From NCBI GenBank assembly GCA_031763025.1, contig JASSKH010000010.1:7063901-7127900 (forward strand): a DNA stretch of 64,000 nt, written 5' to 3'. Below, one piece after another: positions 1 to 64,000 of the stretch. The DNA is from Macrocystis pyrifera (taxonomy: Eukaryota > Sar > Phaeophyceae > Laminariales > Laminariaceae). The first letter of the stretch is position 1; every line of letters starts with the position of its first letter. Position numbers and translations under genes: made by a program. The notes beneath the pieces are model-generated. The model had not been told where the DNA came from. It made no database searches and worked only from the letters and a program-made list of their open reading frames with translations.

Positions 1-714
1 TAAATATAGTGTGCGGGAAGGGCGCCCCCGAAAGCAAACAAAAAATTCCGGTTTTATTTCGTTTGTGGGCATTGGTTGCGTCGGAAAGGTGGGGGTACTG
101 CGTGCGATACTACCGCGCTGTCGGAACTCAACGGCGGACACTGAATTGGAGCAATAAACAGATTGCTAGAGAGCGATACATGGTTGACGTTGACAACCTG
201 TGTATGAATGCCGAGGAGAACGATTTTCGTACATGCCTAAAGGTAGTTCGGGGACACAACACACCCAGTGAGCAACGCGCCCGGGGGGCAACAAGCTCAG
301 CAGTGCGTTGTAGAACAAAGACTTGTACGGGACGATTTCGGTTCGGCGCAAGCGAAGCTCGTACCTGTCGATGGGAAGGCACATTAGACACCCTGTTTTT
401 TTTCTCCGCAGACGAAACTGGATCAACGAAGATAGGGATTATACATGGCACACAAATCCAACGAGCTAATAAACCCGGGCAGCAACAAGCCCAGGAAGCA
501 ACACCGCCAGGGAGTAGTGCTGTATCCTTCGCGATAATACTCGCCCCGGGGGGCGTTCTGGTGCGATGCAAACGAAGACCTGGTACTATATGTGCGTACC
601 GGCTGATATGAAAGCGTGCAAAGGTTGTGTTCTGTAGGGTACTTACATAACCATACCGGGGGTATTTTTTGCGGGTATTATCCTACAAAGAGCTTGTGTA
701 AGTTCCGTACGACA
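1..714. other. No gene recognised
   Basis: One + frame stays open from 9 to 611, but its composition shows no domain, signal or splice logic, and an open frame of this length is not surprising in a window this size. Two GC-rich spots at 280-289 and 545-554 share cccggggggc. Nothing else is seen. Confidence 0.5.
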
Positions 715-1520
715 TGCATACCCGTACTCGTACCCGCAACTTCTGTAAGTTCCGTACCACTTTCATATCCGTGCCCGGAACTTTTTGGGAGTTCTGTAAG
801 GCTCTTGCATGATACCCGGGAGACCGGTATACCTTTGTCACAATACCCGGGGTACGGTCCTTGTCTTGAAAACCGTGGCATACAGCAACATCAACAACAG
901 CAACAAACGAAAATGGGTGGCATTGGCCTGTACCAGGTATCAGGTGTATGTTACCTGGTATGGTTTTAGTGTATGTGCAGTATGATACCAATCGCAGCAG
1001 TATGCCACGTACATTCTACCTGGTATGTATTTCTTTCACCTGTTTCAATATGTTGTCCTTTCGCCCCCTTGAGCTCCATGTATTACCATGGTACCCGTAC
1101 TCGGAAATCCATGAGGCTCGGTACGACACTTATGCCCGTACCCGGAACTTCCGTAAGTTATGTGCACCCGTGACAAATACCCGGGGTACGGGTACAAGTT
1201 TTCTATACTCGTACCTGCCCGGAACTTCTGTGAGTTAAGTACGCCCGCTTCACAATACCCGGAACTTCTGCGAGTTCTCCTTAAGACTTTCACGCCCGTA
1301 CCCGGATATTCTGTGAGTTCTGTGCGCGCGTGCCGCAATACCCCGGGTACATACGGGTACAACTTTTTTATGCCTGCCCGGAATTTCTGTGAGTTCTGTG
1401 CGCCCGCGGCACAATACCCGGAGTTCTGTGCGTTCTGTAAGACTTTCATACATTTTCATACCCGTACCCGGAACTTCTATGCGTTCTGTAAGACATCCGA
1501 ACCCGTGCGCGGAATACACG
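715..1520. repeat. Degenerate minisatellite, 60-70 bp unit
   Basis: Repeated blocks of the kind cccgtacccggaacttct followed by gtgagttctgtgcgcccg recur about ten times with drifting sequence and spacing. The array is interrupted at 890-1060 by unrelated sequence that carries three copies of the TACCWGGTA palindrome. The many open frames here on both strands are products of the repeat and are not genes. Confidence 0.8.
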
Positions 1521-1924
1521 AACCCTGCAGATCATAGCCTTGGAAACGTGCATATTTTCTGTTCTTTCATTCCGCCGTGCTCGTGCTTATTTTGTTTCCA
1601 CTAGATAGCTGCAAAAGCGCCCCCACGCTAATTTCGAGTACTTTCCCCCCCGCCAATAAAAATCGTTGCTGTTTGGAAGGGATTTATTGCTGCCAGAGTG
1701 TACTTGGAGTGGTGCTACTGTCGTGACATGTTGGATTTGATCGCACGACGAACCCACATTGACTTGGATTATTCCTTCTGTAGGTGGCGATACTGAACTA
1801 CTGCAAAGCCCTGCCCGCTAAGTTTTTGGCTCTTCTGGTGAACCACGCGCGACACCTACACAGGCTGGAAATATACGGTGAGGTTTAAGCGCTGGCCATG
1901 ACATGTCGCGACGGGTAAAGGGAA
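1521..1924. other. Spacer, nothing recognised
   Basis: Ordinary mixed sequence with no convincing frame, splice pair or repeat. Confidence 0.4.
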
Positions 1925-2188
1925 GAAGGGGGGGGTGCATTCATGCCATGCATGGCCGTAGTCGTACAACCATAGACCCTCTGCATCCCTACCATCCTGG
2001 GGCGGTACACGCCTGGTTTTAAACGACAAGGCAGGCATCGCTTGCACCTAGCGCGAAGCGCCGTGAGGTGTTCGGCGAGTCGCAAGAAGGGTGAGCTACA
2101 TCCTAATGTTGATAAGAACGGCATGTGAGGCGGTTTTCGGCACATCTGCGGGTGCGTTCTTGCTCGAGTTGCATGATACGTCGGCCAC
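1925..2188 (+). repeat. Dispersed ~280 bp repeat with G-run end, copy 1
   Basis: It starts at a G-run, then catgcatggccgtagtcg, a middle block about agcacg/aggcaggc, then gcgaagcgccgtgaggtg and ends near a ggccac motif. The same order of blocks occurs at 52241-52511 on this strand and at 61656-61931 and 63694-63940 on the other. It has no coding capacity. It could be a SINE without a clear tRNA head, or a MITE. Confidence 0.7.
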
Positions 2189-2631
2189 GCGTGTCGTGCG
2201 TTCGGTCTGCGACTCACTTGGGTACTAATGAGAACATACTTGTTTCGTTGGGTCGGGTTAGGTTGGGGTGGATTGGATGGGCGGTTGAGTGGGGGGGGCG
2301 AGTGGCATTGGTCCGCGGGGCTGTCTAGATTGAGTTGGGAAGTCCAATTAGCCATGTGGTCAACAAGACGGTTTTGGCAGGGATGATTTCGATCCGAAAT
2401 GAAGCTGCGTACAGACGATGTATGACCCGCATTGAAGGACACACTATCTGACAACTCATTGACACATTCTTAATTTTCGCGCCTCCTTCAGGTGCCGCCT
2501 TTGTGCCCGCGCCTCATGGCCACGGCAGTACTGCCAAGAGCAAGCAAAACGGCGGCAGGAAAAATGTCAGGTGTGCCACTCATCATGAAGCCGGTGTAAA
2601 GCAACGGTAGCAAGGACGTCAGGGTGTGGAA
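2189..2631. other. Spacer, nothing recognised
   Basis: G-rich stretch at 2245-2320 (short ggttgggg-like runs) and otherwise plain sequence. Confidence 0.4.
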
Positions 2632-2712
2632 AGGGGGGGGTGTACGTACTCGATAGGAGAGATGGTTTTCGATCTCATGCATGGCCGCAGTCGTATGACC
2701 ATAGACCCAGGG
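2632..2712 (+). repeat. Fragment of the G-run dispersed repeat
   Basis: Shows the G-run, then catgcatggccgcagtcg and gaccataga as in copy 1. The rest of the unit is missing. Confidence 0.6.
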
Positions 2713-4090
2713 TGTGTGTGGGGGGTAGCTTGAGTGTTTTTTTTTGTCGTGGAGGTCCAGTTTCGCTGGCGGGTGCCATGGGTTTGTCACGCGGGATTTC
2801 CCCTCGTCGCGGTGTTGCTGTCACTGTTAATGAGAAGGCAGGTGTTGCAGAAGAGCTTACGTTGGTGTTGATGGTGTGGTATGCCGTGTGTCTACTGTTT
2901 TGTGGTGCTGTTCATGAGTTTGAATCACGAGGGTGATAATTGAATTTCCCCGGCCGTGTGTTAGCTTTTGCTTGAGTTTCTTGTGGCCGCGATCGGTCGT
3001 TACGAGAGTGCCCCTCGTTATGCCAGGGGTTTTTGGGCTTCACCGGCTCTTGGCGGCGGTTGTTATGTGTTGGCCCGCCCCAGCCCGTTGGCGTGCGGCC
3101 GGCACTGATAGAACTGCGCGGTGCCTTTGTTTTACGGCTGTGAAGGTAGACGATCGACACAGCTACCCCCGCTACTGATACGCTGCCCCCGCCGCTACCC
3201 AACCAGCTGTGTCCTTTCTTATTTGTCGCTGTCGCTACCGTTCGACTCGCACGCGCTTCCCTAACACACCCCCCCCCCTCCCACCTCCTACTTTCCTCGG
3301 CGAATCGACCAACCAGCCGAGTGGACTACAATCGCATGCTGGCGAAGACTACCGGCATCCTGAAAGGCCTCGATGCAGGACGTCCGAAGCTAACGGTCAT
3401 TAGGTGAGGCAGAACCTCCTAGGTATACCTATGCATTCGCTATTATTGTTTTTCTCCCTCCAGCTCCCTCTGCTGTGAGTGAGGGTGAACAAACGTCTTG
3501 GAGGGCGCACTTGGGTTGTCTTCCCCCCCCAGGGGTGTCACGCTGTTCATTCTAAGTGAATAGTGTTGTTTGGCTCGAGGAGAAATAAACGTGTTGGGTG
3601 TACGTAGAGAGCATAGATTCCTTTTTTTATTTTTTATTTTCTTTATGAGAGGATGAACCAGGAAACTGGACGACGTCCGTCCGCTGTCTGTTGGTTGATA
3701 CCACAAGGTATGTTAGCCGCGAGTACAAAGGTAGTTCCCTGCCGTCCCTTGCCCTCCCTTTCCCCTCCCCATCCCGACGTGTCCTGTTCCGCCGCTGCCT
3801 TTCCTTCCGACCGGCGCTTGTATCGACTCTACTTATATCACAGGACCAAGAAAGAGCTTTTGAGAGAACAAGAAGGATCGACGTGAAAATCTTCAGTTTG
3901 TTTTCCGCGACGGATAGAAGGCGTGAAGAGCCGGCCGTATGCAAGGGAACTGCTGATGTTTGCTACATACAGCAGCGGTATACCTACAGTCTAAATCCCT
4001 GAAGGACAGCGACCACCTTTTCGGAGGGAAAAACTACTTGGAACTACTGCAGAATGATTTTTGGAGCACCGCGAGGGTTAGCTTAACCCG
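2713..4090. other. Spacer with one weak first-exon candidate
   Basis: A frame open to 2936 has no supporting feature. At 3336 an ATG opens a short frame that runs 68 bp to a good donor (tag|gtgagg at 3403/3404) behind a pyrimidine-rich stretch, which is how a first exon would look. No phase-compatible second exon was found, so I do not call it a gene. Confidence 0.3.
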
Positions 4091-4212
4091 TTGGAGATCC
4101 CAGACGGAAGGAGTTGATCCATTGGGAACTTCAGACGGACAGAACGACCCATCGGGGGCTTGAAGACGGAAAGAGCGACCCATCTGGGACTGCAGATGGA
4201 AAGAGCTACGAC
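4091..4212 (+). repeat. 31 bp tandem repeat, four units
   Basis: Units begin at 4091, 4122, 4152 and 4183 and share the pattern ttgggaacttcagacgga followed by aagagcgaccca. Confidence 0.85.
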
Positions 4213-4383
4213 AAAAAAAGAAGTGACGATAACAGCAGTATTGGCCACCGCTTTTTTCGTGTGTCCGAAATTACACGTGAAAGGAATCGTATTAATACGA
4301 GGTGTGTGCAACATGGATGCCCCTGTGCGCTCACGCCATGCAATAATTGAAGACGGAGGCCAATTTTGCCACTTTCTTTCGCG

Positions 4384-4421
<38 letters not shown>
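4384..4421 (+). repeat. Poly(dC) run, 38 bases
   Basis: Uninterrupted C run. It creates long false Pro/Gly frames on the two strands. Confidence 0.98.
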
Positions 4422-4424
<3 letters not shown>

Positions 4425-5030
4425 TCGACAAATCTATGAATCTTGAATACCGGGATATACGCGCGTGCCCCCTCGGCTGTGAATACGGTATCGCACGTGT
4501 TTTTTGGGCGCTTCGTCGTACTATGATACGATACGTTTTTTTTACTGAACGAAGTATGGGAATAGTTCCGACGAGAAGCTGTATACATTGTAGAGTTTTT
4601 GGTTTAGACAGGTTGGGGAAATCGACATTTCCGTGCTATTTAAGGTCACGCGACCGCAAACCCACGGGAAGTAGACTACCACTTAAGTGAGAATAGGAAA
4701 TCAATATTTCCTCGGGAACGGGATATAAATGGGACCGTGGGGACGCTATTTGCGCGGCAACGGGAATATTTTCCCACAGTTCCTGCGGGAATCATGCGGG
4801 CATTGCTCCGAGGATTGCTGTATTTGTTTGGTAAAAATCTGTGGGGGGTTATCAGCGGTAGTGGGAAGCTGGACAACCGCGACACCAGGATTCCATCGAA
4901 TTTGAGGCCGCGGCGCAAACTTTTTCTGGCGACAGACTGCTTGGAATTCGTGTGGAGTGTATTTTGCAATTATCTACGTTTACCTAGGGTTTCTATTAAG
5001 GAACAGGAGCAAAATTAAAAACCTGTCCCA
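4422..5030. other. Spacer, nothing recognised
   Basis: No convincing exon or repeat. A 93-residue + frame here has no supporting feature. Confidence 0.4.
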
Positions 5031-5360
5031 CTCATCAAAATGATAAGAAAACGGTACACCCTGACACACCAGTTATTTTTTGCCAGTTTACGGCGGAAAA
5101 AATGATAACCAGGTAATCAGGGTGCAGCGAACCCAAGTTAGATGACATTTTATGGTCATGGTACACCGTTTTCTGATAAAATGTCATATGTCCATCCGGG
5201 TCACAAAAATGACAAAAAACGGTACACCAGTGTATTTTTGCCAGCTTGCGGTACACAAAATAAAACGAGGTAATCAGGGCACACCAAACCCAGGTTATAG
5301 ATGATGTTTGCGTCATGGTATACCTTTTTCGGGTAAAATATCAATGTCTGGTGTAGCTTA
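5031..5360 (+). repeat. Direct duplication of a ~170 bp block
   Basis: The block from about 5033 to 5200 is repeated from about 5203 to 5360. Both contain aaaacggtacacc, a ttttgccagctt-like segment, aggtaatcaggg, gaacccaggtta-like sequence and a gtcatggtacacc segment. The copies have diverged by roughly a fifth. Confidence 0.75.
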
Positions 5361-5729
5361 CAATCATAAACAAAAACCGCACTCATGAATACAAGCGCTT
5401 TCTCGTATTCATACGAATAGTCAAACGTAGCCTATATGCTTGGACAAATATCTCACGAATGAGAAAGTTTCCAAAAAATGACGAAACCGAGGGAAAACGT
5501 AGAATCGGCGAAAAAACGATAACGAAATAAATGGCTAGAACAATCGAAAAATTGATCCACCAAAACCTGAGAAAAAAATGGAAATTAATCAAAACTGAGC
5601 GAGACAAATGCGAAAAACGGTTACAACGATGAAAAAAAACAGGCCTCTGTTAGGGGCCCGTCTTAACGAGAGACCCTTTTCATGAAAATCGAATAGGAAA
5701 AAATTAATTTGATTTGGTTTGAATATAAT
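5361..5729. other. AT-rich spacer
   Basis: AT-rich with no supported frame. It lies directly before the candidate exon at 5730. Confidence 0.4.
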
Positions 5730-6036
5730 TTCGTGAAAAATATGCCGTTGGGTCCTATCGAGGACTAGCGTATTTTGCTGAAAAATCAAATAATGCGCAA
5801 GGCCCAAAGGCAACAAACCAGGCGAGCGACGGCCCGCGTCCTCCCCGGGACGCCACGGTCAGCGGCCGTTTGTTTCTGCCGGCACCGCCGAAGAGACTCG
5901 CTCTTGGGACGTCTTGGGTGGCTGGCGCAGGCCCGAAGCCCCATGCGGGCAGCAGCGACGAAGATACAGCGATCGAACTTCTGAGCGAAGTCGTGACTGG
6001 TCGGTACTCGTGTGGTTTGCGAGGCAAAGAGGGATG
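5730..6036 (+). CDS. Candidate exon, unknown protein
   Basis: A + frame of about 100 codons without a Met, ending at a TGA at 6034-6036. Its last third is acidic and helical-looking (GSSDEDTAIELLSEVVTGRY), the middle is Pro/Arg-rich, and GC rises sharply over 5820-6000 compared with the AT-rich flank. I read it as an internal or terminal exon whose acceptor lies somewhere in 5730-5800, for example after the ag at 5791-5792 or nearby. The opposite strand is also open over the same codons (5755-6027), so the strand is not certain. No family is recognised. A second short coding-like frame follows at 6083. Confidence 0.4.
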
Positions 6037-6082
6037 AAAAAGTGGGTTTGCGACGGCCTTGTGAATTTATGAGGCACCGCGG

Positions 6083-6247
6083 ATGGTCTACTCTGTGCTA
6101 GGGGCCGTCGGACCTCGCACTGCGGGTGCTCCGGTGACCCTGTCTCTCGGGAATGAAGCAGTCGACGACACGCCTCAAGTTTGCGTGGCTTGCTTCGGTT
6201 TCAGGAACATGCCACGTCGCGTTGGACAAACTCCCCAAATTGAATAA
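6083..6247 (+). CDS. Small ORF, 54 residues, unknown
   Basis: Starts at ATG 6083 (MVYSVLGAVGPRTAG...) and ends at TAA 6245-6247. It contains a CVAC pair near its centre and balanced protein-like composition, and it shares the GC-rich island with the frame just upstream. The two could be neighbouring exons of one gene with a short intron ending at the ctgtgctag acceptor near 6100, but the phases do not force this. No family recognised. Confidence 0.3.
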   Translation: MVYSVLGAVGPRTAGAPVTLSLGNEAVDDTPQVCVACFGFRNMPRRVGQTPQIE

Positions 6248-6422
6248 CTCGAATATCAAAAGAAGTCCCAAAAGACGCCTTGTCGAATTCGTTTTTTTGT
6301 TTGATTCGGATCAAAAGTCAACAGGCCTGTTTGTTTGGTATTCACTTGTCAATCAGTCAGATGCAAATAAAATCGAACGAAAAAAATATTGGCGGAGTAT
6401 CATAGAAAAAGTTTCTCGTTAA

Positions 6423-6515
6423 CCCTTTTAATTAAGACTGCAGTTCCGTTTTGGGGACAAACCAGTCAAATTCTAAGTTATTTGTCCCCAAGACGGGCCT
6501 GAGGTACTGAAAGGG
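6423..6515. mobile_element. MITE flanked by TTAA (piggyBac-like ends)
   Basis: A 93 bp element begins ccctttt and ends aaaggg, with TTAA directly on both sides (6419-6422 and 6516-6519). Its inner parts also pair: ccgttttggggacaaa against tttgtccccaagacgg. TTAA duplications with CCC/GGG ends are the hallmark of piggyBac transposons and their non-autonomous derivatives. It has no coding sequence. Confidence 0.65.
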
Positions 6516-6519
6516 TTAA

Positions 6520-7429
6520 TACGGGCCCTAAGGGTTAGGCTTACAGCGCCTGAATGGTGGCCGCGTCTTGTCGAAGTCGAAAGCCACCCCACCGTTGGGA
6601 GTAGCGTCTCATACAGTCTCGAGGCAAACTCTACGTCATTGAAACAGAATAGTTGAATTCGTCATACTGCGATGCGACCGCTGTGTTCAACGACCTGGTG
6701 GAGATGTTGCATCGACAAGCAACACAGGCTGGCTCAAGCAAAAGTGTTTCAAATTGCATCCGCCACGAATGCCGCACGCAATAGCCCCTCGAATGTCATA
6801 CAGTGGATATCATGGTGACCGCCATGCGCAGTGGAACAGGGGGACATCGCCATTTTGTTTTATTAAGGATCCAGGACTGGCGCTAGCGGCGAAAACGTGT
6901 CCTCACCAACCACAGACTTTCCGAAAGGTCAACAACAAGTAATGGTCGGCCTCTTCCTCCGTAGAAGGAAACCCTTTGTTTTTTTTGTTTGATGCACGAC
7001 ATGGTTCCACAGGTTCCCCAAGGCATGCCATTGTTTGTTTTAGCTCAAATATTTGAAGATTTGACTGAGTGAGGTCAATAGCAAGTACCTCTGCTAGAGT
7101 TTAACGTCAAACGTCGATGATACATTGAAACTATAACCAATTACTAAGCAACCACCCAAAGTGTACATGATTTCCGCACTAACCCTCGAATTTCCATGCC
7201 CCTTTTAGGAGATATATCCTGAACGTTTTGCACACGTGTATTGTGAGCCCAGGTCGACCCGTTTACAAACGGCGGTTTTGTGGGGGGGCATTTCGCCTGG
7301 AATTCGGGGTACATTAAGGCCCAGACATCCAACGACAACATGGCAGAGGTGACAGCATCATTCACTATTTTCGACGACACGAATGATTGAAATGTGACAT
7401 TGTCATACTGTTTGTTTTGAATTTTTCAG
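6520..7429. other. Spacer, weak coding hints only
   Basis: A + frame from roughly 6635 to 6942 reads through but shows no clear domain. Nothing else is supported. Confidence 0.35.
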
Positions 7430-7556
7430 CAAGGAGGTCGGGGTCAACATGTTTGTGTGGATGATTATTCTTGCATTCTCGATGGGATCGCTGGCTGTTG
7501 TACTGCTTCTGGGCGTGAACGTACGGTGTTTGCCTCGTTCACGACGCATGCTATGA
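7430..7556 (+). CDS. Candidate terminal exon with a membrane segment
   Basis: A clear acceptor (ttgaatttttcag, ending 7429) is followed by a frame that passes ATG 7449 and stops at TGA 7554-7556. The peptide from the Met is 35 residues: a hydrophobic helix of about 21 residues (FVWMIILAFSM...LLLGV) followed by a basic end (RCLPRSRRML). That is the layout of a C-terminal transmembrane anchor with a short positively charged cytosolic tail. The preceding exon was not found. The alternative is a free-standing small membrane peptide starting at 7449. Confidence 0.35.
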
Positions 7557-8395
7557 TGTTAGGGATTGCAATGAGGGGTAGCACTTTGTTAAGACCGTCC
7601 GGTTACAGGCCACAATAGAGTTAAGACCAAGTATACCGGCTTGTGAGGATGATAAAACTACTTTTGGGAGACACGTGCTTAGGATAGAAGTGCACCTACG
7701 CTTTTTTCCTTCTGGGGCTCCTCACTTGAGGCGCTCTACACTATTAGTAAGTCACCTGGAAACTGACCTTGATAATCAGTATCCGGTGAGACCACTTCTA
7801 GAGAGTACTACCGTATGTAACTGCCTCTTGGGTGCCTTACCATAAACCCTATACGCGCTACGACAGTTTCCCCTTGCGCGGAACAAAGGTTATACACGCC
7901 GTAAAAATGATGTAACTGGACCAGCAGCTGTGACCGACTGCTTAAAAAAACATTTAAATATAACATTACCCTAGTTGCCTACTGTAGCTCAAGTAGCGAG
8001 CGGCATGTATTACACTGCCGTTGCCAACCGACGCCAACCCGACCTAGCTATGGCACATACTGGGGGGAGGGGTTATAAAAACCAAATGATCTAAAGTTGG
8101 ACAAGTTAGAAAAAAAATGGTTTTCTCCTCAATCGTCCTGTGATCACAGCACTCCGATTTGTTTTACTGTACGTTCTGAAACTTTGGACATGGACAGGAT
8201 GTCAACAAAAGGCTGATCAGGACGCCCTAGGGACGGGTTTACTAATTTACGTTTGTTCCGCAGTAAAACATATTACCATATTATTAGTAAAGAGAAGACC
8301 ACGTTTTAGGGCTTGTCACGAGGTGGTCTTAAAATGAGAGTTATTAATAGTTGCGTACCACGTATTCGAGAAAATGGTTGACACATACAAACTTA
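7557..8395. other. Spacer, nothing recognised
   Basis: Mixed sequence. A small hairpin (agaccacg...cgaggtggtct) lies near 8297-8330. Confidence 0.4.
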
Positions 8396-8478
8396 GCTAA
8401 TCCTAAGCCTAATCCTAAGCCTAAGCCTAAATTAAAGCCTAACCCGAAGCCAATCAGAGCAACCCTAATCCTGACCCT
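8396..8478. repeat. Interstitial telomere-like repeat
   Basis: A short degenerate array of cctaa/cctaag units (taatcctaagcctaatcc, then aaccctaatcctgaccctg). On the other strand this reads TTAGG/TTAGGC/TTAGGG-like. A second, shorter patch of ccctaac/cccctac type lies at about 56619-56650. Confidence 0.65.
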
Positions 8479-9798
8479 GCGCCAATCAGACAAAATCTCG
8501 AATATGTAGTGGTAAGCTCTACTGCCTAAAATGGGTGCACACAACTGCTGTATCACTGTTTGGCCAATGTGTGTCTGGCTGATGAGGGTCCTCAGCTGAG
8601 GGACTGCAGTAGCATTAGTGTCTCAATCTCGTGAGAATACCACGCATGTATTGTATTTTTAGCATGGCAAGACCATGGGGTTGTCCATCATTTCAGGAGG
8701 GGTCGCCCTTTCTTTCCTTTCGCTCAAGGTCAGTTTTTGGGTGAGGTATACTTAAGGGCTCTTCAAGTGAGTAAATAACCTCATAAATTTAAATATGCAT
8801 GCACCCCCATCGAGGCATTCATGTCACCAGGGCGGCCTGAGTGCTGGACTGGATTTCGCGAACCCAAGCATCTGAAAAAGTCCCCAGTAGTATCTGTACT
8901 GTGTGTGATACTGGGTCCCTCTATACAGCAGTGTGCCAGTTGAGTAGTGCCGGTTGCCGGTAATAAATGTTGCCTGTGGAATCGCTTCACCCATATGGGA
9001 TTCACCAGTCACAGCGCAGTGTAGGAGTGTGTGTGCGGATTGGTGTCTCCCTTGCCGCTGTTGTGATAGTGCCGGCACGCATACCGATACTTTGGAGCGA
9101 CAACTACTTATTACTGTACTCGTTGACCAGGTACCAGGTACTTTTTAGGACACAAACGGACACCCCACAGGCCGACACAAACCCGTATGGTGGTTCTTTT
9201 ATTTCCGTTCTCTGAGTAGTATATCACAGCACACTACAGTATACCGTACCAGGTACGTACGTACACACTGCTGGGGGCAACGAAGAGCTAGCTCCACGGG
9301 CGGAGCCGTGGCAGTACCGCTAGTGTTCTATGAAATAACCGCGCCAACGGGAAGTCAACGAGCAGAAGTGCTTTAGCCGATCGCCCACGCACAATAAAAA
9401 AAGCACCACCAGAACTAGTGGGAACACCTATGTATGTGTGTACCAAAACGAATGACGATTCTTGTGTATATACGTACGAGTATACCCATCAGCAATTTTC
9501 GACATCATCTGAAAAAAGCCTGTTGGCGTTGCATGAACACACGAAAAACCGTTTCTCTCCATCCGTCACAAGACACGCCGCCTTTATAGAAAATGCCTCC
9601 TAGAGGAGTGCAGTTTACATGGCACAAGTAGTATGTATGCATGCCGTTTCAACCTAGGAATATACATGAACCGGGACAAAAGAAAAACCGTCGTCAGATT
9701 TTTCCACAACGCACCTCGTGCGCACACTCACTCGCGGCGAGAGGTCGTGCCCGGAGACCGTGTGTCTCGACACGCCCCCTACTTTGCCTGCACTTGGC
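8479..9798. other. Spacer with TACCWGGTA motifs
   Basis: No gene seen. Two copies of the TACCWGGTA palindrome (9132, 9247) and a gtacgtacgtac run near 9253 are present. Confidence 0.4.
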
Positions 9799-10058
9799 TC
9801 ACAGAAGCCCGCGGCGAAGGTCTCTGTAGCCACACCCGGCCGTCGACACGGCGGCGGCAGCTACTTTCAACCTGAAATCGAACTCGCTGACCTCCGAATC
9901 TGAGGATATCATTCTGTGATACAACACCTTCTTCAGCTGAGCAGCAAGCAGGTACTCGTAGGTGAACTTCATCTCCACGAGAGAGAGTCCGTTGTTAGGG
10001 GATTGGAAATCCGCACTGACTGGCAGTAGTGTCGAGCCTTCTGCCGTAGACCCCTCGC
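9799..10058 (-). CDS. Terminal exon, unknown protein (85 residues)
   Basis: On the - strand an acceptor (gactttctacag) is followed at 10058 by a frame that starts with two bases completing a codon and runs 85 residues to TGA at 9801-9799. The peptide is clearly protein-like: a polar start (EGSTAEGSTLLPVSADFQ), an amphipathic centre (VEMKFTYEYLLAAQLKKVLY) and an Ala-rich end (KVAAAAVSTAGCGYRDLRR). Other frames over this stretch are longer or carry Met starts but look random. Upstream exons should lie at higher coordinates, beyond the TAC microsatellite. I could not place them and do not recognise the family. Confidence 0.5.
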
Positions 10059-10380
10059 CTGTAGAAAGTCATTAGTCCGCGTCTGTCCCTGCCAACCACG
10101 GTGGTAATTATTAATGACTTGTGGTTGGCTGCTACAGTTTTAGAACGACAGAAGTGCGTAAAATCCCAGACAAGAGCCCACAGGCTGAACAAATAAATAA
10201 GCCTGTGCCCCGAGCAGCTTCGTATATTTATACGAATACTAATGTCAATAATACTACTACATACTGTACGACTATCGGGAATCCACGTGTAGTACCACAC
10301 TGCTCTGTCCGGAAATGTAAGGGATGTTTTTATCCATATAATAACACGTGGATTTTTATTGCATTTCCGGACGCTACTAC

Positions 10381-10415
10381 CACGTACTACTACTACTATA
10401 CTACTGCTACTACTG

Positions 10416-10478
<63 letters not shown>

Positions 10479-10490
10479 TCACTACTACAT
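10381..10490 (+). repeat. (TAC)n microsatellite
   Basis: About 35 nearly perfect tac units. They yield poly-Thr, poly-Tyr, poly-Leu and poly-Ser false frames on the two strands. It lies just upstream, in the sense of transcription, of the exon at 9799-10058. Confidence 0.97.
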
Positions 10491-10870
10491 ACTGGTACGT
10501 ATTTGTATCGAATGGTCACCGGAGTTCCAAGCAGCCGTGATCGTCGTGCCAAAGAGTGGACGAGTGCACCTCTCCTTCTCAAGTAGCAACGTGCCGTGAG
10601 GCTTATGACATGCATATCATAGCTACGGCGGTAGCTCTGTTGTTGGAGCTTCCAGTTCGGCTATGGGTAGAGGATACTGGCCTATGATATATAACGTGTC
10701 GCGAGGTGGATCTTTTTGTGTTTCATCTGTTTTACCAAACGAAAGATTTTGTTTTTGGATCGAGCCGTTATTATTTTACCGATTTATTTTTTACAGCAGT
10801 ATATACATGTATCACCAAAAGATACCACACCAGTTCGTATGCTGTTTTAAAATCGATTCGATGCGAATAC

Positions 10871-10955
10871 GATAGTATGCGATATGATATGATATAGTCT
10901 GATATTGTATGAAACTATATGATATAATATATTATGATATTATATTATTGCATAC
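10871..10955 (+). repeat. AT-rich GATAT satellite-like patch
   Basis: Repeated gatat/tatgata/gatatt words in a short AT-rich block. Confidence 0.6.
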
Positions 10956-11855
10956 GATGAGAATCGATTCCGATGTCGATTTCCATCACTATATAACTTT
11001 TACGTGCAGTGGTCACTGTATTATTATCGCTTTGACTTGTCGTCTGTAGGTATATTATGATATCGCACCACTCGATATCAATGGTAATGTAATTTTGATC
11101 GATTTGTGTTTTTGTTTTTCTTTATCGACATCGTATCGTGCTCGATTCCGATATCGATACCCATCACAATTTCAAGTTGCTTACAGACAGTACAATCAAA
11201 TTGTCGATTGGATTTTTTTTTATCGGCACCACCGTATCGAACTCGATTACGATGTCGACATCCATCACTGCATCACTACAGAGCAGTAATCGTAGGTACC
11301 ATATACTGTTGTAGGGCGGAGCACTGGCACAGCAGTATGTATTGGCAGTAGCAATCTATTGATTGACCTGGCCAGTATATTTACCACTAGTAATTTCATC
11401 TTGCGTATTGCGAACGCCCAAGGAACACGCCATAATATAGTATGGCAACGCACAATATGCGTTTCGCGGGGAGAACAGAGAGTACTGCTTGCTGTAGGAC
11501 ACCGCAATCCAGCATACTGCTGGAACCCAGTGTACTGACTGGTTGATTTTGACGAGGGTATAATCACTACAGATTGAGTCAGCCCGGCCCTATGATTTGT
11601 ACTCGTACGAGAATCTATTTAGTTATTCGTTTATCGATAAACTACCTGGTATATATAGCGTGTCCAACTCGATTCTTGTACCGACATCCATCATGATTCA
11701 CAACACCTCATACCACGCTTCAACCTGACTGGAAAAATAAGCACCATTTGGTATTTGATATGAAGACCAAACGGATCTTATGTTTTACTGGTCAGAGTGT
11801 GGTGCATGCCAGGTATCAGGTACCAGGGGTATGTATGATAAGCATCATACGTGCA
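10956..11855. other. Spacer, nothing recognised
   Basis: Several tatcgat/cgatgtcgac-like words recur (10975, 11130, 11240, 11680), suggesting old diverged repeats, but no gene. Confidence 0.35.
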
Positions 11856-12143
11856 ATCCTCTGTGACAGGCAGGAAAACAAGAAAATACCCCCCCTCCCA
11901 CGCATTGCGAAGCTCCATTCACCACGACAGGGAAAGTGCTAGAAAAGCGCCGAGGGATGTCTATGGAAATGTCTCGAAGACCACCACATCCTCGTTGTAT
12001 CCTCTGTGACAGGCAGGAAAACAAGAAAATACCCCCCCTCCCACGCATTGCGAAGCTCCATTCACCACGACAAGGAAAGTGCTAGAAAAAAGCGCCGAGG
12101 GATGTCTATGGAAATGTCTCGAAGACCACCACATCCTCGTTGT
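11856..12143 (+). repeat. Near-perfect tandem duplication, 143 bp unit
   Basis: The block 11856-11998 is repeated at 11999-12143 almost base for base (atcctctgtgacaggcagg to accaccacatcctcgttgt), differing by a 2-base A expansion and a single substitution. This is a recent local duplication. Confidence 0.95.
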
Positions 12144-12627
12144 GTGTGCCTCTCTTCTTGTCTTTCCTGTCAGTTGTGTTCTGGAGAAATTCGGTTCTGA
12201 AATCCATCCCAGTAGGGGTGGTGTAGGGGTTTGGGTTATACGGATGATCTGAGACTCTTGATATGATATCTCTAAGCTTGTGTTGTCTTGCGGTCCCCAC
12301 CTGTTGCGCGATACGTATCTTACGTATATCCACGAGTTTTCCGAAAACAGCCCAGTGTGCAGGAGCTGGTTGGTATGTTGGTATACGTAGCAGTGTGTGT
12401 GTGTTCTTCACAGTAAACCGTTCTTCTTCTCGTCGACATCCAGCAAGCCCAGTGTCCGTGCTGATTCTTCACCCTAGAAAGATACGAGCTCTGTGGTCAC
12501 AGACTACGACACAGAGATAACACACCGTAATGCATTAATAGCCTACGCAATACCATGCCTTCGCACTAGGTGCGGCCGACACAACATACATACATACGCC
12601 AGCAACCAAAATACACCAAAAAAAAGA
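12144..12627. other. Spacer with a short palindromic repeat
   Basis: Holds ctctgtggtcacag...cacagag at 12489-12516, related to copies at about 13819 and 57440. A - strand frame over 12106-12411 has a helical-looking stretch but no clear exon borders. Confidence 0.4.
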
Positions 12628-12914
12628 GCCTGTCAAGATCAATTTCGTGAGTTCGAGTCTCACCGAGTGCATGCTCATAGGGACTTTTTCTTGCATAAAA
12701 AATTGATAAGCGGAAAGCGCGAAAGCGTGAGTTGGCTACATTCGATGAAAATCGACGAGCAGTGGGAATGCTGAACCCTATGCGCGATAAAAACTAAAGG
12801 CACGTACCGGGGGGGAGAAGGGACGACACCTGTGACCACGGCTTGTCCAGAAGATCGTCGAGGGTAAAACCTCCTGCGAGTGGGCTGGAAAGTAAAAGTG
12901 ATGAAAAAAAAAAA
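12628..12914 (+). mobile_element. tRNA-headed SINE, copy 1 (5' truncated)
   Basis: Starts inside the tRNA-like head, with the B box region gagttcgagtctcac, then ctttttcttgcataaaa, a body with gcgcgaaagcgtgagttggc, atcgacgagcagtgggaatg, gacgacacctgtgaccacg and gtaaaacctcctgcgag, and a poly(A)-rich tail from 12902. It matches the fuller copies at 13898 and 17353 closely. SINEs of this kind are transcribed by Pol III from A and B boxes and moved by a LINE. Confidence 0.85.
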
Positions 12915-13897
12915 AAAGAAAAAAAAAAAGAAAGAGAAGCAACGAAGAAACCAAACCGAAAAAGAACAAGAAAAAGAAAAAGAAAAGGAGAAGAATCCCA
13001 AATAAATAAAAAAAAAATGGGAAGCCAAAGCTCACACACATACATACTTACCCCGAGCATGAGCCAAAAGGGACGTGCAAGGGGAAAGATACGAGAAGGA
13101 AAAAGGGGACTATGCATCCCGGTGAACGCTTAACTAAGTAAAAAGAGCAATAGTGAGTGGGCCAAAATACGCTCGTCACCCACCCACTATGTAGTACTTC
13201 CTCGGCTCATCTCACAGTCACATCGTCATCCACGCACGCCTGCTGTTGTTATTGCTACTTACTCTCTGCATGCTGCTACTGCTGCTGTGTCCACGTGTCC
13301 ACCGCTCCAAAAGAAAACCAGCGGGATATCAAACCGTCAAAAATACCAAGCGAAATTACCATACGGCCTCACAGTGCCATCAACAAGCACAGCAGCCACG
13401 TACAAACAATAGTTGCAGTGCTCGTACTCCTCCATTATTATATTAATATTATGGTTGACATCCGACCATCTGCAGCATGAGCTTCAACGTTGATCACTCA
13501 AAACATTCCTGAAAGAAGAAAACCACGGAAACTAAGAAAAAACCTATGCACAAGGTCTCGTACTTGTAGCTACCTTTTATGTCTACTTTCTGCTATATAT
13601 ATATGTGCTTTTTATCTACAATAATACTCCGTTTGTTGTCCTTGCTCCCTTCCCCGTCTGTCTCAAGATGTGCTCTTTATGTTCTGGCCTATGAATACTG
13701 CTGTAAGCCTTTATTGCTGGTACTTTCATACGTATGATACTTTACGAGTGCATGTCGTATACGTTTGTTTGTGTTTTTTCTACCCGTCGACGTCCAGCAC
13801 AAAACCAGTGGATGTAACTTCTGTGGCCACAAAACTACCCCACAGAGATAGGATACCTGTAGCATTTGGTCATTTGCAGTACGCATATATCTTGCAA
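12915..13897. other. Purine-rich SINE tail, then spacer
   Basis: An A/G-rich tract to about 13020 continues the SINE tail. The remainder holds no gene. A block at 13785-13850 (cgtcgacgtccagc, ctgtggccac...cacagagata) is a diverged copy of the block at 12432-12520. Confidence 0.4.
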
Positions 13898-14221
13898 GCG
13901 TCCCCGGTGGCTTGGTAGGTGGTCCGCGTGCTTATCAAGATCATCGTTTCGTGGGTTCAAGTCTCACGGAGTGCATGCTCGTAGGGACTTTTTTTTGCAT
14001 AAAAAAATGATCAACGGAAAGCGCGAGAGCGTGAGTTATTATAATAGCTATATTCGATAAAAATCGACGAGCAGTGGGAATGCTGAACCCTATGCGCGAC
14101 AAAAAATAAAGGCACGTACCGGGGGGGGAAAGGGACGACACCTGTGACCGCGGCTTGTCCAGAAGGTCGCTGAGGGTAAAACCTCCTACGAGTTAGGCTG
14201 GAAGAAAGTAAAAGTGATGAT
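13898..14221 (+). mobile_element. tRNA-headed SINE, copy 2
   Basis: A full-length-looking copy. The head gtccccggtggcttggtagg carries an A box (tggcttggtagg) and the B box gggttcaagtctcac. The next block ends in ...agggac, which can pair with the first bases as an acceptor stem. The body follows as in the other copies and ends aagtaaaagtgatga without a poly(A) tail, directly before the element at 14250. Confidence 0.88.
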
Positions 14222-14249
14222 TAATATATACCAGGTATATATATAGACC

Positions 14250-16390
14250 ACACCCTGGACAATAGACAATAGTCCAATAATAGTCTATTAATAGCTTCCT
14301 ATTGCAATTGACTGTCTATTGTGGTCCCTAATTCCAGTTAATTAAAAGGCGTCGAGCTCTATTATCCAGACAATTTCTATTAAGTGACCCCTACCTGACC
14401 CTATTGTCCAGACAAATTAATGGACCTTCTCCTAAATAAATTGTCCGGCCAATTCCAATTGACAGACTGTCTCCTGAACCAATTGTCTCGACAATGAATT
14501 CCAATTGATAGTCGGCCCCCCGAAATAGTTGTCCGGACAATTTGAATTAGTAGACTGACGATAAAAGTATTTGTCCCCACAACTCCAATTAATAGACAGT
14601 CTCCCAGATCAATTGGCCCGACAATTCCAATTTATACACAGTCTCCAAAATCAATTGTCCGGACAATTTCAATTAATTAGCGGACTGCTTTCTAAATCAG
14701 TTGTCCGGGCAATTCCAATTGATAGACAGTATACAAAAACAACTATCCCGACAATTTCGACTAATACGAAATCTCCAAAACTGCTTCAGACTATGCCATC
14801 ATTGGTGGGCAGTCTCCAAAATTAACTGCCCGTACATTTCAAAACAACAGTGCATACGGATTACTTTGTTTCGTGAAAACTTTTTTTAATGATTTACATC
14901 TGAGCACATGGGCTAAGAGGTATCAAAACTTCCTACCTGAGGAGATAAAATACAAAACTAACGTTGAGGTGTCCCGCCCTTTCCTGCTTATGCCTTGGAC
15001 AATAGACCTATCAATAGACTATTGCCCCTACAGCAGAGTCACGAAGTTGTCTATTATTTGGAATTGTCCGGGCAAGTGATGTCATAGACTGTCTAGCAAT
15101 TGAAATTGTTTAGACAATTGATCTTGGATACTGTCTAACAATTGGATTTATTCGGACAATTGATATCGGGCACTGTTTAACGATTGGAATTGTCCAGACA
15201 AATAATTTTGGAGACTCTCTATCAATTGAAGTTGCCCTGACAATTGATTTCAGAGATTGTCCATTAATTGGAATTGTCTGAACAATTGATGTTTGGTGCT
15301 TTTCAATAATTGGAATTGTCCAGACAAATGAGCTCGGAGACTGCCTATCAATTGAAATTGTGCAGGCAAATGATTTCACAGGCTGTCCATTAATTGGAAT
15401 TGCTTGAACGATTGATATCGGGTGATTTAAATGAATTAGACTTGTCGGGGCAACTGCTTTAAGATACCGTCTATTATTTGTAATTGTCCGGACAATGGGA
15501 TTCGGAAGCGATCTACTAATTGGAATTGTCATGACTATCGAGTTTAAGAGGGCTCTGTTATTTGAAAGGTGGCAGCTACTTGTAGAACTACATTTGATTT
15601 CGTCAGTACACAACAGTACCACCATGCTACTATTATTGCCTCTACAATTGTGACAGGATCGGGAACTTCCCTCAATACGCAATCATTTGCAAGGTCCTTT
15701 ATTGTGCCATATTACGAGTAGTATCAATTCAATGGGGAGTGTCTATCATAATACAATAACTACTAACTGTAGGTACACGGCCATGACATTTATCGAGCAA
15801 TTGATTTCTTGCGCGGCATCTGAAATGAATTGTGCGGACAGATCCGTTTGGACAATTCCATTTAATTGACAGCACCCCAAATCAATTGTGCGGACAATTT
15901 CAGTTAATAAGCAGCAGCCGAAATCAATTGTTCAGACAAATCCAATTAATAGACAGCTCCCGAAATCAATTGTCTGAACAATTTCAGTTAGTGGACAACA
16001 CCCGAAATCAATTGTCTGGATAATTCCAATTATTGGATAGCACCCGAAATCAATTTGCTGAATAATTCCAATTAATTGGCAGTCTCCACAACCAATTGTT
16101 TGGACAATTCCAATTCATAGACACACTCGAAACCTATTGCTCACACAATTCCAACTAGTAGATGGTATTCGAAATCAATTGCCTGGACAATTCCAATTCA
16201 TAGGCAATCGCCGAAAACAATTGCCTGGCCAATTTCAGTTAATGGGCAATCGCCGAAATCAATTGTATTGACAATTTCAATTAATAGACAGTCACCAAAA
16301 ACAATTGTCAAGACAAATCCAATTAACACACATCCTCCTGAATCAATTGTAGACACAATAGACTATTGGAATAGTAATTGTCCAGGGTGT
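14250..16390. mobile_element. Foldback-like element built of satellite arrays
   Basis: The outermost 14 bp are perfect inverted repeats: acaccctggacaat at 14250-14263 and attgtccagggtgt at 16377-16390. Inside lie three arrays of a ~42 bp unit (core caattgtccggacaattcca, then a tagacagtctcc-type segment): about 14400-14860 in one orientation, 15080-15545 inverted, and 15795-16350 in the first orientation again. Each unit core is itself near-palindromic (ttgtccggacaa). Short unique pieces separate the arrays. There is no credible ORF, so it would be non-autonomous. Foldback (FB) elements are known to have ends made of short tandem repeats, which is the closest match. No clear target duplication was seen. 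Confidence 0.7.
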
Positions 16391-17008
16391 CCCCAAACAT
16401 TTTTTATATACTCGTACAACGTACCTCTGATGGTACCCTCGCATTGTTGATAATTGAACAGGTGCCAGAAATCAGTCGTGAATATAAGGGAGCTCGGGAC
16501 CCTTGACGGCACATAATAACACCCTTCATATTTCGATCTGACCGATACGAAAGTACTCGTACGAGTACGTATAACACCAGATACTCAAAAATACGTACGT
16601 ACCAGGTATGTTATACCACTATGTACTGATATATAGGAACTGCTCGTAAATTAAAGCTACATCTAAGTACTCCTTATATTTTGGAACAGAGTGGAATATA
16701 CTACTACTGCTGCTGTTTTTTCTCTCACATCAGTTTGTGACCACATAATTAATTGATTCGTCTCTACGACGAGGATAAGAAAACAGGACGGACACTGGAG
16801 GTACTGATGATTGATGTGGTTGGGTAGAAAGAACTACGATTATTATTATGAAGTTTGTTATTAATAGTAGATACGAAACACACCCACTACATATGCGAGT
16901 ATTGCTGCACGATCGGATTGTTTATATGCAAAAAAAGGAAACATATTTTTCAGAACAAGATACATGTATAGTGTGTGTGTGTTCTTCACATTAATAGTAG
17001 GTAACCAT
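16391..17008. other. Spacer, nothing recognised
   Basis: AT-rich. It holds a TACCWGGTA motif at 16600 and a short tagtgtgtgtgtgttcttca string shared with about 12385. Confidence 0.4.
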
Positions 17009-17040
<32 letters not shown>

Positions 17041-17353
17041 CATCATCACTTTTACTTTCCAGCCCACTCGTAGGAGGTTTTACCCTCGACGATCTTCTGG
17101 ACAAGCCGTGGTCACAGGTGTCGTCCCTTCTCCCCCCCGGTACGTGCCTTTAGTTTTTATCGCGCATAGAGTTCAGCATTCCCACTGCTCGTCGATTTTC
17201 ATCGAATGTACAGCTAACTCACGCTCTCGCGCTTTCCGCTAATCAATTTTATGCAAGAAAAAGTCCCTACGAGCATGCACTCGGTGAGACTCGAACTCAC
17301 GAAATTGATCTTGATAGGCTCGCGGACCACCTACCAAGCCACCGGGGACGCCA
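17009..17353 (-). mobile_element. tRNA-headed SINE, copy 3
   Basis: Complete copy on the - strand. Reading from 17353 down it has gcgtccccggtggcttgg (A box), gagttcgagtctcac (B box), the shared body, and a 30-base poly(A) tail (the T run at 17009-17040). A possible short target duplication is acatg: it lies just before the head and again just after the tail. Confidence 0.9.
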
Positions 17354-17961
17354 TGTAGAGAGGAATGGATACCGGGTACAATGGATATGTTGCCTTTTGG
17401 GCCCATCGTTGGTTCTTAATGGGCACACAATGGGCCCCACCCAGTATGCTATCATGGCACTGACCATTATTGTACTCACTCGTAAAAATAATCCCTTTCG
17501 TATACATTGCGCGACTTGAACCAGGACACAATACGTAGCACATGCACCTGGCACGCGCGAAGGGGAAAAAAAAAACACCAACAACCGAAAAAAAAAAGAA
17601 CGGAATATCATACCGCGACACCAACACCTCACGAAATCGCGCTCAACCCTTGGGGACTACTTATATACTACTTGTATGTACCGTGACCGGACGGCCTGCT
17701 TTTCGTGTCGACCCCCTTCGTAGCGTGTTGCCGAAAAGTGCTCGAACGAAGAGATATGTTGGGAAAAAAACGAAGTCTCGACAAACGCAACTACAGTTAA
17801 ACAAAACGTGATGTATGCTTCTCGCCGGCTCGTTGAGGCAGGCCTTAGCCCAGTCGGTCGCTAGGCGATTCAAGCGCTCCTGCTGACCAGCTAACGGTGG
17901 TCGTTGCCGTCCGCTCCTACCCCCCCCACCCCACCCCCCCGATGCATGCCGCTGAAGAACC
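17354..17961. other. Upstream region of the signal-peptide exon
   Basis: No gene supported. A C-rich stretch (17920-17941) precedes the ATG at 17962 and may be part of the 5' leader. Confidence 0.4.
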
Positions 17962-18042
17962 ATGGCGAAGATCTACTTGTTGGTCGGCGCCTTCTTACTG
18001 CTGTGCTCCAAGCCGTGGACCGTGTACGGCAGCGACATTTCG
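17962..18042 (+). CDS. First exon encoding a signal peptide
   Basis: ATG 17962 opens 27 codons: a basic start (MAK), a hydrophobic core (IYLLVGAFLLLC) and a polar region with a plausible cleavage site (TVYGS-D). The frame then meets a strong donor, tcg|gtgagc, at 18042/18043 in phase 0. This is the standard look of a first exon for a secreted or endomembrane protein. The next exon is not visible: a LINE begins about 330 bp downstream and an LTR element lies beyond it. Gene A, whose first visible exon is also in phase 0 on this strand, starts 15.5 kb away. Whether the two belong together is open. Confidence 0.55.
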
Positions 18043-18369
18043 GTGAGCTCCAACCCTTAGGGCAACGGGGGGGTAGGGGGGGGGCTGCTATGCGCCTTTT
18101 ACTATAGATACGTATGCTACGACGAAATAAGAAGCACGGACACATAGCCAAATGAGGCTAACGGGCAAAACGAAGTGACATGAAAAAACGGAAAAAATTA
18201 CGATAGATAACGATGACATAAAATTAGAATGGAAAGTAGGGATACGTAATAAGATGGAAGGGGGGGGGGGGGGGCGTACTCATTTGTTGCTTGCCTTAGT
18301 CATTTGACCATTGACCACGCATCCCTTTCGAGACGGGGCACCGTTCCTTCTCCTAATAGAGACACCTCC
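18043..18369. other. Intron-like sequence with G runs
   Basis: Follows the donor at 18043. It holds G runs at 18067-18083 and 18260-18274 and nothing recognisable before the LINE. Confidence 0.4.
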
Positions 18370-18611
18370 AACAATTGGGCGCTCATTACGTTGTTTCCAT
18401 AAATTACATAGAAACTTTTTTTGCTAATCTTATCCCCTTCCTGTTTGGCCTCCTGTGGCGCCACCATCTATCTTCTAGGATAGCGATCGTTTCCTCGCTG
18501 CTATTCATTGTATCAAACTCCTCCATGTCACATTCGTCTATTTTCCTCATCTCCTCTTCCAACACATCCCGTTCCTCCTTGTATATTTCACATTCTCCTA
18601 CTATGTGAGAT

Positions 18612-19208
18612 CTACTCTCTATTGCTTTGCCACAATGGGCACATCTGTGCGTCTACTCCTACTCCCTCCTCTTCCCGGCTACTGGTGTACCTCTTTCTTC
18701 TTTCTGGCAGGTCCAGGTCCCCTACACGAAAGCGCAGTTTCAGCGTTTTCGCGAAGTCCATTGGGCCACGCAAATACGTTTTCATTCCTATTCCTTCCCT
18801 CAATCCCCCGTATATATCTAAGTGTTTTGCCGATTCCACCTTGTTTCTTAGCGCTAGCCTTTCCCTTCTTTCTATCCTTTCTTCGACTTCTGCCTTGTAC
18901 CTCCCAAACTTCCTGGCGGACATCATCTCCAGTTGGTTTCCCCCTAGATCCTTCCATACTTTCTCAACTACGCCATCCCACCTTATTCCAGCTCGCCCTT
19001 TTGTTACTTTCTCCCATACAGCTCTATCAACTATGGCTGGCAACCTCTTTTTTGGCATGTTCCTTACTTTATATTGCCAGTTCAACTTTCTCATGTCTCT
19101 ATTTGTCTTGAGTGGGCGCATTCCCAGTTCTGCTCTTAATACTGTATTACTAGTCGTACTTGAGCATCTTAGGATTTTTTTAGCTGCTTGCTTGTGTACT
19201 GTTTCCAA
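18612..19208 (-). pseudogene. LINE C-terminal domain
   Basis: 198 codons continuing in the RT frame after a stop: basic helical segments and RKFGRYKAEVEERIERRERL. At its end the frame is lost. One frame over, the DNA reads CAHCGKAIESRSHIVGEC (about 18592-18645), a C-x2-C-x8-H-x4-C finger of the kind many LINEs carry at the C-terminus, followed by an acidic tail (EEMRKIDECDMEEFD). Confidence 0.85.
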
Positions 19209-19250
19209 CGGTTTTACGAGTTTCGCGTTCCCTTCTCATACTTCTCCTGC

Positions 19251-20228
19251 TTATTCTAGCTTTGGTACTATCACATTCATCAAGATACATCTCTTAATCC
19301 TAGTGTCAAGGTTCGGGTCTGTTAGGATCGCATCCATCTTGCCTACTTGTGCCTTCCCCTTTCCTATTACTTTTACTATATCTGTATCCCAAGAGCAGTC
19401 TTTTGAGATCTCTACGCCAAGGTATGTATACTGGTCTACGATCGGCAATTCATCTTCTCCCCACTTCCAACTGAAATTTACCGGGTTTACCTTATCTTCG
19501 TTACAAACAACTACTGCGCATTTCTTGACGTTCGCCGTCACCCTCCATTTCCTGGTGTATTCTAGCGCCTTCTCTATTTGTTTCTGCAATCCTTCGGGTG
19601 TTTCTGATATCCCCACGAAGTCATCCGCAAACATCAATCCCGACACCGTATCTTCCCCTACCGTGACTCCCTGCCTTGCTCCCTCGACTGCTACTATCAG
19701 GTCGTTTATATATATCTTGAATAAGTTAGGTGACAACGTACATCCCTGTGCAACACCTTGTAAAATATCAACGTACTTCGATATTTCCCCGTCCAGCAAT
19801 ACAGCACTTCTCGCACATTCCGTCATCTTTTTCATCATTCTCCACATATTTCCTCTGATTCCTATTTCCCACAGTTTTTTTTTCCACAATTCTTTTCTCC
19901 ATACTGTGTCGTAGGCTTTCTGTACATCCAGAAAGAAACAGTACGTTGTTAGTCCCGCGTCTTTCCTGCCTTGAATAATCTTACCTACGGTGTACACATG
20001 GTCTACGCAGCTACGGTTTGGCCTATACCCTGCTTGTCCTTCGCTTATTTTGTCTTCCTTCTCCATCATCGTTCCCATTCTATCGTTCAAAATCTTACAA
20101 AATGTTTTGCCTACTGTGCTTAGTAGCGTTATCCCACTATAGTTCCCCGGGTCAGCCTTACCTCCTTTCTTGAATAAATTTACTACTACTCCTTCTCTCC
20201 ACCTCCTAGGTGCGTACTCGTTTTCCAT
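19251..20228 (-). pseudogene. LINE reverse transcriptase
   Basis: 325 codons covering the RT fingers and palm: a NYSGITLLSTVGK block near residues 29-41, FLDVQKAYD at 99-107 (first catalytic Asp), GVAQGCTLSP at 158-167, and the active-site FADD at 200-203, followed by the thumb with YLGVEIS. The sequence is well preserved, so the copy was probably lost recently compared with other dead LINEs. It ends at a stop just before the C-terminal region. Confidence 0.92.
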
Positions 20229-20863
20229 ATCCAGTTATACAACATAACCATCATGGTAGGCATTCCTTCTCCCCCGTACTTCATAGATTCATTCACTATT
20301 TGGTCTGCTCCTGTTGCCTTTCTATTCTTAAGTTTAGCTACACACTTCTTTACTTCTTCCCTTGTGAACTCTCTCTGTAACCCTCCCGAACCACTGTCTT
20401 CCTTTTCTGATGTATCTACGTTCGCCTCTGTCCACGCGTTGATGTCCTTCTCGAATTCTGCATCGAATGTTTCGTTGGCTGTGGGTGTTCCTAGCTTTCG
20501 GTAATGCTCTACTAGTACCTCCCTTTTCCCCTTCGAACTACTAACCATTTTACCGTTCAGTGCTCTTAGAGTAGCTATTCCCGTGTCTGCCTCTCCTGCT
20601 TGTTTGCCAAGTATCCCTTTTATCCCTACCCACATCTGCTTCATCCCGCCCTCAAGGTCTTCATTCGTTTTATTTACTACGTCTTTCCATATCCGTTTCT
20701 TCTTCTCTACCATCTCTTTTACTTTCTTTCTAGCTATAGCATATTCCTCCCACCCTGTCGGAGTTTTACTCGATGTATACCTTGCGTGTGCCTTTCCCCT
20801 TGCTCTTATAGCCTCTTTCACTTCTTCGTCCCACCATTTTACCGCTCTGTTGCATACTATCAA
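20186..20863 (-). pseudogene. LINE linker and start of the RT domain
   Basis: 225 codons in a different frame from its neighbours. The first part is a basic, helical linker. The end (FTREEVKKCVAKLKNRKATG, then ADQIVNE) is the conserved beginning of a non-LTR reverse transcriptase. It overlaps the next frame by about 40 bp, which marks a frame change inside the RT. Confidence 0.85.
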
Positions 20864-20936
20864 CTTCTTCCCTATTACTTTACTTGCTGTGGTCTAGACC
20901 AACTGCTCCCATCCTTCCATTATCCTAGCTCCTGCA

Positions 20937-22025
20937 TCATCCCTTTCTATATCGTTCCTTGTTGTACCTATTCATTGCAACAGCTCGGAAAAATTCTCTG
21001 CATTTTTGGCCATCTCTTCTTGGAACTCTTCCCGTTTTTCTTTTTACTTCTAGTTTATATATTCTCCATCGATACAATTTCCTACCTCTTCTATGTTTGA
21101 TGACTCTCGTCTGTTGACTGTCTGTCCATATTAGACAGTGATCCGTAGTTCCTATGTCCGCTGCGCATACATGTAGTTCCGTTTCCTTACCACTTCCATT
21201 TTCTACTACTGTAAAGTCAAGGTTAGAGCTTTCTCCTTTTTGTATGCACTGTCTAGTCCATTCCGGTTCTTCCGTTTTTACTCTGTCGTTCAACGTTTTC
21301 ATCTCGTTGTGCTTGAGGAACTTCAACATCTCTTCCCCATTCTTATTCTTTGTTACTTCCCCATATTGTCCAATGTTCTCATTCAGTTTGCTTGCCCTCC
21401 CAATTCTTGAGTTAAAATCTCCCACTAGTACTACTTCTCCTTGCCTCGTATACTTCTGTACATCTACTGCTACTTCTACGAACTTCCTATGTATATCTTT
21501 TATCGTATTCTTCGACTCTGGGGGCATATATATGTTTCCTAAGAAGTAATCTTTCGCTCCCCGCTCCCCTGGAATCTTAATCCATATGCTTTCGTCGAAT
21601 TTAGTGTCTTTGATCACCTCTATTTTGTCACACAAGTATTCTTTGACTAGGAACCCCACACCCCCCGCCCCCCTATTTTTGCTATTCTGTCCCTTCCTCT
21701 TTTTCCCTATCCATGCGTAATCTCCAACTTTGGATCCTATCTCCCCCTCTTCTTTCTCCCACGACTCTTGAATTCCCACTATGTCTAGGTCGCGCTTACT
21801 TACTTGTTCGGCAATTTCGATTATTTTGCGCTCTTTCGTGGCGAAGCCACATACATTCCATGATCCTATTCTCAGCCTCCTTTTCGTTTCACTATCCGCT
21901 CTAGTCTTACCTGTTCTTTCTCCGTTGTCGCCACGAGTATTTCTGTTATCTCTTCTTTGAGCATTATTTTCGTTTCCGTTCCTGTTCTTGCCTGCTTGTT
22001 CTGCGCCCCTATGTTTCTCCCCCAT
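20937..22025 (-). pseudogene. LINE endonuclease (APE/EEP domain)
   Basis: 362 codons. After a basic N-terminus come the EEP motifs in order: SWNVCG at residues 55-60 (catalytic Asn), QES at 86-88 (Glu), GNIYMPP at 163-169, GDFNSR at 202-207 (Asp, Asn) and TTDH at 293-296 (Asp-His pair). All expected catalytic residues are present. The enzyme nicks target DNA to prime reverse transcription. The frame stops at 20937 before the RT, which an intact LINE would not do here. Confidence 0.9.
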
Positions 22026-22351
22026 TCCCTTTGAGCCACTTGCCTCCCCCTACCTTCGTTCACCCTAGGGCTACGTCTTAGTTTCGTTATTCCATTAGCT
22101 ATACATACTCTCCATCCTAGTCTTCTAACCCATGCCGACACTTGTTCTGTCTCTATCCTCTGCCACTCCACGCTCGCTTTCAGCTTCAGAGTGACTCGAA
22201 AGTGTTCTCCCTCTCGTTCTACGTTTCCTATTGCAAAACAATACAGTCCTACTTCGTCGCACTTCCTCTTGAACTCAATCCTTGTCATGTCGCTAGGAAC
22301 TCCAAATATCAGCACTACTTGTACTTTACCCTGCCAATCTTTTTTCTCCAC
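21872..22351 (-). pseudogene. LINE ORF1-like region
   Basis: About 160 codons with a segment (VQVVLIFGVPSD...) followed by alternating strands and helices that could be an RRM-like fold as found in LINE ORF1 proteins, and a basic C-terminal half (EGRGRQVAQREWGRN). A better start, ATG at 22416-22414 (MNTNKLEIFSEE...), lies upstream in another frame, so one frame change probably separates it from this part. The end overlaps the endonuclease frame by about 150 bp. The family assignment is inferred mainly from position. Confidence 0.55.
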
Positions 22352-22430
22352 CCACCCTTCCTCACCGTCTGTCTCCTAATCTCTTCCGAGAATATCTCCA
22401 GCTTGTTTGTGTTCATAGTGGTAGTGGGAA

Positions 22431-23256
22431 GTGTTCAAGTTACTGGGACTTCCCAATCCTAGTACTCGTTGAGGGTCTGGTGTCTTTCAGTTCTTTTGCC
22501 GGCGCACCACACTAAATAGTGTCTCCAACACGGGCTCGTAGCCTGGAGCCAAGTTCAACAACCTTAACACAAGTACCCCACGTCTGTGTCAGGTGATCTG
22601 CATGGTAACCATCCTGGCGTCCCACGATAGTATCTTCTATTTTCTTGCCCCGCTGCTGTACTGGTTACTTTCCTCCAGGGAGGTCATTTTCACCGTGCAA
22701 GGTTCAAGGACGGCTTGCATAACACAACGTCTTACTCACACATCGGGATGCCCCGTACGTCGCTTTCTCCGTCGTATGTACGTTTCACCATGGGTAACTA
22801 CCCCACTGATGCTCCCGACTAGACCTTCACTGCCGAAAGCTTGGCCAACAATCCCCCCACATTTTGTACCGGCTTCTATCCTTCAAGATATCAAGATATC
22901 TACGTACCGCTTGGTGCTCCTTCTCTTAGGACATGTGGTCGATCAAATGCAAGGTGTTTGTTTCATGAGTATAATAGGTATTGACTTAATGTCATGCATC
23001 ATCCACCCCTCCCCTTCATTTTGCGCTTGGTATGTGCACCAAATGTCGGGGATTTTTGGAATAATGTCAGACCAGATTTCCACCGCCCAATGGAAATCGG
23101 TATAGTTTTACGGGTATCTTAGCACAAGACCCAACCTTCATGTGAATTGAACATGTTGGGGTGACCATGCTGTATCTATGTGTGCGCATGTGAGGCGGTC
23201 CACCTTCATGCTCGGTTTTTGGTCTATATTTTATGCCATTACTACCAGTATTATGA
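22431..23256. other. Spacer between LINE and LTR element
   Basis: A + frame stays open from 22593 to 23105 (170 codons) but lacks any recognisable domain and could be chance. Otherwise plain sequence. Confidence 0.35.
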
Positions 23257-23260
23257 TACG

Positions 23261-23492
23261 TATGGCCTCTGCCAGATGATATCAGCAAGAGGGCTTCCAG
23301 CGAGGGACTCCACCAGTCTCGCTGGCCTCGCACTCAGTAAGTCTTGTTCTTAGAGCTTGTATTATCACGGAGTGATCCTCATCGGACCACGAGCCAGGTG
23401 GCTAGGGGACATCACACAGGATCCCCGGCCACTGCTCCACTCACACATGCGATTACACTGAAACCTCCACGGCTTGGTATCTTTTGGCTACA
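23261..23492 (-). repeat. LTR (3' LTR of the element)
   Basis: 232 bp, identical by eye to 28789-29020. Flanked outside by tacg. Confidence 0.95.
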
Positions 23493-23570
23493 GCACCCCC
23501 AAAGCGAGTTCACTCGACACGAACGAGCTTGACAAAACCAAAAAACCAAGACGAAATCGCATGCGGCAAA

Positions 23571-26474
23571 TCACAAATCAATGCTGAACTCTGAAGCAAT
23601 TTTAATCTTGAGCGCACGGGTCATCCGTAATTTGCGCAATTCCTTCACGACGAATTCAGGCGCAGCAGAATAAATCGACCGCAAAGACTCCCACGTGCGC
23701 TCCTCTGCTTCGAAACCATCCCAATCGACCAAGACAATCACCTCGTTGGCATCATCTTCGGCCACATGCACCAAAGCATTCATGCGGCATTCACCCTGCG
23801 CAAAGGAATGTTGGAAAACATCCTTCAGATCAGCGGTGACGTTCAACGTCGCATCCGCATAAAATCGTAAACGAGCCACGTGAGCTTGATGCACCTTCCC
23901 AGAAACGATGTTCTGAACTGAGTACACATGATCATGATCAGCTGCTACCACACGCCACGGACCAGTCCATGTGGACAACAATTTCGGTGTGACACCCTGC
24001 CGACGAACACGAGCATACAACACGAAATCACCAACCGCAAATTTTGGCAACACCACCTGGCCCTGAGCCTGTTTACGTTTGTTGTCGCGAGACACGGCAA
24101 CAGCTGCGCGAATATCGGCGCAAAATCTCTCCTGCTCTGCAACGACTTCACGGACGTTCGCACGCAACAAGTCAGCATTCATCACGTCAACATTCCACCT
24201 GCCATCAGACTCAGAAACGAGCGCCGAGAAATCGGTACGCGGAGCACGCCCAAACATCACGCTGTACGGAGTGCTTCGGTAACGTTCACGAAACGAAGTG
24301 TTCAAGGCCCACTGAGCGGCCGGCAAAACATCAACCCACTCCGAAACCTGACGACGCTGTTCTGACAGAATGGAACGCAGAGCACGTACCACCTCTTTTA
24401 CCATGCGTTCACACGTACCGTTCGACCACGGCGTGTAAGCGACAGCAAAACGATGTTCGATGTGCAACGCGTCGCTCAACAAAGCAAGCACCCTGTTCTT
24501 GAAATGCGTGGCGGTATCACTCACCCACACACGCGGCATCCCCAAAGTCTTACACCAGGCTAGCAAATGCTTCGCTGTGACCTCGGCTGTACAAGCCTCG
24601 GCCGGTTCCAACGCCACGTAGTTGGACAAATCATCCATGATGACCAAAACATATCGGAAACCATCCTCATCAGGCAGGCCATCGCTACCTTCGGGCCCGC
24701 TGTGGCCAACATACAAAAAATCAAAGTGCACCACTTCTCCCGGAGCGGTACCATGCACCGTGTCTCCGTAGGGACGAGGAATGAGTGCACCTGCACGCGT
24801 GTCTACACAGTGCAAACACTGGCGAACGAATTCGCGAACCTGAGAATCCATGTGAGGCCAAACACAATATTCCTTCAGGCGAAACAAAGTCGGCGCCACA
24901 CCACGGTGACCAGCCGAGCGCATGTGCGCGCACACCATCAAACGAGTTTGAAGAGCAAGATCATCCGGCGGAATCCACAAGACGTCACGCACCCCAACAC
25001 GCACACGAAACAAACCATCATCGGCCAAGGTAGCTTGACCGAAGGTTGTCGAAAATTCATGAACACCAACGCCGATACGAGCGACAGACCTTTGTTGCGA
25101 GGCACGAATCACATCCAATGCGGGAAGCGAATCGTCAGCATTACATGGGCTGTGCACGGCAACCGAACGAACAGGCACCGTAGGAACTTTGACCCAACGA
25201 GACAACAGATCCCCCCAACAGTTTCGATCGCCAGGGATGTGTTCGATTGCATAGCGGTATTGTCCTAAAACACCCTTCCAATTCTCTAGGCGTTGTGCCA
25301 TGGTCTTTGTGACCGTCGTGACACACTTCTCCGGATTGAAAATGTACTGCAAGTTTCGATGATCAGTAAAGATATGAACACCACCCCAAAGCAGGTATTC
25401 GAGCCTCCGGAACGTATTAACGATCGCAAAACCTTCTTTGTCGACAGTCGCCCAGCGCAACTGCGAACCTGTGAACGAACCACTCAGAAATCCGAGAGGC
25501 TCGTGAGACATGCTTTCCAACGCCAATCCACTGCGAAATTCGTGTTCAGGCACTTGGGTGAGAAAACTACCCCAATGGAAATCAGAAGCGTCAGGAAACA
25601 TCAAAACAACGCACCCGGGACGAGGATGATGAAGCGTCACTGCTTGCGCCACCAAACCCCGTGCGGCATTCCACGCCCGCACCCGATCCTCCGTCCACGC
25701 GGTATCCTTGATGACACGATTGCGCGCCACTCGCTTAGTCCGACGTGTAGCCCCAACAAGGAGCTCCTCCAAAAAATCACGTAACGGTGCTACCGTTTCC
25801 GCTAAACGTGGTAACGATGTACGCAACCAGTTGACAGCCTGCAAGAATTGCATTAGTTCTCCAGCGTTTTTGGGACGACGCATTTCACTTAAACCTTGCA
25901 CTCGAGCGGGGTCATGGGACACGACACCATTGGAATACACCTTACCACACCAGACCAGTTCACGAGAGAAGAAGGTACACTTGTGGGCGGCGACAAACAG
26001 TCCAACATTCTCCAGGCGTTCAAGAATGTCATCAAGCAGCTGCAGAAGAGCTTCTTCGGTGTCTGCGAAAAAGAAAACGTCATCGACCCAAACTTTGCAA
26101 TCCAAACCACGCAACACTTCAGTCATGACACCTTGGAAATAAGAAGTCGCATTCAAAACACCTTGGGGAACACGGGTAGGCGTGAACAAACCGTCGCTTG
26201 TCGCCATGGTGAAGACGTCTTGCGCCTCCGGAGCCAAAGGCATCTGCCAGTACCCTTGAAGTAGGTCCAGCTTGCCGAAGAAACGCGCCCCCAGCAGATC
26301 TCCCATGTCTTCATGGTTGGGCATGACGCCCGGGGACTTCTCCACCTGTGCGTTCACCGCCGAGTGGTCGCTCACCAAACGGAAAGAGTCCTTCTTGGGC
26401 ACCGCCATCGCCGGACTCGCCCACACCGCCTGGATGTTGTGGTAGACAAAGCCAAAAAAACACCAAAGCAGCAA
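23571..26474 (-). CDS. RT-RNase H-integrase-chromodomain region
   Basis: A 967-codon frame with the reverse transcriptase (VWVDDVFFFAD at the active site), RNase H (MFPDASDFHWG), the integrase with an HHCC zinc finger (HMRSAGHRG...CLHCVD) and the integrase core (VSDTATHFKN, then YTPWSNGTCERM). Near the end NEVIVLVDWDGFEAEERTWE is a chromodomain-like motif, which chromoviruses use to target marked chromatin. It works with the gag-protease region of the same element. Confidence 0.94.
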   Translation of the reverse strand: MLLWCFFGFVYHNIQAVWASPAMAVPKKDSFRLVSDHSAVNAQVEKSPGVMPNHEDMGDLLGARFFGKLDLLQGYWQMPLAPEAQDVFTMATSDGLFTPTRVPQGVLNATSYFQGVMTEVLRGLDCKVWVDDVFFFADTEEALLQLLDDILERLENVGLFVAAHKCTFFSRELVWCGKVYSNGVVSHDPARVQGLSEMRRPKNAGELMQFLQAVNWLRTSLPRLAETVAPLRDFLEELLVGATRRTKRVARNRVIKDTAWTEDRVRAWNAARGLVAQAVTLHHPRPGCVVLMFPDASDFHWGSFLTQVPEHEFRSGLALESMSHEPLGFLSGSFTGSQLRWATVDKEGFAIVNTFRRLEYLLWGGVHIFTDHRNLQYIFNPEKCVTTVTKTMAQRLENWKGVLGQYRYAIEHIPGDRNCWGDLLSRWVKVPTVPVRSVAVHSPCNADDSLPALDVIRASQQRSVARIGVGVHEFSTTFGQATLADDGLFRVRVGVRDVLWIPPDDLALQTRLMVCAHMRSAGHRGVAPTLFRLKEYCVWPHMDSQVREFVRQCLHCVDTRAGALIPRPYGDTVHGTAPGEVVHFDFLYVGHSGPEGSDGLPDEDGFRYVLVIMDDLSNYVALEPAEACTAEVTAKHLLAWCKTLGMPRVWVSDTATHFKNRVLALLSDALHIEHRFAVAYTPWSNGTCERMVKEVVRALRSILSEQRRQVSEWVDVLPAAQWALNTSFRERYRSTPYSVMFGRAPRTDFSALVSESDGRWNVDVMNADLLRANVREVVAEQERFCADIRAAVAVSRDNKRKQAQGQVVLPKFAVGDFVLYARVRRQGVTPKLLSTWTGPWRVVAADHDHVYSVQNIVSGKVHQAHVARLRFYADATLNVTADLKDVFQHSFAQGECRMNALVHVAEDDANEVIVLVDWDGFEAEERTWESLRSIYSAAPEFVVKELRKLRMTRALKIKIASEFSIDL

Positions 26475-28713
26475 TGCACTTCGAGAGCCAGTCCCTTTTC
26501 GTCGGTTCGTACCGACGTGGCGTTGCCTTGACAGGCTTCGCCTGTTGCTTCAGCTGCACTCGCATCGGCTCCACTTGCGCTGGCGGATCACCACACAGCG
26601 CACGGCGAAAAGCACCCACGCGACGAGCCAAAATTTCGCGCAAACGGGTTGCTCCGCCGACGCTTAATCCACTCTGCTCTGCCTGCTGCACGCTGTCCTC
26701 CAACGCCCGTTCTCGGGCCGTCCGCTCCTCCTCCGGATCCATGAACATGTCTGGCCCCCGGTCGACCAAATGTTCCACCGCCTTGTCCTCCGGAGCATCC
26801 ACCGTAGCCTCGGTCTGAAAAGCACGCACGGAAACCGTCACTCTGCGCGCCGCAAGGTAACTCGGAGTCTCCACACCGGTCGATACCGGCACTGCGCGAG
26901 GGCGAAGCTTCTCCAGAGCTTCACGGTAGACGTCGATGCCAAGAGCTTTCATGGTAGCCATGCCAAACAGAACGACGTTATCTGTACCAGGCATGACCGC
27001 GAAAGTGATGGGCTCCAATTTCACCGCTCCCCACGGCGTCCGTACACTCACGGCAATCGGCACCGTTTTGTGCGTGACCATCACTGAAACACCCGTAGCG
27101 GTTTTCGCCTGCTGCGGGCCATTTTCGAACGGAATTTGCAGATCGGCGCCGCCGAAATGCGAAGACAGCTGCTGAAGTAAGCCGACACCGATGGACGTGA
27201 GCGCCGACCCCGAATCAAGGATCACACGCGCCATCAGCGAACCAACCGACCCTGGCAAAGAGAGATCAGCGCGTAAACACTCAGCGCTGCGATCGACAGG
27301 CACTTCACCTGCCGTTGAACTCTGGTCGGTACCAAGAGTCACCTGACGCCATGGCTGCCCTCCTACAGCCGGCGCCGAAGAAATAGAATCGGCGGTCCAC
27401 CCCGACCAAGACGTCGAATATACAGACGGTTCCGGCGCTACCGCCCCTGCAGCAGCACCAGACACTGACTCCGCCCGCTCGGTGGATGGCGAAGTTCTCG
27501 CTCCAGCAGCACCCACCGATGTTCCAGCTCCTCCAACGTATACAGCTCGGCCGGCAACAGACGAACCAGATCCCGACCCAGCGGCTCCTGCCGCTGGCGC
27601 ACCAGAAGTTGAAGAAGCAACAGCAGAAGTTCCACCGCCCGCTGTCAATTGATTGCCACCACGGCCACCGCGCCCGCGTCCATGGTTGAATCTGCCCCGG
27701 CCGCCATTGCGGCCCCCGCGATACCCTGACGACCCGCGCCCACCACTGCTGGGAGCTGTGCCGCCACCGCGAGCTTTTGGGCAATCAGAAACATAATGGT
27801 TGGGATCACCACACTCGAAACAGACGCGAACAAACGACTTTTTCGCGGACTGCTGCTGTTTCGGTTTCTGCTGCTGTTGGCGTCGCGGTTCAGCTGCCCC
27901 TGCAGCATCTTTCCGACCATACGCCTCGATGAATTTCCACTGTTCTGCAGCAGAAAAAATTTGGTCCATGACCAATGCCGGGTCCTTCTTCCACCCTGCA
28001 GCGTACGTTAGCTGACCTTTTACGTACTTTTTGAACTCGGACGGCCATAAGCCATCCACCAACGCCATGCTCACAAATTCCGCCGGTCCGGGCAACCACG
28101 AACGGTCCTGCGCGCGGTACATGGCATGCACCGCGTGATTCTCCGCAAAATACTTTTCCATAGCGGAGTTTACCATCATCGCGCGGTCTTTGACGGATGT
28201 TTCACCGCCCTGCTTTTCATCGCGCCTCATTGAGAGAACGCGACGCAAGTCCGCTGCCGCCCGCGAGGTGTCAAATCTGTTGCTGGTGGTTGTGTAACCA
28301 GCGTGCTGCCTAACAGCGTCCAACAACTCCGAGGCGGTCATCGTAGTCTGATGCTTGTAAAATCCCTCAAAACACCGATGAATGTAATTGGGGATAAGCT
28401 GGCCCATGCTCACTTTGGAGTGCTGAACCACCCCCTGAGCGTTGGCGAGCTGCAGCCGTTCCTCATAATCGAGGTACGCTGCGTAAAAAACACGAGAGGC
28501 CTGCTCGGTCCACACCTCTCCGTATTTCGGTGGAGTCAGAGACTCCCCTACCACCAGCGGCGTGCTTGCCGTGTGCGCCATAATCCACAGCAGTCCACCT
28601 GGACTCTGCTGTAATAACGGAGAAACTGCCGCCTGACCTGTGCGTCCTCCAGCTCCCGGAGCGTCCTCCCCTGCTGTGCGCTTCAAGCCGTTTCGATCCG
28701 TCCAACGGGCCAA
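26311..28713 (-). CDS. Gag and protease region of the Ty3/gypsy element
   Basis: An 800-codon frame. The N-terminal half is Gag-like (capsid-type helices), followed by a CCHC zinc knuckle (CFECGDPNHYVSDC), a Gly/Arg-rich stretch (GGRGRFNHGRGRGG) and a Ser/Ala-rich linker. The protease follows, with the Asp-Ser-Gly active site (VILDSGSALTSIG). Gag packages the RNA and the protease matures the polyprotein. Treated as part of a fossil or near-intact mobile element. Confidence 0.92.
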   Translation of the reverse strand: MARWTDRNGLKRTAGEDAPGAGGRTGQAAVSPLLQQSPGGLLWIMAHTASTPLVVGESLTPPKYGEVWTEQASRVFYAAYLDYEERLQLANAQGVVQHSKVSMGQLIPNYIHRCFEGFYKHQTTMTASELLDAVRQHAGYTTTSNRFDTSRAAADLRRVLSMRRDEKQGGETSVKDRAMMVNSAMEKYFAENHAVHAMYRAQDRSWLPGPAEFVSMALVDGLWPSEFKKYVKGQLTYAAGWKKDPALVMDQIFSAAEQWKFIEAYGRKDAAGAAEPRRQQQQKPKQQQSAKKSFVRVCFECGDPNHYVSDCPKARGGGTAPSSGGRGSSGYRGGRNGGRGRFNHGRGRGGRGGNQLTAGGGTSAVASSTSGAPAAGAAGSGSGSSVAGRAVYVGGAGTSVGAAGARTSPSTERAESVSGAAAGAVAPEPSVYSTSWSGWTADSISSAPAVGGQPWRQVTLGTDQSSTAGEVPVDRSAECLRADLSLPGSVGSLMARVILDSGSALTSIGVGLLQQLSSHFGGADLQIPFENGPQQAKTATGVSVMVTHKTVPIAVSVRTPWGAVKLEPITFAVMPGTDNVVLFGMATMKALGIDVYREALEKLRPRAVPVSTGVETPSYLAARRVTVSVRAFQTEATVDAPEDKAVEHLVDRGPDMFMDPEEERTARERALEDSVQQAEQSGLSVGGATRLREILARRVGAFRRALCGDPPAQVEPMRVQLKQQAKPVKATPRRYEPTKRDWLSKCIAALVFFWLCLPQHPGGVGESGDGGAQEGLFPFGERPLGGERTGGEVPGRHAQP

Positions 28714-28788
28714 CTGCCTTCCCAGCTGTGACCCAATACTCCGCAGCCGAAAACTCCTCCAACAGAAGTTCCGCGAATATCTAGATAT

Positions 28789-29020
28789 TATGGCCTCTGC
28801 CAGATGATATCAGCAAGAGGGCTTCCAGCGAGGGACTCCACCAGTCTCGCTGGCCTCGCACTCAGTAAGTCTTGTTCTTAGAGCTTGTATTATCACGGAG
28901 TGATCCTCATCGGACCACGAGCCAGGTGGCTAGGGGACATCACACAGGATCCCCGGCCACTGCTCCACTCACACATGCGATTACACTGAAACCTCCACGG
29001 CTTGGTATCTTTTGGCTACA
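28789..29020 (-). repeat. LTR (5' LTR of the element)
   Basis: 232 bp, identical by eye to the other LTR. In the element's orientation transcription would start here. Confidence 0.95.
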
Positions 29021-29026
29021 TACGGG

Positions 29027-29715
29027 AGAAACTATTTTACTTTTTCAAGTCTATGACTGGTTTGGGTTCGGATATGGGGAAAAAAAAAAACTGGTTTGTT
29101 CAGTTGTTTAATTTCTAAATATGGTTTGGGTTTCGGTATAGGAAACAAAAAATGATTAGTTGAGTAATTTCATGTCTGAATCCAGGTTGTGTTATGATAT
29201 TGGAAAAAAAAACTGGTTAGTTCAATTGTTTCATGTCTAAAACTGTTTTTTGCGTTTTTGGTATGGCAAAAAAAAAAGTTAGTTGAGTATTTCATGTCTA
29301 AATCCGGTTTTTTTGTCATGATAAAGGGGGGAAAAAAAAAAGGGGGGGGGGGGGGGGGAAACTGGTTAATTCAATTGTCTCACGTCTAGATCTGGTTTTT
29401 GCGTTCTTGGTATGAGAAAAAAAAAATAGTTAGTTGAGTAATTTCATGGCTAAATCCGGTTTTTGTAATCATATGGGGAAAAAAAAATGTTTCATGTCTA
29501 AATCCGGTTTTTTGCGTTTCGGTATGGGGAAAAAAAAGATGTTAGTTGAGTAATTTCATGTCTGCATCCGGTTTTTGTAATCATATGGGGAAAAAAAAAA
29601 AACTGGTGAGTTCAATTGTTTCATGTCTAAATCCGTTTTTTTGCGTTTCGTTATGGGGAAAAGAAAAATGTTAGTTGAGTAATTTCATGTCTAAATCTGG
29701 TTTGTGTTTTTATGG
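29027..29715 (+). repeat. Minisatellite, ~62 bp unit, about 11 copies
   Basis: Units of the type gttagttgagtaatttcatg, tctaaatccggtttttg, then a ggtatgggg/A-run segment. It begins directly beside the LTR element, which may have inserted at its edge. A 17-base G run (29342-29358) interrupts one unit. Confidence 0.9.
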
Positions 29716-31717
29716 GAAATATCGGTGAGTCGTGTGTTCTGTGTTGTGTTTGCTTTGCCGGTGGGTCTGGTTTCTGAGCTGCTGTTTGCATAGTGTCTAT
29801 GTCTGGTCTGGTCTATGTGCCATTTGTGCCAGAAGGGGCAGTCTGTACATTGCATGTCTAGTGTCTGGTGGCTTGTTTTACAGCGTTATCGCCGCTCGAC
29901 GCCAACCTATCCAGATCTAGAGTTTTGTGGGGGGTAGATAAACCAAGTAGAAGAGTAGATAGAGCTCAAGCCGGAAGAAGGCACAGACAGAAGGGAGTTA
30001 GAATTTGTGCTTTTTTTATTCCGTGATTTTCTTCTTTCAGAGTGCTGACGAGTGATCAATACAATGTTGAAGCTCATGCTACACATTGTCGGGCAGGCAT
30101 GAACAACAACAATAATAATAGTGTGATCGGTCGAAATAGTAAAAAAATCGGCTGTCGGTCTGCGAAACAGATGGCCGGGACCCCCCCCCCCCCCACCCCT
30201 TGCACCTTGCACAACGTGGGCGTAAATAGTCAATGCGGAGTCATTGAGCAGTGTAACACACTCTTAGGCGCACCGAATTGAGAGGTTGTAGACACCTCAT
30301 GCGGTTTGCTGCGTTGTTCAGTGTCTCACACCAGGATGTCTTTACGCTCACGTTATGCAAGGGGGAGATCTCGGCGACTTGTGACGACGTAAGTCACCAA
30401 CTACAGTAGGCATTAGCCGGACTACTGAAATAGTTAGTGGTTTCCTGGAGGCGCCGATTATCCGATTCTTGGGTTTCCATACATGAAAAAAGGGTTGCTG
30501 AAGGCGGGATGTTTTTTTTTTTTTTGTGGGTGGCGTCCCCTCGTCGGGAGCGTGGGAGATTGCTGATCTGGTTCGCTTCGCTCGCCTAATGACTCCAGTC
30601 GGCAAGTCGGCTGACCATCAGATGGCTTCGCCCAACGACTTGCCGACTAAACTTAGCTAGTTGGCCAACGTCACCTACCGATAATCTGGTACCCGTAGTC
30701 GTTAGCCGTGAAATCCTGCCGACTCATACGTAGCGTTAGTGAAACCTCTTTAGATTGGACGCGAGTCGACGAGGGAAGAAAGCGTTGAGCCCTTTTGGCG
30801 ATAAGAGTGCAAGGCGCGTACCGTTTTTGATATTTTGGGGGGGCGGCAAGTCCACCTCGTGACCACGGATCGGAGTTACGACGAGGGAGGGATGAGCAGA
30901 AAGAAAGGCGGCGAGGGCACAAGAGATGGGGGGAAAAAATGGGGAAATAAATAGCAAAAAAAGGAAAGAGAAAATATATTACGGGCGCAAACTACTCGGG
31001 ATGAGGGAAATATCATATCTACAGTGAGGGTTTCACTTCAGGCTTCAGAGACCGCCGCACACATACCACGTAGGAAGGAGCGAGGAGTATATGGTATATT
31101 GTAGTGTCCCCACAATGAAAAAAAACTCCAACACTACAGCAGGAGATACATAAAATATACTAACGAAACGACGAACAACCGCTCTCAACAATAAAAAAAG
31201 GCGCCGTGTTTTCGCTGGTTGGATTATTAACGTGTGTATTTCTGAAATAATAATACTAATACCTCAGGTGCGAGTGCGACCGATTGAGTGGTTGATGTAC
31301 AGTAGGCCACCCCTCAGTAAGGCAGTCTGAGTATGGCGTTATCCTGATGTAATTGGGCGGTCAAAACCGCTCCTTGCGATTGGGACAAGGCACTGGAACG
31401 AAGAACTCGGCTTCCCCCAATAAGGCAGTCGTACAGGTTTGGCACACTATCGTCTTAGTGGGAAACACCTACTGCAATTGACATGAATGACAGTTATGCA
31501 ACGCAAAAAAACGTAACGAGGTGAACAGCGCTGCACGTAACGAAACGAAGCGTAACGTACAAAAAAACACAAACTTGAACTCGCGTTGGCAGTATACGTG
31601 GGACCTGGCGTGCACAGCTCTACAGACACACAAACCTACCGGTGTGTGCTACTCTTTATACAGTTGCCTGGCCTTTCCGATATCCTCAATGGTGCTGCTG
31701 CCGTCGGCGCCGCTGTC
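29716..31717. other. Spacer, no gene supported
   Basis: A C run at 30181-30194, a T run near 30513, and several frames under 90 codons without protein character. Nothing to annotate. Confidence 0.4.
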
Positions 31718-31996
31718 CTTGATGCTGCCGGTAACGTCGCTGTACATGGCGACACCTCCGACTTTAGACGAAGAAGGGGTAGGAATGAATCTGATCGCAA
31801 TATTGCCGTACGCCGGTAAATTACGTCTGTGCTGCGAGCCATGCGCGGGTGTACGGCGATATTGCGGTACTGTTTACCTATGTGTTGCGAGTCATGCGCG
31901 GTGTACGGCGATGTTGCGGTAAACTCAAATCCTTCCCCTTCTTCTTCTGATGTGGGAGGTCTCGCCATGTACAGCGACGTTACCGGCGGCATCAAG
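31718..31996. repeat. Long inverted repeat (foldback), ~280 bp
   Basis: cttgatgctgccggtaacgt at the left pairs with acgttaccggcggcatcaag at the right. The pairing continues through gctgtacatggcga and the gaagaagggg segment to the middle, so the arms are about 100 bp with a short loop. The right arm also holds a direct duplication of a ~48 bp gcgcggtgtacggcgat block. It could be a MITE or a hairpin RNA source. No coding evidence. Confidence 0.75.
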
Positions 31997-33437
31997 AAAC
32001 ACATCTCTTCGAAAAAATAATATTATTAATAGAAGTCGATTATCACTCTCATGGGCAAATCGGCTGGTTTGTGCTGGCCCTTTTTTTAAGTACTGTAGCG
32101 TAACACATGTCTAGGAACTCATACGTAGCTAGTCTCGCTTGCTACACGGCAGTACTACAGGTAGTCCATACGTGTACGGGATACCATTCTGGGCGGATAT
32201 ATAAGAATCGTTTTAATATAAAAAATGAAGATCAAACCGTCCTTACATTTCCGTCCAGAACGGTTCATTCTAAGAAATCGTGTAGAAAGCAAAGTCGGGC
32301 TGAGATTCAAGAGGAAAGTAAGAAACTCGGGCGCGCCTGTCATATCACCCTTTCCGAGACAAGAAACCCAGCCTGGGCATTCTGATACCGGTAGGTATTG
32401 TTTGCTGTTTCTGACGCTTGCGAGGGTAACGGTGCACCATCATCTTCTGGGGCTCCTACTACTATTAATAGTAGTGTAGTAGTATCTCTGTACAGCATCG
32501 GGCCCCTCTCGTGGGAAGTGGAAACCTGAGCTCGGATGTTCTGGCCGGGCAAGCAAGAAGGGGATACTCGTATATTCCTTGCAACCTACTGGTATCACTC
32601 TGGCCATACATGTAAGGATCGTTTGAATATGAATACGATTACCTAACGGTCCCTATATTACCGCCCAGAGTGGTAGGCTACCTACTTTTCCAAGTAAATA
32701 ATGTATTCTACCCGGAGCAGATTACATAAAAGTCTGTTTTCTTGCGAGAGGGCCGATACTGTACACACTGGTACCTGGTGTGCATCACCCAACGTCGGGA
32801 CATTTTGAGAATACGTGCACGTTTAAGAACCTCGATGAAAAGCCATCCTCCCACCACCTAGGAAGGTAACGACCTTATATATATAAAAAAACGATCTTGG
32901 GCAGTTCCTCGGTTGAAATGGTTAAGCAAAAAAATGCCTACCCCTAATTGAACCCCCCTGCCATATCGTAGCACGCGTGTTGACATTATCGATACCGCTG
33001 GAGTTTCCTGTTTCTTATTGTGAATTCGTGTTTCTGTATGACCAACAGCTCGCCGATCAAAACCAGCCAATGAGTCCAGCGTACTCCATGCCTTGTGAAA
33101 TGCCACTAGCAACCCGTTCATTCAGCACACACACGAGCATGATACCATACATATCGCATGTGTTGAAGGTAAAAATAGCGTCCGAGTTTTTTGCTTTTCT
33201 CCTGGGGCCGCCACGGATAACGTCACGCAAAGAAAAATGATTTCATGTACGAGACCGCGCTTTGAGCCCTTCAACCGGCCGTCCCCTACACGAAACCTAG
33301 TATAATAAAGCCCAAAGAGGCCTTCACGTGCTCAAACTAACAAGGTCTTAGTCCTTTGAGCTACTGGTAAAAGGTTAACCAATCGCCATCCAATCTAAGC
33401 CTTATAACATTAGGTCTCTTATTATCTTTTTCCACAG
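31997..33437. other. Spacer upstream of gene A
   Basis: No gene supported. One copy of the CTATTAATAG palindrome lies at 32462. This stretch may hold the promoter or an upstream intron of gene A. Confidence 0.4.
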
Positions 33438-33486
33438 TGTCTGGCTGCAGACATTGCAACTGAATGATGACGCACAGCACGCCGAA
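33438..33486 (+). CDS. Possible small upstream exon of gene A
   Basis: The acceptor attatctttttccacag ends at 33437. The following 49 bases read, after one base, VWLQTLQLNDDAQHAE and meet a weak donor (gaa|gtagca), leaving phase 0 as the next exon needs. The intron would be only about 100 bp, shorter than the others in this gene, so the call is tentative. Confidence 0.3.
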
Positions 33487-33589
33487 GTAGCACAAGCCAA
33501 AACCCAGCCGCGATGTTTTCCCTCCCCGTCGCTACCTAACAAATGAGTACGCCCCCCCCCCCACCTCGCGACGGCCATTGTCCTTCCAG

Positions 33590-36500
33590 ACGGGGCTGGC
33601 GCCGAGCGGTGACGCTTTTCACTTGGCTGACTACGTCGATGCTTCCGTGAGCCGCATGGGATCAGTGCCGATCTCTGCACTGGAGAAGGTCTTCCCCGCC
33701 GTGGACCTCGAGTTCGAACCGCGTTGGAAGCAGCAGCTTGCATCGATTGGAGGCAGGGTCCACCTCGAGGACTACAACGACCACGCGAGAGACGAATTCC
33801 TGGCCGAGGCCTGTTCACCAGTGGCAACCGATGAATCGTTCACGCTTGACGACCTCGTCGCCGCCGGCGACAGGAGAGAGGAGGAGAGGAGGACTCTCGT
33901 GGCAAGCTTGGAGGAGGTGGAGAAGTCTCTGGCTCGGGACGTCCTAGGGGTCGTGGAGAACGTCGCAGGATACGTCGGAAGCCTGTTTAAGGTGGGCCCT
34001 GCGGGGTCTATGTTGATAAAAACACCGACAAGGATATGGAGCTTGCTTCGTGCTTTCAAGAACAAAACGGGGGGGAGCAAAAGGCCTCTCAACTTAGTAG
34101 ACTCTTGCTGCACGTCAATTTTCAACGTGCGGGGTAGTGACCCGAGATGAACGCGCCGGTTTGTCAAAACATATCTCATGCCGGGGCTTTTGCTTATGGC
34201 CCTATATAACCCACTGCCATACGAGTTCGAGGTTGGCACAATATCGGCCAGCCAAGCGGGTAAATTCCCAGAACAGTGCCTCTTACATCATGTTGCCAAA
34301 CTAGAGGCACTGGCGATGGGACTACCGTCGGGACGATATTGACGCCGACCACGTACTGGGTGTGCGGTTTTGTTCTTCACAACTGAGCTTACGTCGCAGT
34401 CGGCTCACGATACAAGTGCGTGCGGACATTTGGTTGGCTTATCTTTCAGGTTAAAAAAAAAAACGATGGATTTGCTTTTACACTAGCTGGTGCATCGTTT
34501 GGTGAGTTTGCCTTTAGGATTTTTCAACGATCATGTTAAACACTACCTGGTCTATCGTCGCCGCCGTATTATGCCCTTCTTTCGTTTTTTTCACCCTGTA
34601 CAGGAGATCCTCCCCGCCTGGATCAACCCGGCCGCGGCGCAGGTCCAACGAGCAGATGAGTGCTTCGGCGTGGTGGGATCGATGTCGGCCCGTCCTGGAC
34701 GAGACCTGTGCGCGACCGAGCCCTCTTCCTGCTCCGACGCTGCTTGCACCTCCACCGCCTCCCATGCTGCTTCAATCGTGTCCAACGCTTCCGCTGCTAC
34801 TGACGCCTTCGCGGGTGCCAACATCGACTACGGAGGGGGTGGCTGGTTCTACTGCCCACACCACAAGCGCCTCGTCCAGCTAGACCCGACTTTCATCTGC
34901 CCGTACAGCGCCAAAGCAGGTACGGGTACCCGTAGGTGTACATCGCTTCACAATCGGCTGGTATTAGGTGGGATGTTGTGCTTTTTTTCGACGTCGATCG
35001 GCCTGGAGAGCTACTGTTTACACTGTGCGTATACACGTCTCCAAACAAAATTCGGTCTCTGTTTTTTCTTGTGCGCACGAGACTCGGGCACTTGTTGATA
35101 GCTTTGGTGGTCGATGGTTTGAGCCGGGCAGCGGCACTTACGTTGACTACCTCTGCCAGAAACATGTGTATGTATACTGCTGTGTGTTTCTAGACGACGT
35201 TTATCTACCTATGAGTGTGAAATATTCGTCATTGCTTACAACCTGTGGTGTTCTCGGTCGGGTAGCCACAGCTTCGTTCTGTTTTTGTTGTGCTGGGGTT
35301 TTCCCGTGCCGTCCTTGCGCTGCAATCCTGGGTTAGCCAGGCTTCGGGCATGTGTTGCACCATTTGTTCGAGTGGTGTGGACGACGGTTTTGAACGTTAA
35401 AATAGGATAGAAAGCATTGCTGGCGCAATTCGTATAATTCAAGGAAACAAATACCATAAAACGTTTTACGACAAAGCCGGTGAACTGCTATTTCGAGTGA
35501 GCTCTCTCGCGATACGATCAAACATGCAAGTTGTTTATGTACTTCGTATGAGTCTACCCTACCCTGCAGTAGATGACAGCATCTAACAGTATGCCGGTCT
35601 ATGATATAATTCTAACCTACGCGGTTATGCCGTGAGATCAGAACAGTAAGCATCACCACTCGTACCCGGTTGCGCATGCTTCTCTCTTCTCACGCAGGAA
35701 GCAGCGCCGAACAGTCGCCGTGGCTCTCCCAGACACGCGAAGGCGCCAGCTACGACGATGACGAAGAGGCAGAAGACTCGCTGATCGCTGGCCTCCTGGC
35801 CGCCGACCGCGCGCGGTACGAGGCCGAGCACATGACGCTGGCGCTGCACGTGGACTCAGACATCTACTTCCCCGCGGCAGTCGACGCCCTCCTCTTCCGC
35901 CACATCGCGGAGCTTGCCGACGAGCGCGCGTGGGTGGAGGCCGTCATAGACAGCATCTTTGAGCGGGACGAGGAAGCCGAGAGACAGGTGAGTATTGTCA
36001 GCACACGCGTGCTACGTACAGTAGGGGTAGTGCCACCTACTGCTTCTAACGCTGAGCAGCTCCACTGCTGTATACCACACTCCCCGAAAAAATAATTTTG
36101 ATTAACAACAAAACGAACTGCTAAACTTGGGCCTACAGTAATACCAAAAGAAATCCACGAGATATCGAGGGGGGGTGGGGGGGGGATTTTGGACCATGCA
36201 ATACGATAGCACCAGAGGCTATCTGTCAACTCTTCGTCGGGAGCTTGCTGGCTATCGATGACAGTCGCCATGACATGCTCTCCTCTCCCACTACCCTTCC
36301 TGTCCCATGCATGCGTAATCAGGTGGCCCTCGAGAGGAACATCACGACCCAGATGCAGCACCTGCTCTCTGGCGGCGTCGAGAAGGACCCAGAAGAGGAA
36401 GAACCGCTCCCACCAGTGTGTCAAGAGGACGAGTACTACACGTTCGTTCCCGCCGACGGGTCCAAGACGAAGTGTGAGGCGATGCCGGACTTTCCTCGGA

Positions 36501-36875
36501 CGCCCCCCGTGAGTTTGCGAAATTATCTCGTTGCCTTGCTGCAACAAGAAAACTTCGTTCTACCAGGTGGTCTGTGTGAAGTGTAGAGAATCTCGCGATA
36601 TCGTTTTTTTATGAGTTCGTCACGTCATTTCGGGCCAAAGTGGGGAACAAACATTTTAAATTGAGTGATCGATTTTCAAAAACTGCCCCAGAGAGTGTTT
36701 CGGGTCCGTGAGTGTGAATTTACCAACCTCAACCTCCCTGCTCAATGTGGTTGTTAGCTTCAACGCTATGAGTGCGTCAAGCCGACGAATTGAACTGTTG
36801 ACGTCATCGTGAAGGGTTCGTGGAGCCATTTGGAAAGGGCTATGTAGAGCATGTAGTGTCGCGTGGCCGGCGGCA

Positions 36876-36906
<31 letters not shown>

Positions 36907-39900
36907 CTGCATCATCAAAACCGAAACAAACTTCCTCGCTCATAGCTATTTATTGTTTTTTGTCGGCACCACTTTCACCAACAAACCCACCCCACCCCAC
37001 TCCACCGGCCAGATGGATGGCTGCTCTTCACTGAAGGATCTCTACGGAAACGACCAGTACGTCACTTCCCGGGGTGACTGCCGCTTGTACATGCACAAGG
37101 ACCCCTTCCGCAACATGCCTGTTTCCGTAGAGGAAAACTTCGCCCCCTCTTTGTTCTACGACGCCGCGGCATCTCCTTCCAACTACCCGGAATACCTCTA
37201 CGACACGCCTGGAGAGACCCCACAGCTTCCCGGACAGCCCTGGGGGGTTGAGCGTTTGCTGGAACATCTGCCTGAAAGTCTGGTCACTGTTGTGACGGGT
37301 GCTTTTACCGACGCATGTCAGGTACTAATAGCGTGTTCCGTCGTTGTTGTTTTTTTGAATCCACTGACCGCTTGATGTTGTGGTATAGATGATATAAGAG
37401 GGACAAGGGTAAACCGTTTCAGCCCCAAAACAGTTTTTTGGCGTTGACAAACTTATTCAGTCCGGTGCTATTTGGGGGTCAGCTTGTGTTTTTAATTTCA
37501 TGGTGCAAGAATCAAAAAGCAACAGACAAGAACTGCCATAGCAAAGACACTTGGTGGTGACTGAAGGGCTTTCAGTCAGTGCACGCCAGCGTTGGGGTTT
37601 GTTGCGGTTTCCATCTTCCCTGGACAAGACGTGTTTTTGACTGCGTTCTGGTGAGAACCTATCAGATACGATAAGGGTTTCCCGCGTTTTGGTGTAGTCA
37701 CCCTATATGCGCGAAAAACACAGCCTTTCGAATAGAGTCCAAGGGCTCACATGATTCGGCGTTTTCCTTTTCACAAACTTCGTCGGCGAGGTAGCAGACA
37801 TTACGGAGTGCAAGCGTTCTTCCCGCGTTACCGTGCTTGAAGATATCGGCGATAAGTCGAAACGTCAACGCGCACGTTTAGCCCCTGGAACTCAAGTCAT
37901 GAGCAAACGTCGGTCAGTAAATATATCCGAAACGCTGCGATGTGGGTAGGGTAATCGATATCGATCGCATGGCGCAGCGAAAGTGTAACGTCAGAGCACC
38001 AAACGAAAACTTAACACGAGAACTACTTGTAGTGAACGCAACCTGAACTACTGTACAACCGCTGTGAAATACACGCATTCCTGCGTCAAGAAAAAAAAAG
38101 AGTTTGGTTTTCCTTGGCCGTCATTTATTTCGAACCCTGCCCACGTCCAATAATCGATGAAAACAATTGTTTCGGTATGGCGATCACACACTCGCCGACG
38201 CGAATGTTTTGGTCGTACGTCTTATGTTTTTTGTCCGTCAAGGTCCTAAGTTTGTACGTTTTAGGTCGCGTTGGAAGTTCTTGATTCGTCCTTTTTTTGC
38301 TTTTTCGTCGAAGGTCGAACTTCGTACCAGGTACGATGCCTGGTACGTGTATACTTTTTTTTCTCCATGGTCTGGATCACGCCTGTTTTTCTGTTGTTGA
38401 AGCCCATATATATTTGGCGCGTCACAGATCACGAGTCGGGTGAAAACCTTCTGAAACATCCCGGGTCAGGTCTGGTCGGGTCGGGTCGGGTAGGGTCAGA
38501 AGGATTTCTAACTCTTACTCAATGGGTTGGATCACTCTTACCTGACCTGATGCGCGAGGTTTGATCCGACCCATGAACAGCCCTGACACAACTGGTTTTT
38601 ATGCCGCCGTGCGTTCCCCCCTCCTTCTCTCTCTCTCTCTTGCTGACATGCCAAATAATAATCCCTTGCTCTTCTTGTTTCGGTTCCCGAATGCTTTCCC
38701 GACAGGGGGTCGAAGTGCTGCAGCTCAAGCTAGGCAAGACTTTCAACCTGATCTACTCTCTCGCCGGCGGCGGCAGCAGCGGCGGCGGCGGCAGCAGCGT
38801 CAGGCACATCGCGAAGGCAAGGACGGCGCCACAATGGTATTTATCGATTTTTTGTACAAGAAAATACCCACCACAAAAAAGAAATGACCTATTCATAATA
38901 TTCTTAGCATTGCTGTTGGCAGGGGCGTTGTGACAAAAAAGGGTTATAAAAAAAAAATTGCTCAGCGGCAACCGCTGCACGAAAATGTTACCTTGGTGTA
39001 TGATAGTCTATGCTCAAGGTTAAACGAGGATGGTGTTCATAGTGAGTTTCGAAGGCTTTCTCAGATTAGCTGTCTACTATTGACAGGCCAGCACTACTAT
39101 AACAGCCTATTTTTAGGATTTATGGTGTGTGTTTGTTCACCGCCTCAGTCTGGTGCAGGCGGTTGGTTTTGTTGTTTGTATGTATATTTCGACGCATGCT
39201 CTATCTATACGGTAGGGTTTGGACCTGCAATTTTTCTGACGCTTCTCGCTTGGATGGACGAGCGCAATTTGCTCACCCCAAAAGCTGGCTTCTAAGCAAC
39301 CCAATGCGCACTGAATCACGATGAGCAATCCCTCCTGTGGCCTAGGTCTGTAGAGCAAAAGAATACCCTCGTAGCAATAATCCCAGTGGCATAGTGACAT
39401 TGGGTACTTTCGTAGTTGAGAAGGCCTCATGAGGCAAAAAGTGTTACGTACTTCTATCGTAGAATCCCGTATTTCGGAGGGGGTGGGGTACTGTGAGAGC
39501 TATATATCAATATATACATCACCGCTCCTGCTGCGAGGAGGCGCACTTTGAGAAGTTTATGCCACCCGTCCTCCACAGGGCGTAGTCGTCCGTGACGAAG
39601 GAACCCGTTCCTTCACAAATGCAGCGTTTTCTAAGTCTCAAAGGCTTTAGACAGGGTGTTTGACATGCCTTCCTATAGAAAATTGTATGTAATGTCGCCC
39701 CCCTTCCCCTGACATATCTATCTCCCACGAGGTTACCCCTAAAAAAACGAAACGCTACTCCCACCCTCCCCATCCCCCCTCCCGTCTCTCTCTGGAACAG
39801 TTAGCACAGGGAGGCGAGGCCGTCCACATGAAGAGCTTTGTCAAGGCTTCGGTCGAACGCACCGAACCCGCGGCGGTTTCTCAAACGGTGGATAAGTTCG

Positions 39901-41264
39901 CAAGGATCTTCGACAGTCACTTCGGTGTGAGTGACACGTGGGGCCAGACCCACACACACAGGCTACACATTTTATAAGCCTAGTTTTGTAGCTTGATACG
40001 AGGGGCCGTGGAAATCAAAACCCACGATGAACCCAAACTCTAGGTATCCATCCCCCTATGCTTACGCAACCAGAATAGCTTGCGAAACTGTTTCCCCCCG
40101 TAGTATTGATAGCAGTGCTTACGAAGCACTAAGCCGATGCGAGCATCAAAAGTTTTGTGTTTGGGTCTCGCTGGGAAGCCCTTCTGATGTCGAGAGATAA
40201 TTAGAATAGGGCATGCCTTCGGAAGCTCCAGGGGTCTGTTTCGGAATCGGCTTTTCTGTATCGTCTTTTCGGTAACGAATGCCGGGCGAACGAAACTGAA
40301 ACGCTCAAAATCTGCTGTACCTATTTTGTCGACACGTACGTGAAAAAAAAGGACATGAAGTGGTTCAAGTATTTTCAGACTTCCGGATTTAGACTGGACG
40401 ACACGATTTTTTTTTTTGCCGGTTTATTACGCTGTGCGAGTGTATCTTGTCACTTTTGGCCATATTACTACGGCCCTCTGCTCTGAATATTGTTACCTCG
40501 TTCTGCCTGCGCCCTAACGTCTTCACACCCCTTTCGTTTTGCGGTGAGATATGCAGGCGTCCCTGCCCGACAAGTTCAACCCGGTCCGGCTCCTTTCCAC
40601 CCGCCAGGCTGATTTGTGCTTCCAGGAGGTGGACAGCTTGTTGGGCCACCTGCTTTCTGCTTCTCCTGCCGCCGTGGCCGTGGCCCAGAAGGCATCAGCA
40701 GCCGCGGGCAACGTCGCCGGGGACACCAGCAGCGTTTGGGTCTACTGCGCCCACACCCAGAGCTTGGTACAGCTGGACCCTGCGGTACTCGCCGCCCGTG
40801 GCAACGTACTCTCGCTCTCGCCACTGTTCTTTTTCGAGGGATCAGCGGAGGAGGAGGAGGAGGAGGAGGGCAGCTTGGGTGAGGTAGACGGGGACAAGAA
40901 GGAGTTTCGTCGCATCAGCGAGAACGAAGGCGGTAGCATCATCAACGCCGCCGATGACGACGGTGATGACGACGGCGTTACCGAGACCGACGGCCACATC
41001 GTTACCGATGGCAGCGTTACCCACGACACCAACGACAAGATTAACTACGGCGACAGTACTACGGACGACACCGACGAGGTCAGCGGCCCCACCATCACCA
41101 CGACCACCACCCCTGGCATTCCGGCGACAACCACCATCGTCACGTCGTCACGGGAGACCGCCATTACCGTCGCCACTGGTGATGGCCAAACCGCGACCAT
41201 CACGTTCTCCGCGGACACGCCTACGGTCGGTACTCATACCACCACGATCGTGTACTCCACGTGA
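33590..41264 (+). CDS. Gene A: multi-exon protein of unknown family
   Basis: Eight exons join in frame with canonical borders: 33590-33991, 34604-34919, 35698-35987, 36323-36508, 37013-37321, 38706-38816, 39801-39926 and 40557-41264 (TGA). Phases run 0,1,0,0,0,0,0, and the visible protein is 815 residues. The start lies upstream and was not found. The protein is mostly helical and polar. A module occurs twice: a helical stretch, then x-LP-x3-NP, AD-x-CF, and W-x-Y-C-x-H-x4-LVQLDP (exon 2 and the start of exon 8). Acidic segments follow each module, and the C-terminus is rich in Thr and Asp. I recognise no known family. Gene B downstream has a similar C-terminal tail. If the signal-peptide exon at 17962 belongs here, the protein would be secreted. 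That is speculation. Confidence 0.7.
34604..34919 (+). CDS. Gene A exon 2, first W-x-Y-C module
   Basis: Follows ttcaccctgtacag and ends aaagcag|gtacgg. Encodes EILPAWINPAAAQVQRADEC, an Ala/Ser-rich stretch, then WFYCPHHKRLVQLDP. It aligns with the first part of exon 8 (ASLPDKFNPVRLL, ADLCF, WVYCAHTQSLVQLDP). The Cys and His could bind a metal or form a small knuckle. That is inference. Confidence 0.75.
35698..36508 (+). CDS. Gene A exons 3 and 4, acidic helical part
   Basis: Exon 3 (35698-35987) completes a Gly codon split by the intron and encodes an acidic stretch (DDDEEAEDSLIAGLLAAD) and a helix-rich region ending RDEEAERQ|gtgagt. Exon 4 (36323-36508) begins after gcgtaatcag and encodes VALERNITTQMQHLLSGG and an acidic loop up to a gtgagt donor. 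The phases match exactly, which is strong support for the model. Confidence 0.75.
37013..37321 (+). CDS. Gene A exon 5, Tyr/Pro-rich segment
   Basis: Starts after caccggccag and encodes 103 residues with several aromatic residues (DLYGNDQYVTS, LFYDAAASPSNYPEYLYD) and then an amphipathic helix (VERLLEHLPESLVTVV). It ends tgtcag|gtacta. No family recognised. Confidence 0.75.
38706..38816 (+). CDS. Gene A exon 6, likely GC-AG intron after it
   Basis: Encodes GVEVLQLKLGKTFNLIYSLA, a Gly/Ser run and VRHIAK. Ending at gcgaag|gcaagg keeps phase 0 with exon 7, whereas the GT donor 20 bp further on (caatg|gtattt) would break the frame. A GC donor with the aag|gcaagg context is the common minor type. 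Confidence 0.6.
39801..39926 (+). CDS. Gene A exon 7
   Basis: 42 residues between tctctggaacag and ggt|gtgagt. Helical (HMKSFVKASVERTEPAAVSQ...DKFARIFDSHFG). Its end parallels the end of exon 1 (VLGVVENVAGYVGSLFK), since each sits just before a W-x-Y-C module. Confidence 0.7.
40557..41264 (+). CDS. Gene A exon 8, second module and Thr-rich tail
   Basis: 235 residues after gtgagatatgcag. The second copy of the module is followed by a Glu run encoded by a gag microsatellite (about 40848-40870), an Asp-rich stretch (DDDGDDDGVTETDG) and a Thr-rich tail ending DTPTVGTHTTTIVYST. The tail resembles the end of gene B. Confidence 0.8.
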   Translation, partial: ASLPDKFNPVRLLSTRQADLCFQEVDSLLGHLLSASPAAVAVAQKASAAAGNVAGDTSSVWVYCAHTQSLVQLDPAVLAARGNVLSLSPLFFFEGSAEEEEEEEGSLGEVDGDKKEFRRISENEGGSIINAADDDGDDDGVTETDGHIVTDGSVTHDTNDKINYGDSTTDDTDEVSGPTITTTTTPGIPATTTIVTSSRETAITVATGDGQTATITFSADTPTVGTHTTTIVYST

Positions 41265-41584
41265 CGATGGCAAAAGCGTTGTTTTTTATTTTGTTTTGTT
41301 TTTATTGCTGGCCTGAGGCAACAACTACAGTAGCACGTACAACATGTATGTCAAAATGCCACGTGTGCCGAGATGGATACATCATCGACTTCGACATCGA
41401 CGCGAATACATCCGACCCCAGCATCGACAACACTGTCTCTCAAGCAGACGGCATGTCACCGCTGTGGAATTTTGTTTTCCCTGTTTTGGTTTTCGGAATA
41501 TGGCGTCGGCAGGCCTTTTGTTCGTATTTTTTTTTCACTTTTTTAGTTACTTTTTTTTTCTTAGTTCTTTTTTTCTTCAAGTGA
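41265..41584. other. 3' flank of gene A
   Basis: T-rich, probably including the 3' untranslated region. A short frame at 41342-41470 has some protein character (CHVCRDGYIIDFDIDAN) but no exon borders. Confidence 0.4.
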
Positions 41585-41668
41585 GGGTGGGGTAGCCTAC
41601 CCGATACCTTGTCACCCTTGCTGACAAAAATTTGGTGGTTCGAATCCCTGTAAAACCACATTACGTGG
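41585..41668 (+). repeat. tRNA-like SINE head behind gene A
   Basis: gagggtggggtagcctaccc supplies an A-box-like start and ggtggttcgaatccctg a B box. The ends (gggtgggg and aaaaccac) can partly pair. It is closely related to the heads of the array units behind gene B, in the same position relative to the stop codon region. It is not a functional tRNA gene: the anticodon arm is not regular. Confidence 0.6.
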
Positions 41669-41873
41669 TTGCCGAAACTTCAAGGGCCTTAAACCGTTTG
41701 GTACGCGTTTTTATTTTTTTGGGGGGATTTTTCAGCCAATCTTAGACGCAAAGAAACGGAGTCGGCCGTGCGATCGTCAGAGAGTTCATCTAAATTCCGA
41801 GATGTCCTCGCTTTTCCACGGACCTGTCTACGTATTTCGAAGTCCTGCCGATAACCCAAACTGGGACCCAAAA

Positions 41874-42065
41874 AATATCTGACATGGCTCCAAATCAGAA
41901 AGTAGACGTATTTTCTGACGAGGGGTACAGAGCCTCAGACTGTCTGGAATAGCTCCAAATCATAAAGTAGACGTACTTTTTGACCAGGGGCATAAACCTC
42001 AGATTGTCTGAAATAGCTCCAAATCAGGAAGTAGACGTATTTTCTGACCAGGGGTGTAAAGCTTC
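41874..42065 (+). repeat. Tandem repeat, ~65 bp unit, three copies
   Basis: Three units share tagctccaaatcaggaagta, gacgtattttctgaccaggg and a cctcagactgtctg-like segment. Confidence 0.9.
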
Positions 42066-42299
42066 GGCCTGTTGTCGGAAATTTCACGGTGGGTAAAATC
42101 TTCAACTACGCCTCTGGATCAGAGTTGCAGCAAAGGACCTCCCGAAGAGATTCTGAACTCCTTCCGGGAAGCGTGTTGCTGGCTGACACCCTCAGCTTGT
42201 CGGGTCAAAAAACGGGCGTAAATGTCAGATAGGCTGAAAATCGAACGGACTTTAGAACAATCTGATCCGCAGAACAAGCGACCTGAATCTCCGAAACCT

Positions 42300-42400
42300 T
42301 GGTGCAAATCGACGAGCACTGGGAAAAATGAGCCCTCTGCGCGGAAAAAACCAAGGCATGGGTTACATGGCGTCGCTGGGCCAGGCTTTCGCTTTTCATA
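42300..42400 (+). repeat. SINE body fragment
   Basis: Contains caaatcgacgagcactggg and a ccctctgcgcggaaaaaacc segment like the SINE body, without head or tail. Confidence 0.5.
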
Positions 42401-42454
42401 TTTTATTAAAGTTTGTTTTGGTCATAATTGTTTTTGACTGTTTCGTTTCTTTTT

Positions 42455-42770
42455 TAAGTGGGGGTTTGGGAGTATAATCATCAAGCTCTCTCTCGGCCCC
42501 GCTTGGTAGACTTTGAGGGTTCGAACACCGGCAGAAGCTTTGGTTTTGTTTTTCGAAAGCTTGAGAGCGTTAGTTGACTAAATTTCGGTCAAATGACGAG
42601 CAGTGGGAATGATCAAGCCCTTTGGGCGACAAAAAAAAAAGCACGTGGCGGTGGGGTAGAAAGAAAAGGCACGTGTGACCACGGTTTATCTAGCTCGCTG
42701 AGCTGAGCGTCACAACCTCGTGTGACATGACCTGGGAAGTAAACCGTGCCGCGGTAAAAATGGGGGGGAG
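42455..42770 (+). mobile_element. Diverged SINE with a different tRNA-like head
   Basis: The body (gagcgttagttgac, atgacgagcagtgggaatg, gtgtgaccacggtttatc, cctgggaagtaaa) matches the SINE family at 12.6-17.4 kb, but the head differs (cttggtagactttgagggttcgaacacc). The B box ggttcgaa is clear. Confidence 0.65.
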
Positions 42771-42904
42771 TATTTGTTGTGCACGGTGACGGAGGCCACA
42801 TTTAGTTTTACAGCCAGGAGGTATTTTTGAAACTGGAGAATCGTTGTTAGAGGTGTACATACCCCCCTAACAACTGAGCCACCATATCAGTCAGGGCGAA
42901 TTTC

Positions 42905-42992
42905 TAATTACCGTTGACCACGGTTTGTCCAGAATAGTCGCTGGGCCTTGAAACCTCGGGCGAGATGAGCTGGAAAGTAGAAAGCGATGATA
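42905..42992 (+). repeat. SINE 3' fragment
   Basis: gttgaccacggtttgtccag, then aaacctcgggcgagatgagc and ggaaagtagaaagcgatga, equal to the last ~85 bp of the SINE. Confidence 0.7.
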
Positions 42993-43069
42993 TGGTACAA
43001 GCCAAACGCTGATGCTTGTGGTGGATGGTGACGGAAGCCAAAGTTTCGTTTTTAAGATACAGGGTGTTA

Positions 43070-46000
43070 GGGGAGGGTCAAGGGAGACGGATATCGGGTG
43101 GCTAAATCTCCACCGCAACTGGGCCTCTCGGGATCGGGTCTGATCATCATACTCACGCACGTGCCCGAGGTAGCAGCAGCCTGTCCTGCTATTGGAACGG
43201 AAGCGACGGGGTAAATTGACACACGACACGTACTTTGCGTGCGCAAGTGTGGTGAGCTTGAGAATCTTTTGATCATTTTTACCAATCCGCCCGAGGAATC
43301 ATGAACACTCCAATCCGACGGAGGATTGAAAAACAAGACAAAAATCGAGAGAGTCGAAGGGGGGGGGGGGGTGGAGCTCCCGAGTCCAGGGGTTGACGTA
43401 CATTAGTGGGTGGCGACGAAACCCAAACATTTTGGTCTTATTCAGATAGTTGCGTTTGTAAAAACCAAAATCGCCTGTTTTGAGGGGGTTTAAGGACAGA
43501 AAAAGTGCAGAGAGAGCTGAAAGGGAGGATGTGCTCCCCCGAATCCAGGTGGCGACGTAGATTGGTGGGTGGTGGAGGGACCTATGCGTTTTGGTTTGTG
43601 GAGACATGAATGTTCTTGGTAAAACCTAACCACTTCGTCCGTTTGGAGGGGTAGAGGGGGGGCTCAGGGATCGGAAATATTCAGACAGTCAAAGGGGAGT
43701 TGTTGAGCGTCCGGCTCCAGGCGGCGATGCGTATACTGACGAGTGGTGCCGAAAATCGCATTTCAGATCGTGGGGATGGAGTGTTTGCTGAACTGCCAAA
43801 CCAGCATGTTGTCCAATTGCTTGAGGCGGTTTCGAGGACGATGGGGGGGGGGGGGGGGTGGGAACGCGGGTCAGAAAACACGCTTCGAACGCTCCGTCAG
43901 CGTGGACAATTGATATCGATCGGCCTACACAGGTTTTAACCGTCCGTCTGGAAAAGGGGGCCGGGGGGGGCGAGGGGGAGAATAGTCGGAAGAGTCGAAA
44001 GGGGAGTTGAACTCCCGAATCCAGGCGAGGACGTACACTAGCGGGTGGCGACGGAACTCATAGTTTGGTGTATGGGGATGGGGGGTGGTTTGCAGAAACA
44101 CTTCGTCCGTTTGGAGGGGGTTCAGGAATCGGAAATATTTAAAGGAGTTGAAGGGGGGTTGTTGAACTTTCTCGTGGCAGGGACGAACACTGTTGGTATG
44201 TTGATGGAAGCCTTACTTTGGTCTGTGGAGATGGGGTGTTTGCTCAACTACGGCAGTACTAGTACGTCGTCCACCTCCATACCAAAGAACTTGACGGCAT
44301 GTCGGGTGGCGCCATGTAGCGAGCCAGGTTGACGGGTTCGGGCAGTAACGCCTGCCTGCCTGCCTGCCTGTCTGCCTGCCTGCCTGCGAACCGCAGCACG
44401 TTCTTACTCTCATGCCGTTCCTCGTCGAGGACGAAGTGGGAGGGGGGGGGGCAGGTCGGTCATAAAAAACGCTTCGAACGTCTCGTCAGCGTGCGTGGTA
44501 GAAAATTGATTACGATCGGCCGACACAAGTGTAACCGTCCGTCTCGCAAAGGGCTGGGGGGCGAGGGAAGGAATAATCGAGGGGGTAGAAAGGTTGAAAG
44601 GGGGTGGTTGAGCACCCGAGTGAATGATTACAGAAGCAATGCTTTTGGATTTTTGGAGAGAGTGTTGTCTGCAAAGATGTCATCTGTCGAGAACGAGCCG
44701 GAGGGGAGGGCGAGCTGAGGGATGGGAATATCTTAAGAGTCGAAGGGGGGCTGAGCTGCCGAGCTCAGGCGGTGACGTACATCCTTGGACGGTGATGGGA
44801 ACCCACACGTTGGTCTATGGAGATGAGAACGTTTGCAGAAACCCCACATCATCCGTTTGGAGGGGGTTCAGGGATCGGAAATATGGGGGTAATCGAAGGA
44901 GGCTGGGTTGGGCTTCCGAGTTCAGGCGGTGACGTACGCTGGTGGATGCTGACGGAAGGCATATTATGGTTTCTGGAGGTGGGTAGTTTGTCCAGTACCA
45001 GTACCAGTGCGATGTCCATCTCCTTACATCCCTTGCTAGCCTGTCGAGTGGGCATGTAGCGAGCCGGGTTGGCGTTCTTGGACAGCAACGCCCGTCTACG
45101 TATCGCAACACGTTCGCTCTAAGACCGCTCTTCGCCGAGGGTAAGGGGTGAGGGGAGGGGACGCTGGTCAGCAAATTTATTCGAAGGCCTCGGTTCATTT
45201 GTGGAAAACTGATTTCGGTCGGCAAAATCGTGTAATTGGCCTATGGAGATGGAAAGGTTTGCAAAACACGACAACGTCCGTTTGGAGGGGGTCCAGGGAC
45301 GGACGGACATATTTTGAACGAGTCGATTGAAGGTTGAGGTTCCGAATTCAGGAGGTGACGTAATCTGGTGGATTCTGACGGAAGCCATGTTTTTCGTTTC
45401 CGGGGGTGGGGTATTGGCTGAACTACAGTAGCACCTCTACCAGGACGTGGTCCATCTCCTTGCACCACTTATCGGCCTGTCAGGTGGCCATGGAGTGAGT
45501 CGGGTTGGCGTTCTCGGGCAGCAACGCCTGTCTGCGTACCGCGACACACTCGCTCTCACACCGCTCTTCGGCGCTGACAGGTGGAAGAGGGGGGTGGGGA
45601 GGGGCGCGAATCAGTCAAGAATTTTGAAGGCATCGGTAGACGTGGAGAACTGATTTCGATTGGCCAACAAAATATATAACGTCCGCCTGAAAATGATGGA
45701 GAGAGTTGAAAGGGGGAGGGCTGAGCACCCGCGTCCAGACGTTGCTGTGGACTGGTGGGTGCAAACGGAAGTCACACTTTGGTTTGTGAAGATGGGGGTG
45801 GTTTTTTTTTAAACACCACATCGTCCGTTTAGAGGGAGGGGGGTGCAAGGACGGAGACATTGAGAGAGTCGAAACGAGGGTTATGTTTGAGCTCCTGAGT
45901 CAGGCGGTGGCGTCAACTGATGTATGGTGTCTGACGGAAGCCATCTGTTGGTTGTTGTTGTTGTGGAGAGGGTGTTGTCAGCATGAAAAACGTAATCGTC

Positions 46001-46110
46001 TGTCGAGAAGGGTGAACCCGTGCAGATATGGGGTGAACCGTGGTGCGGCAGGCTTTGGGCCCGTCGTTTTGAGTCGAAACACCCCTCACTGTGACGGGGG
46101 AGCTCCTTAG
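43070..46110 (+). repeat. ~3 kb degenerate minisatellite
   Basis: Blocks of roughly 130-150 bp recur: gtcgaaaggggagttgaactc, cgaatccaggcggtgacgta, tggtggatg-cggaagcca, ttggtctatggagatggg, and cgtccgtttggagggggttc. Larger blocks near 44310, 45050 and 45480 share gcatgtagcgagccgggtt and a gcaacgcctgtctgcg segment. One of these has expanded into a (TGCC)n run at 44350-44390. Many G-rich strings result. The dozens of open frames here are repeat products. Confidence 0.85.
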
Positions 46111-46353
46111 CCTTTGCCATCAGCCATTTCAACCGATGGTAGCTTCCTTCCCACCATCCGACGTTTTCGGCTCTAACGAAAACACTCGTTCGATGATTGC
46201 TGAGCCGTGGGATTGTGTATCAGCCCCTTTGACCTGCGTTATTTCGAAAGGTCTATTTGTTGGAGATGTATTGTAGAGCCCCCCCCCCCCCCATAAGGAC
46301 CCTCGGAAACATATAGGCGCTATATCGCAATATCGAAGCACGGGGTCCGGGGT

Positions 46354-46379
46354 GGGGGGGGGGGGGGGGGGGGGGGGGG
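46354..46379 (+). repeat. Poly(dG) run, 26 bases
   Basis: Uninterrupted G run between the minisatellite and gene B. More G runs of 8-9 follow at 46385, 46455 and 46577. Confidence 0.97.
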
Positions 46380-46611
46380 TTGAGGGGGGGGGAATATCGA
46401 AAACGTAGGAGGGGAGTTGAGCTCAGGCAGTGCCGTCAGCCTTCATTTCAGTGGAGGGGGGGGGGGGGATTGGAAACTCCCATGGGAGCAGTGATAGGGA
46501 GAGAAGGAGGTGGGCTGCAGCAGCGAAGTCGAACTCCTGAATTCAGAGGGAGTTGGGCGCGGGCCGGGGTTGGCGGGGGGGGGGGAGGGGTCTCTATACA
46601 AGTGTCGGTTC

Positions 46612-48952
46612 GGGCTGTGCTACTGCCGAGTGAGGAGGAGGAGCTTCAGGACGGTTTGGCGACGGCGTTGTTACTGAACGAAGGCCCCAACCAGGACAAA
46701 CACCGACGCCGTCAACAAAGTGCACAATATAGCGTGACTTGGTTGTCTCACGGACGGTGAGCATGGCGGGTCGAGGGCTACCACACCGGACTACCCCGGA
46801 AGCACGACGTACAGACGATCAAAACCCTGCAAAGCGAATGGATCGTCGTGCACCTAGTCGCCCCCGAGAGTGTCGAGAGGTGCTTCTCTGAGGTGAGATT
46901 ATACCCCATTGTTGACGCCGAGGAGAGTGTAGCGTCTGCATTCTCTATATTCTGCTATGACCCTACTTGTGTGTCGAAATATATTCGTTTCTTATTCGGA
47001 CTCCTGTACCCGGCCCTTCTGGGGGGAACGTCTTTCACGTGGTGTTGCTGTGAGTGATATTAATAACATTGTTCGCTTCGTGTCTGTGGGGTACTCGAAA
47101 TTATACGATGTCCCGAAATGTAAGGATATTTCATGTATTGTTAGTTTATCAAAATGATTGTTATATATTTACGGACAGAGAGGTGGTAAATATTTTGGCG
47201 GCGGGAAAGGCCTTTGACTCTAAAGTGACCCCCTTATTCTCCCCCTTCCCTTCATTTCGCTCTTGCGGTGATTGATTGTTTTGTTTTAGCTGCGTGCCTC
47301 GCGCGTACGCACGCCAGCTCTCGAACATCAAAAGCCAACGACGGTGCGTGCGTTGGGCCTTTTGCCCATGTTCGAGAACTTCCGCGCGTTTTTTTCCAGC
47401 GGGAAATGTGATATAGGTAGCGTAGTAAGGGCTATGACGAGACAACGGGCTGACAAAGCATAGGCCGGCCGACGTCTAAGACCTTGCAGATGCTGTAATC
47501 TGTATCGCGCCCCGCGTTTTATTGATGAACACAACACACACAACCAACGCTACTCATCCCGTGGCCATTCCCCAAGATGTTGTACCGGAGCTACACATCT
47601 CGACTCCATAATAAGGTTCACTCACGTGTGTTCGTTGTTTTACCTGGTACTGGCGCTGCAGTCAGCACAACGCTTCGCCGTCGCCGGTTTCTCCGTGTCG
47701 CCGCCTCTGCCGAAACTGCCTGATCGTTTTGATTCTTCCAGTTGTACAAGATTGATGATTTCGCGACAGACGACCGGCCCCGTTTTGTGCCTTCCGAAAT
47801 TGGAGCTTTCCGGGCTTTGGAGGAGGACGTCTCTCCCGCCGAGAACGAGCAGCAGCAGCAGCAGCAGCAGCCAGCACGAGAAGCGGAGATCGACCAGCAG
47901 CGAGTACGTGCGTCTGCGTGTGTTTCTGCGGCATGATACCTCAACCTACTCGTCACCGAGCACGCTTGTGCAGGCTTGAACTACCGGCCGCAGCCTGTAT
48001 GTATATCCCACACATGCACACAATTGGTGAGTGCACTCTCAGTAGTCCAACCGTTGAACGCTTGGCGCACACTGTAACAATCATATCTGTAGACATTTCG
48101 AGCACGTAATCTGTCTAAATGTTGGCCCTGACTAGACTGACCGCGTGCGCCCTGTGCGTCAAAACTGCCAAAACTGCCCAGGAATGGATGTGGTTGCAAG
48201 GGAAGGTAGCGAACCGGACCCGATGGGTGTATGCAAGGTCAACGAGACTACGGCTACCCCCGTTTCACCCTCATCCTCTAAGGACGTCTTCGACCGACGA
48301 GTACGACGACAGCGCCATTTTCATCGACTGTAATAATCAAATCCTGGGGCATGAGCCCATCGAGATGCCCCGCAACGATGGCTGCCAAGGGCCCATCTCC
48401 TTCAGGTGAATGGACTCACAGTGGTGGAAACGTGTACCAAGAATGCGGCTGAACGATGTCAAATTAAAAGTGGCTGATGATGTTTGCAAAATACAGGTAG
48501 CGGGCACTTTCTGGTTGTGCTTGCGGAACTTAGATTCAGGAACTTGCTTCAAAATTCATAAAGCATCGACTGAAACTCTTGACACAACAACAATTGCATC
48601 TACCCCGCAACGCGTTTCCGGCGCCCGTCGTAATCTGGCGTGCGTTTCGTCGACTTTAGACTATTTCGGCTCGATTCCCTGCTCATCAGCTCGTCCATCA
48701 TTCACCTTCCGTTCGCCGCTCGATACGGTACGCAGGTGTCTTTCAGCGTTGACGGCACGATATCAACACCTCGAGCATCCGCAAAACAGCCACCATCACT
48801 TCTCTACTCCACGGAAACCACAACCACCCCAAACCACCGTCGAAATCATCTCCACCGATACTCCAAAGACCGCCACCACCATCACCTGTTCTACGGACAC
48901 GCCCAGGGTCGGCATCCACCACACCTCCATAATCATTCCGCCCTCCATGTGA
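46612..48952 (+). CDS. Gene B: multi-exon protein, tail like gene A
   Basis: Five or more exons. Firm ones are 46776-46892 (start uncertain), 47290-47424, 47742-47903, 48182-48405 and 48736-48952 (TGA). Phases run 0,0,0,2 and all borders are GT-AG. A further coding-like stretch at 46612-46720 (LPSEEEELQDGLATALLLNE) may be an upstream exon, but its link is unresolved. The protein has HDVQTIKTLQSEWIVVHLVA, a segment LPMFENFRAFFSSGKCD, a Gln run from a cag microsatellite, and an acidic DEYDDSAIFIDC part. The tail (STDTPKTATTITCSTDTPRV) aligns with the tail of gene A (GDGQTATITFSADTPTV). It is probably a diverged tandem paralogue, with function unknown. Confidence 0.6.
47290..47424 (+). CDS. Gene B internal exon
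   Basis: 45 codons between gattgttttgttttag and gta|gtaagg. Encodes LRASRVRTPALEHQKPTT and VRALGLLPMFENFRAFFSSG. Both phases fit the neighbouring exons. Confidence 0.6.
47742..47903 (+). CDS. Gene B internal exon with Gln run
   Basis: 54 codons between gattcttccag and cga|gtacgt: LYKIDDFATDDRPRFVPSEI, an acidic helix, then seven Gln encoded by cag repeats. The repeat length may vary between individuals. Confidence 0.65.
48182..48952 (+). CDS. Gene B last two exons
   Basis: Exon 48182-48405 starts after aaaactgcccag and ends ttcag|gtgaat in phase 2. Exon 48736-48952 starts after gatacggtacgcag and the split Arg codon restores the frame to the TGA at 48950-48952. The His/Pro-rich middle and Thr-rich tail end in IIIPPSM. 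The tandem array begins at the stop codon itself. Confidence 0.6.
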
Positions 48953-49439
48953 CGGGGTGGGGTAGTCTCACCGATAACCTTTCACTCCTAATGGCTGAAG
49001 GTTGGGGGGATCGAATCCCGTTGAAATCATCGTCATCGACCATCGAAAGCCCCAGAGCGCAGCTTGACAAACTAGCGAGACCAACCGATGGGCCCGCGCA
49101 GCGCGGGATGCATAGGGGGCGGGGCTGCTGCCTTTCACTCCCCAAAACCAAGACGAAAAATCTTCGGCTCGCGCTGTCGGGCGCGATTGACACATCCACG
49201 GGGCTTGTTACGTCGCTAGCGGCGCTTGCTCTCGTTTGAGCGGCGGAAAGACCACCATGGCCTCCTCCGCTGTTTAGGGGCTTGTGGAAGGTCGGTGAAG
49301 GCGGCGATAGACGCACAGTTTTCTGGGAGGGAGGAGGGACGTCGCAGCAGCTGAAGCACCCGTGTTTTGCTGGTCTAGAGGCGTCGTTGGTGGTGTCACA
49401 AGCAGCGGTGGCGTCGTCGTCGGCGGCAGCAGCAGTAGT

Positions 49440-49471
<32 letters not shown>

Positions 49472-52170
49472 CGACAGCCGTACCATAAATATAAACCCTC
49501 GTCTAGTGGCAAGGGTAACAAGGAAATAAGAAGAAAATTAAAGAGAAGAACGCAAGGTTTCTACAGCGCACAAGAGGGCCAAGAAACGCGGTCGTATCCA
49601 TGTGACAAAGTGGGGTAGTTTGGCCGAAAGGTTGTCACTCTTGATAGCCGAAATTAGAGATATCGAACCCTGGTGAAATCGTGCGAGAGCGTGACTTGGC
49701 AAAAAAAGGTAAAGACAGACGTGCCATGCAGCGCAGCAGGCCTAGGCGGGCAGGTTGCCGCCTATATCCCCCCCAATGCCGACATGAAAACCATTGGCTA
49801 CTCCAGCGGGTGCGGTTGACACGTTTGCAGCGCTTGCTACATCGCGAGTCGCCCTTGCATCCGCTACAGCGGCGTAACCACTACGACGGCCCCCCGCTGC
49901 TAGGGGCTTCGGAGGAGGTCGACGGCGGCGATAGACGCACGGTTCTCAGGGGGAGGGCGTCACAGCTACGTGCTCGCGTTGCCCCGGCTTAGCGGCGTCG
50001 TTGGTGGTGTCACAACCAGCAGCGGGCGTCGGTGACAGCGTCGGTGACAGCGTCGGTGGCGGCCGCAGCAGTCGTGGCAGCAGCAGTCGTGGCAGCAGCA
50101 GCAGCAGCAGGCAACACCAGTGCTATATACGCCCTCATCTAACTGCAACAACATCCAACAAATCTGAGGAAGCAAAAAACAACCATAGGAACTGCAAGGT
50201 TTCTACGACGAACAAGGGGGTACACAATCGCATTCAAGAGGGAGACAAAAGGGCACTAGGTCTTCCATTCAATTGAGGTGTTTACTGATGTGTCAGGACG
50301 AGGTAGTCTAACCGCTAGACTGTCACCCCTGATCGCTGACGTTTGGGGGTTCAAGCCCCCGGTGAAATCGTCTTCATCTCTCCGCGAAAGCGCGAGATCG
50401 TGGCCTGGCTGAATATCGAAAAAAACATCAGCAAACCGTACAGCGCGGTATACGTAGGAGGTTGTGTTGCAGTCTTTCTTCCCCAACACCGACACGGAGG
50501 ACCTTGGCCGCTCGGGGGGGGGGCGATTAACTCACCCACGGGGCTTGGCTATATTTCGAGCTGCGTTTTCTACTCGATGCAGTGGTGGAACGACGATTAC
50601 GGCGGCCTCCGCTGATAGAGAGACGTGTTCGGGGGGGGCGACGGCTGCGACGGACGCACGACTCTGTAGAGAGGTGTCGCCTTGAGCGTGCTAATGTTTC
50701 CCTGGTCTCGCGGCATCATTGGTTTCGTCACAAGCAGCTGAGGCGACCGAGGCGACGGTGAGGGCGGCAGTGGCAGCCGGGGCCGCGGCAGCAGCATCAG
50801 TGCTATGGTTTCCCTCGCCTAGCTACAACAAGAAGAATGCAAAGAATATGAAGAAGAACTGCAAGCGTGCTTCGACGAACATAAGGGCCAATAATCGCTG
50901 TCGGTATCCACACCACCACGATCTTAAGCACTCCATGTGACCGGGTGGGGTGGTCTAACCGACAGACGGTCACGCCTGATATCTGAAGGTCGGGGTTTCG
51001 CACCCCCGTTGAAGTCGTCTTCTTTGGTCGCCGAAATAACGAGAGCGTGACTAGGCAATACGCGACTAAATCCCGACAGACTGTGCAGAACGGGAGTCGT
51101 AAGGGGTTGAGTTGCCGCTTTTCTCCCCCTACATATAGACACGAAAGGCCTTGGATCCGCGCTGTCGGGTGCGGTTGACACACTTTGGCGCTTGACGGAT
51201 CATGATTCGCGCTTGCTTTCGCTACAGTGGGTGGTGGAACGACCACAGCGGCTTTTGCTGGTAGGGACATGTTGCGGGGGGGCGACAGCGACGACATACG
51301 CACAGCTTTCTGGAGGGGCGTTGCAGCGAAGCATACTCGCGTTGCCCTGGCTTAGCGGCGTCGTTGGTGGTGTCACAAGCAGCTACAGCGGCGGCGGCGG
51401 CGGCGACGGTGGCGTCGACGGTGCCGGCCGCGGCCACGGAAACCGCAGCACCAGCAGACGTGCTATAGACGCCCCCATCTAGCTGCACGAAGAAGACAAA
51501 GGAAAAGGAAGCAACAAGAAGAAAATGAGCTGCAAGATTTCTATGGCGAACAAGAGGGCACTGAACGCGTTTCAAAAGAAACCAAAATGGGCGCAAGGTC
51601 TCCCACTGAAATGCGGAAATTATTGGCTTGTCGGGGTAAGGTACAGTAATCTAACGGATTCCCGTCACCCCTGATCACTCATTTCGGGGGTTCGAACCCC
51701 GGTGAAATCGTTTGCATCGTTCGCCGAGAGCGCGAGAGCGTAGATTGGCAAAAACTCGGTAAACATCGGCGAACCGTGCAGTGCGTATACATAGGGGGTG
51801 GAGTTGCCGCCTTACTCCGCCACCACCGACAATAAATGCCTTGGCCCCGTGCCCTTGACGCGCTCGTGGCGCATGCGACGTGGAAAGCAATTCTTGCTCT
51901 CGCTACAGCGACAGAACTACTACGGCGGCCCCCGCTCGCAGGGGCTTGTGGAGGGTTGGCGAAGTCGGGTCGGCGATAGACGCGCGTCTCCCTGGGGGAG
52001 GGGGGGGGGGCGTCACAGCTAGGTGCTCGCGTTGCCCCAACTTAGCGGCGGCGGCAGCGGTGGCGACAGTGAGGGCGGCAAGGAGCCTCCTCTGGCCCAG
52101 CGACAAGGATAGGATAAACAAGAGCGGCAAGGTTTCGACGGCGAAAGAGAGAGCCAAGAATTTAATTTAG
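48950..52170 (+). repeat. Tandem array of tRNA-like units, dimeric order
   Basis: Five units start with a tRNA-like head at about 48952, 49602, 50291, 50938 and 51629, so spacings alternate near 650, 689, 647 and 691. Each head has an A-box-like ggtagtctaaccg and a B box such as gggttcaagcccc. The head of unit 3 folds as a cloverleaf-like structure (gacga with tcgtc, gtct with agac). Each unit continues with gcgcgagagcgtgacttggc, a cgccgctagcgg-type part, gacgcacggttctc, gtcgttggtggtgtcacaa and a cag/gcg trinucleotide run. Units 1 and 3 end with ...tatcca-tgtgac, and units 2 and 4 share a different end (aggtcttccattcaattg type). There are no real ORFs. Confidence 0.85.
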
Positions 52171-52240
52171 GAGATAGATAAATGGTCACAAGCGCTTGCA
52201 GTGAATTGCGGTGCCATTGACGATACGTATGAGGGGAGGT

Positions 52241-52511
52241 GGTGCGCGCGGGGGGGGGGATGCGCTCGTCGCATGCATGGCCGTATTCGTATTAACATAT
52301 ACCTTATCACCCCTACAAGGTCGGGATGGAGCACGTCGGATTTTCACTGACCAGTGAGACATTTCTTGCATCGAACGCCAAGCGCCGTGAGGTGTTCGGC
52401 GAGCCGTATGACCTGTGGACTGCATCTTGTCCAAAACCGCTTGTTGAAGCGGACTTTCTCGCATGTGGATGACCGGGTCGAACAATATCATGTGTTTTCT
52501 GGTGTGGCCAC
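52241..52511 (+). repeat. Dispersed ~280 bp repeat with G-run end, copy 2
   Basis: G run, catgcatggccgtattcg, atggagcacgtcggattttc, gccgtgaggtgttcggcgag, gcggactttctcgcatgtgg and the terminal ttttctggtgtggccac. It is the most complete + strand copy. Confidence 0.8.
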
Positions 52512-53844
52512 GTCCAGAGACAGAAATGAGTGCGTGCGTGCGCGAGGGGGAGGGGGCGCGGAAATAGAATCCGTGTGGGCGGAGGCGTTATTTGTTTCCG
52601 GCAGCTATTACTATAGTGTTGCAGCTGGCTTGTGACGTCGACCGTCCAGAAACGTCGTACGGTTTTGCTTCATATTTCGTTTGGTTATTGAGTAAGCCGA
52701 TCATCCGATACCATATTCGTGCCCACATGAGGTCGATGAGTCATTTGATGGCCCCTTTTCGCAGCACATGGACAGCAAGAGGAGATTAAGAACGGAACGG
52801 AGGTGTGCTGGGCCAATAAACTCCCGAGAACAGGATAACGCTGGGCCAACGCGCCGCTAATTGGTCCTTTTCGCGTGGTATATTCTAACGTGAACATGAA
52901 CAACCGTCACAGCGATGAGAGTTTTTAGCCGAGTGTTTCGTTTCGATGCTCAGCTTTTGCACATACACTTTGGTGATTGCAGTGTCCGTCCACCGCCGCC
53001 GCGGCGTGCAAGACTACTACTCTCCTCGTGAAGGACACACTACCGTATATGTTGTAGGTCGGTGTTCTATTTTCTTCTTCAAGTTTTGGCCGCACCGCTC
53101 GCTGGCCATGAACGAAAGCGGTGCATCGTCTGGGGGCCGCGACTAGGCGCCCCACCCGCCATCCCTGCCCTCCTCGCTCCCGCCTGTCGCTCATGGCAAG
53201 TTCAGCATTGAACGTACAGCGGTGACGATTTTTTTTCTTTAATCATCAAGTCTCTGGACTATATGCGGCCTCGCCTTCCAAGTTCAGCATTGGAACTCCC
53301 TCCATGACGTCGTCCTTGTTGAGATCTCGCCGCATATCCGATCGCGCATCTCAAGTCCCGCAATGACATTGGAAAATGATTTTTCTGAAGGCCTGGCGCC
53401 AATCGGTCGTGCGTTGCAAGTTCAGTAAATTTTCCACCACATATACGTTTTAGTAACGGTTTTGTTTTGGGTTTTGGCCCTAAATCAGGTATACCTTGTC
53501 ACTTTTTGGCCAAAACCAGTCACACACTAAAATTAAGTACAACTCACACGCCAAGAGCCTGCCATTGACCAGCCTCACATCGTAACTGTTTTAGGCTCGA
53601 AACTGGCCAGGCACATCTGGATTTATTTGCTGTCTGCTACCAGGTATTAAATATTAATAATCGCTTCCAACTACTGTCTCCCAGGCTGATTTTCAGCCGA
53701 TCAGAGAGGCCACACGTATGTACACTACTGTTTTTTCTTTGCATATGCGGTTTCCGGTCCCTCGGTTGCAATTCTTATGTCTAAACTCTGCACGTACGTA
53801 TTTATATACGTACGTACGCTGATTTCACATTTTTTGTTGTTGTG
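52512..53844. other. Spacer, nothing recognised
   Basis: Contains two caagttcagcattg repeats (53199, 53280) in a loose inverted arrangement with cgcatat/atatgcgg words, and a TACCWGGTA motif at 53638. No gene supported. Confidence 0.4.
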
Positions 53845-54012
53845 ATGAGTAGTATGGTTGTTGCACAGGATCGTAGACACAGACGGCAATCCGTCTGGGT
53901 GGCCTCAGGTTTGCCGAGCAGAGCGGTTCCGCGAGGATCGTCGAGAGGCTTGAAAGGTGGCAACGGGGGGGAGGCGCCAGAACAAATACTCTTGGCGCGC
54001 CCGCCGAGGTGA
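53845..54012 (+). CDS. Small ORF, 55 residues, doubtful
   Basis: ATG 53845 to TGA 54010-54012: MSSMVVAQDRRHRRQSVWVA, then a Gly/Pro/Arg-rich end. The local GC rise suggests coding, but the opposite strand is also open here (53802-54047) and no border signals decide. No family recognised. Confidence 0.25.
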   Translation: MSSMVVAQDRRHRRQSVWVASGLPSRAVPRGSSRGLKGGNGGEAPEQILLARPPR

Positions 54013-55230
54013 AACTGACGAAGCCTGGTGACCCTCTGCAGGCCCAAGTGAAACCCGTGATGCCTAAAGAAAACGAAACTATTCAGATTTTGGAGGCCAC
54101 AAACTCAATGTTCAGGCGCAAAATGAAAACATTTTGTTTCTGTGATTTCTCATGGCCAGAAACGCCGCTAGTGGCGTGCGCTTTTAGCTTTCCTTGGTTT
54201 CAGCGTGTGACTGTTTTTGGCTCGAATGGACTGTGGAACAGGTGTGTGCCTGATTTTAGCTTTCGCCATTTTTTTTTTTTTCTGTTTGGCTTGTTGAAAG
54301 TCTCGGGCCTTTTTCCGGCGGTACTACTGGCGGGATTCCAGAGGGGAAAAAACAAATGACGACAACAGCAGCGGCAATGACAGCAACCATTGTTGCCGCT
54401 GCGTGATTGGGGGGTGATACAATGGTTTGTGTCCAAGTTTTATGTGATGATGATGAGTCTGATGTTCTCACATTAGCTCACTTCCCTGAAATCCGGCCTG
54501 TAGTCATGAAACAGGCTCTGCTTGCATCAAAGAATGCTTCTCGATGAGGGAAAACAAGCAACATATAAGTATGGTACGAAATAGCTCGCGCACGGCAGTA
54601 GTATCAAACCAGTCCGAACGAGTAAGGGGATCGGTGCTAACGAGCTGTGGTACGCCATCTCCCGTAGCACCTGCTGCATCAAATGACACCGGCTATATGA
54701 TCGTATCTATCTATGGTATTGTGTGTACACGCGAAAAAAGAAAGCAAAAAGGAAAAAGAAGAAACACGAAGAAGGCCGAAAAAACAACATAGAAACAAAC
54801 AACCAACCGAACAAACAAGAGAGAAATAACGGCACGAAGAAGGAAAGAAAGAAGAAATGAAGGGAAACTCAAGAAAGAGAAACGAAGCAAACATGTGCTC
54901 AGGCAGGGCGCAGGGCGAGTCTCGAGGACAAGATTGCTGTTCGTTGATACGATCAGTCCTTCCTATGATATGTCCTGCTGATGGATCAACATAGATATTA
55001 GTAGGAACGTTACAAGAAGACCAGAAGGAAGGCAAGAAGGAAAGGTGGGGGTACAGACAAAGAGCTAACAACAACAAAAAAACGGGCAGTGCTATGTCCA
55101 GTGTGTGGGCCAAGGACGAGACACAACCCACACAAAGAAGGCAGAGAGGACTGAGACAAACAGACCAAGGGCGGGCAAAAAAACGTCAACAAAAACCAAG
55201 TAAGGGCGCCCGGGACAAAAAAGAGCATCA
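54013..55230. other. Spacer, purine-rich in its second half
   Basis: 54720-55220 is an A/G-rich strand with no supported frame. The long - strand frame there is a product of that bias. Confidence 0.4.
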
Positions 55231-55625
55231 ACCGTCACAGATTTTATTTTTTTGCTAGGGGGGGGGGGGGGGGGGGGTTACGTAGAACCAAGTGAACACA
55301 TGAAAAATGAAAAAGAATTTTCCTTTTTTTCAATTCATCATGTGATCACAACGGTTGCAACGTTTTTTTTTTTTTTCCATTCCGACCTCTGGGGGTGTAG
55401 TGTGTCGTTTTCTTCTTTTCACGAATGCCCCTGCCGTCACAGTTTTTTTTTTTGCTAGGCAGGGGGGTTACTAGAACCAAATGAAAAAAGTGAAAAAAAA
55501 GCTACTTTTTTCAGGTTTCATCATGTGATCACAACGATTGCTCTAACGTTTTTTTTTTTTTCTCAGTCCGGCCTCTGGTGGTGTGGTGTGTGAAGTTTTC
55601 TCTCTTTTCACGGACGCCCTTGACA
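55231..55625 (+). repeat. Direct duplication, ~195 bp unit
   Basis: Both copies (from about 55231 and 55435) run through ccgtcacag, a T run with tttttgctagg, a G run, tagaaccaa, tcatcatgtgatcacaacg, a long T run, ccggcctctgg-like sequence and tcttttcacg. The G run has grown to 20 in the first copy (55258-55277) and is 6 in the second. Confidence 0.85.
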
Positions 55626-55656
55626 AAATCGGAAAAAAAGGAAATTATTTTTTTTA

Positions 55657-55760
55657 CGGGGGACCAGAGTAAATAGGGCCAAATATTGTTAGTAAAATCA
55701 GGAAATACATAGGTTTTTGTGTCCACCGTATACAGATCCTATATTTACTATAGTCCCCCG
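55657..55760. mobile_element. TA-flanked MITE, copy 1
   Basis: A 104 bp foldback: cgggggaccagagtaaatag at the left pairs with ctatttactatagtcccccg-like sequence at the right, with TA on both sides (55655-55656, 55761-55762). TA duplications with short inverted ends are typical of Tc1/mariner-related MITEs. Confidence 0.75.
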
Positions 55761-55831
55761 TAATAGAGCAGAAAGGGTCACACAAATATTACAATAAGGT
55801 GACGCAGGCGACTCAGAATGGTGGGATGGCC

Positions 55832-55864
55832 GGGGGGGGGGGGGGGGGGGGGGGGAGGGGGGGG
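55832..55864 (+). repeat. Poly(dG) run, interrupted once
   Basis: 24 G, one A, 8 G. Confidence 0.97.
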
Positions 55865-56043
55865 TGCCATCGACTTGGTAGGGAATAGGGCATCACTAAG
55901 AAAAAAAAAATCAGGGATGCAACGCAGCACTTGGTGGCAAAAGTCGCCGGGCGTCTCATCTTAAGAAAAAGACGGCCAGTGCCATGTTTCGCTATTAATA
56001 GGTGCCTTCATTTTCTTAACCGGCCTATAAATAGTTGCTGTTG

Positions 56044-56616
56044 CTACAACTCCTTCAACGCGGCTCCTCTTCCTCCTCCTCCCGCCGGGCCTTGGCCCCT
56101 CAACGGCGTTCTGAGTTCCTGTGCATATTGTACCTCAAGCGCTCTTGTTTTTGCTAGATTGTCCGGCCAGCGCTTCATGTACTGCTCTACCGCTTCCTCG
56201 ACACGTCTGATTTCTTCGCTGCCAGCGCCCAGTTTAGTTGAACAACGATAGGTCAGGTTACGGTCGAGACAACCCATCCAGTCCTGCTCTTGCCCTCCTA
56301 AGTAACCCAGCTCCCCTCCACTTCCCCGAACACCATTCGTTTGGGTACTCTCTCGTTTCCCGCATGAGCCACGAACCCCGCGAAAAGTATCCCCTGCTTT
56401 CGTGTCTCGGCGTTCTCCCAGCCAGTCTATTAATAGGCCAATGCGTCGGCATATGACAGCATGCGGTAACGGTTGCGAGGATATCTCTTTCCATCCGATG
56501 GCAGCGCAGCGGCGGAGGAGGAGCAATTTGGTGGTGAGAGCTGTCCGCAGTATGGCGAGATGGATCACGGGTGTGGGGCTCCACGTGACACACACCGGCA
56601 TGGCATCTGACCCCAC
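56044..56616 (-). CDS. Candidate exon or small gene, unknown protein
   Basis: A 190-codon - strand frame. The C-terminal 85 residues (from about 56304 down to the TAG at 56044) look like real protein: QEQDWMGCLDRNLTYRC, then a charged helix (EEIRRVEEAVEQYMKRW) and KTRALEVQYAQELR, with a Gly-rich end. The N-terminal part is less convincing and may be intron or leader. No matching acceptor was fixed and the family is unknown. It lies between two MITEs of the same family. Confidence 0.4.
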   Translation of the reverse strand: MGSDAMPVCVTWSPTPVIHLAILRTALTTKLLLLRRCAAIGWKEISSQPLPHAVICRRIGLLIDWLGERRDTKAGDTFRGVRGSCGKRESTQTNGVRGSGGELGYLGGQEQDWMGCLDRNLTYRCSTKLGAGSEEIRRVEEAVEQYMKRWPDNLAKTRALEVQYAQELRTPLRGQGPAGGGGRGAALKEL

Positions 56617-56618
56617 CC

Positions 56619-56650
56619 AATCCTAACCCTGACCCTACCCCTACCCCTAC
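56619..56650 (+). repeat. Short telomere-like patch
   Basis: atcctaaccctgaccctacc followed by two cccta units. Similar in kind to 8396-8478. Confidence 0.5.
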
Positions 56651-56748
56651 ACTGCAACGAGTCGCACAGTACGGGCGCAAACAAACGTCATCCTACCCGT
56701 GCATTCGGTTGATAGCACCGTACTTTGGGTTCATAACCAACACTACTA

Positions 56749-56848
56749 TGGGGGGCCACAGTAAATAGAACCTACGGTACACACAAAAACCTATATGTTT
56801 TCCTATTTTCTTCTCAACATATTTGGTCCTATTTACTATGGTCCCCCG
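56749..56848. mobile_element. TA-flanked MITE, copy 2
   Basis: A 100 bp foldback with ends tggggggccacagtaaatag and ctatttactatggtcccccg, TA on both sides. Same family as 55657-55760, with a similar AT-rich middle (aaaacctatatg). Confidence 0.78.
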
Positions 56849-59051
56849 TAATACTATCAGTGTATATCGATATCGTTGTTTTTGGTTGTCACAAATGGGG
56901 TTAACATGGGTCCCCAATGGAGAGGATGGCACGCTCACAAAAAAAAACGTATCCCATGCGGCAAAATATGTCAGGAGATAGATACGTACGTCAAGCAAGG
57001 CAAAGCGTGCGCCGTCGGCGGCGTAAGGCCGAGGGTTTCACACTAAAACCTAGTAGTTTGGGGGTCAGTCAAGGCGCGTCGAAGGCAAAAAATTCTGCTC
57101 GTCGCCTGAAATATTTGCCGCGCGGTGAAACGCCCCACAAGGCTTGCATACCTGACGTTTGGCATGGATACATTTTTTCTTCGTGTGTGTTTTTAACACT
57201 AAAAAACCGTTCTTCCTATCGGCCGACTTCCATCACAAACCAGTGTCCCGGCCGATTTTTCTAAGGGCCAACGCCCCAATCGGTAGGGTGGACCGTAGCT
57301 GGACCAACTCCGGCGGACAGGCCTCGTAGCTTGGGTTTTGTTGTGGGTGAGCTCGTGCGAGTCCCATGCTACTACTCGAAGATGACTCTCCCGGGTGGCT
57401 ATCTCCAACGTACCTTCTCTGGGGGTCACGAGATGTAAGCTCTGTTGTCACAAACCTACGACAGAGATAATACATTGTGATACGTATCATGAAACAATTT
57501 TTCCGCTGGCCTCGGGCGAGTGATTGCTGCTGCTCGACCCGTCACCCCGAATGGGATGCTGGGTCAACTCTTGACAACTTTTTTTACACAAGGCACCCGA
57601 TGAGGTGTCGTTTGCACCAGGACGATCGCCTCCCCGAGAGGGCTTCGACTCGGTGCGTGCGGCATGGGTGTGTAGCCGTTTCGAAAGAAATTTGTCCGTA
57701 GGTGACCATGGAGTGACCCTTATCGGACAGATAGATATAGACAGACACATTTCCTAATCCTTTTCAGAGAACACAAGCGTACCACTTGGGGGATAGGTTG
57801 AAGGCTACTCGTTTACAAGTATATGCGTGGACGTCATTTTTCGCTTTGTGCACAATACATGATACCTGGACAGGTACATTCTCTACCGAGTACCAGGTAT
57901 ACATCAATGCGGACAGCAGTACACCAACGGTCAATACATTTACCCATAGTGCGTGGTATGATCCCGTCTAACGCAAGGCCCATGATGACCTTCGACAAGC
58001 CCGAAGGTGGCAAGGGCTACTACTCCGGGGGGGGGGGGCGGGACAGGACATCCCTGCAACCCCAACGGAAGTAGGATCAGCACATACCCAATACGGGTAC
58101 AGCAAGCAGCCACAGGTACTCCCCCGCCCGGATCATCCCAGTGTTCTGGTATGCGGGTACCAGCATCCTTATCCCCCCCAGAAGCAAATAACTCTTCCCA
58201 TCCGAGATGGGCAGGGCAAGCTTGCTATATAGCCACGCCCTTGACATGTACCTGGTAGATTTTTCTTTCGAGGAGGTACTTTTAAGTCCCTATCATCGTG
58301 AAAGAGGATGGCGAAAAAAAAAAAACGTACATCTTGAGTCACAAGACAGCAAGCACCCAGGGAGAGCCAGGCAGCGACTTACTTACCACTCCCAAGCGTG
58401 TGCGTGTGTAGTTTGCAAGCATGTTCAATTATCAAAAGGTGCCTGAATTATGCATTATACCGGTATCCTGGACTGGTGTTACTTGCCACCAGTGACAAGT
58501 CCAGTCTCTCGATCCCTGTCACAGCGTGGGGGCACAGTGCCTCCCAGGCGTGTCAACAAGTCAGGTGGACACGTTCTTATCCACCAGCATTAGAACAACC
58601 TTGAGCCTTGCAGGGCAATCAAAACATTGCGAGGCGTTTCCCTCCCGGGGATGGTTTGTGTGCCTCGACATACACATGCTATCTTACCGAAAAACAAAAA
58701 AGGGGGACCGTCAAGACACCGTCTGTTTGCAAATGAGTTGGTGACCGCGCATAGTATATATACCAGGTAACTATTTTATTGGGCGAAGCCCCATCAACAC
58801 ACGCAGTAAGTAACAAAAAAAATACGCTATTGACGTAAACACGTGATCCTGCAAGCTTCAGGCGGCTCACAAAACGATGAGCGTATGTACGCACTATGTT
58901 TCAATTTCCAAAACCTCTGGTGCGGCTGCCGTTTTTCGTTATCCCGCCCGCACACCCATGTATATCACGGAACAGGTGCTTCTGCACACCCTTGACAGAT
59001 GATCATTGATTCCCACGCAATGATTTAGATCTTTCAGGTCAGATGATCTGA
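56849..59051. other. Spacer with repeats and motif copies
   Basis: Holds a third copy of the ctctgttgtcaca...acagaga block (57440-57468), three TACCWGGTA motifs (57891, 58249, 58761) and a short coding-like run near 57970 (MMTFDKPEGGKGYY) without borders. No gene called. Confidence 0.4.
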
Positions 59052-59282
59052 ATGACCTGTATGATCTATCTCATCTTGCCGGGTGGGGGCCGCATAATCC
59101 GCGTGGACTACGACAGTTATCCCGGGTTGAATCTGTGCGATACGGATCGTTCACAGAGGCACGCTAAGGACCTATTAATAGATGATCCATCTGCAGATAA
59201 TGATCTGCCCGGCGGGTGGAATGCTTGTGATCTGACGGCTAAATGGCGTCCAACACACACTCTACGTTCATCTGAAATCTAG
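59052..59282 (+). CDS. Small ORF, 76 residues, doubtful
   Basis: Acidic, protein-like text (RIIRVDYDSYPGLNLCDTD, DLLIDDPSADNDLPGGWNAC) ending at TAG 59280-59282. It contains a CTATTAATAG palindrome in its DNA. It could be a remnant exon or a chance frame. No family recognised. Confidence 0.3.
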   Translation: MTCMIYLILPGGGRIIRVDYDSYPGLNLCDTDRSQRHAKDLLIDDPSADNDLPGGWNACDLTAKWRPTHTLRSSEI

Positions 59283-59529
59283 TACGCGACGCCATGGTAA
59301 CACATGGCAACACATGGTAACACCCCCACCCGCACACCCACCCTCGCCCTCGAACTGTGATACTGTGAACCGCTATCTTAACTCCCCTCTTCTCTATTTG
59401 ATAGCCGCACGAAGTTAAGTCGCTATCGGATTGGCTAGCGGCAACAAGGCGCGATTTGTACTGCCCTCTCATCCGCTCACAACACACAGCAGTGAGTTCC
59501 GACCGGCTTAAGACCAGCCATGACCGTCC

Positions 59530-62289
59530 CTATTCGATGGCAGCACCGGCTGCCCCCTCCTCCCCTTCACCGGGCAAGTTGTCGCCTATAAGAGCATGGA
59601 CGAACAAATCGCCGAGCACCTCAACCCGAAAAAAGGTTTTGCCCACGCTAGTTGTACAATACGCGAGGGCTAAAATAAAACGTAAAGGGAGCAGCACGGA
59701 CATCTCCCTGCGCGTGTACTGGAAACGAGTCCCTCGCGCTATGCAACAGTGAAAAACGGCGAAAGAAAGAAGAAAAACTACACATGAACGGGTGAAACAG
59801 ATTAGCACATACCAGGTACAGCGTACTCACACGCTGTAGATCTTTTGAACATGCCCCCCGCTCCGTTCCGCCCTGCCACCCTTCCCTGCCAACTCCCCAG
59901 CATACAAAACAAAAAGACAATATACTCGAAAACCAACAAACGGAAAGCAAGACATGTTAAGCCGTACGTGGTAAGAAAAAAAAAGAAGTTTCTTTAAAAA
60001 AAAAATGTACGAGTACGTACTATAGTTGTTGCTACTTGCTTTGCTGTCAAAACCGTTTTCAATTACCATACTACTTCGTACGTACGTATATGGAGCAAAT
60101 TACTCAAGGTGGCATCACGACAGTCCAGCAAGTATACACGTACGATGATCGCATAGCACACGCGTCGATTTTTGCAGCCTGATTATTGCTCCTGCAACGA
60201 GCCCCCCACACACGTGTCGGCGACAAGCTCTCGATCGCCGGGCATGCAGGTTAAAAACGGCAATGTGCACACTAAATTACATTCCGTTCCACCGCCATGC
60301 CTCGGGCGGAAATCACGGCAACGCCGACACCGAGCCCCCCCCCCCGTATTTCCCTCTTCCCACACCCCCTAGAGTATCTGTAAAAAAAAAACAAACAATC
60401 GATCTTTTTTTGCGTTGCCATGACTGCGCTTTCACGGTACCAGGAGCGCAATGCCGGCTGTGGCGGTAAACCATTCGGCCCAAGGGGACAGCATCACTTG
60501 AATAAAATATACCCGGCCGCCTTGTGTTCCCAACTCTCCTCCAACCCGCACAAACGAAACGCCACGAAAAATCGAGACCCCCGTTCGTTTGACGAAGGAA
60601 GGCACTTTTCGACCCCGCGCAAAAATGCAAAGCGGGTGAGTCGAGCACATCTCTTAAAATTAAGAGTTTTTGAATCCACACCTCCTCGGCGACCCAGGCA
60701 AGTGTGGTAGTGTTCTTGGCCAATATTTTTTTGCAATCTTCCACCAAGAAACCTCAAGCACGTTCTAGGGATTTCTATCCGAAAATCCTCCCGGAAGACC
60801 CAAACACTATTCGACTAATTGCCCGCAAAAGGCTCTCTTCCAGGAGGCCGAAGTTTTTTCTTCGAGGAAAATTACGTCCGAAAATCCGTCTCCCTGAAGG
60901 CCGGGCGGGCGAGGGGCTGCTTCTGCTTCTGCTGCCCCTGCTGATTGTGTGGCTGTGTTTACCAGGCGCCGAAGTACTCCTTCTGCCACTGCACTTTCAG
61001 CTCGTCGCAAGTCGTCCCGATCGCCTGTAGAAAATAACGAAACGTAAGGGGAGCGAAACACGATGTGATGCTGGTGTTGTGGCCGTCGAGCGTACGCGAA
61101 GAAAGCATAAAAGTGCACGGATAGGCGCACGGTACCTTCCGACTCATTTCAGGCCGCAACACCCCACCGAAATATCCCCTCCCCCCCTCCCTCCTCTCCA
61201 TTTGCTTGATATTTTGTATTGTATCAGACGAGAGCATGGAGGCCAACGTTTTTTTTCTTCTCGTGTTTCAAAATAATATTGATCTTACCAACAAATTATG
61301 TGTGCGCTATTAATAGCTCGGCACGGCCCCCGCGATCGTGAGGTTTATCTTCTTACATGCACATAGAGTGTGAATGTTTTGCTGGCAGTTTTGATGAAAT
61401 TTATCTAGCCCCCCCCGATACTATATACCTGGTATATATTGGTTGGGATGGCGTCGCTGCGCGAGATACACACATCCAGGGTACCGTTTTTTTTTTTTTT
61501 TTTTTTGCGGTTACCACGGCTGGCGGTCAAGTCAGATCCTTCTTGTGCGGGGAGAACCTTTGTTTCGCACAAGGGGGATGATCGTATCCCGTAGAGTGTA
61601 TATGGTAAGACACCCACGAGGCAGTTACATAGTAAACTCATTTCTGTCTCTGGAAGTGGCCACACCAGAAATTAATTCAATTCATTGATGCTGTCATCCA
61701 TACGCAAGAAAATCCGCCTCAAAAGCGGTTCTTAGTAGGACGCAGCTCGCCCTTCATGCGACTCGCCCAAAACCTCGCGGCCCTTCGCGCGTAGCGCAAG
61801 CAATGTCTGCCTGGTCGGTGAAAACCCGACGTGCTCCGTGCCGGAATTGGAGGGATGCGAGGGTTTATTGTCATACGACCACGGCCATGCATGATATTGA
61901 GTACCCCCCCCCCCCCCCCCCCCCCCCCCCCATCCAGCAAAACGCCTTGGCGCCGACAAACATACCTCCTCGACTTTGGGGTTGGCACCACAGTACAGCA
62001 CGAGCCACGGGAGGTTGGCTTTGCCGTCCGCGCCGCCGTCACCGCTCGCTGGGGCCTGAGAAGAAAGCAGAAGAAAAAAATGGAACCCGAAACCAACGTG
62101 TGCGGCCGCGCACGCATTCACCGCGGCAAGAGCGTGGAAACGCCGGAGAGAAAGTAAGTCTTGATGAACGGATATATCAAGTTATATATTTGTGTGTATA
62201 TATATCCTAACGGAAGACGTTATTAATGGTACAGCAGTAGTAGTCCAAGTGGTGGTCAAAACCCCTCCGAATGCGCACGCACCCCCCCC

Positions 62290-62321
<32 letters not shown>

Positions 62322-62824
62322 CCCCCCGTTTCGGTGAAGTAGGAACACCTGGTACTTGCCTGTGCGTGAATTGTTCAGCGATTTGCCGCACACGCTCTCT
62401 CGCCTGCCAAAACGACAGGGAAAGCAGCGCCAAAACTCGTATACTCCGGAGTACACGACAGCAGCATGACCCAAAGGTCAGGGTGCTCGCGGTGCAGCAG
62501 CGGCTTCCCCCCTACAAGAGCAAGCCGCAATAGGCCAAACAAACCCGCTTGACCACCACCACCACGATCACCAGCAGCAGCGGCTGCGGCGGATATATGC
62601 GCGGTAGCCGTTACAGCGGTCGCCGCACACGATGTGAAAATTGGCTGTATTGTGCTGCGCGATTGGCTCCTATATATATATTATAGCGCGTTGCGTTTAG
62701 CGTCTGTCAACGGGCGACACACCTGACCGGAACCTGCTCGCTGGACTTTCCCGACGACAGTGGGGTCTGCCTTCATCAGCTTCTCCTTGGACACAATCTG
62801 GCTGGTGTCTAGACGAGCCGATCC
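59530..62824 (-). CDS. Gene C: five small exons, unknown protein
   Basis: On the - strand exons 62824-62723, 62403-62356, 62055-61966, 61024-60963 and 59647-59530 (TAG) join without breaking frame (phases 0,0,0,2). Borders: atctcag|G, cag|gtgtgt, ttggcag|G, caa|gtacca (or cag|gcaagt, a GC donor that would break phase), cttctcag|G, gag|gtatgt, ttctacag|G, ctg|gtaaac, caactag|C. The visible 139 residues include DTSQIVSKEKLMKADPTVVG, RERVRQIAEQFTHRQ, ANLPWLVLYCGANPKVEEAI, DELKVQWQKEYFGA and FRVEVLGDLFVHALIGDNLP. The start lies upstream. No family recognised. The first, third and fourth exons are the firmest. An opposite-strand ATG frame overlaps the last exon (59528 onward), so that one is weakest. 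Confidence 0.55.
61656..61931 (-). repeat. Dispersed repeat with G-run end, copy 3
   Basis: Inserted in an intron of gene C. Begins (on the - strand) with the 28-base G run (C run at 61904-61931), then catgcatggccgtggtcg, the agcacgtcgggttttcacc block, and ends at tctggtgtggccac (61656). Confidence 0.85.
62282..62320 (+). repeat. Poly(dC) run, 39 bases with one A
   Basis: 8 C, A, 30 C, in an intron of gene C just downstream of its second exon. Confidence 0.97.
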
Positions 62825-63254
62825 CTGAGATGAAAAAAAAAAACGCCGAACACAAAGCAGAAACAGTAAACAACAAAAATATTCAAGTTGTTTCGTCAGC
62901 TTCTCCGAGGAATTACAGTAGTACGTACGTACGTGCATCCACTGTTCAAGTCCGGTTGAGTTGAACTCCTCAACATGCCCCGTGCGTTACTTGTGGTAGC
63001 GTATTTATTTTAGGACGACGTACTGTAGTAGCGAATAGAAAGAAATGGTCGGGTTTGCCTGCACGAACACGCTTTTCCGAAGTCATGTTCTGGGGCGGAG
63101 ATACTGATCTCCAGTCGGGAGCTCAAGAAAGCGATAAGGCAGCAATCCTAGCGGGGCATTGCACTGCTCCCCACCTGCCCTAAGCAACGATGGCCTTATC
63201 TGTCTGCACGGTAGGTATGAAGGGCCTCTTTCTTTCGGAGGTTTCTCACGATTA
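62825..63254. other. Upstream of the first seen gene C exon
   Basis: Intron or 5' region of gene C, with a gtacgtacgtac run at 62922. No further exon identified. Confidence 0.4.
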
Positions 63255-63310
63255 CGGGGGAGCATAGTAAATAGGACCAAACATTGTCTGTAAAAATAGG
63301 TGAATAAAAC
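63255..63310. mobile_element. TA-flanked MITE, half copy
   Basis: TA, then cgggggagcatagtaaatag, gaccaaacattg and an aaaaatagg middle as in copies 1 and 2. The right inverted end is missing. Confidence 0.65.
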
Positions 63311-63693
63311 GTTTTTCTTTCGGAAAAGAAATATGTGCGAGCAACCCGAAGACCAACCGCGAAGCCTCCACAGACTACACACCGCATCGATAACGCAAAA
63401 AACTGAGCACCGTCCGTTGATTGTGTTCTGACGACGTTGGATAAAGGAAGCAAAACTGCTGCTGCTACTGTTGGCAGGAAACGTCTGGCCATCCCTCATC
63501 GCTCCCGACGCTCCCCCCCACCCCAACCATCCGACTACGAAGTTTTGCCGTCAACTAAAAAAAAACTCCCCAATTATCGGTGAGATTATTTTTGGACCGG
63601 TGCGCCCTCGATCACTGGGGTAAAAGACTGTTGTCAGTGACCTATGCCACATTTTCAAATATAATGGTCAAAATTCTCCACCTCTATCCAACA
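63311..63693. other. Spacer, nothing recognised
   Basis: Frames across this stretch on the - strand run into the MITE and are not convincing. Confidence 0.4.
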
Positions 63694-63940
63694 GTGGCCA
63701 CACCGGAAAACAAATTGTCTCATACAAGCTGTCGTCGTTAATATGCAAGCCCGCCTCGCACTCTCAGTAGGAGGACTCGCCGGACACCTCACGGCGCTTC
63801 GCGCTGGGTGCAAGCAATATGTCTGCCTGACCGGTGAAAAAAACCCGACGTGCTCCGTCGCCGGCACTGTAGGGGTGCGTGGGCCTGTGGTCGTACGACT
63901 ACGGCCATGCATGATATCGAGCGACACCCTCCCACAGTAG
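63694..63940 (-). repeat. Dispersed repeat with G-run end, copy 4
   Basis: Same block order as copy 3, from the gtggccacaccgg end at 63694 through gacacctcacggcgcttcgc and gacgtgctccgtcgccgg to tacggccatgcatgatatcg. The G run is reduced here. Confidence 0.8.
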
Positions 63941-64000
63941 GGTGCAGCTCTCGCCCTTTCATGCAACTCGCCGAAAAGCACCTAACGGCGCTTCGCGCTT
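63941..64000 (-). repeat. Dispersed repeat, copy 5, cut by window end
   Basis: Starts within the unit (gcagctctcgccctttcatg, then aacggcgcttcgcgctt) directly behind copy 4, so the two are in tandem. Confidence 0.7.

Follow-up and report, generated by a model that had tools for sequence, protein, structure and literature searches.

Foldback elements have been reported, in the published extracts on which we draw throughout, as a source both of inversions, in the case of Galileo, and of satellite DNA, in the case of Tetris (PMC4079207). The excerpted accounts of Galileo, a Drosophila transposon of the P superfamily, place binding sites for its THAP-domain transposase in inverted arms with internal tandem repeats, and they ascribe its extended terminal inverted repeats to recombination and repair (PMC3573991, PMC3688188). 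Twelve chimeric copies of Galileo have unmatched flanks and not the 7-bp duplication; assembly error was raised by the authors as a cause and judged unlikely (PMC3573991). In Tetris, a foldback element of Drosophila virilis, each terminal inverted repeat contains a satellite-like array, a stretch of which is common to the outer domain (PMC4079207). Tm1, a Mutator/Foldback element of root-knot nematodes, has a short outer motif followed by short tandem repeats that vary in number (PMC3169594).

Here we describe a locus that resembles these systems, within a 64-kb window (the whole stretch of 64,000 nucleotides of Macrocystis pyrifera DNA that was analysed). It looks like an old foldback-type element with an extra arm: an unusual layout, and not a new kind of thing. 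The element spans 14250-16390 (~2.1 kb), and its features are these:

14250-14289, plus strand: left end; its first 14 bp equal the inverted right end, and it can be aligned over 40 columns
14359-14864, plus strand: left array (L), 12 units, all 42 bp long except for units of 37, 46, 46 and 41 bp
about 14865-14989, no strand: spacer between the left array and the inner end
14990-15071, plus strand: third, inner end, between the left and middle arrays; 11/14 of its terminal bases match
15037-15540, minus strand: middle array (M), 12 units, with a weak extra unit running on to ~15580
~15581-15840, no strand: loop between the M and R arms, with a possible weak end remnant at ~15621-15658
15841-16343, plus strand: right array (R), 12 units, one of them 41 bp long
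16311-16390, minus strand: right end; its terminal 14 bp equal the left end, and the end profile, in whose training set it is included, matches it at E 2.3e-20

The border of the element is a perfect 14-bp inverted repeat, ACACCCTGGACAAT, which has two exact matches in the 64-kb window, at 14250-14263 (+) and 16377-16390 (-). Allowing up to 3 mismatches yields 9 matches in the window against 6.04 expected, so that the exact pair alone stands out. The letters at the borders read GACC/ACAC on the left and GTGT/CCCC on the right. Identity between the two outer ends is unbroken over the first 14 bases, and beyond these the ends diverge; in both, inverted and at the edges of the satellite, ACACCCT lies outward of a unit-like GGACAAT. 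Between the ends are three arrays of one 42-bp unit in the order +,-,+, the middle array being inverted, and they are not contiguous, as the spacer and the loop intervene. Tandem Repeats Finder reported period 42 at 14428-14780, 15048-15402 and 15850-16326. We took 12 units per array, 36 in total, although units 11-12 of L are badly decayed and barely recognisable. Together they give the consensus CAATTGTCCGGACAATTCCAATTAATAGACAGTCTCCGAAAT; that of M alone is identical to it, whereas L is off at 1 position and R at 3. A preliminary description of this DNA, made from its letters, had proposed perfect 14-bp inverted ends around three ~42-bp arrays with the middle one inverted; both exact end copies at the borders, the Tandem Repeats Finder calls and the unit consensus confirm it in these respects.

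The preliminary description had also held that flanks continuing the satellite past the ends would speak against such an element. No continuation was found. A two-unit profile gave 46 matches at E<=10 in the 64-kb window, 42 of them inside 14284-16366; the 4 outside the element, with E from 2.3 to 9.3, are at chance level, and none adjoins it. Likewise, the best ungapped match to CAATTGTCCGGACAATTCCAATTAATAGACAGTCTCCGAAAT is 23/42 outside and 37/42 inside, and of 28 end-profile matches in the window the single one outside the element (E 9.1) is at chance level and does not adjoin it.

Two ends had been recognised at first; there are in fact three, a decayed inner end at 14990 having been missed. 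It opens with ATGCCTTGGACAAT just ahead of the middle array, and over 88 aligned columns it matches the inverted right end with a score of 70, the maximum of 200 shuffles being 36. With a profile built from the three ends, their own matches have E 4e-21, 2e-20 and 4e-14, values that show mutual resemblance only, as the three are the training set; the left end, likewise in that set, is matched over 14250-14328 (E 4.2e-14). Given this alignment of the inner end with the inverted right end, every part of a two-armed foldback is present in 14990-16390, in the order end, array(-), loop, array(+), end. Read inwards from their own end, the units are minus in the M and R arms and plus in the L arm.

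This anatomy is matched by the pairing potential of the arms. Aligned in inverted orientation from end to loop, the M and R arms (14993-15530 with 16387-15851) are 69% identical over 542 bp. Predicted for single strands, the pairing of M with R reaches -226.7 kcal/mol, whereas 10 shuffles of R give -119.9 (sd 7.0) and reverse-complemented R gives -144.3; that of L with M reaches -193.9 kcal/mol, against -134.6 (sd 5.4) shuffled and -143.4 reverse-complemented. L with R, at a predicted -161.0 kcal/mol, is stronger than shuffled (-118.6, sd 2.4) and weaker than L with reverse-complemented R (-190.0), as expected from the equal orientation of L and R. The stretch 14990-16390 thus has long inverted repeats at its termini that can fold back, the outermost left arm being oriented like the right arm, and short tandem repeats, the 42-bp units of which 12 were cut per arm, lie within them. 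The foldback-like nature of the element, as first proposed, is therefore well supported: the M and R arms pair beyond shuffled and reverse-complemented controls, the ends are common, and the satellite stops at the ends. The further proposal of a distinct three-array form was not demonstrated, since 14990-16390 is already a complete two-armed foldback and the third arm is more simply read as added or chimeric. A limited literature search met no three-array foldback in print, which is a weak negative.

The spacer (14865-14992 tested) has no significant similarity to the loop, the right flank, or the left or right end with its flank (minimum shuffle p 0.30). In the loop, 15621-15658 bears a weak likeness to the inner portion of the ends and is possibly a fourth, old end; it scores 32, with a shuffle value of 0.02 in one of 22 comparisons, and reaches only E 3.5 with the end profile.

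Set beside the excerpted descriptions, the locus is like Galileo in its long inverted arms with internal tandem repeats and in its unmatched flanks, as in the chimeric copies, a likeness of architecture. Unlike the repeats of the D. mojavensis F group, which are given as ~210 bp and few, those here are 42 bp and number ~12 per arm, and there is a third array with its own end and no transposase found. With Tetris it has in common a tandem array inside inverted repeats and a stretch shared by array and outer domain, but the Tetris unit is ~220 bp and ~94% alike, against 42 bp and a mean of 58-69%, and duplications are described for its three complete copies (PMC4079207), whereas none was seen here. 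The composite ends, an outer motif and then tandem repeats, recall Tm1, whose unit, however, is ~14 bp, and which is described as a dispersed family with transposase-coding members and 8-10 bp duplications (mostly 9 bp) in 45 of 53 complete elements (PMC3169594).

The units carry a record of the age and relation of the arrays. They diverge from the consensus by 27% in L, 22% in M and 21% in R (mean identity 0.726 in L, against 0.778 and 0.790 in the other two arrays), and mean likeness within arrays is 58-69%. The pooled units of M and R are exchangeable, with a variance of pairwise identity of 0.00447 against 0.00445 in shuffles (p 0.45); the same test gives p 0.29 within M, p 0.08 within R and p 0.15 for all 30 units. 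Tests of distinctness gave p 0.22 for M against R, p 0.19 for M against L and p 0.0005 for R against L. The near-common consensus of the three arrays, together with the exchangeability of the M and R units, implies that the M and R arrays have one origin. Units at matching places in two arms show no extra likeness (p 0.13-0.19), and the possibility that M and R are a recent inverted copy of each other was rejected for want of unit-by-unit correspondence (p 0.14). A 126-bp higher-order repeat is found in M (p 0.008) and is absent in R (p 0.70), implying that the starting units were not fully uniform. The simplest history is that near-identical units were set out in arms and then decayed independently.

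Decay at CpG positions is 41%, against 20% elsewhere, in 23 of the 24 M and R units (the 41-bp R unit and the L units were omitted from this and the positional counts below); this doubling would fit methylated repeats. We also considered, and dropped as not significant, the idea that M and R are phase-locked, with fewer indels than L: these make up 3 of 214 changes in M and R and 3 of 93 in L units 1-10, to which the test was confined (p 0.37), the count for L being 7 of 123 when its two decayed units are included.

The outer ends behave differently from the arrays. There are 0 changes in the 28 bases of the two outer ends, whereas non-CpG unit sites of M and R are 20% off consensus; the chance that both 14-bp ends would stay unchanged at the unit decay rate is ~0.002, a figure that flatters, the ends having been picked for perfection. 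With these ends unchanged, the inner end changed and the units decayed, the outer ends look kept by use while the arrays drifted, which suggests that they were in use after array decay had begun.

It had been suggested that the units provide some 30 or more palindromic protein-binding sites. The looser arms, TTG-N6-CAA, number 28 in the element against 0.8 per 2.14 kb elsewhere, but the suggestion is weakened: TTGTCCGGACAA has only 3 exact copies in the element, and its symmetry has not been kept. Base pairing of the core, unit by unit, is not above chance (in 31 units, 173 of the 248 cells pair, against 175.8 in shuffles), and upkeep of the palindrome by compensating changes was rejected, with 3 both-sides changes against 5.3 expected. 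The palindromic centre, CCGG, belongs to the decayed part of the unit. The quietest ten bases are instead the asymmetric AATTCCAATT, with 22 changes in 230 cells, and they contain 6 of the 9 positions, among 35, that are changed in no more than one of 23 units (2.8 expected, P 0.0014). Change along the unit is uneven even when CpG effects are discounted (p 1e-9 over 38 positions); it remains so when polymorphic positions 33-35 are left out as well (p 8e-5) and within the single-base classes A, T and C (p 0.002, 5e-6 and 1e-5; G 0.08). Because CCGG is decayed, pairing is at chance and AATTCCAATT is quietest, the better candidate for a protein-binding site in the unit, should there be one, is one half of the palindrome with the bases that follow it, rather than the palindrome.

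The arrays show no sign of coding. A coding repeat was considered, as 42 bp makes 14 codons and several consensus frames are stop-free, yet the open stretches are no longer than chance allows: when arrays are drawn from the observed columns, the maximum of 142 codons over the 12 M units has p 0.13 and that of 74 codons in R has p 0.80. An ORF of 190 aa at 15110-15682 (-) is without a Pfam match.

We looked for a target-site duplication of 3-12 bp within 4 bp of the outer ends and found none that is convincing; the exact borders share 2 bp only (CC/CC), and the best off-register match is 6 bp with 1 mismatch. The pair 14990/16390 has no convincing duplication either, and the 7-bp word TATATAC, which both flanks have within 60 bp of the ends, is no more than chance would give (0.16). 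If two insertions had formed a chimera, its ends would be perfect and its flanks unmatched, as observed; the 12 chimeric Galileo copies offer a precedent for this (PMC3573991), but no proof. Searches with the ends, the unit consensus and the profiles found no second copy in the 64-kb window. Pfam identified no transposase in 20 open frames of the window (18 of them among 32 ORFs of at least 150 aa), including the P-type with a THAP domain that Galileo and its superfamily would suggest; an autonomous copy could lie elsewhere. Scans of viral contigs with the unit pattern, the end pattern and a SINE word, and of genome contigs with the unit pattern, gave 0 matches each, which says little and is expected for a eukaryote, as these collections hold viruses and prokaryotes. 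In the window, Rfam at its gathering threshold gave 0 matches, as did a tRNA scan.

The surroundings are rich in other repeats. Three SINE-like copies lie round the element, at 12626-12904 (+), 13898-14221 (+) and 17041-17351 (-); the outer pair are in inverted orientation and 95-96% alike, the first lacks its 5' part, and the element's left end is 28 bp beyond the 3' end of the middle copy. The head of this repeat, with an A-box-like TGGCTTGGTAGG and a B-box-like GAGTTCGAGTCTC, is tRNA-like. Near two of the copies is a 25-bp direct repeat that begins AGTGTGTGTGTGTTCTTCACA (12392-12416 and 16970-16994, 96% identical), and decayed fragments of the SINE-like body, at 71-79% identity, occupy 42303-42991. 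By Pfam, an endonuclease ORF stands beside a reverse-transcriptase ORF at 19251-22025 (-), an arrangement that we take to be that of a LINE. The ORF at 23571-26474 (-) has reverse transcriptase, RNase H and integrase domains, by our assumption the set of gypsy elements, and a zinc-knuckle ORF (26311-28713) adjoins it; with these ORFs the window has a eukaryotic look. In viral contigs, 5 stretches matched the pattern of this gypsy-like pol and 0 encoded a relative. Farther along are a separate tandem array at 29082-29707 (period ~61-64 bp, A-rich stretches, higher periods of 112-149), runs of 28-46 C or G bases at 4384-4421, 46349-46392, 55832-55864, 61904-61931 and 62282-62327 (three of the five impure), and inverted dispersed repeats, 73-76% alike, at 52233-52531/61636-61931 and 1928-2137/61710-61913.

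We consider it probable, at roughly 60%, that the locus is a non-autonomous foldback-like DNA transposon that became three-armed, and so composite, by the joining of arms from different copies. Its normal form would be the right-hand 1.4 kb, in the two-armed order given above. The 14-bp ends would be cut by a transposase supplied from elsewhere, which, by analogy with Galileo, might also bind the repeated units of each arm as extra sites, raising the local protein concentration; such an element would have been mobile. The left arm would then have been added from a second copy, whether through ectopic recombination or through a switch of template while an excision gap was being repaired. The GGACAAT core may have been the pivot of this joining, since the ends contain it and the palindromic core of the unit supplies it in both orientations. 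Joining of an extra arm would account for the +,-,+ order, the decayed internal end and the unmatched flanks. Equally well, the left arm may have undergone an inversion at this site instead of being added. A minus-oriented stub between the left end and L was tried as the joining point and found no support: the left junction scores 48 under an all-plus model, 46 under a minus-to-plus switch and 27 under an all-minus model, the first two being equally good, and the switch point was thus not located. An assembly error may be present at the spacer, 14865-14989. The missing duplication, the single copy seen in the window and the failure to find a transposase count against the composite reading.

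Some of the same observations might be taken instead to mean that 14250-16390 is a true three-armed element, which moves whole, belongs to a family of like layout and keeps its inner end as a relic of its origin. Identical ends are found only outermost, the inner one being changed at 3/14 bases; the arrays are similar in length, with 12 units cut from each; and an unbroken match limited to the first 14 bases is expected if those alone are recognised. We nevertheless think this unlikely, because perfect ends are not accompanied by a matching flank duplication, a second copy was not seen in the 64-kb window, and the left arm deviates in its identity (0.726), in its uneven unit lengths and in being distinct from R (p 0.0005), if not from M (p 0.19). 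A mobile family with a three-armed working form, in which a transposase would cut at the outer 14-bp ends only, the unit core would be the pivot, and arm number and orientation would vary between copies, is a rather doubtful proposition.

The lack of a convincing duplication, the one locus in the window and the absence of a transposase from the scanned frames would also suit a local satellite that grew in place by slippage and underwent two inversions, with no transposon involved and with ends that are merely edge sequence carried along. This, too, seems unlikely: ACACCCT stands beyond the unit-like GGACAAT at both outer ends, inverted, at the satellite borders; a third related end adjoins the middle array; and past the ends unit matches fall to chance level in the 64 kb. 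Finally, a non-autonomous Helentron-type element (HINE), with subterminal inverted repeats round tandem repeats and rolling-circle insertion that makes no duplication, shares with the locus its short inverted repeats, satellite-like tandem repeats and want of a target-site duplication, as the excerpted account of oyster HINEs has them (PMC7492417). The array described there is short and lies between two modules, and that account describes neither inverted satellite arms nor a third end, whereas here arrays of opposite orientation form arms with an inner third end. Moreover, the borders, GACC/ACAC and GTGT/CCCC, are not a TT insertion site, although subterminal repeats would not mark an exact border. 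This origin seems improbable.

If copies of this element vary in arm number and orientation, the host genome would be a record of the gain and flipping of arms. The exchangeable, independently decayed units of the element reveal, in addition, which positions of the repeat have been kept, and so provide a pointer to a possible binder.
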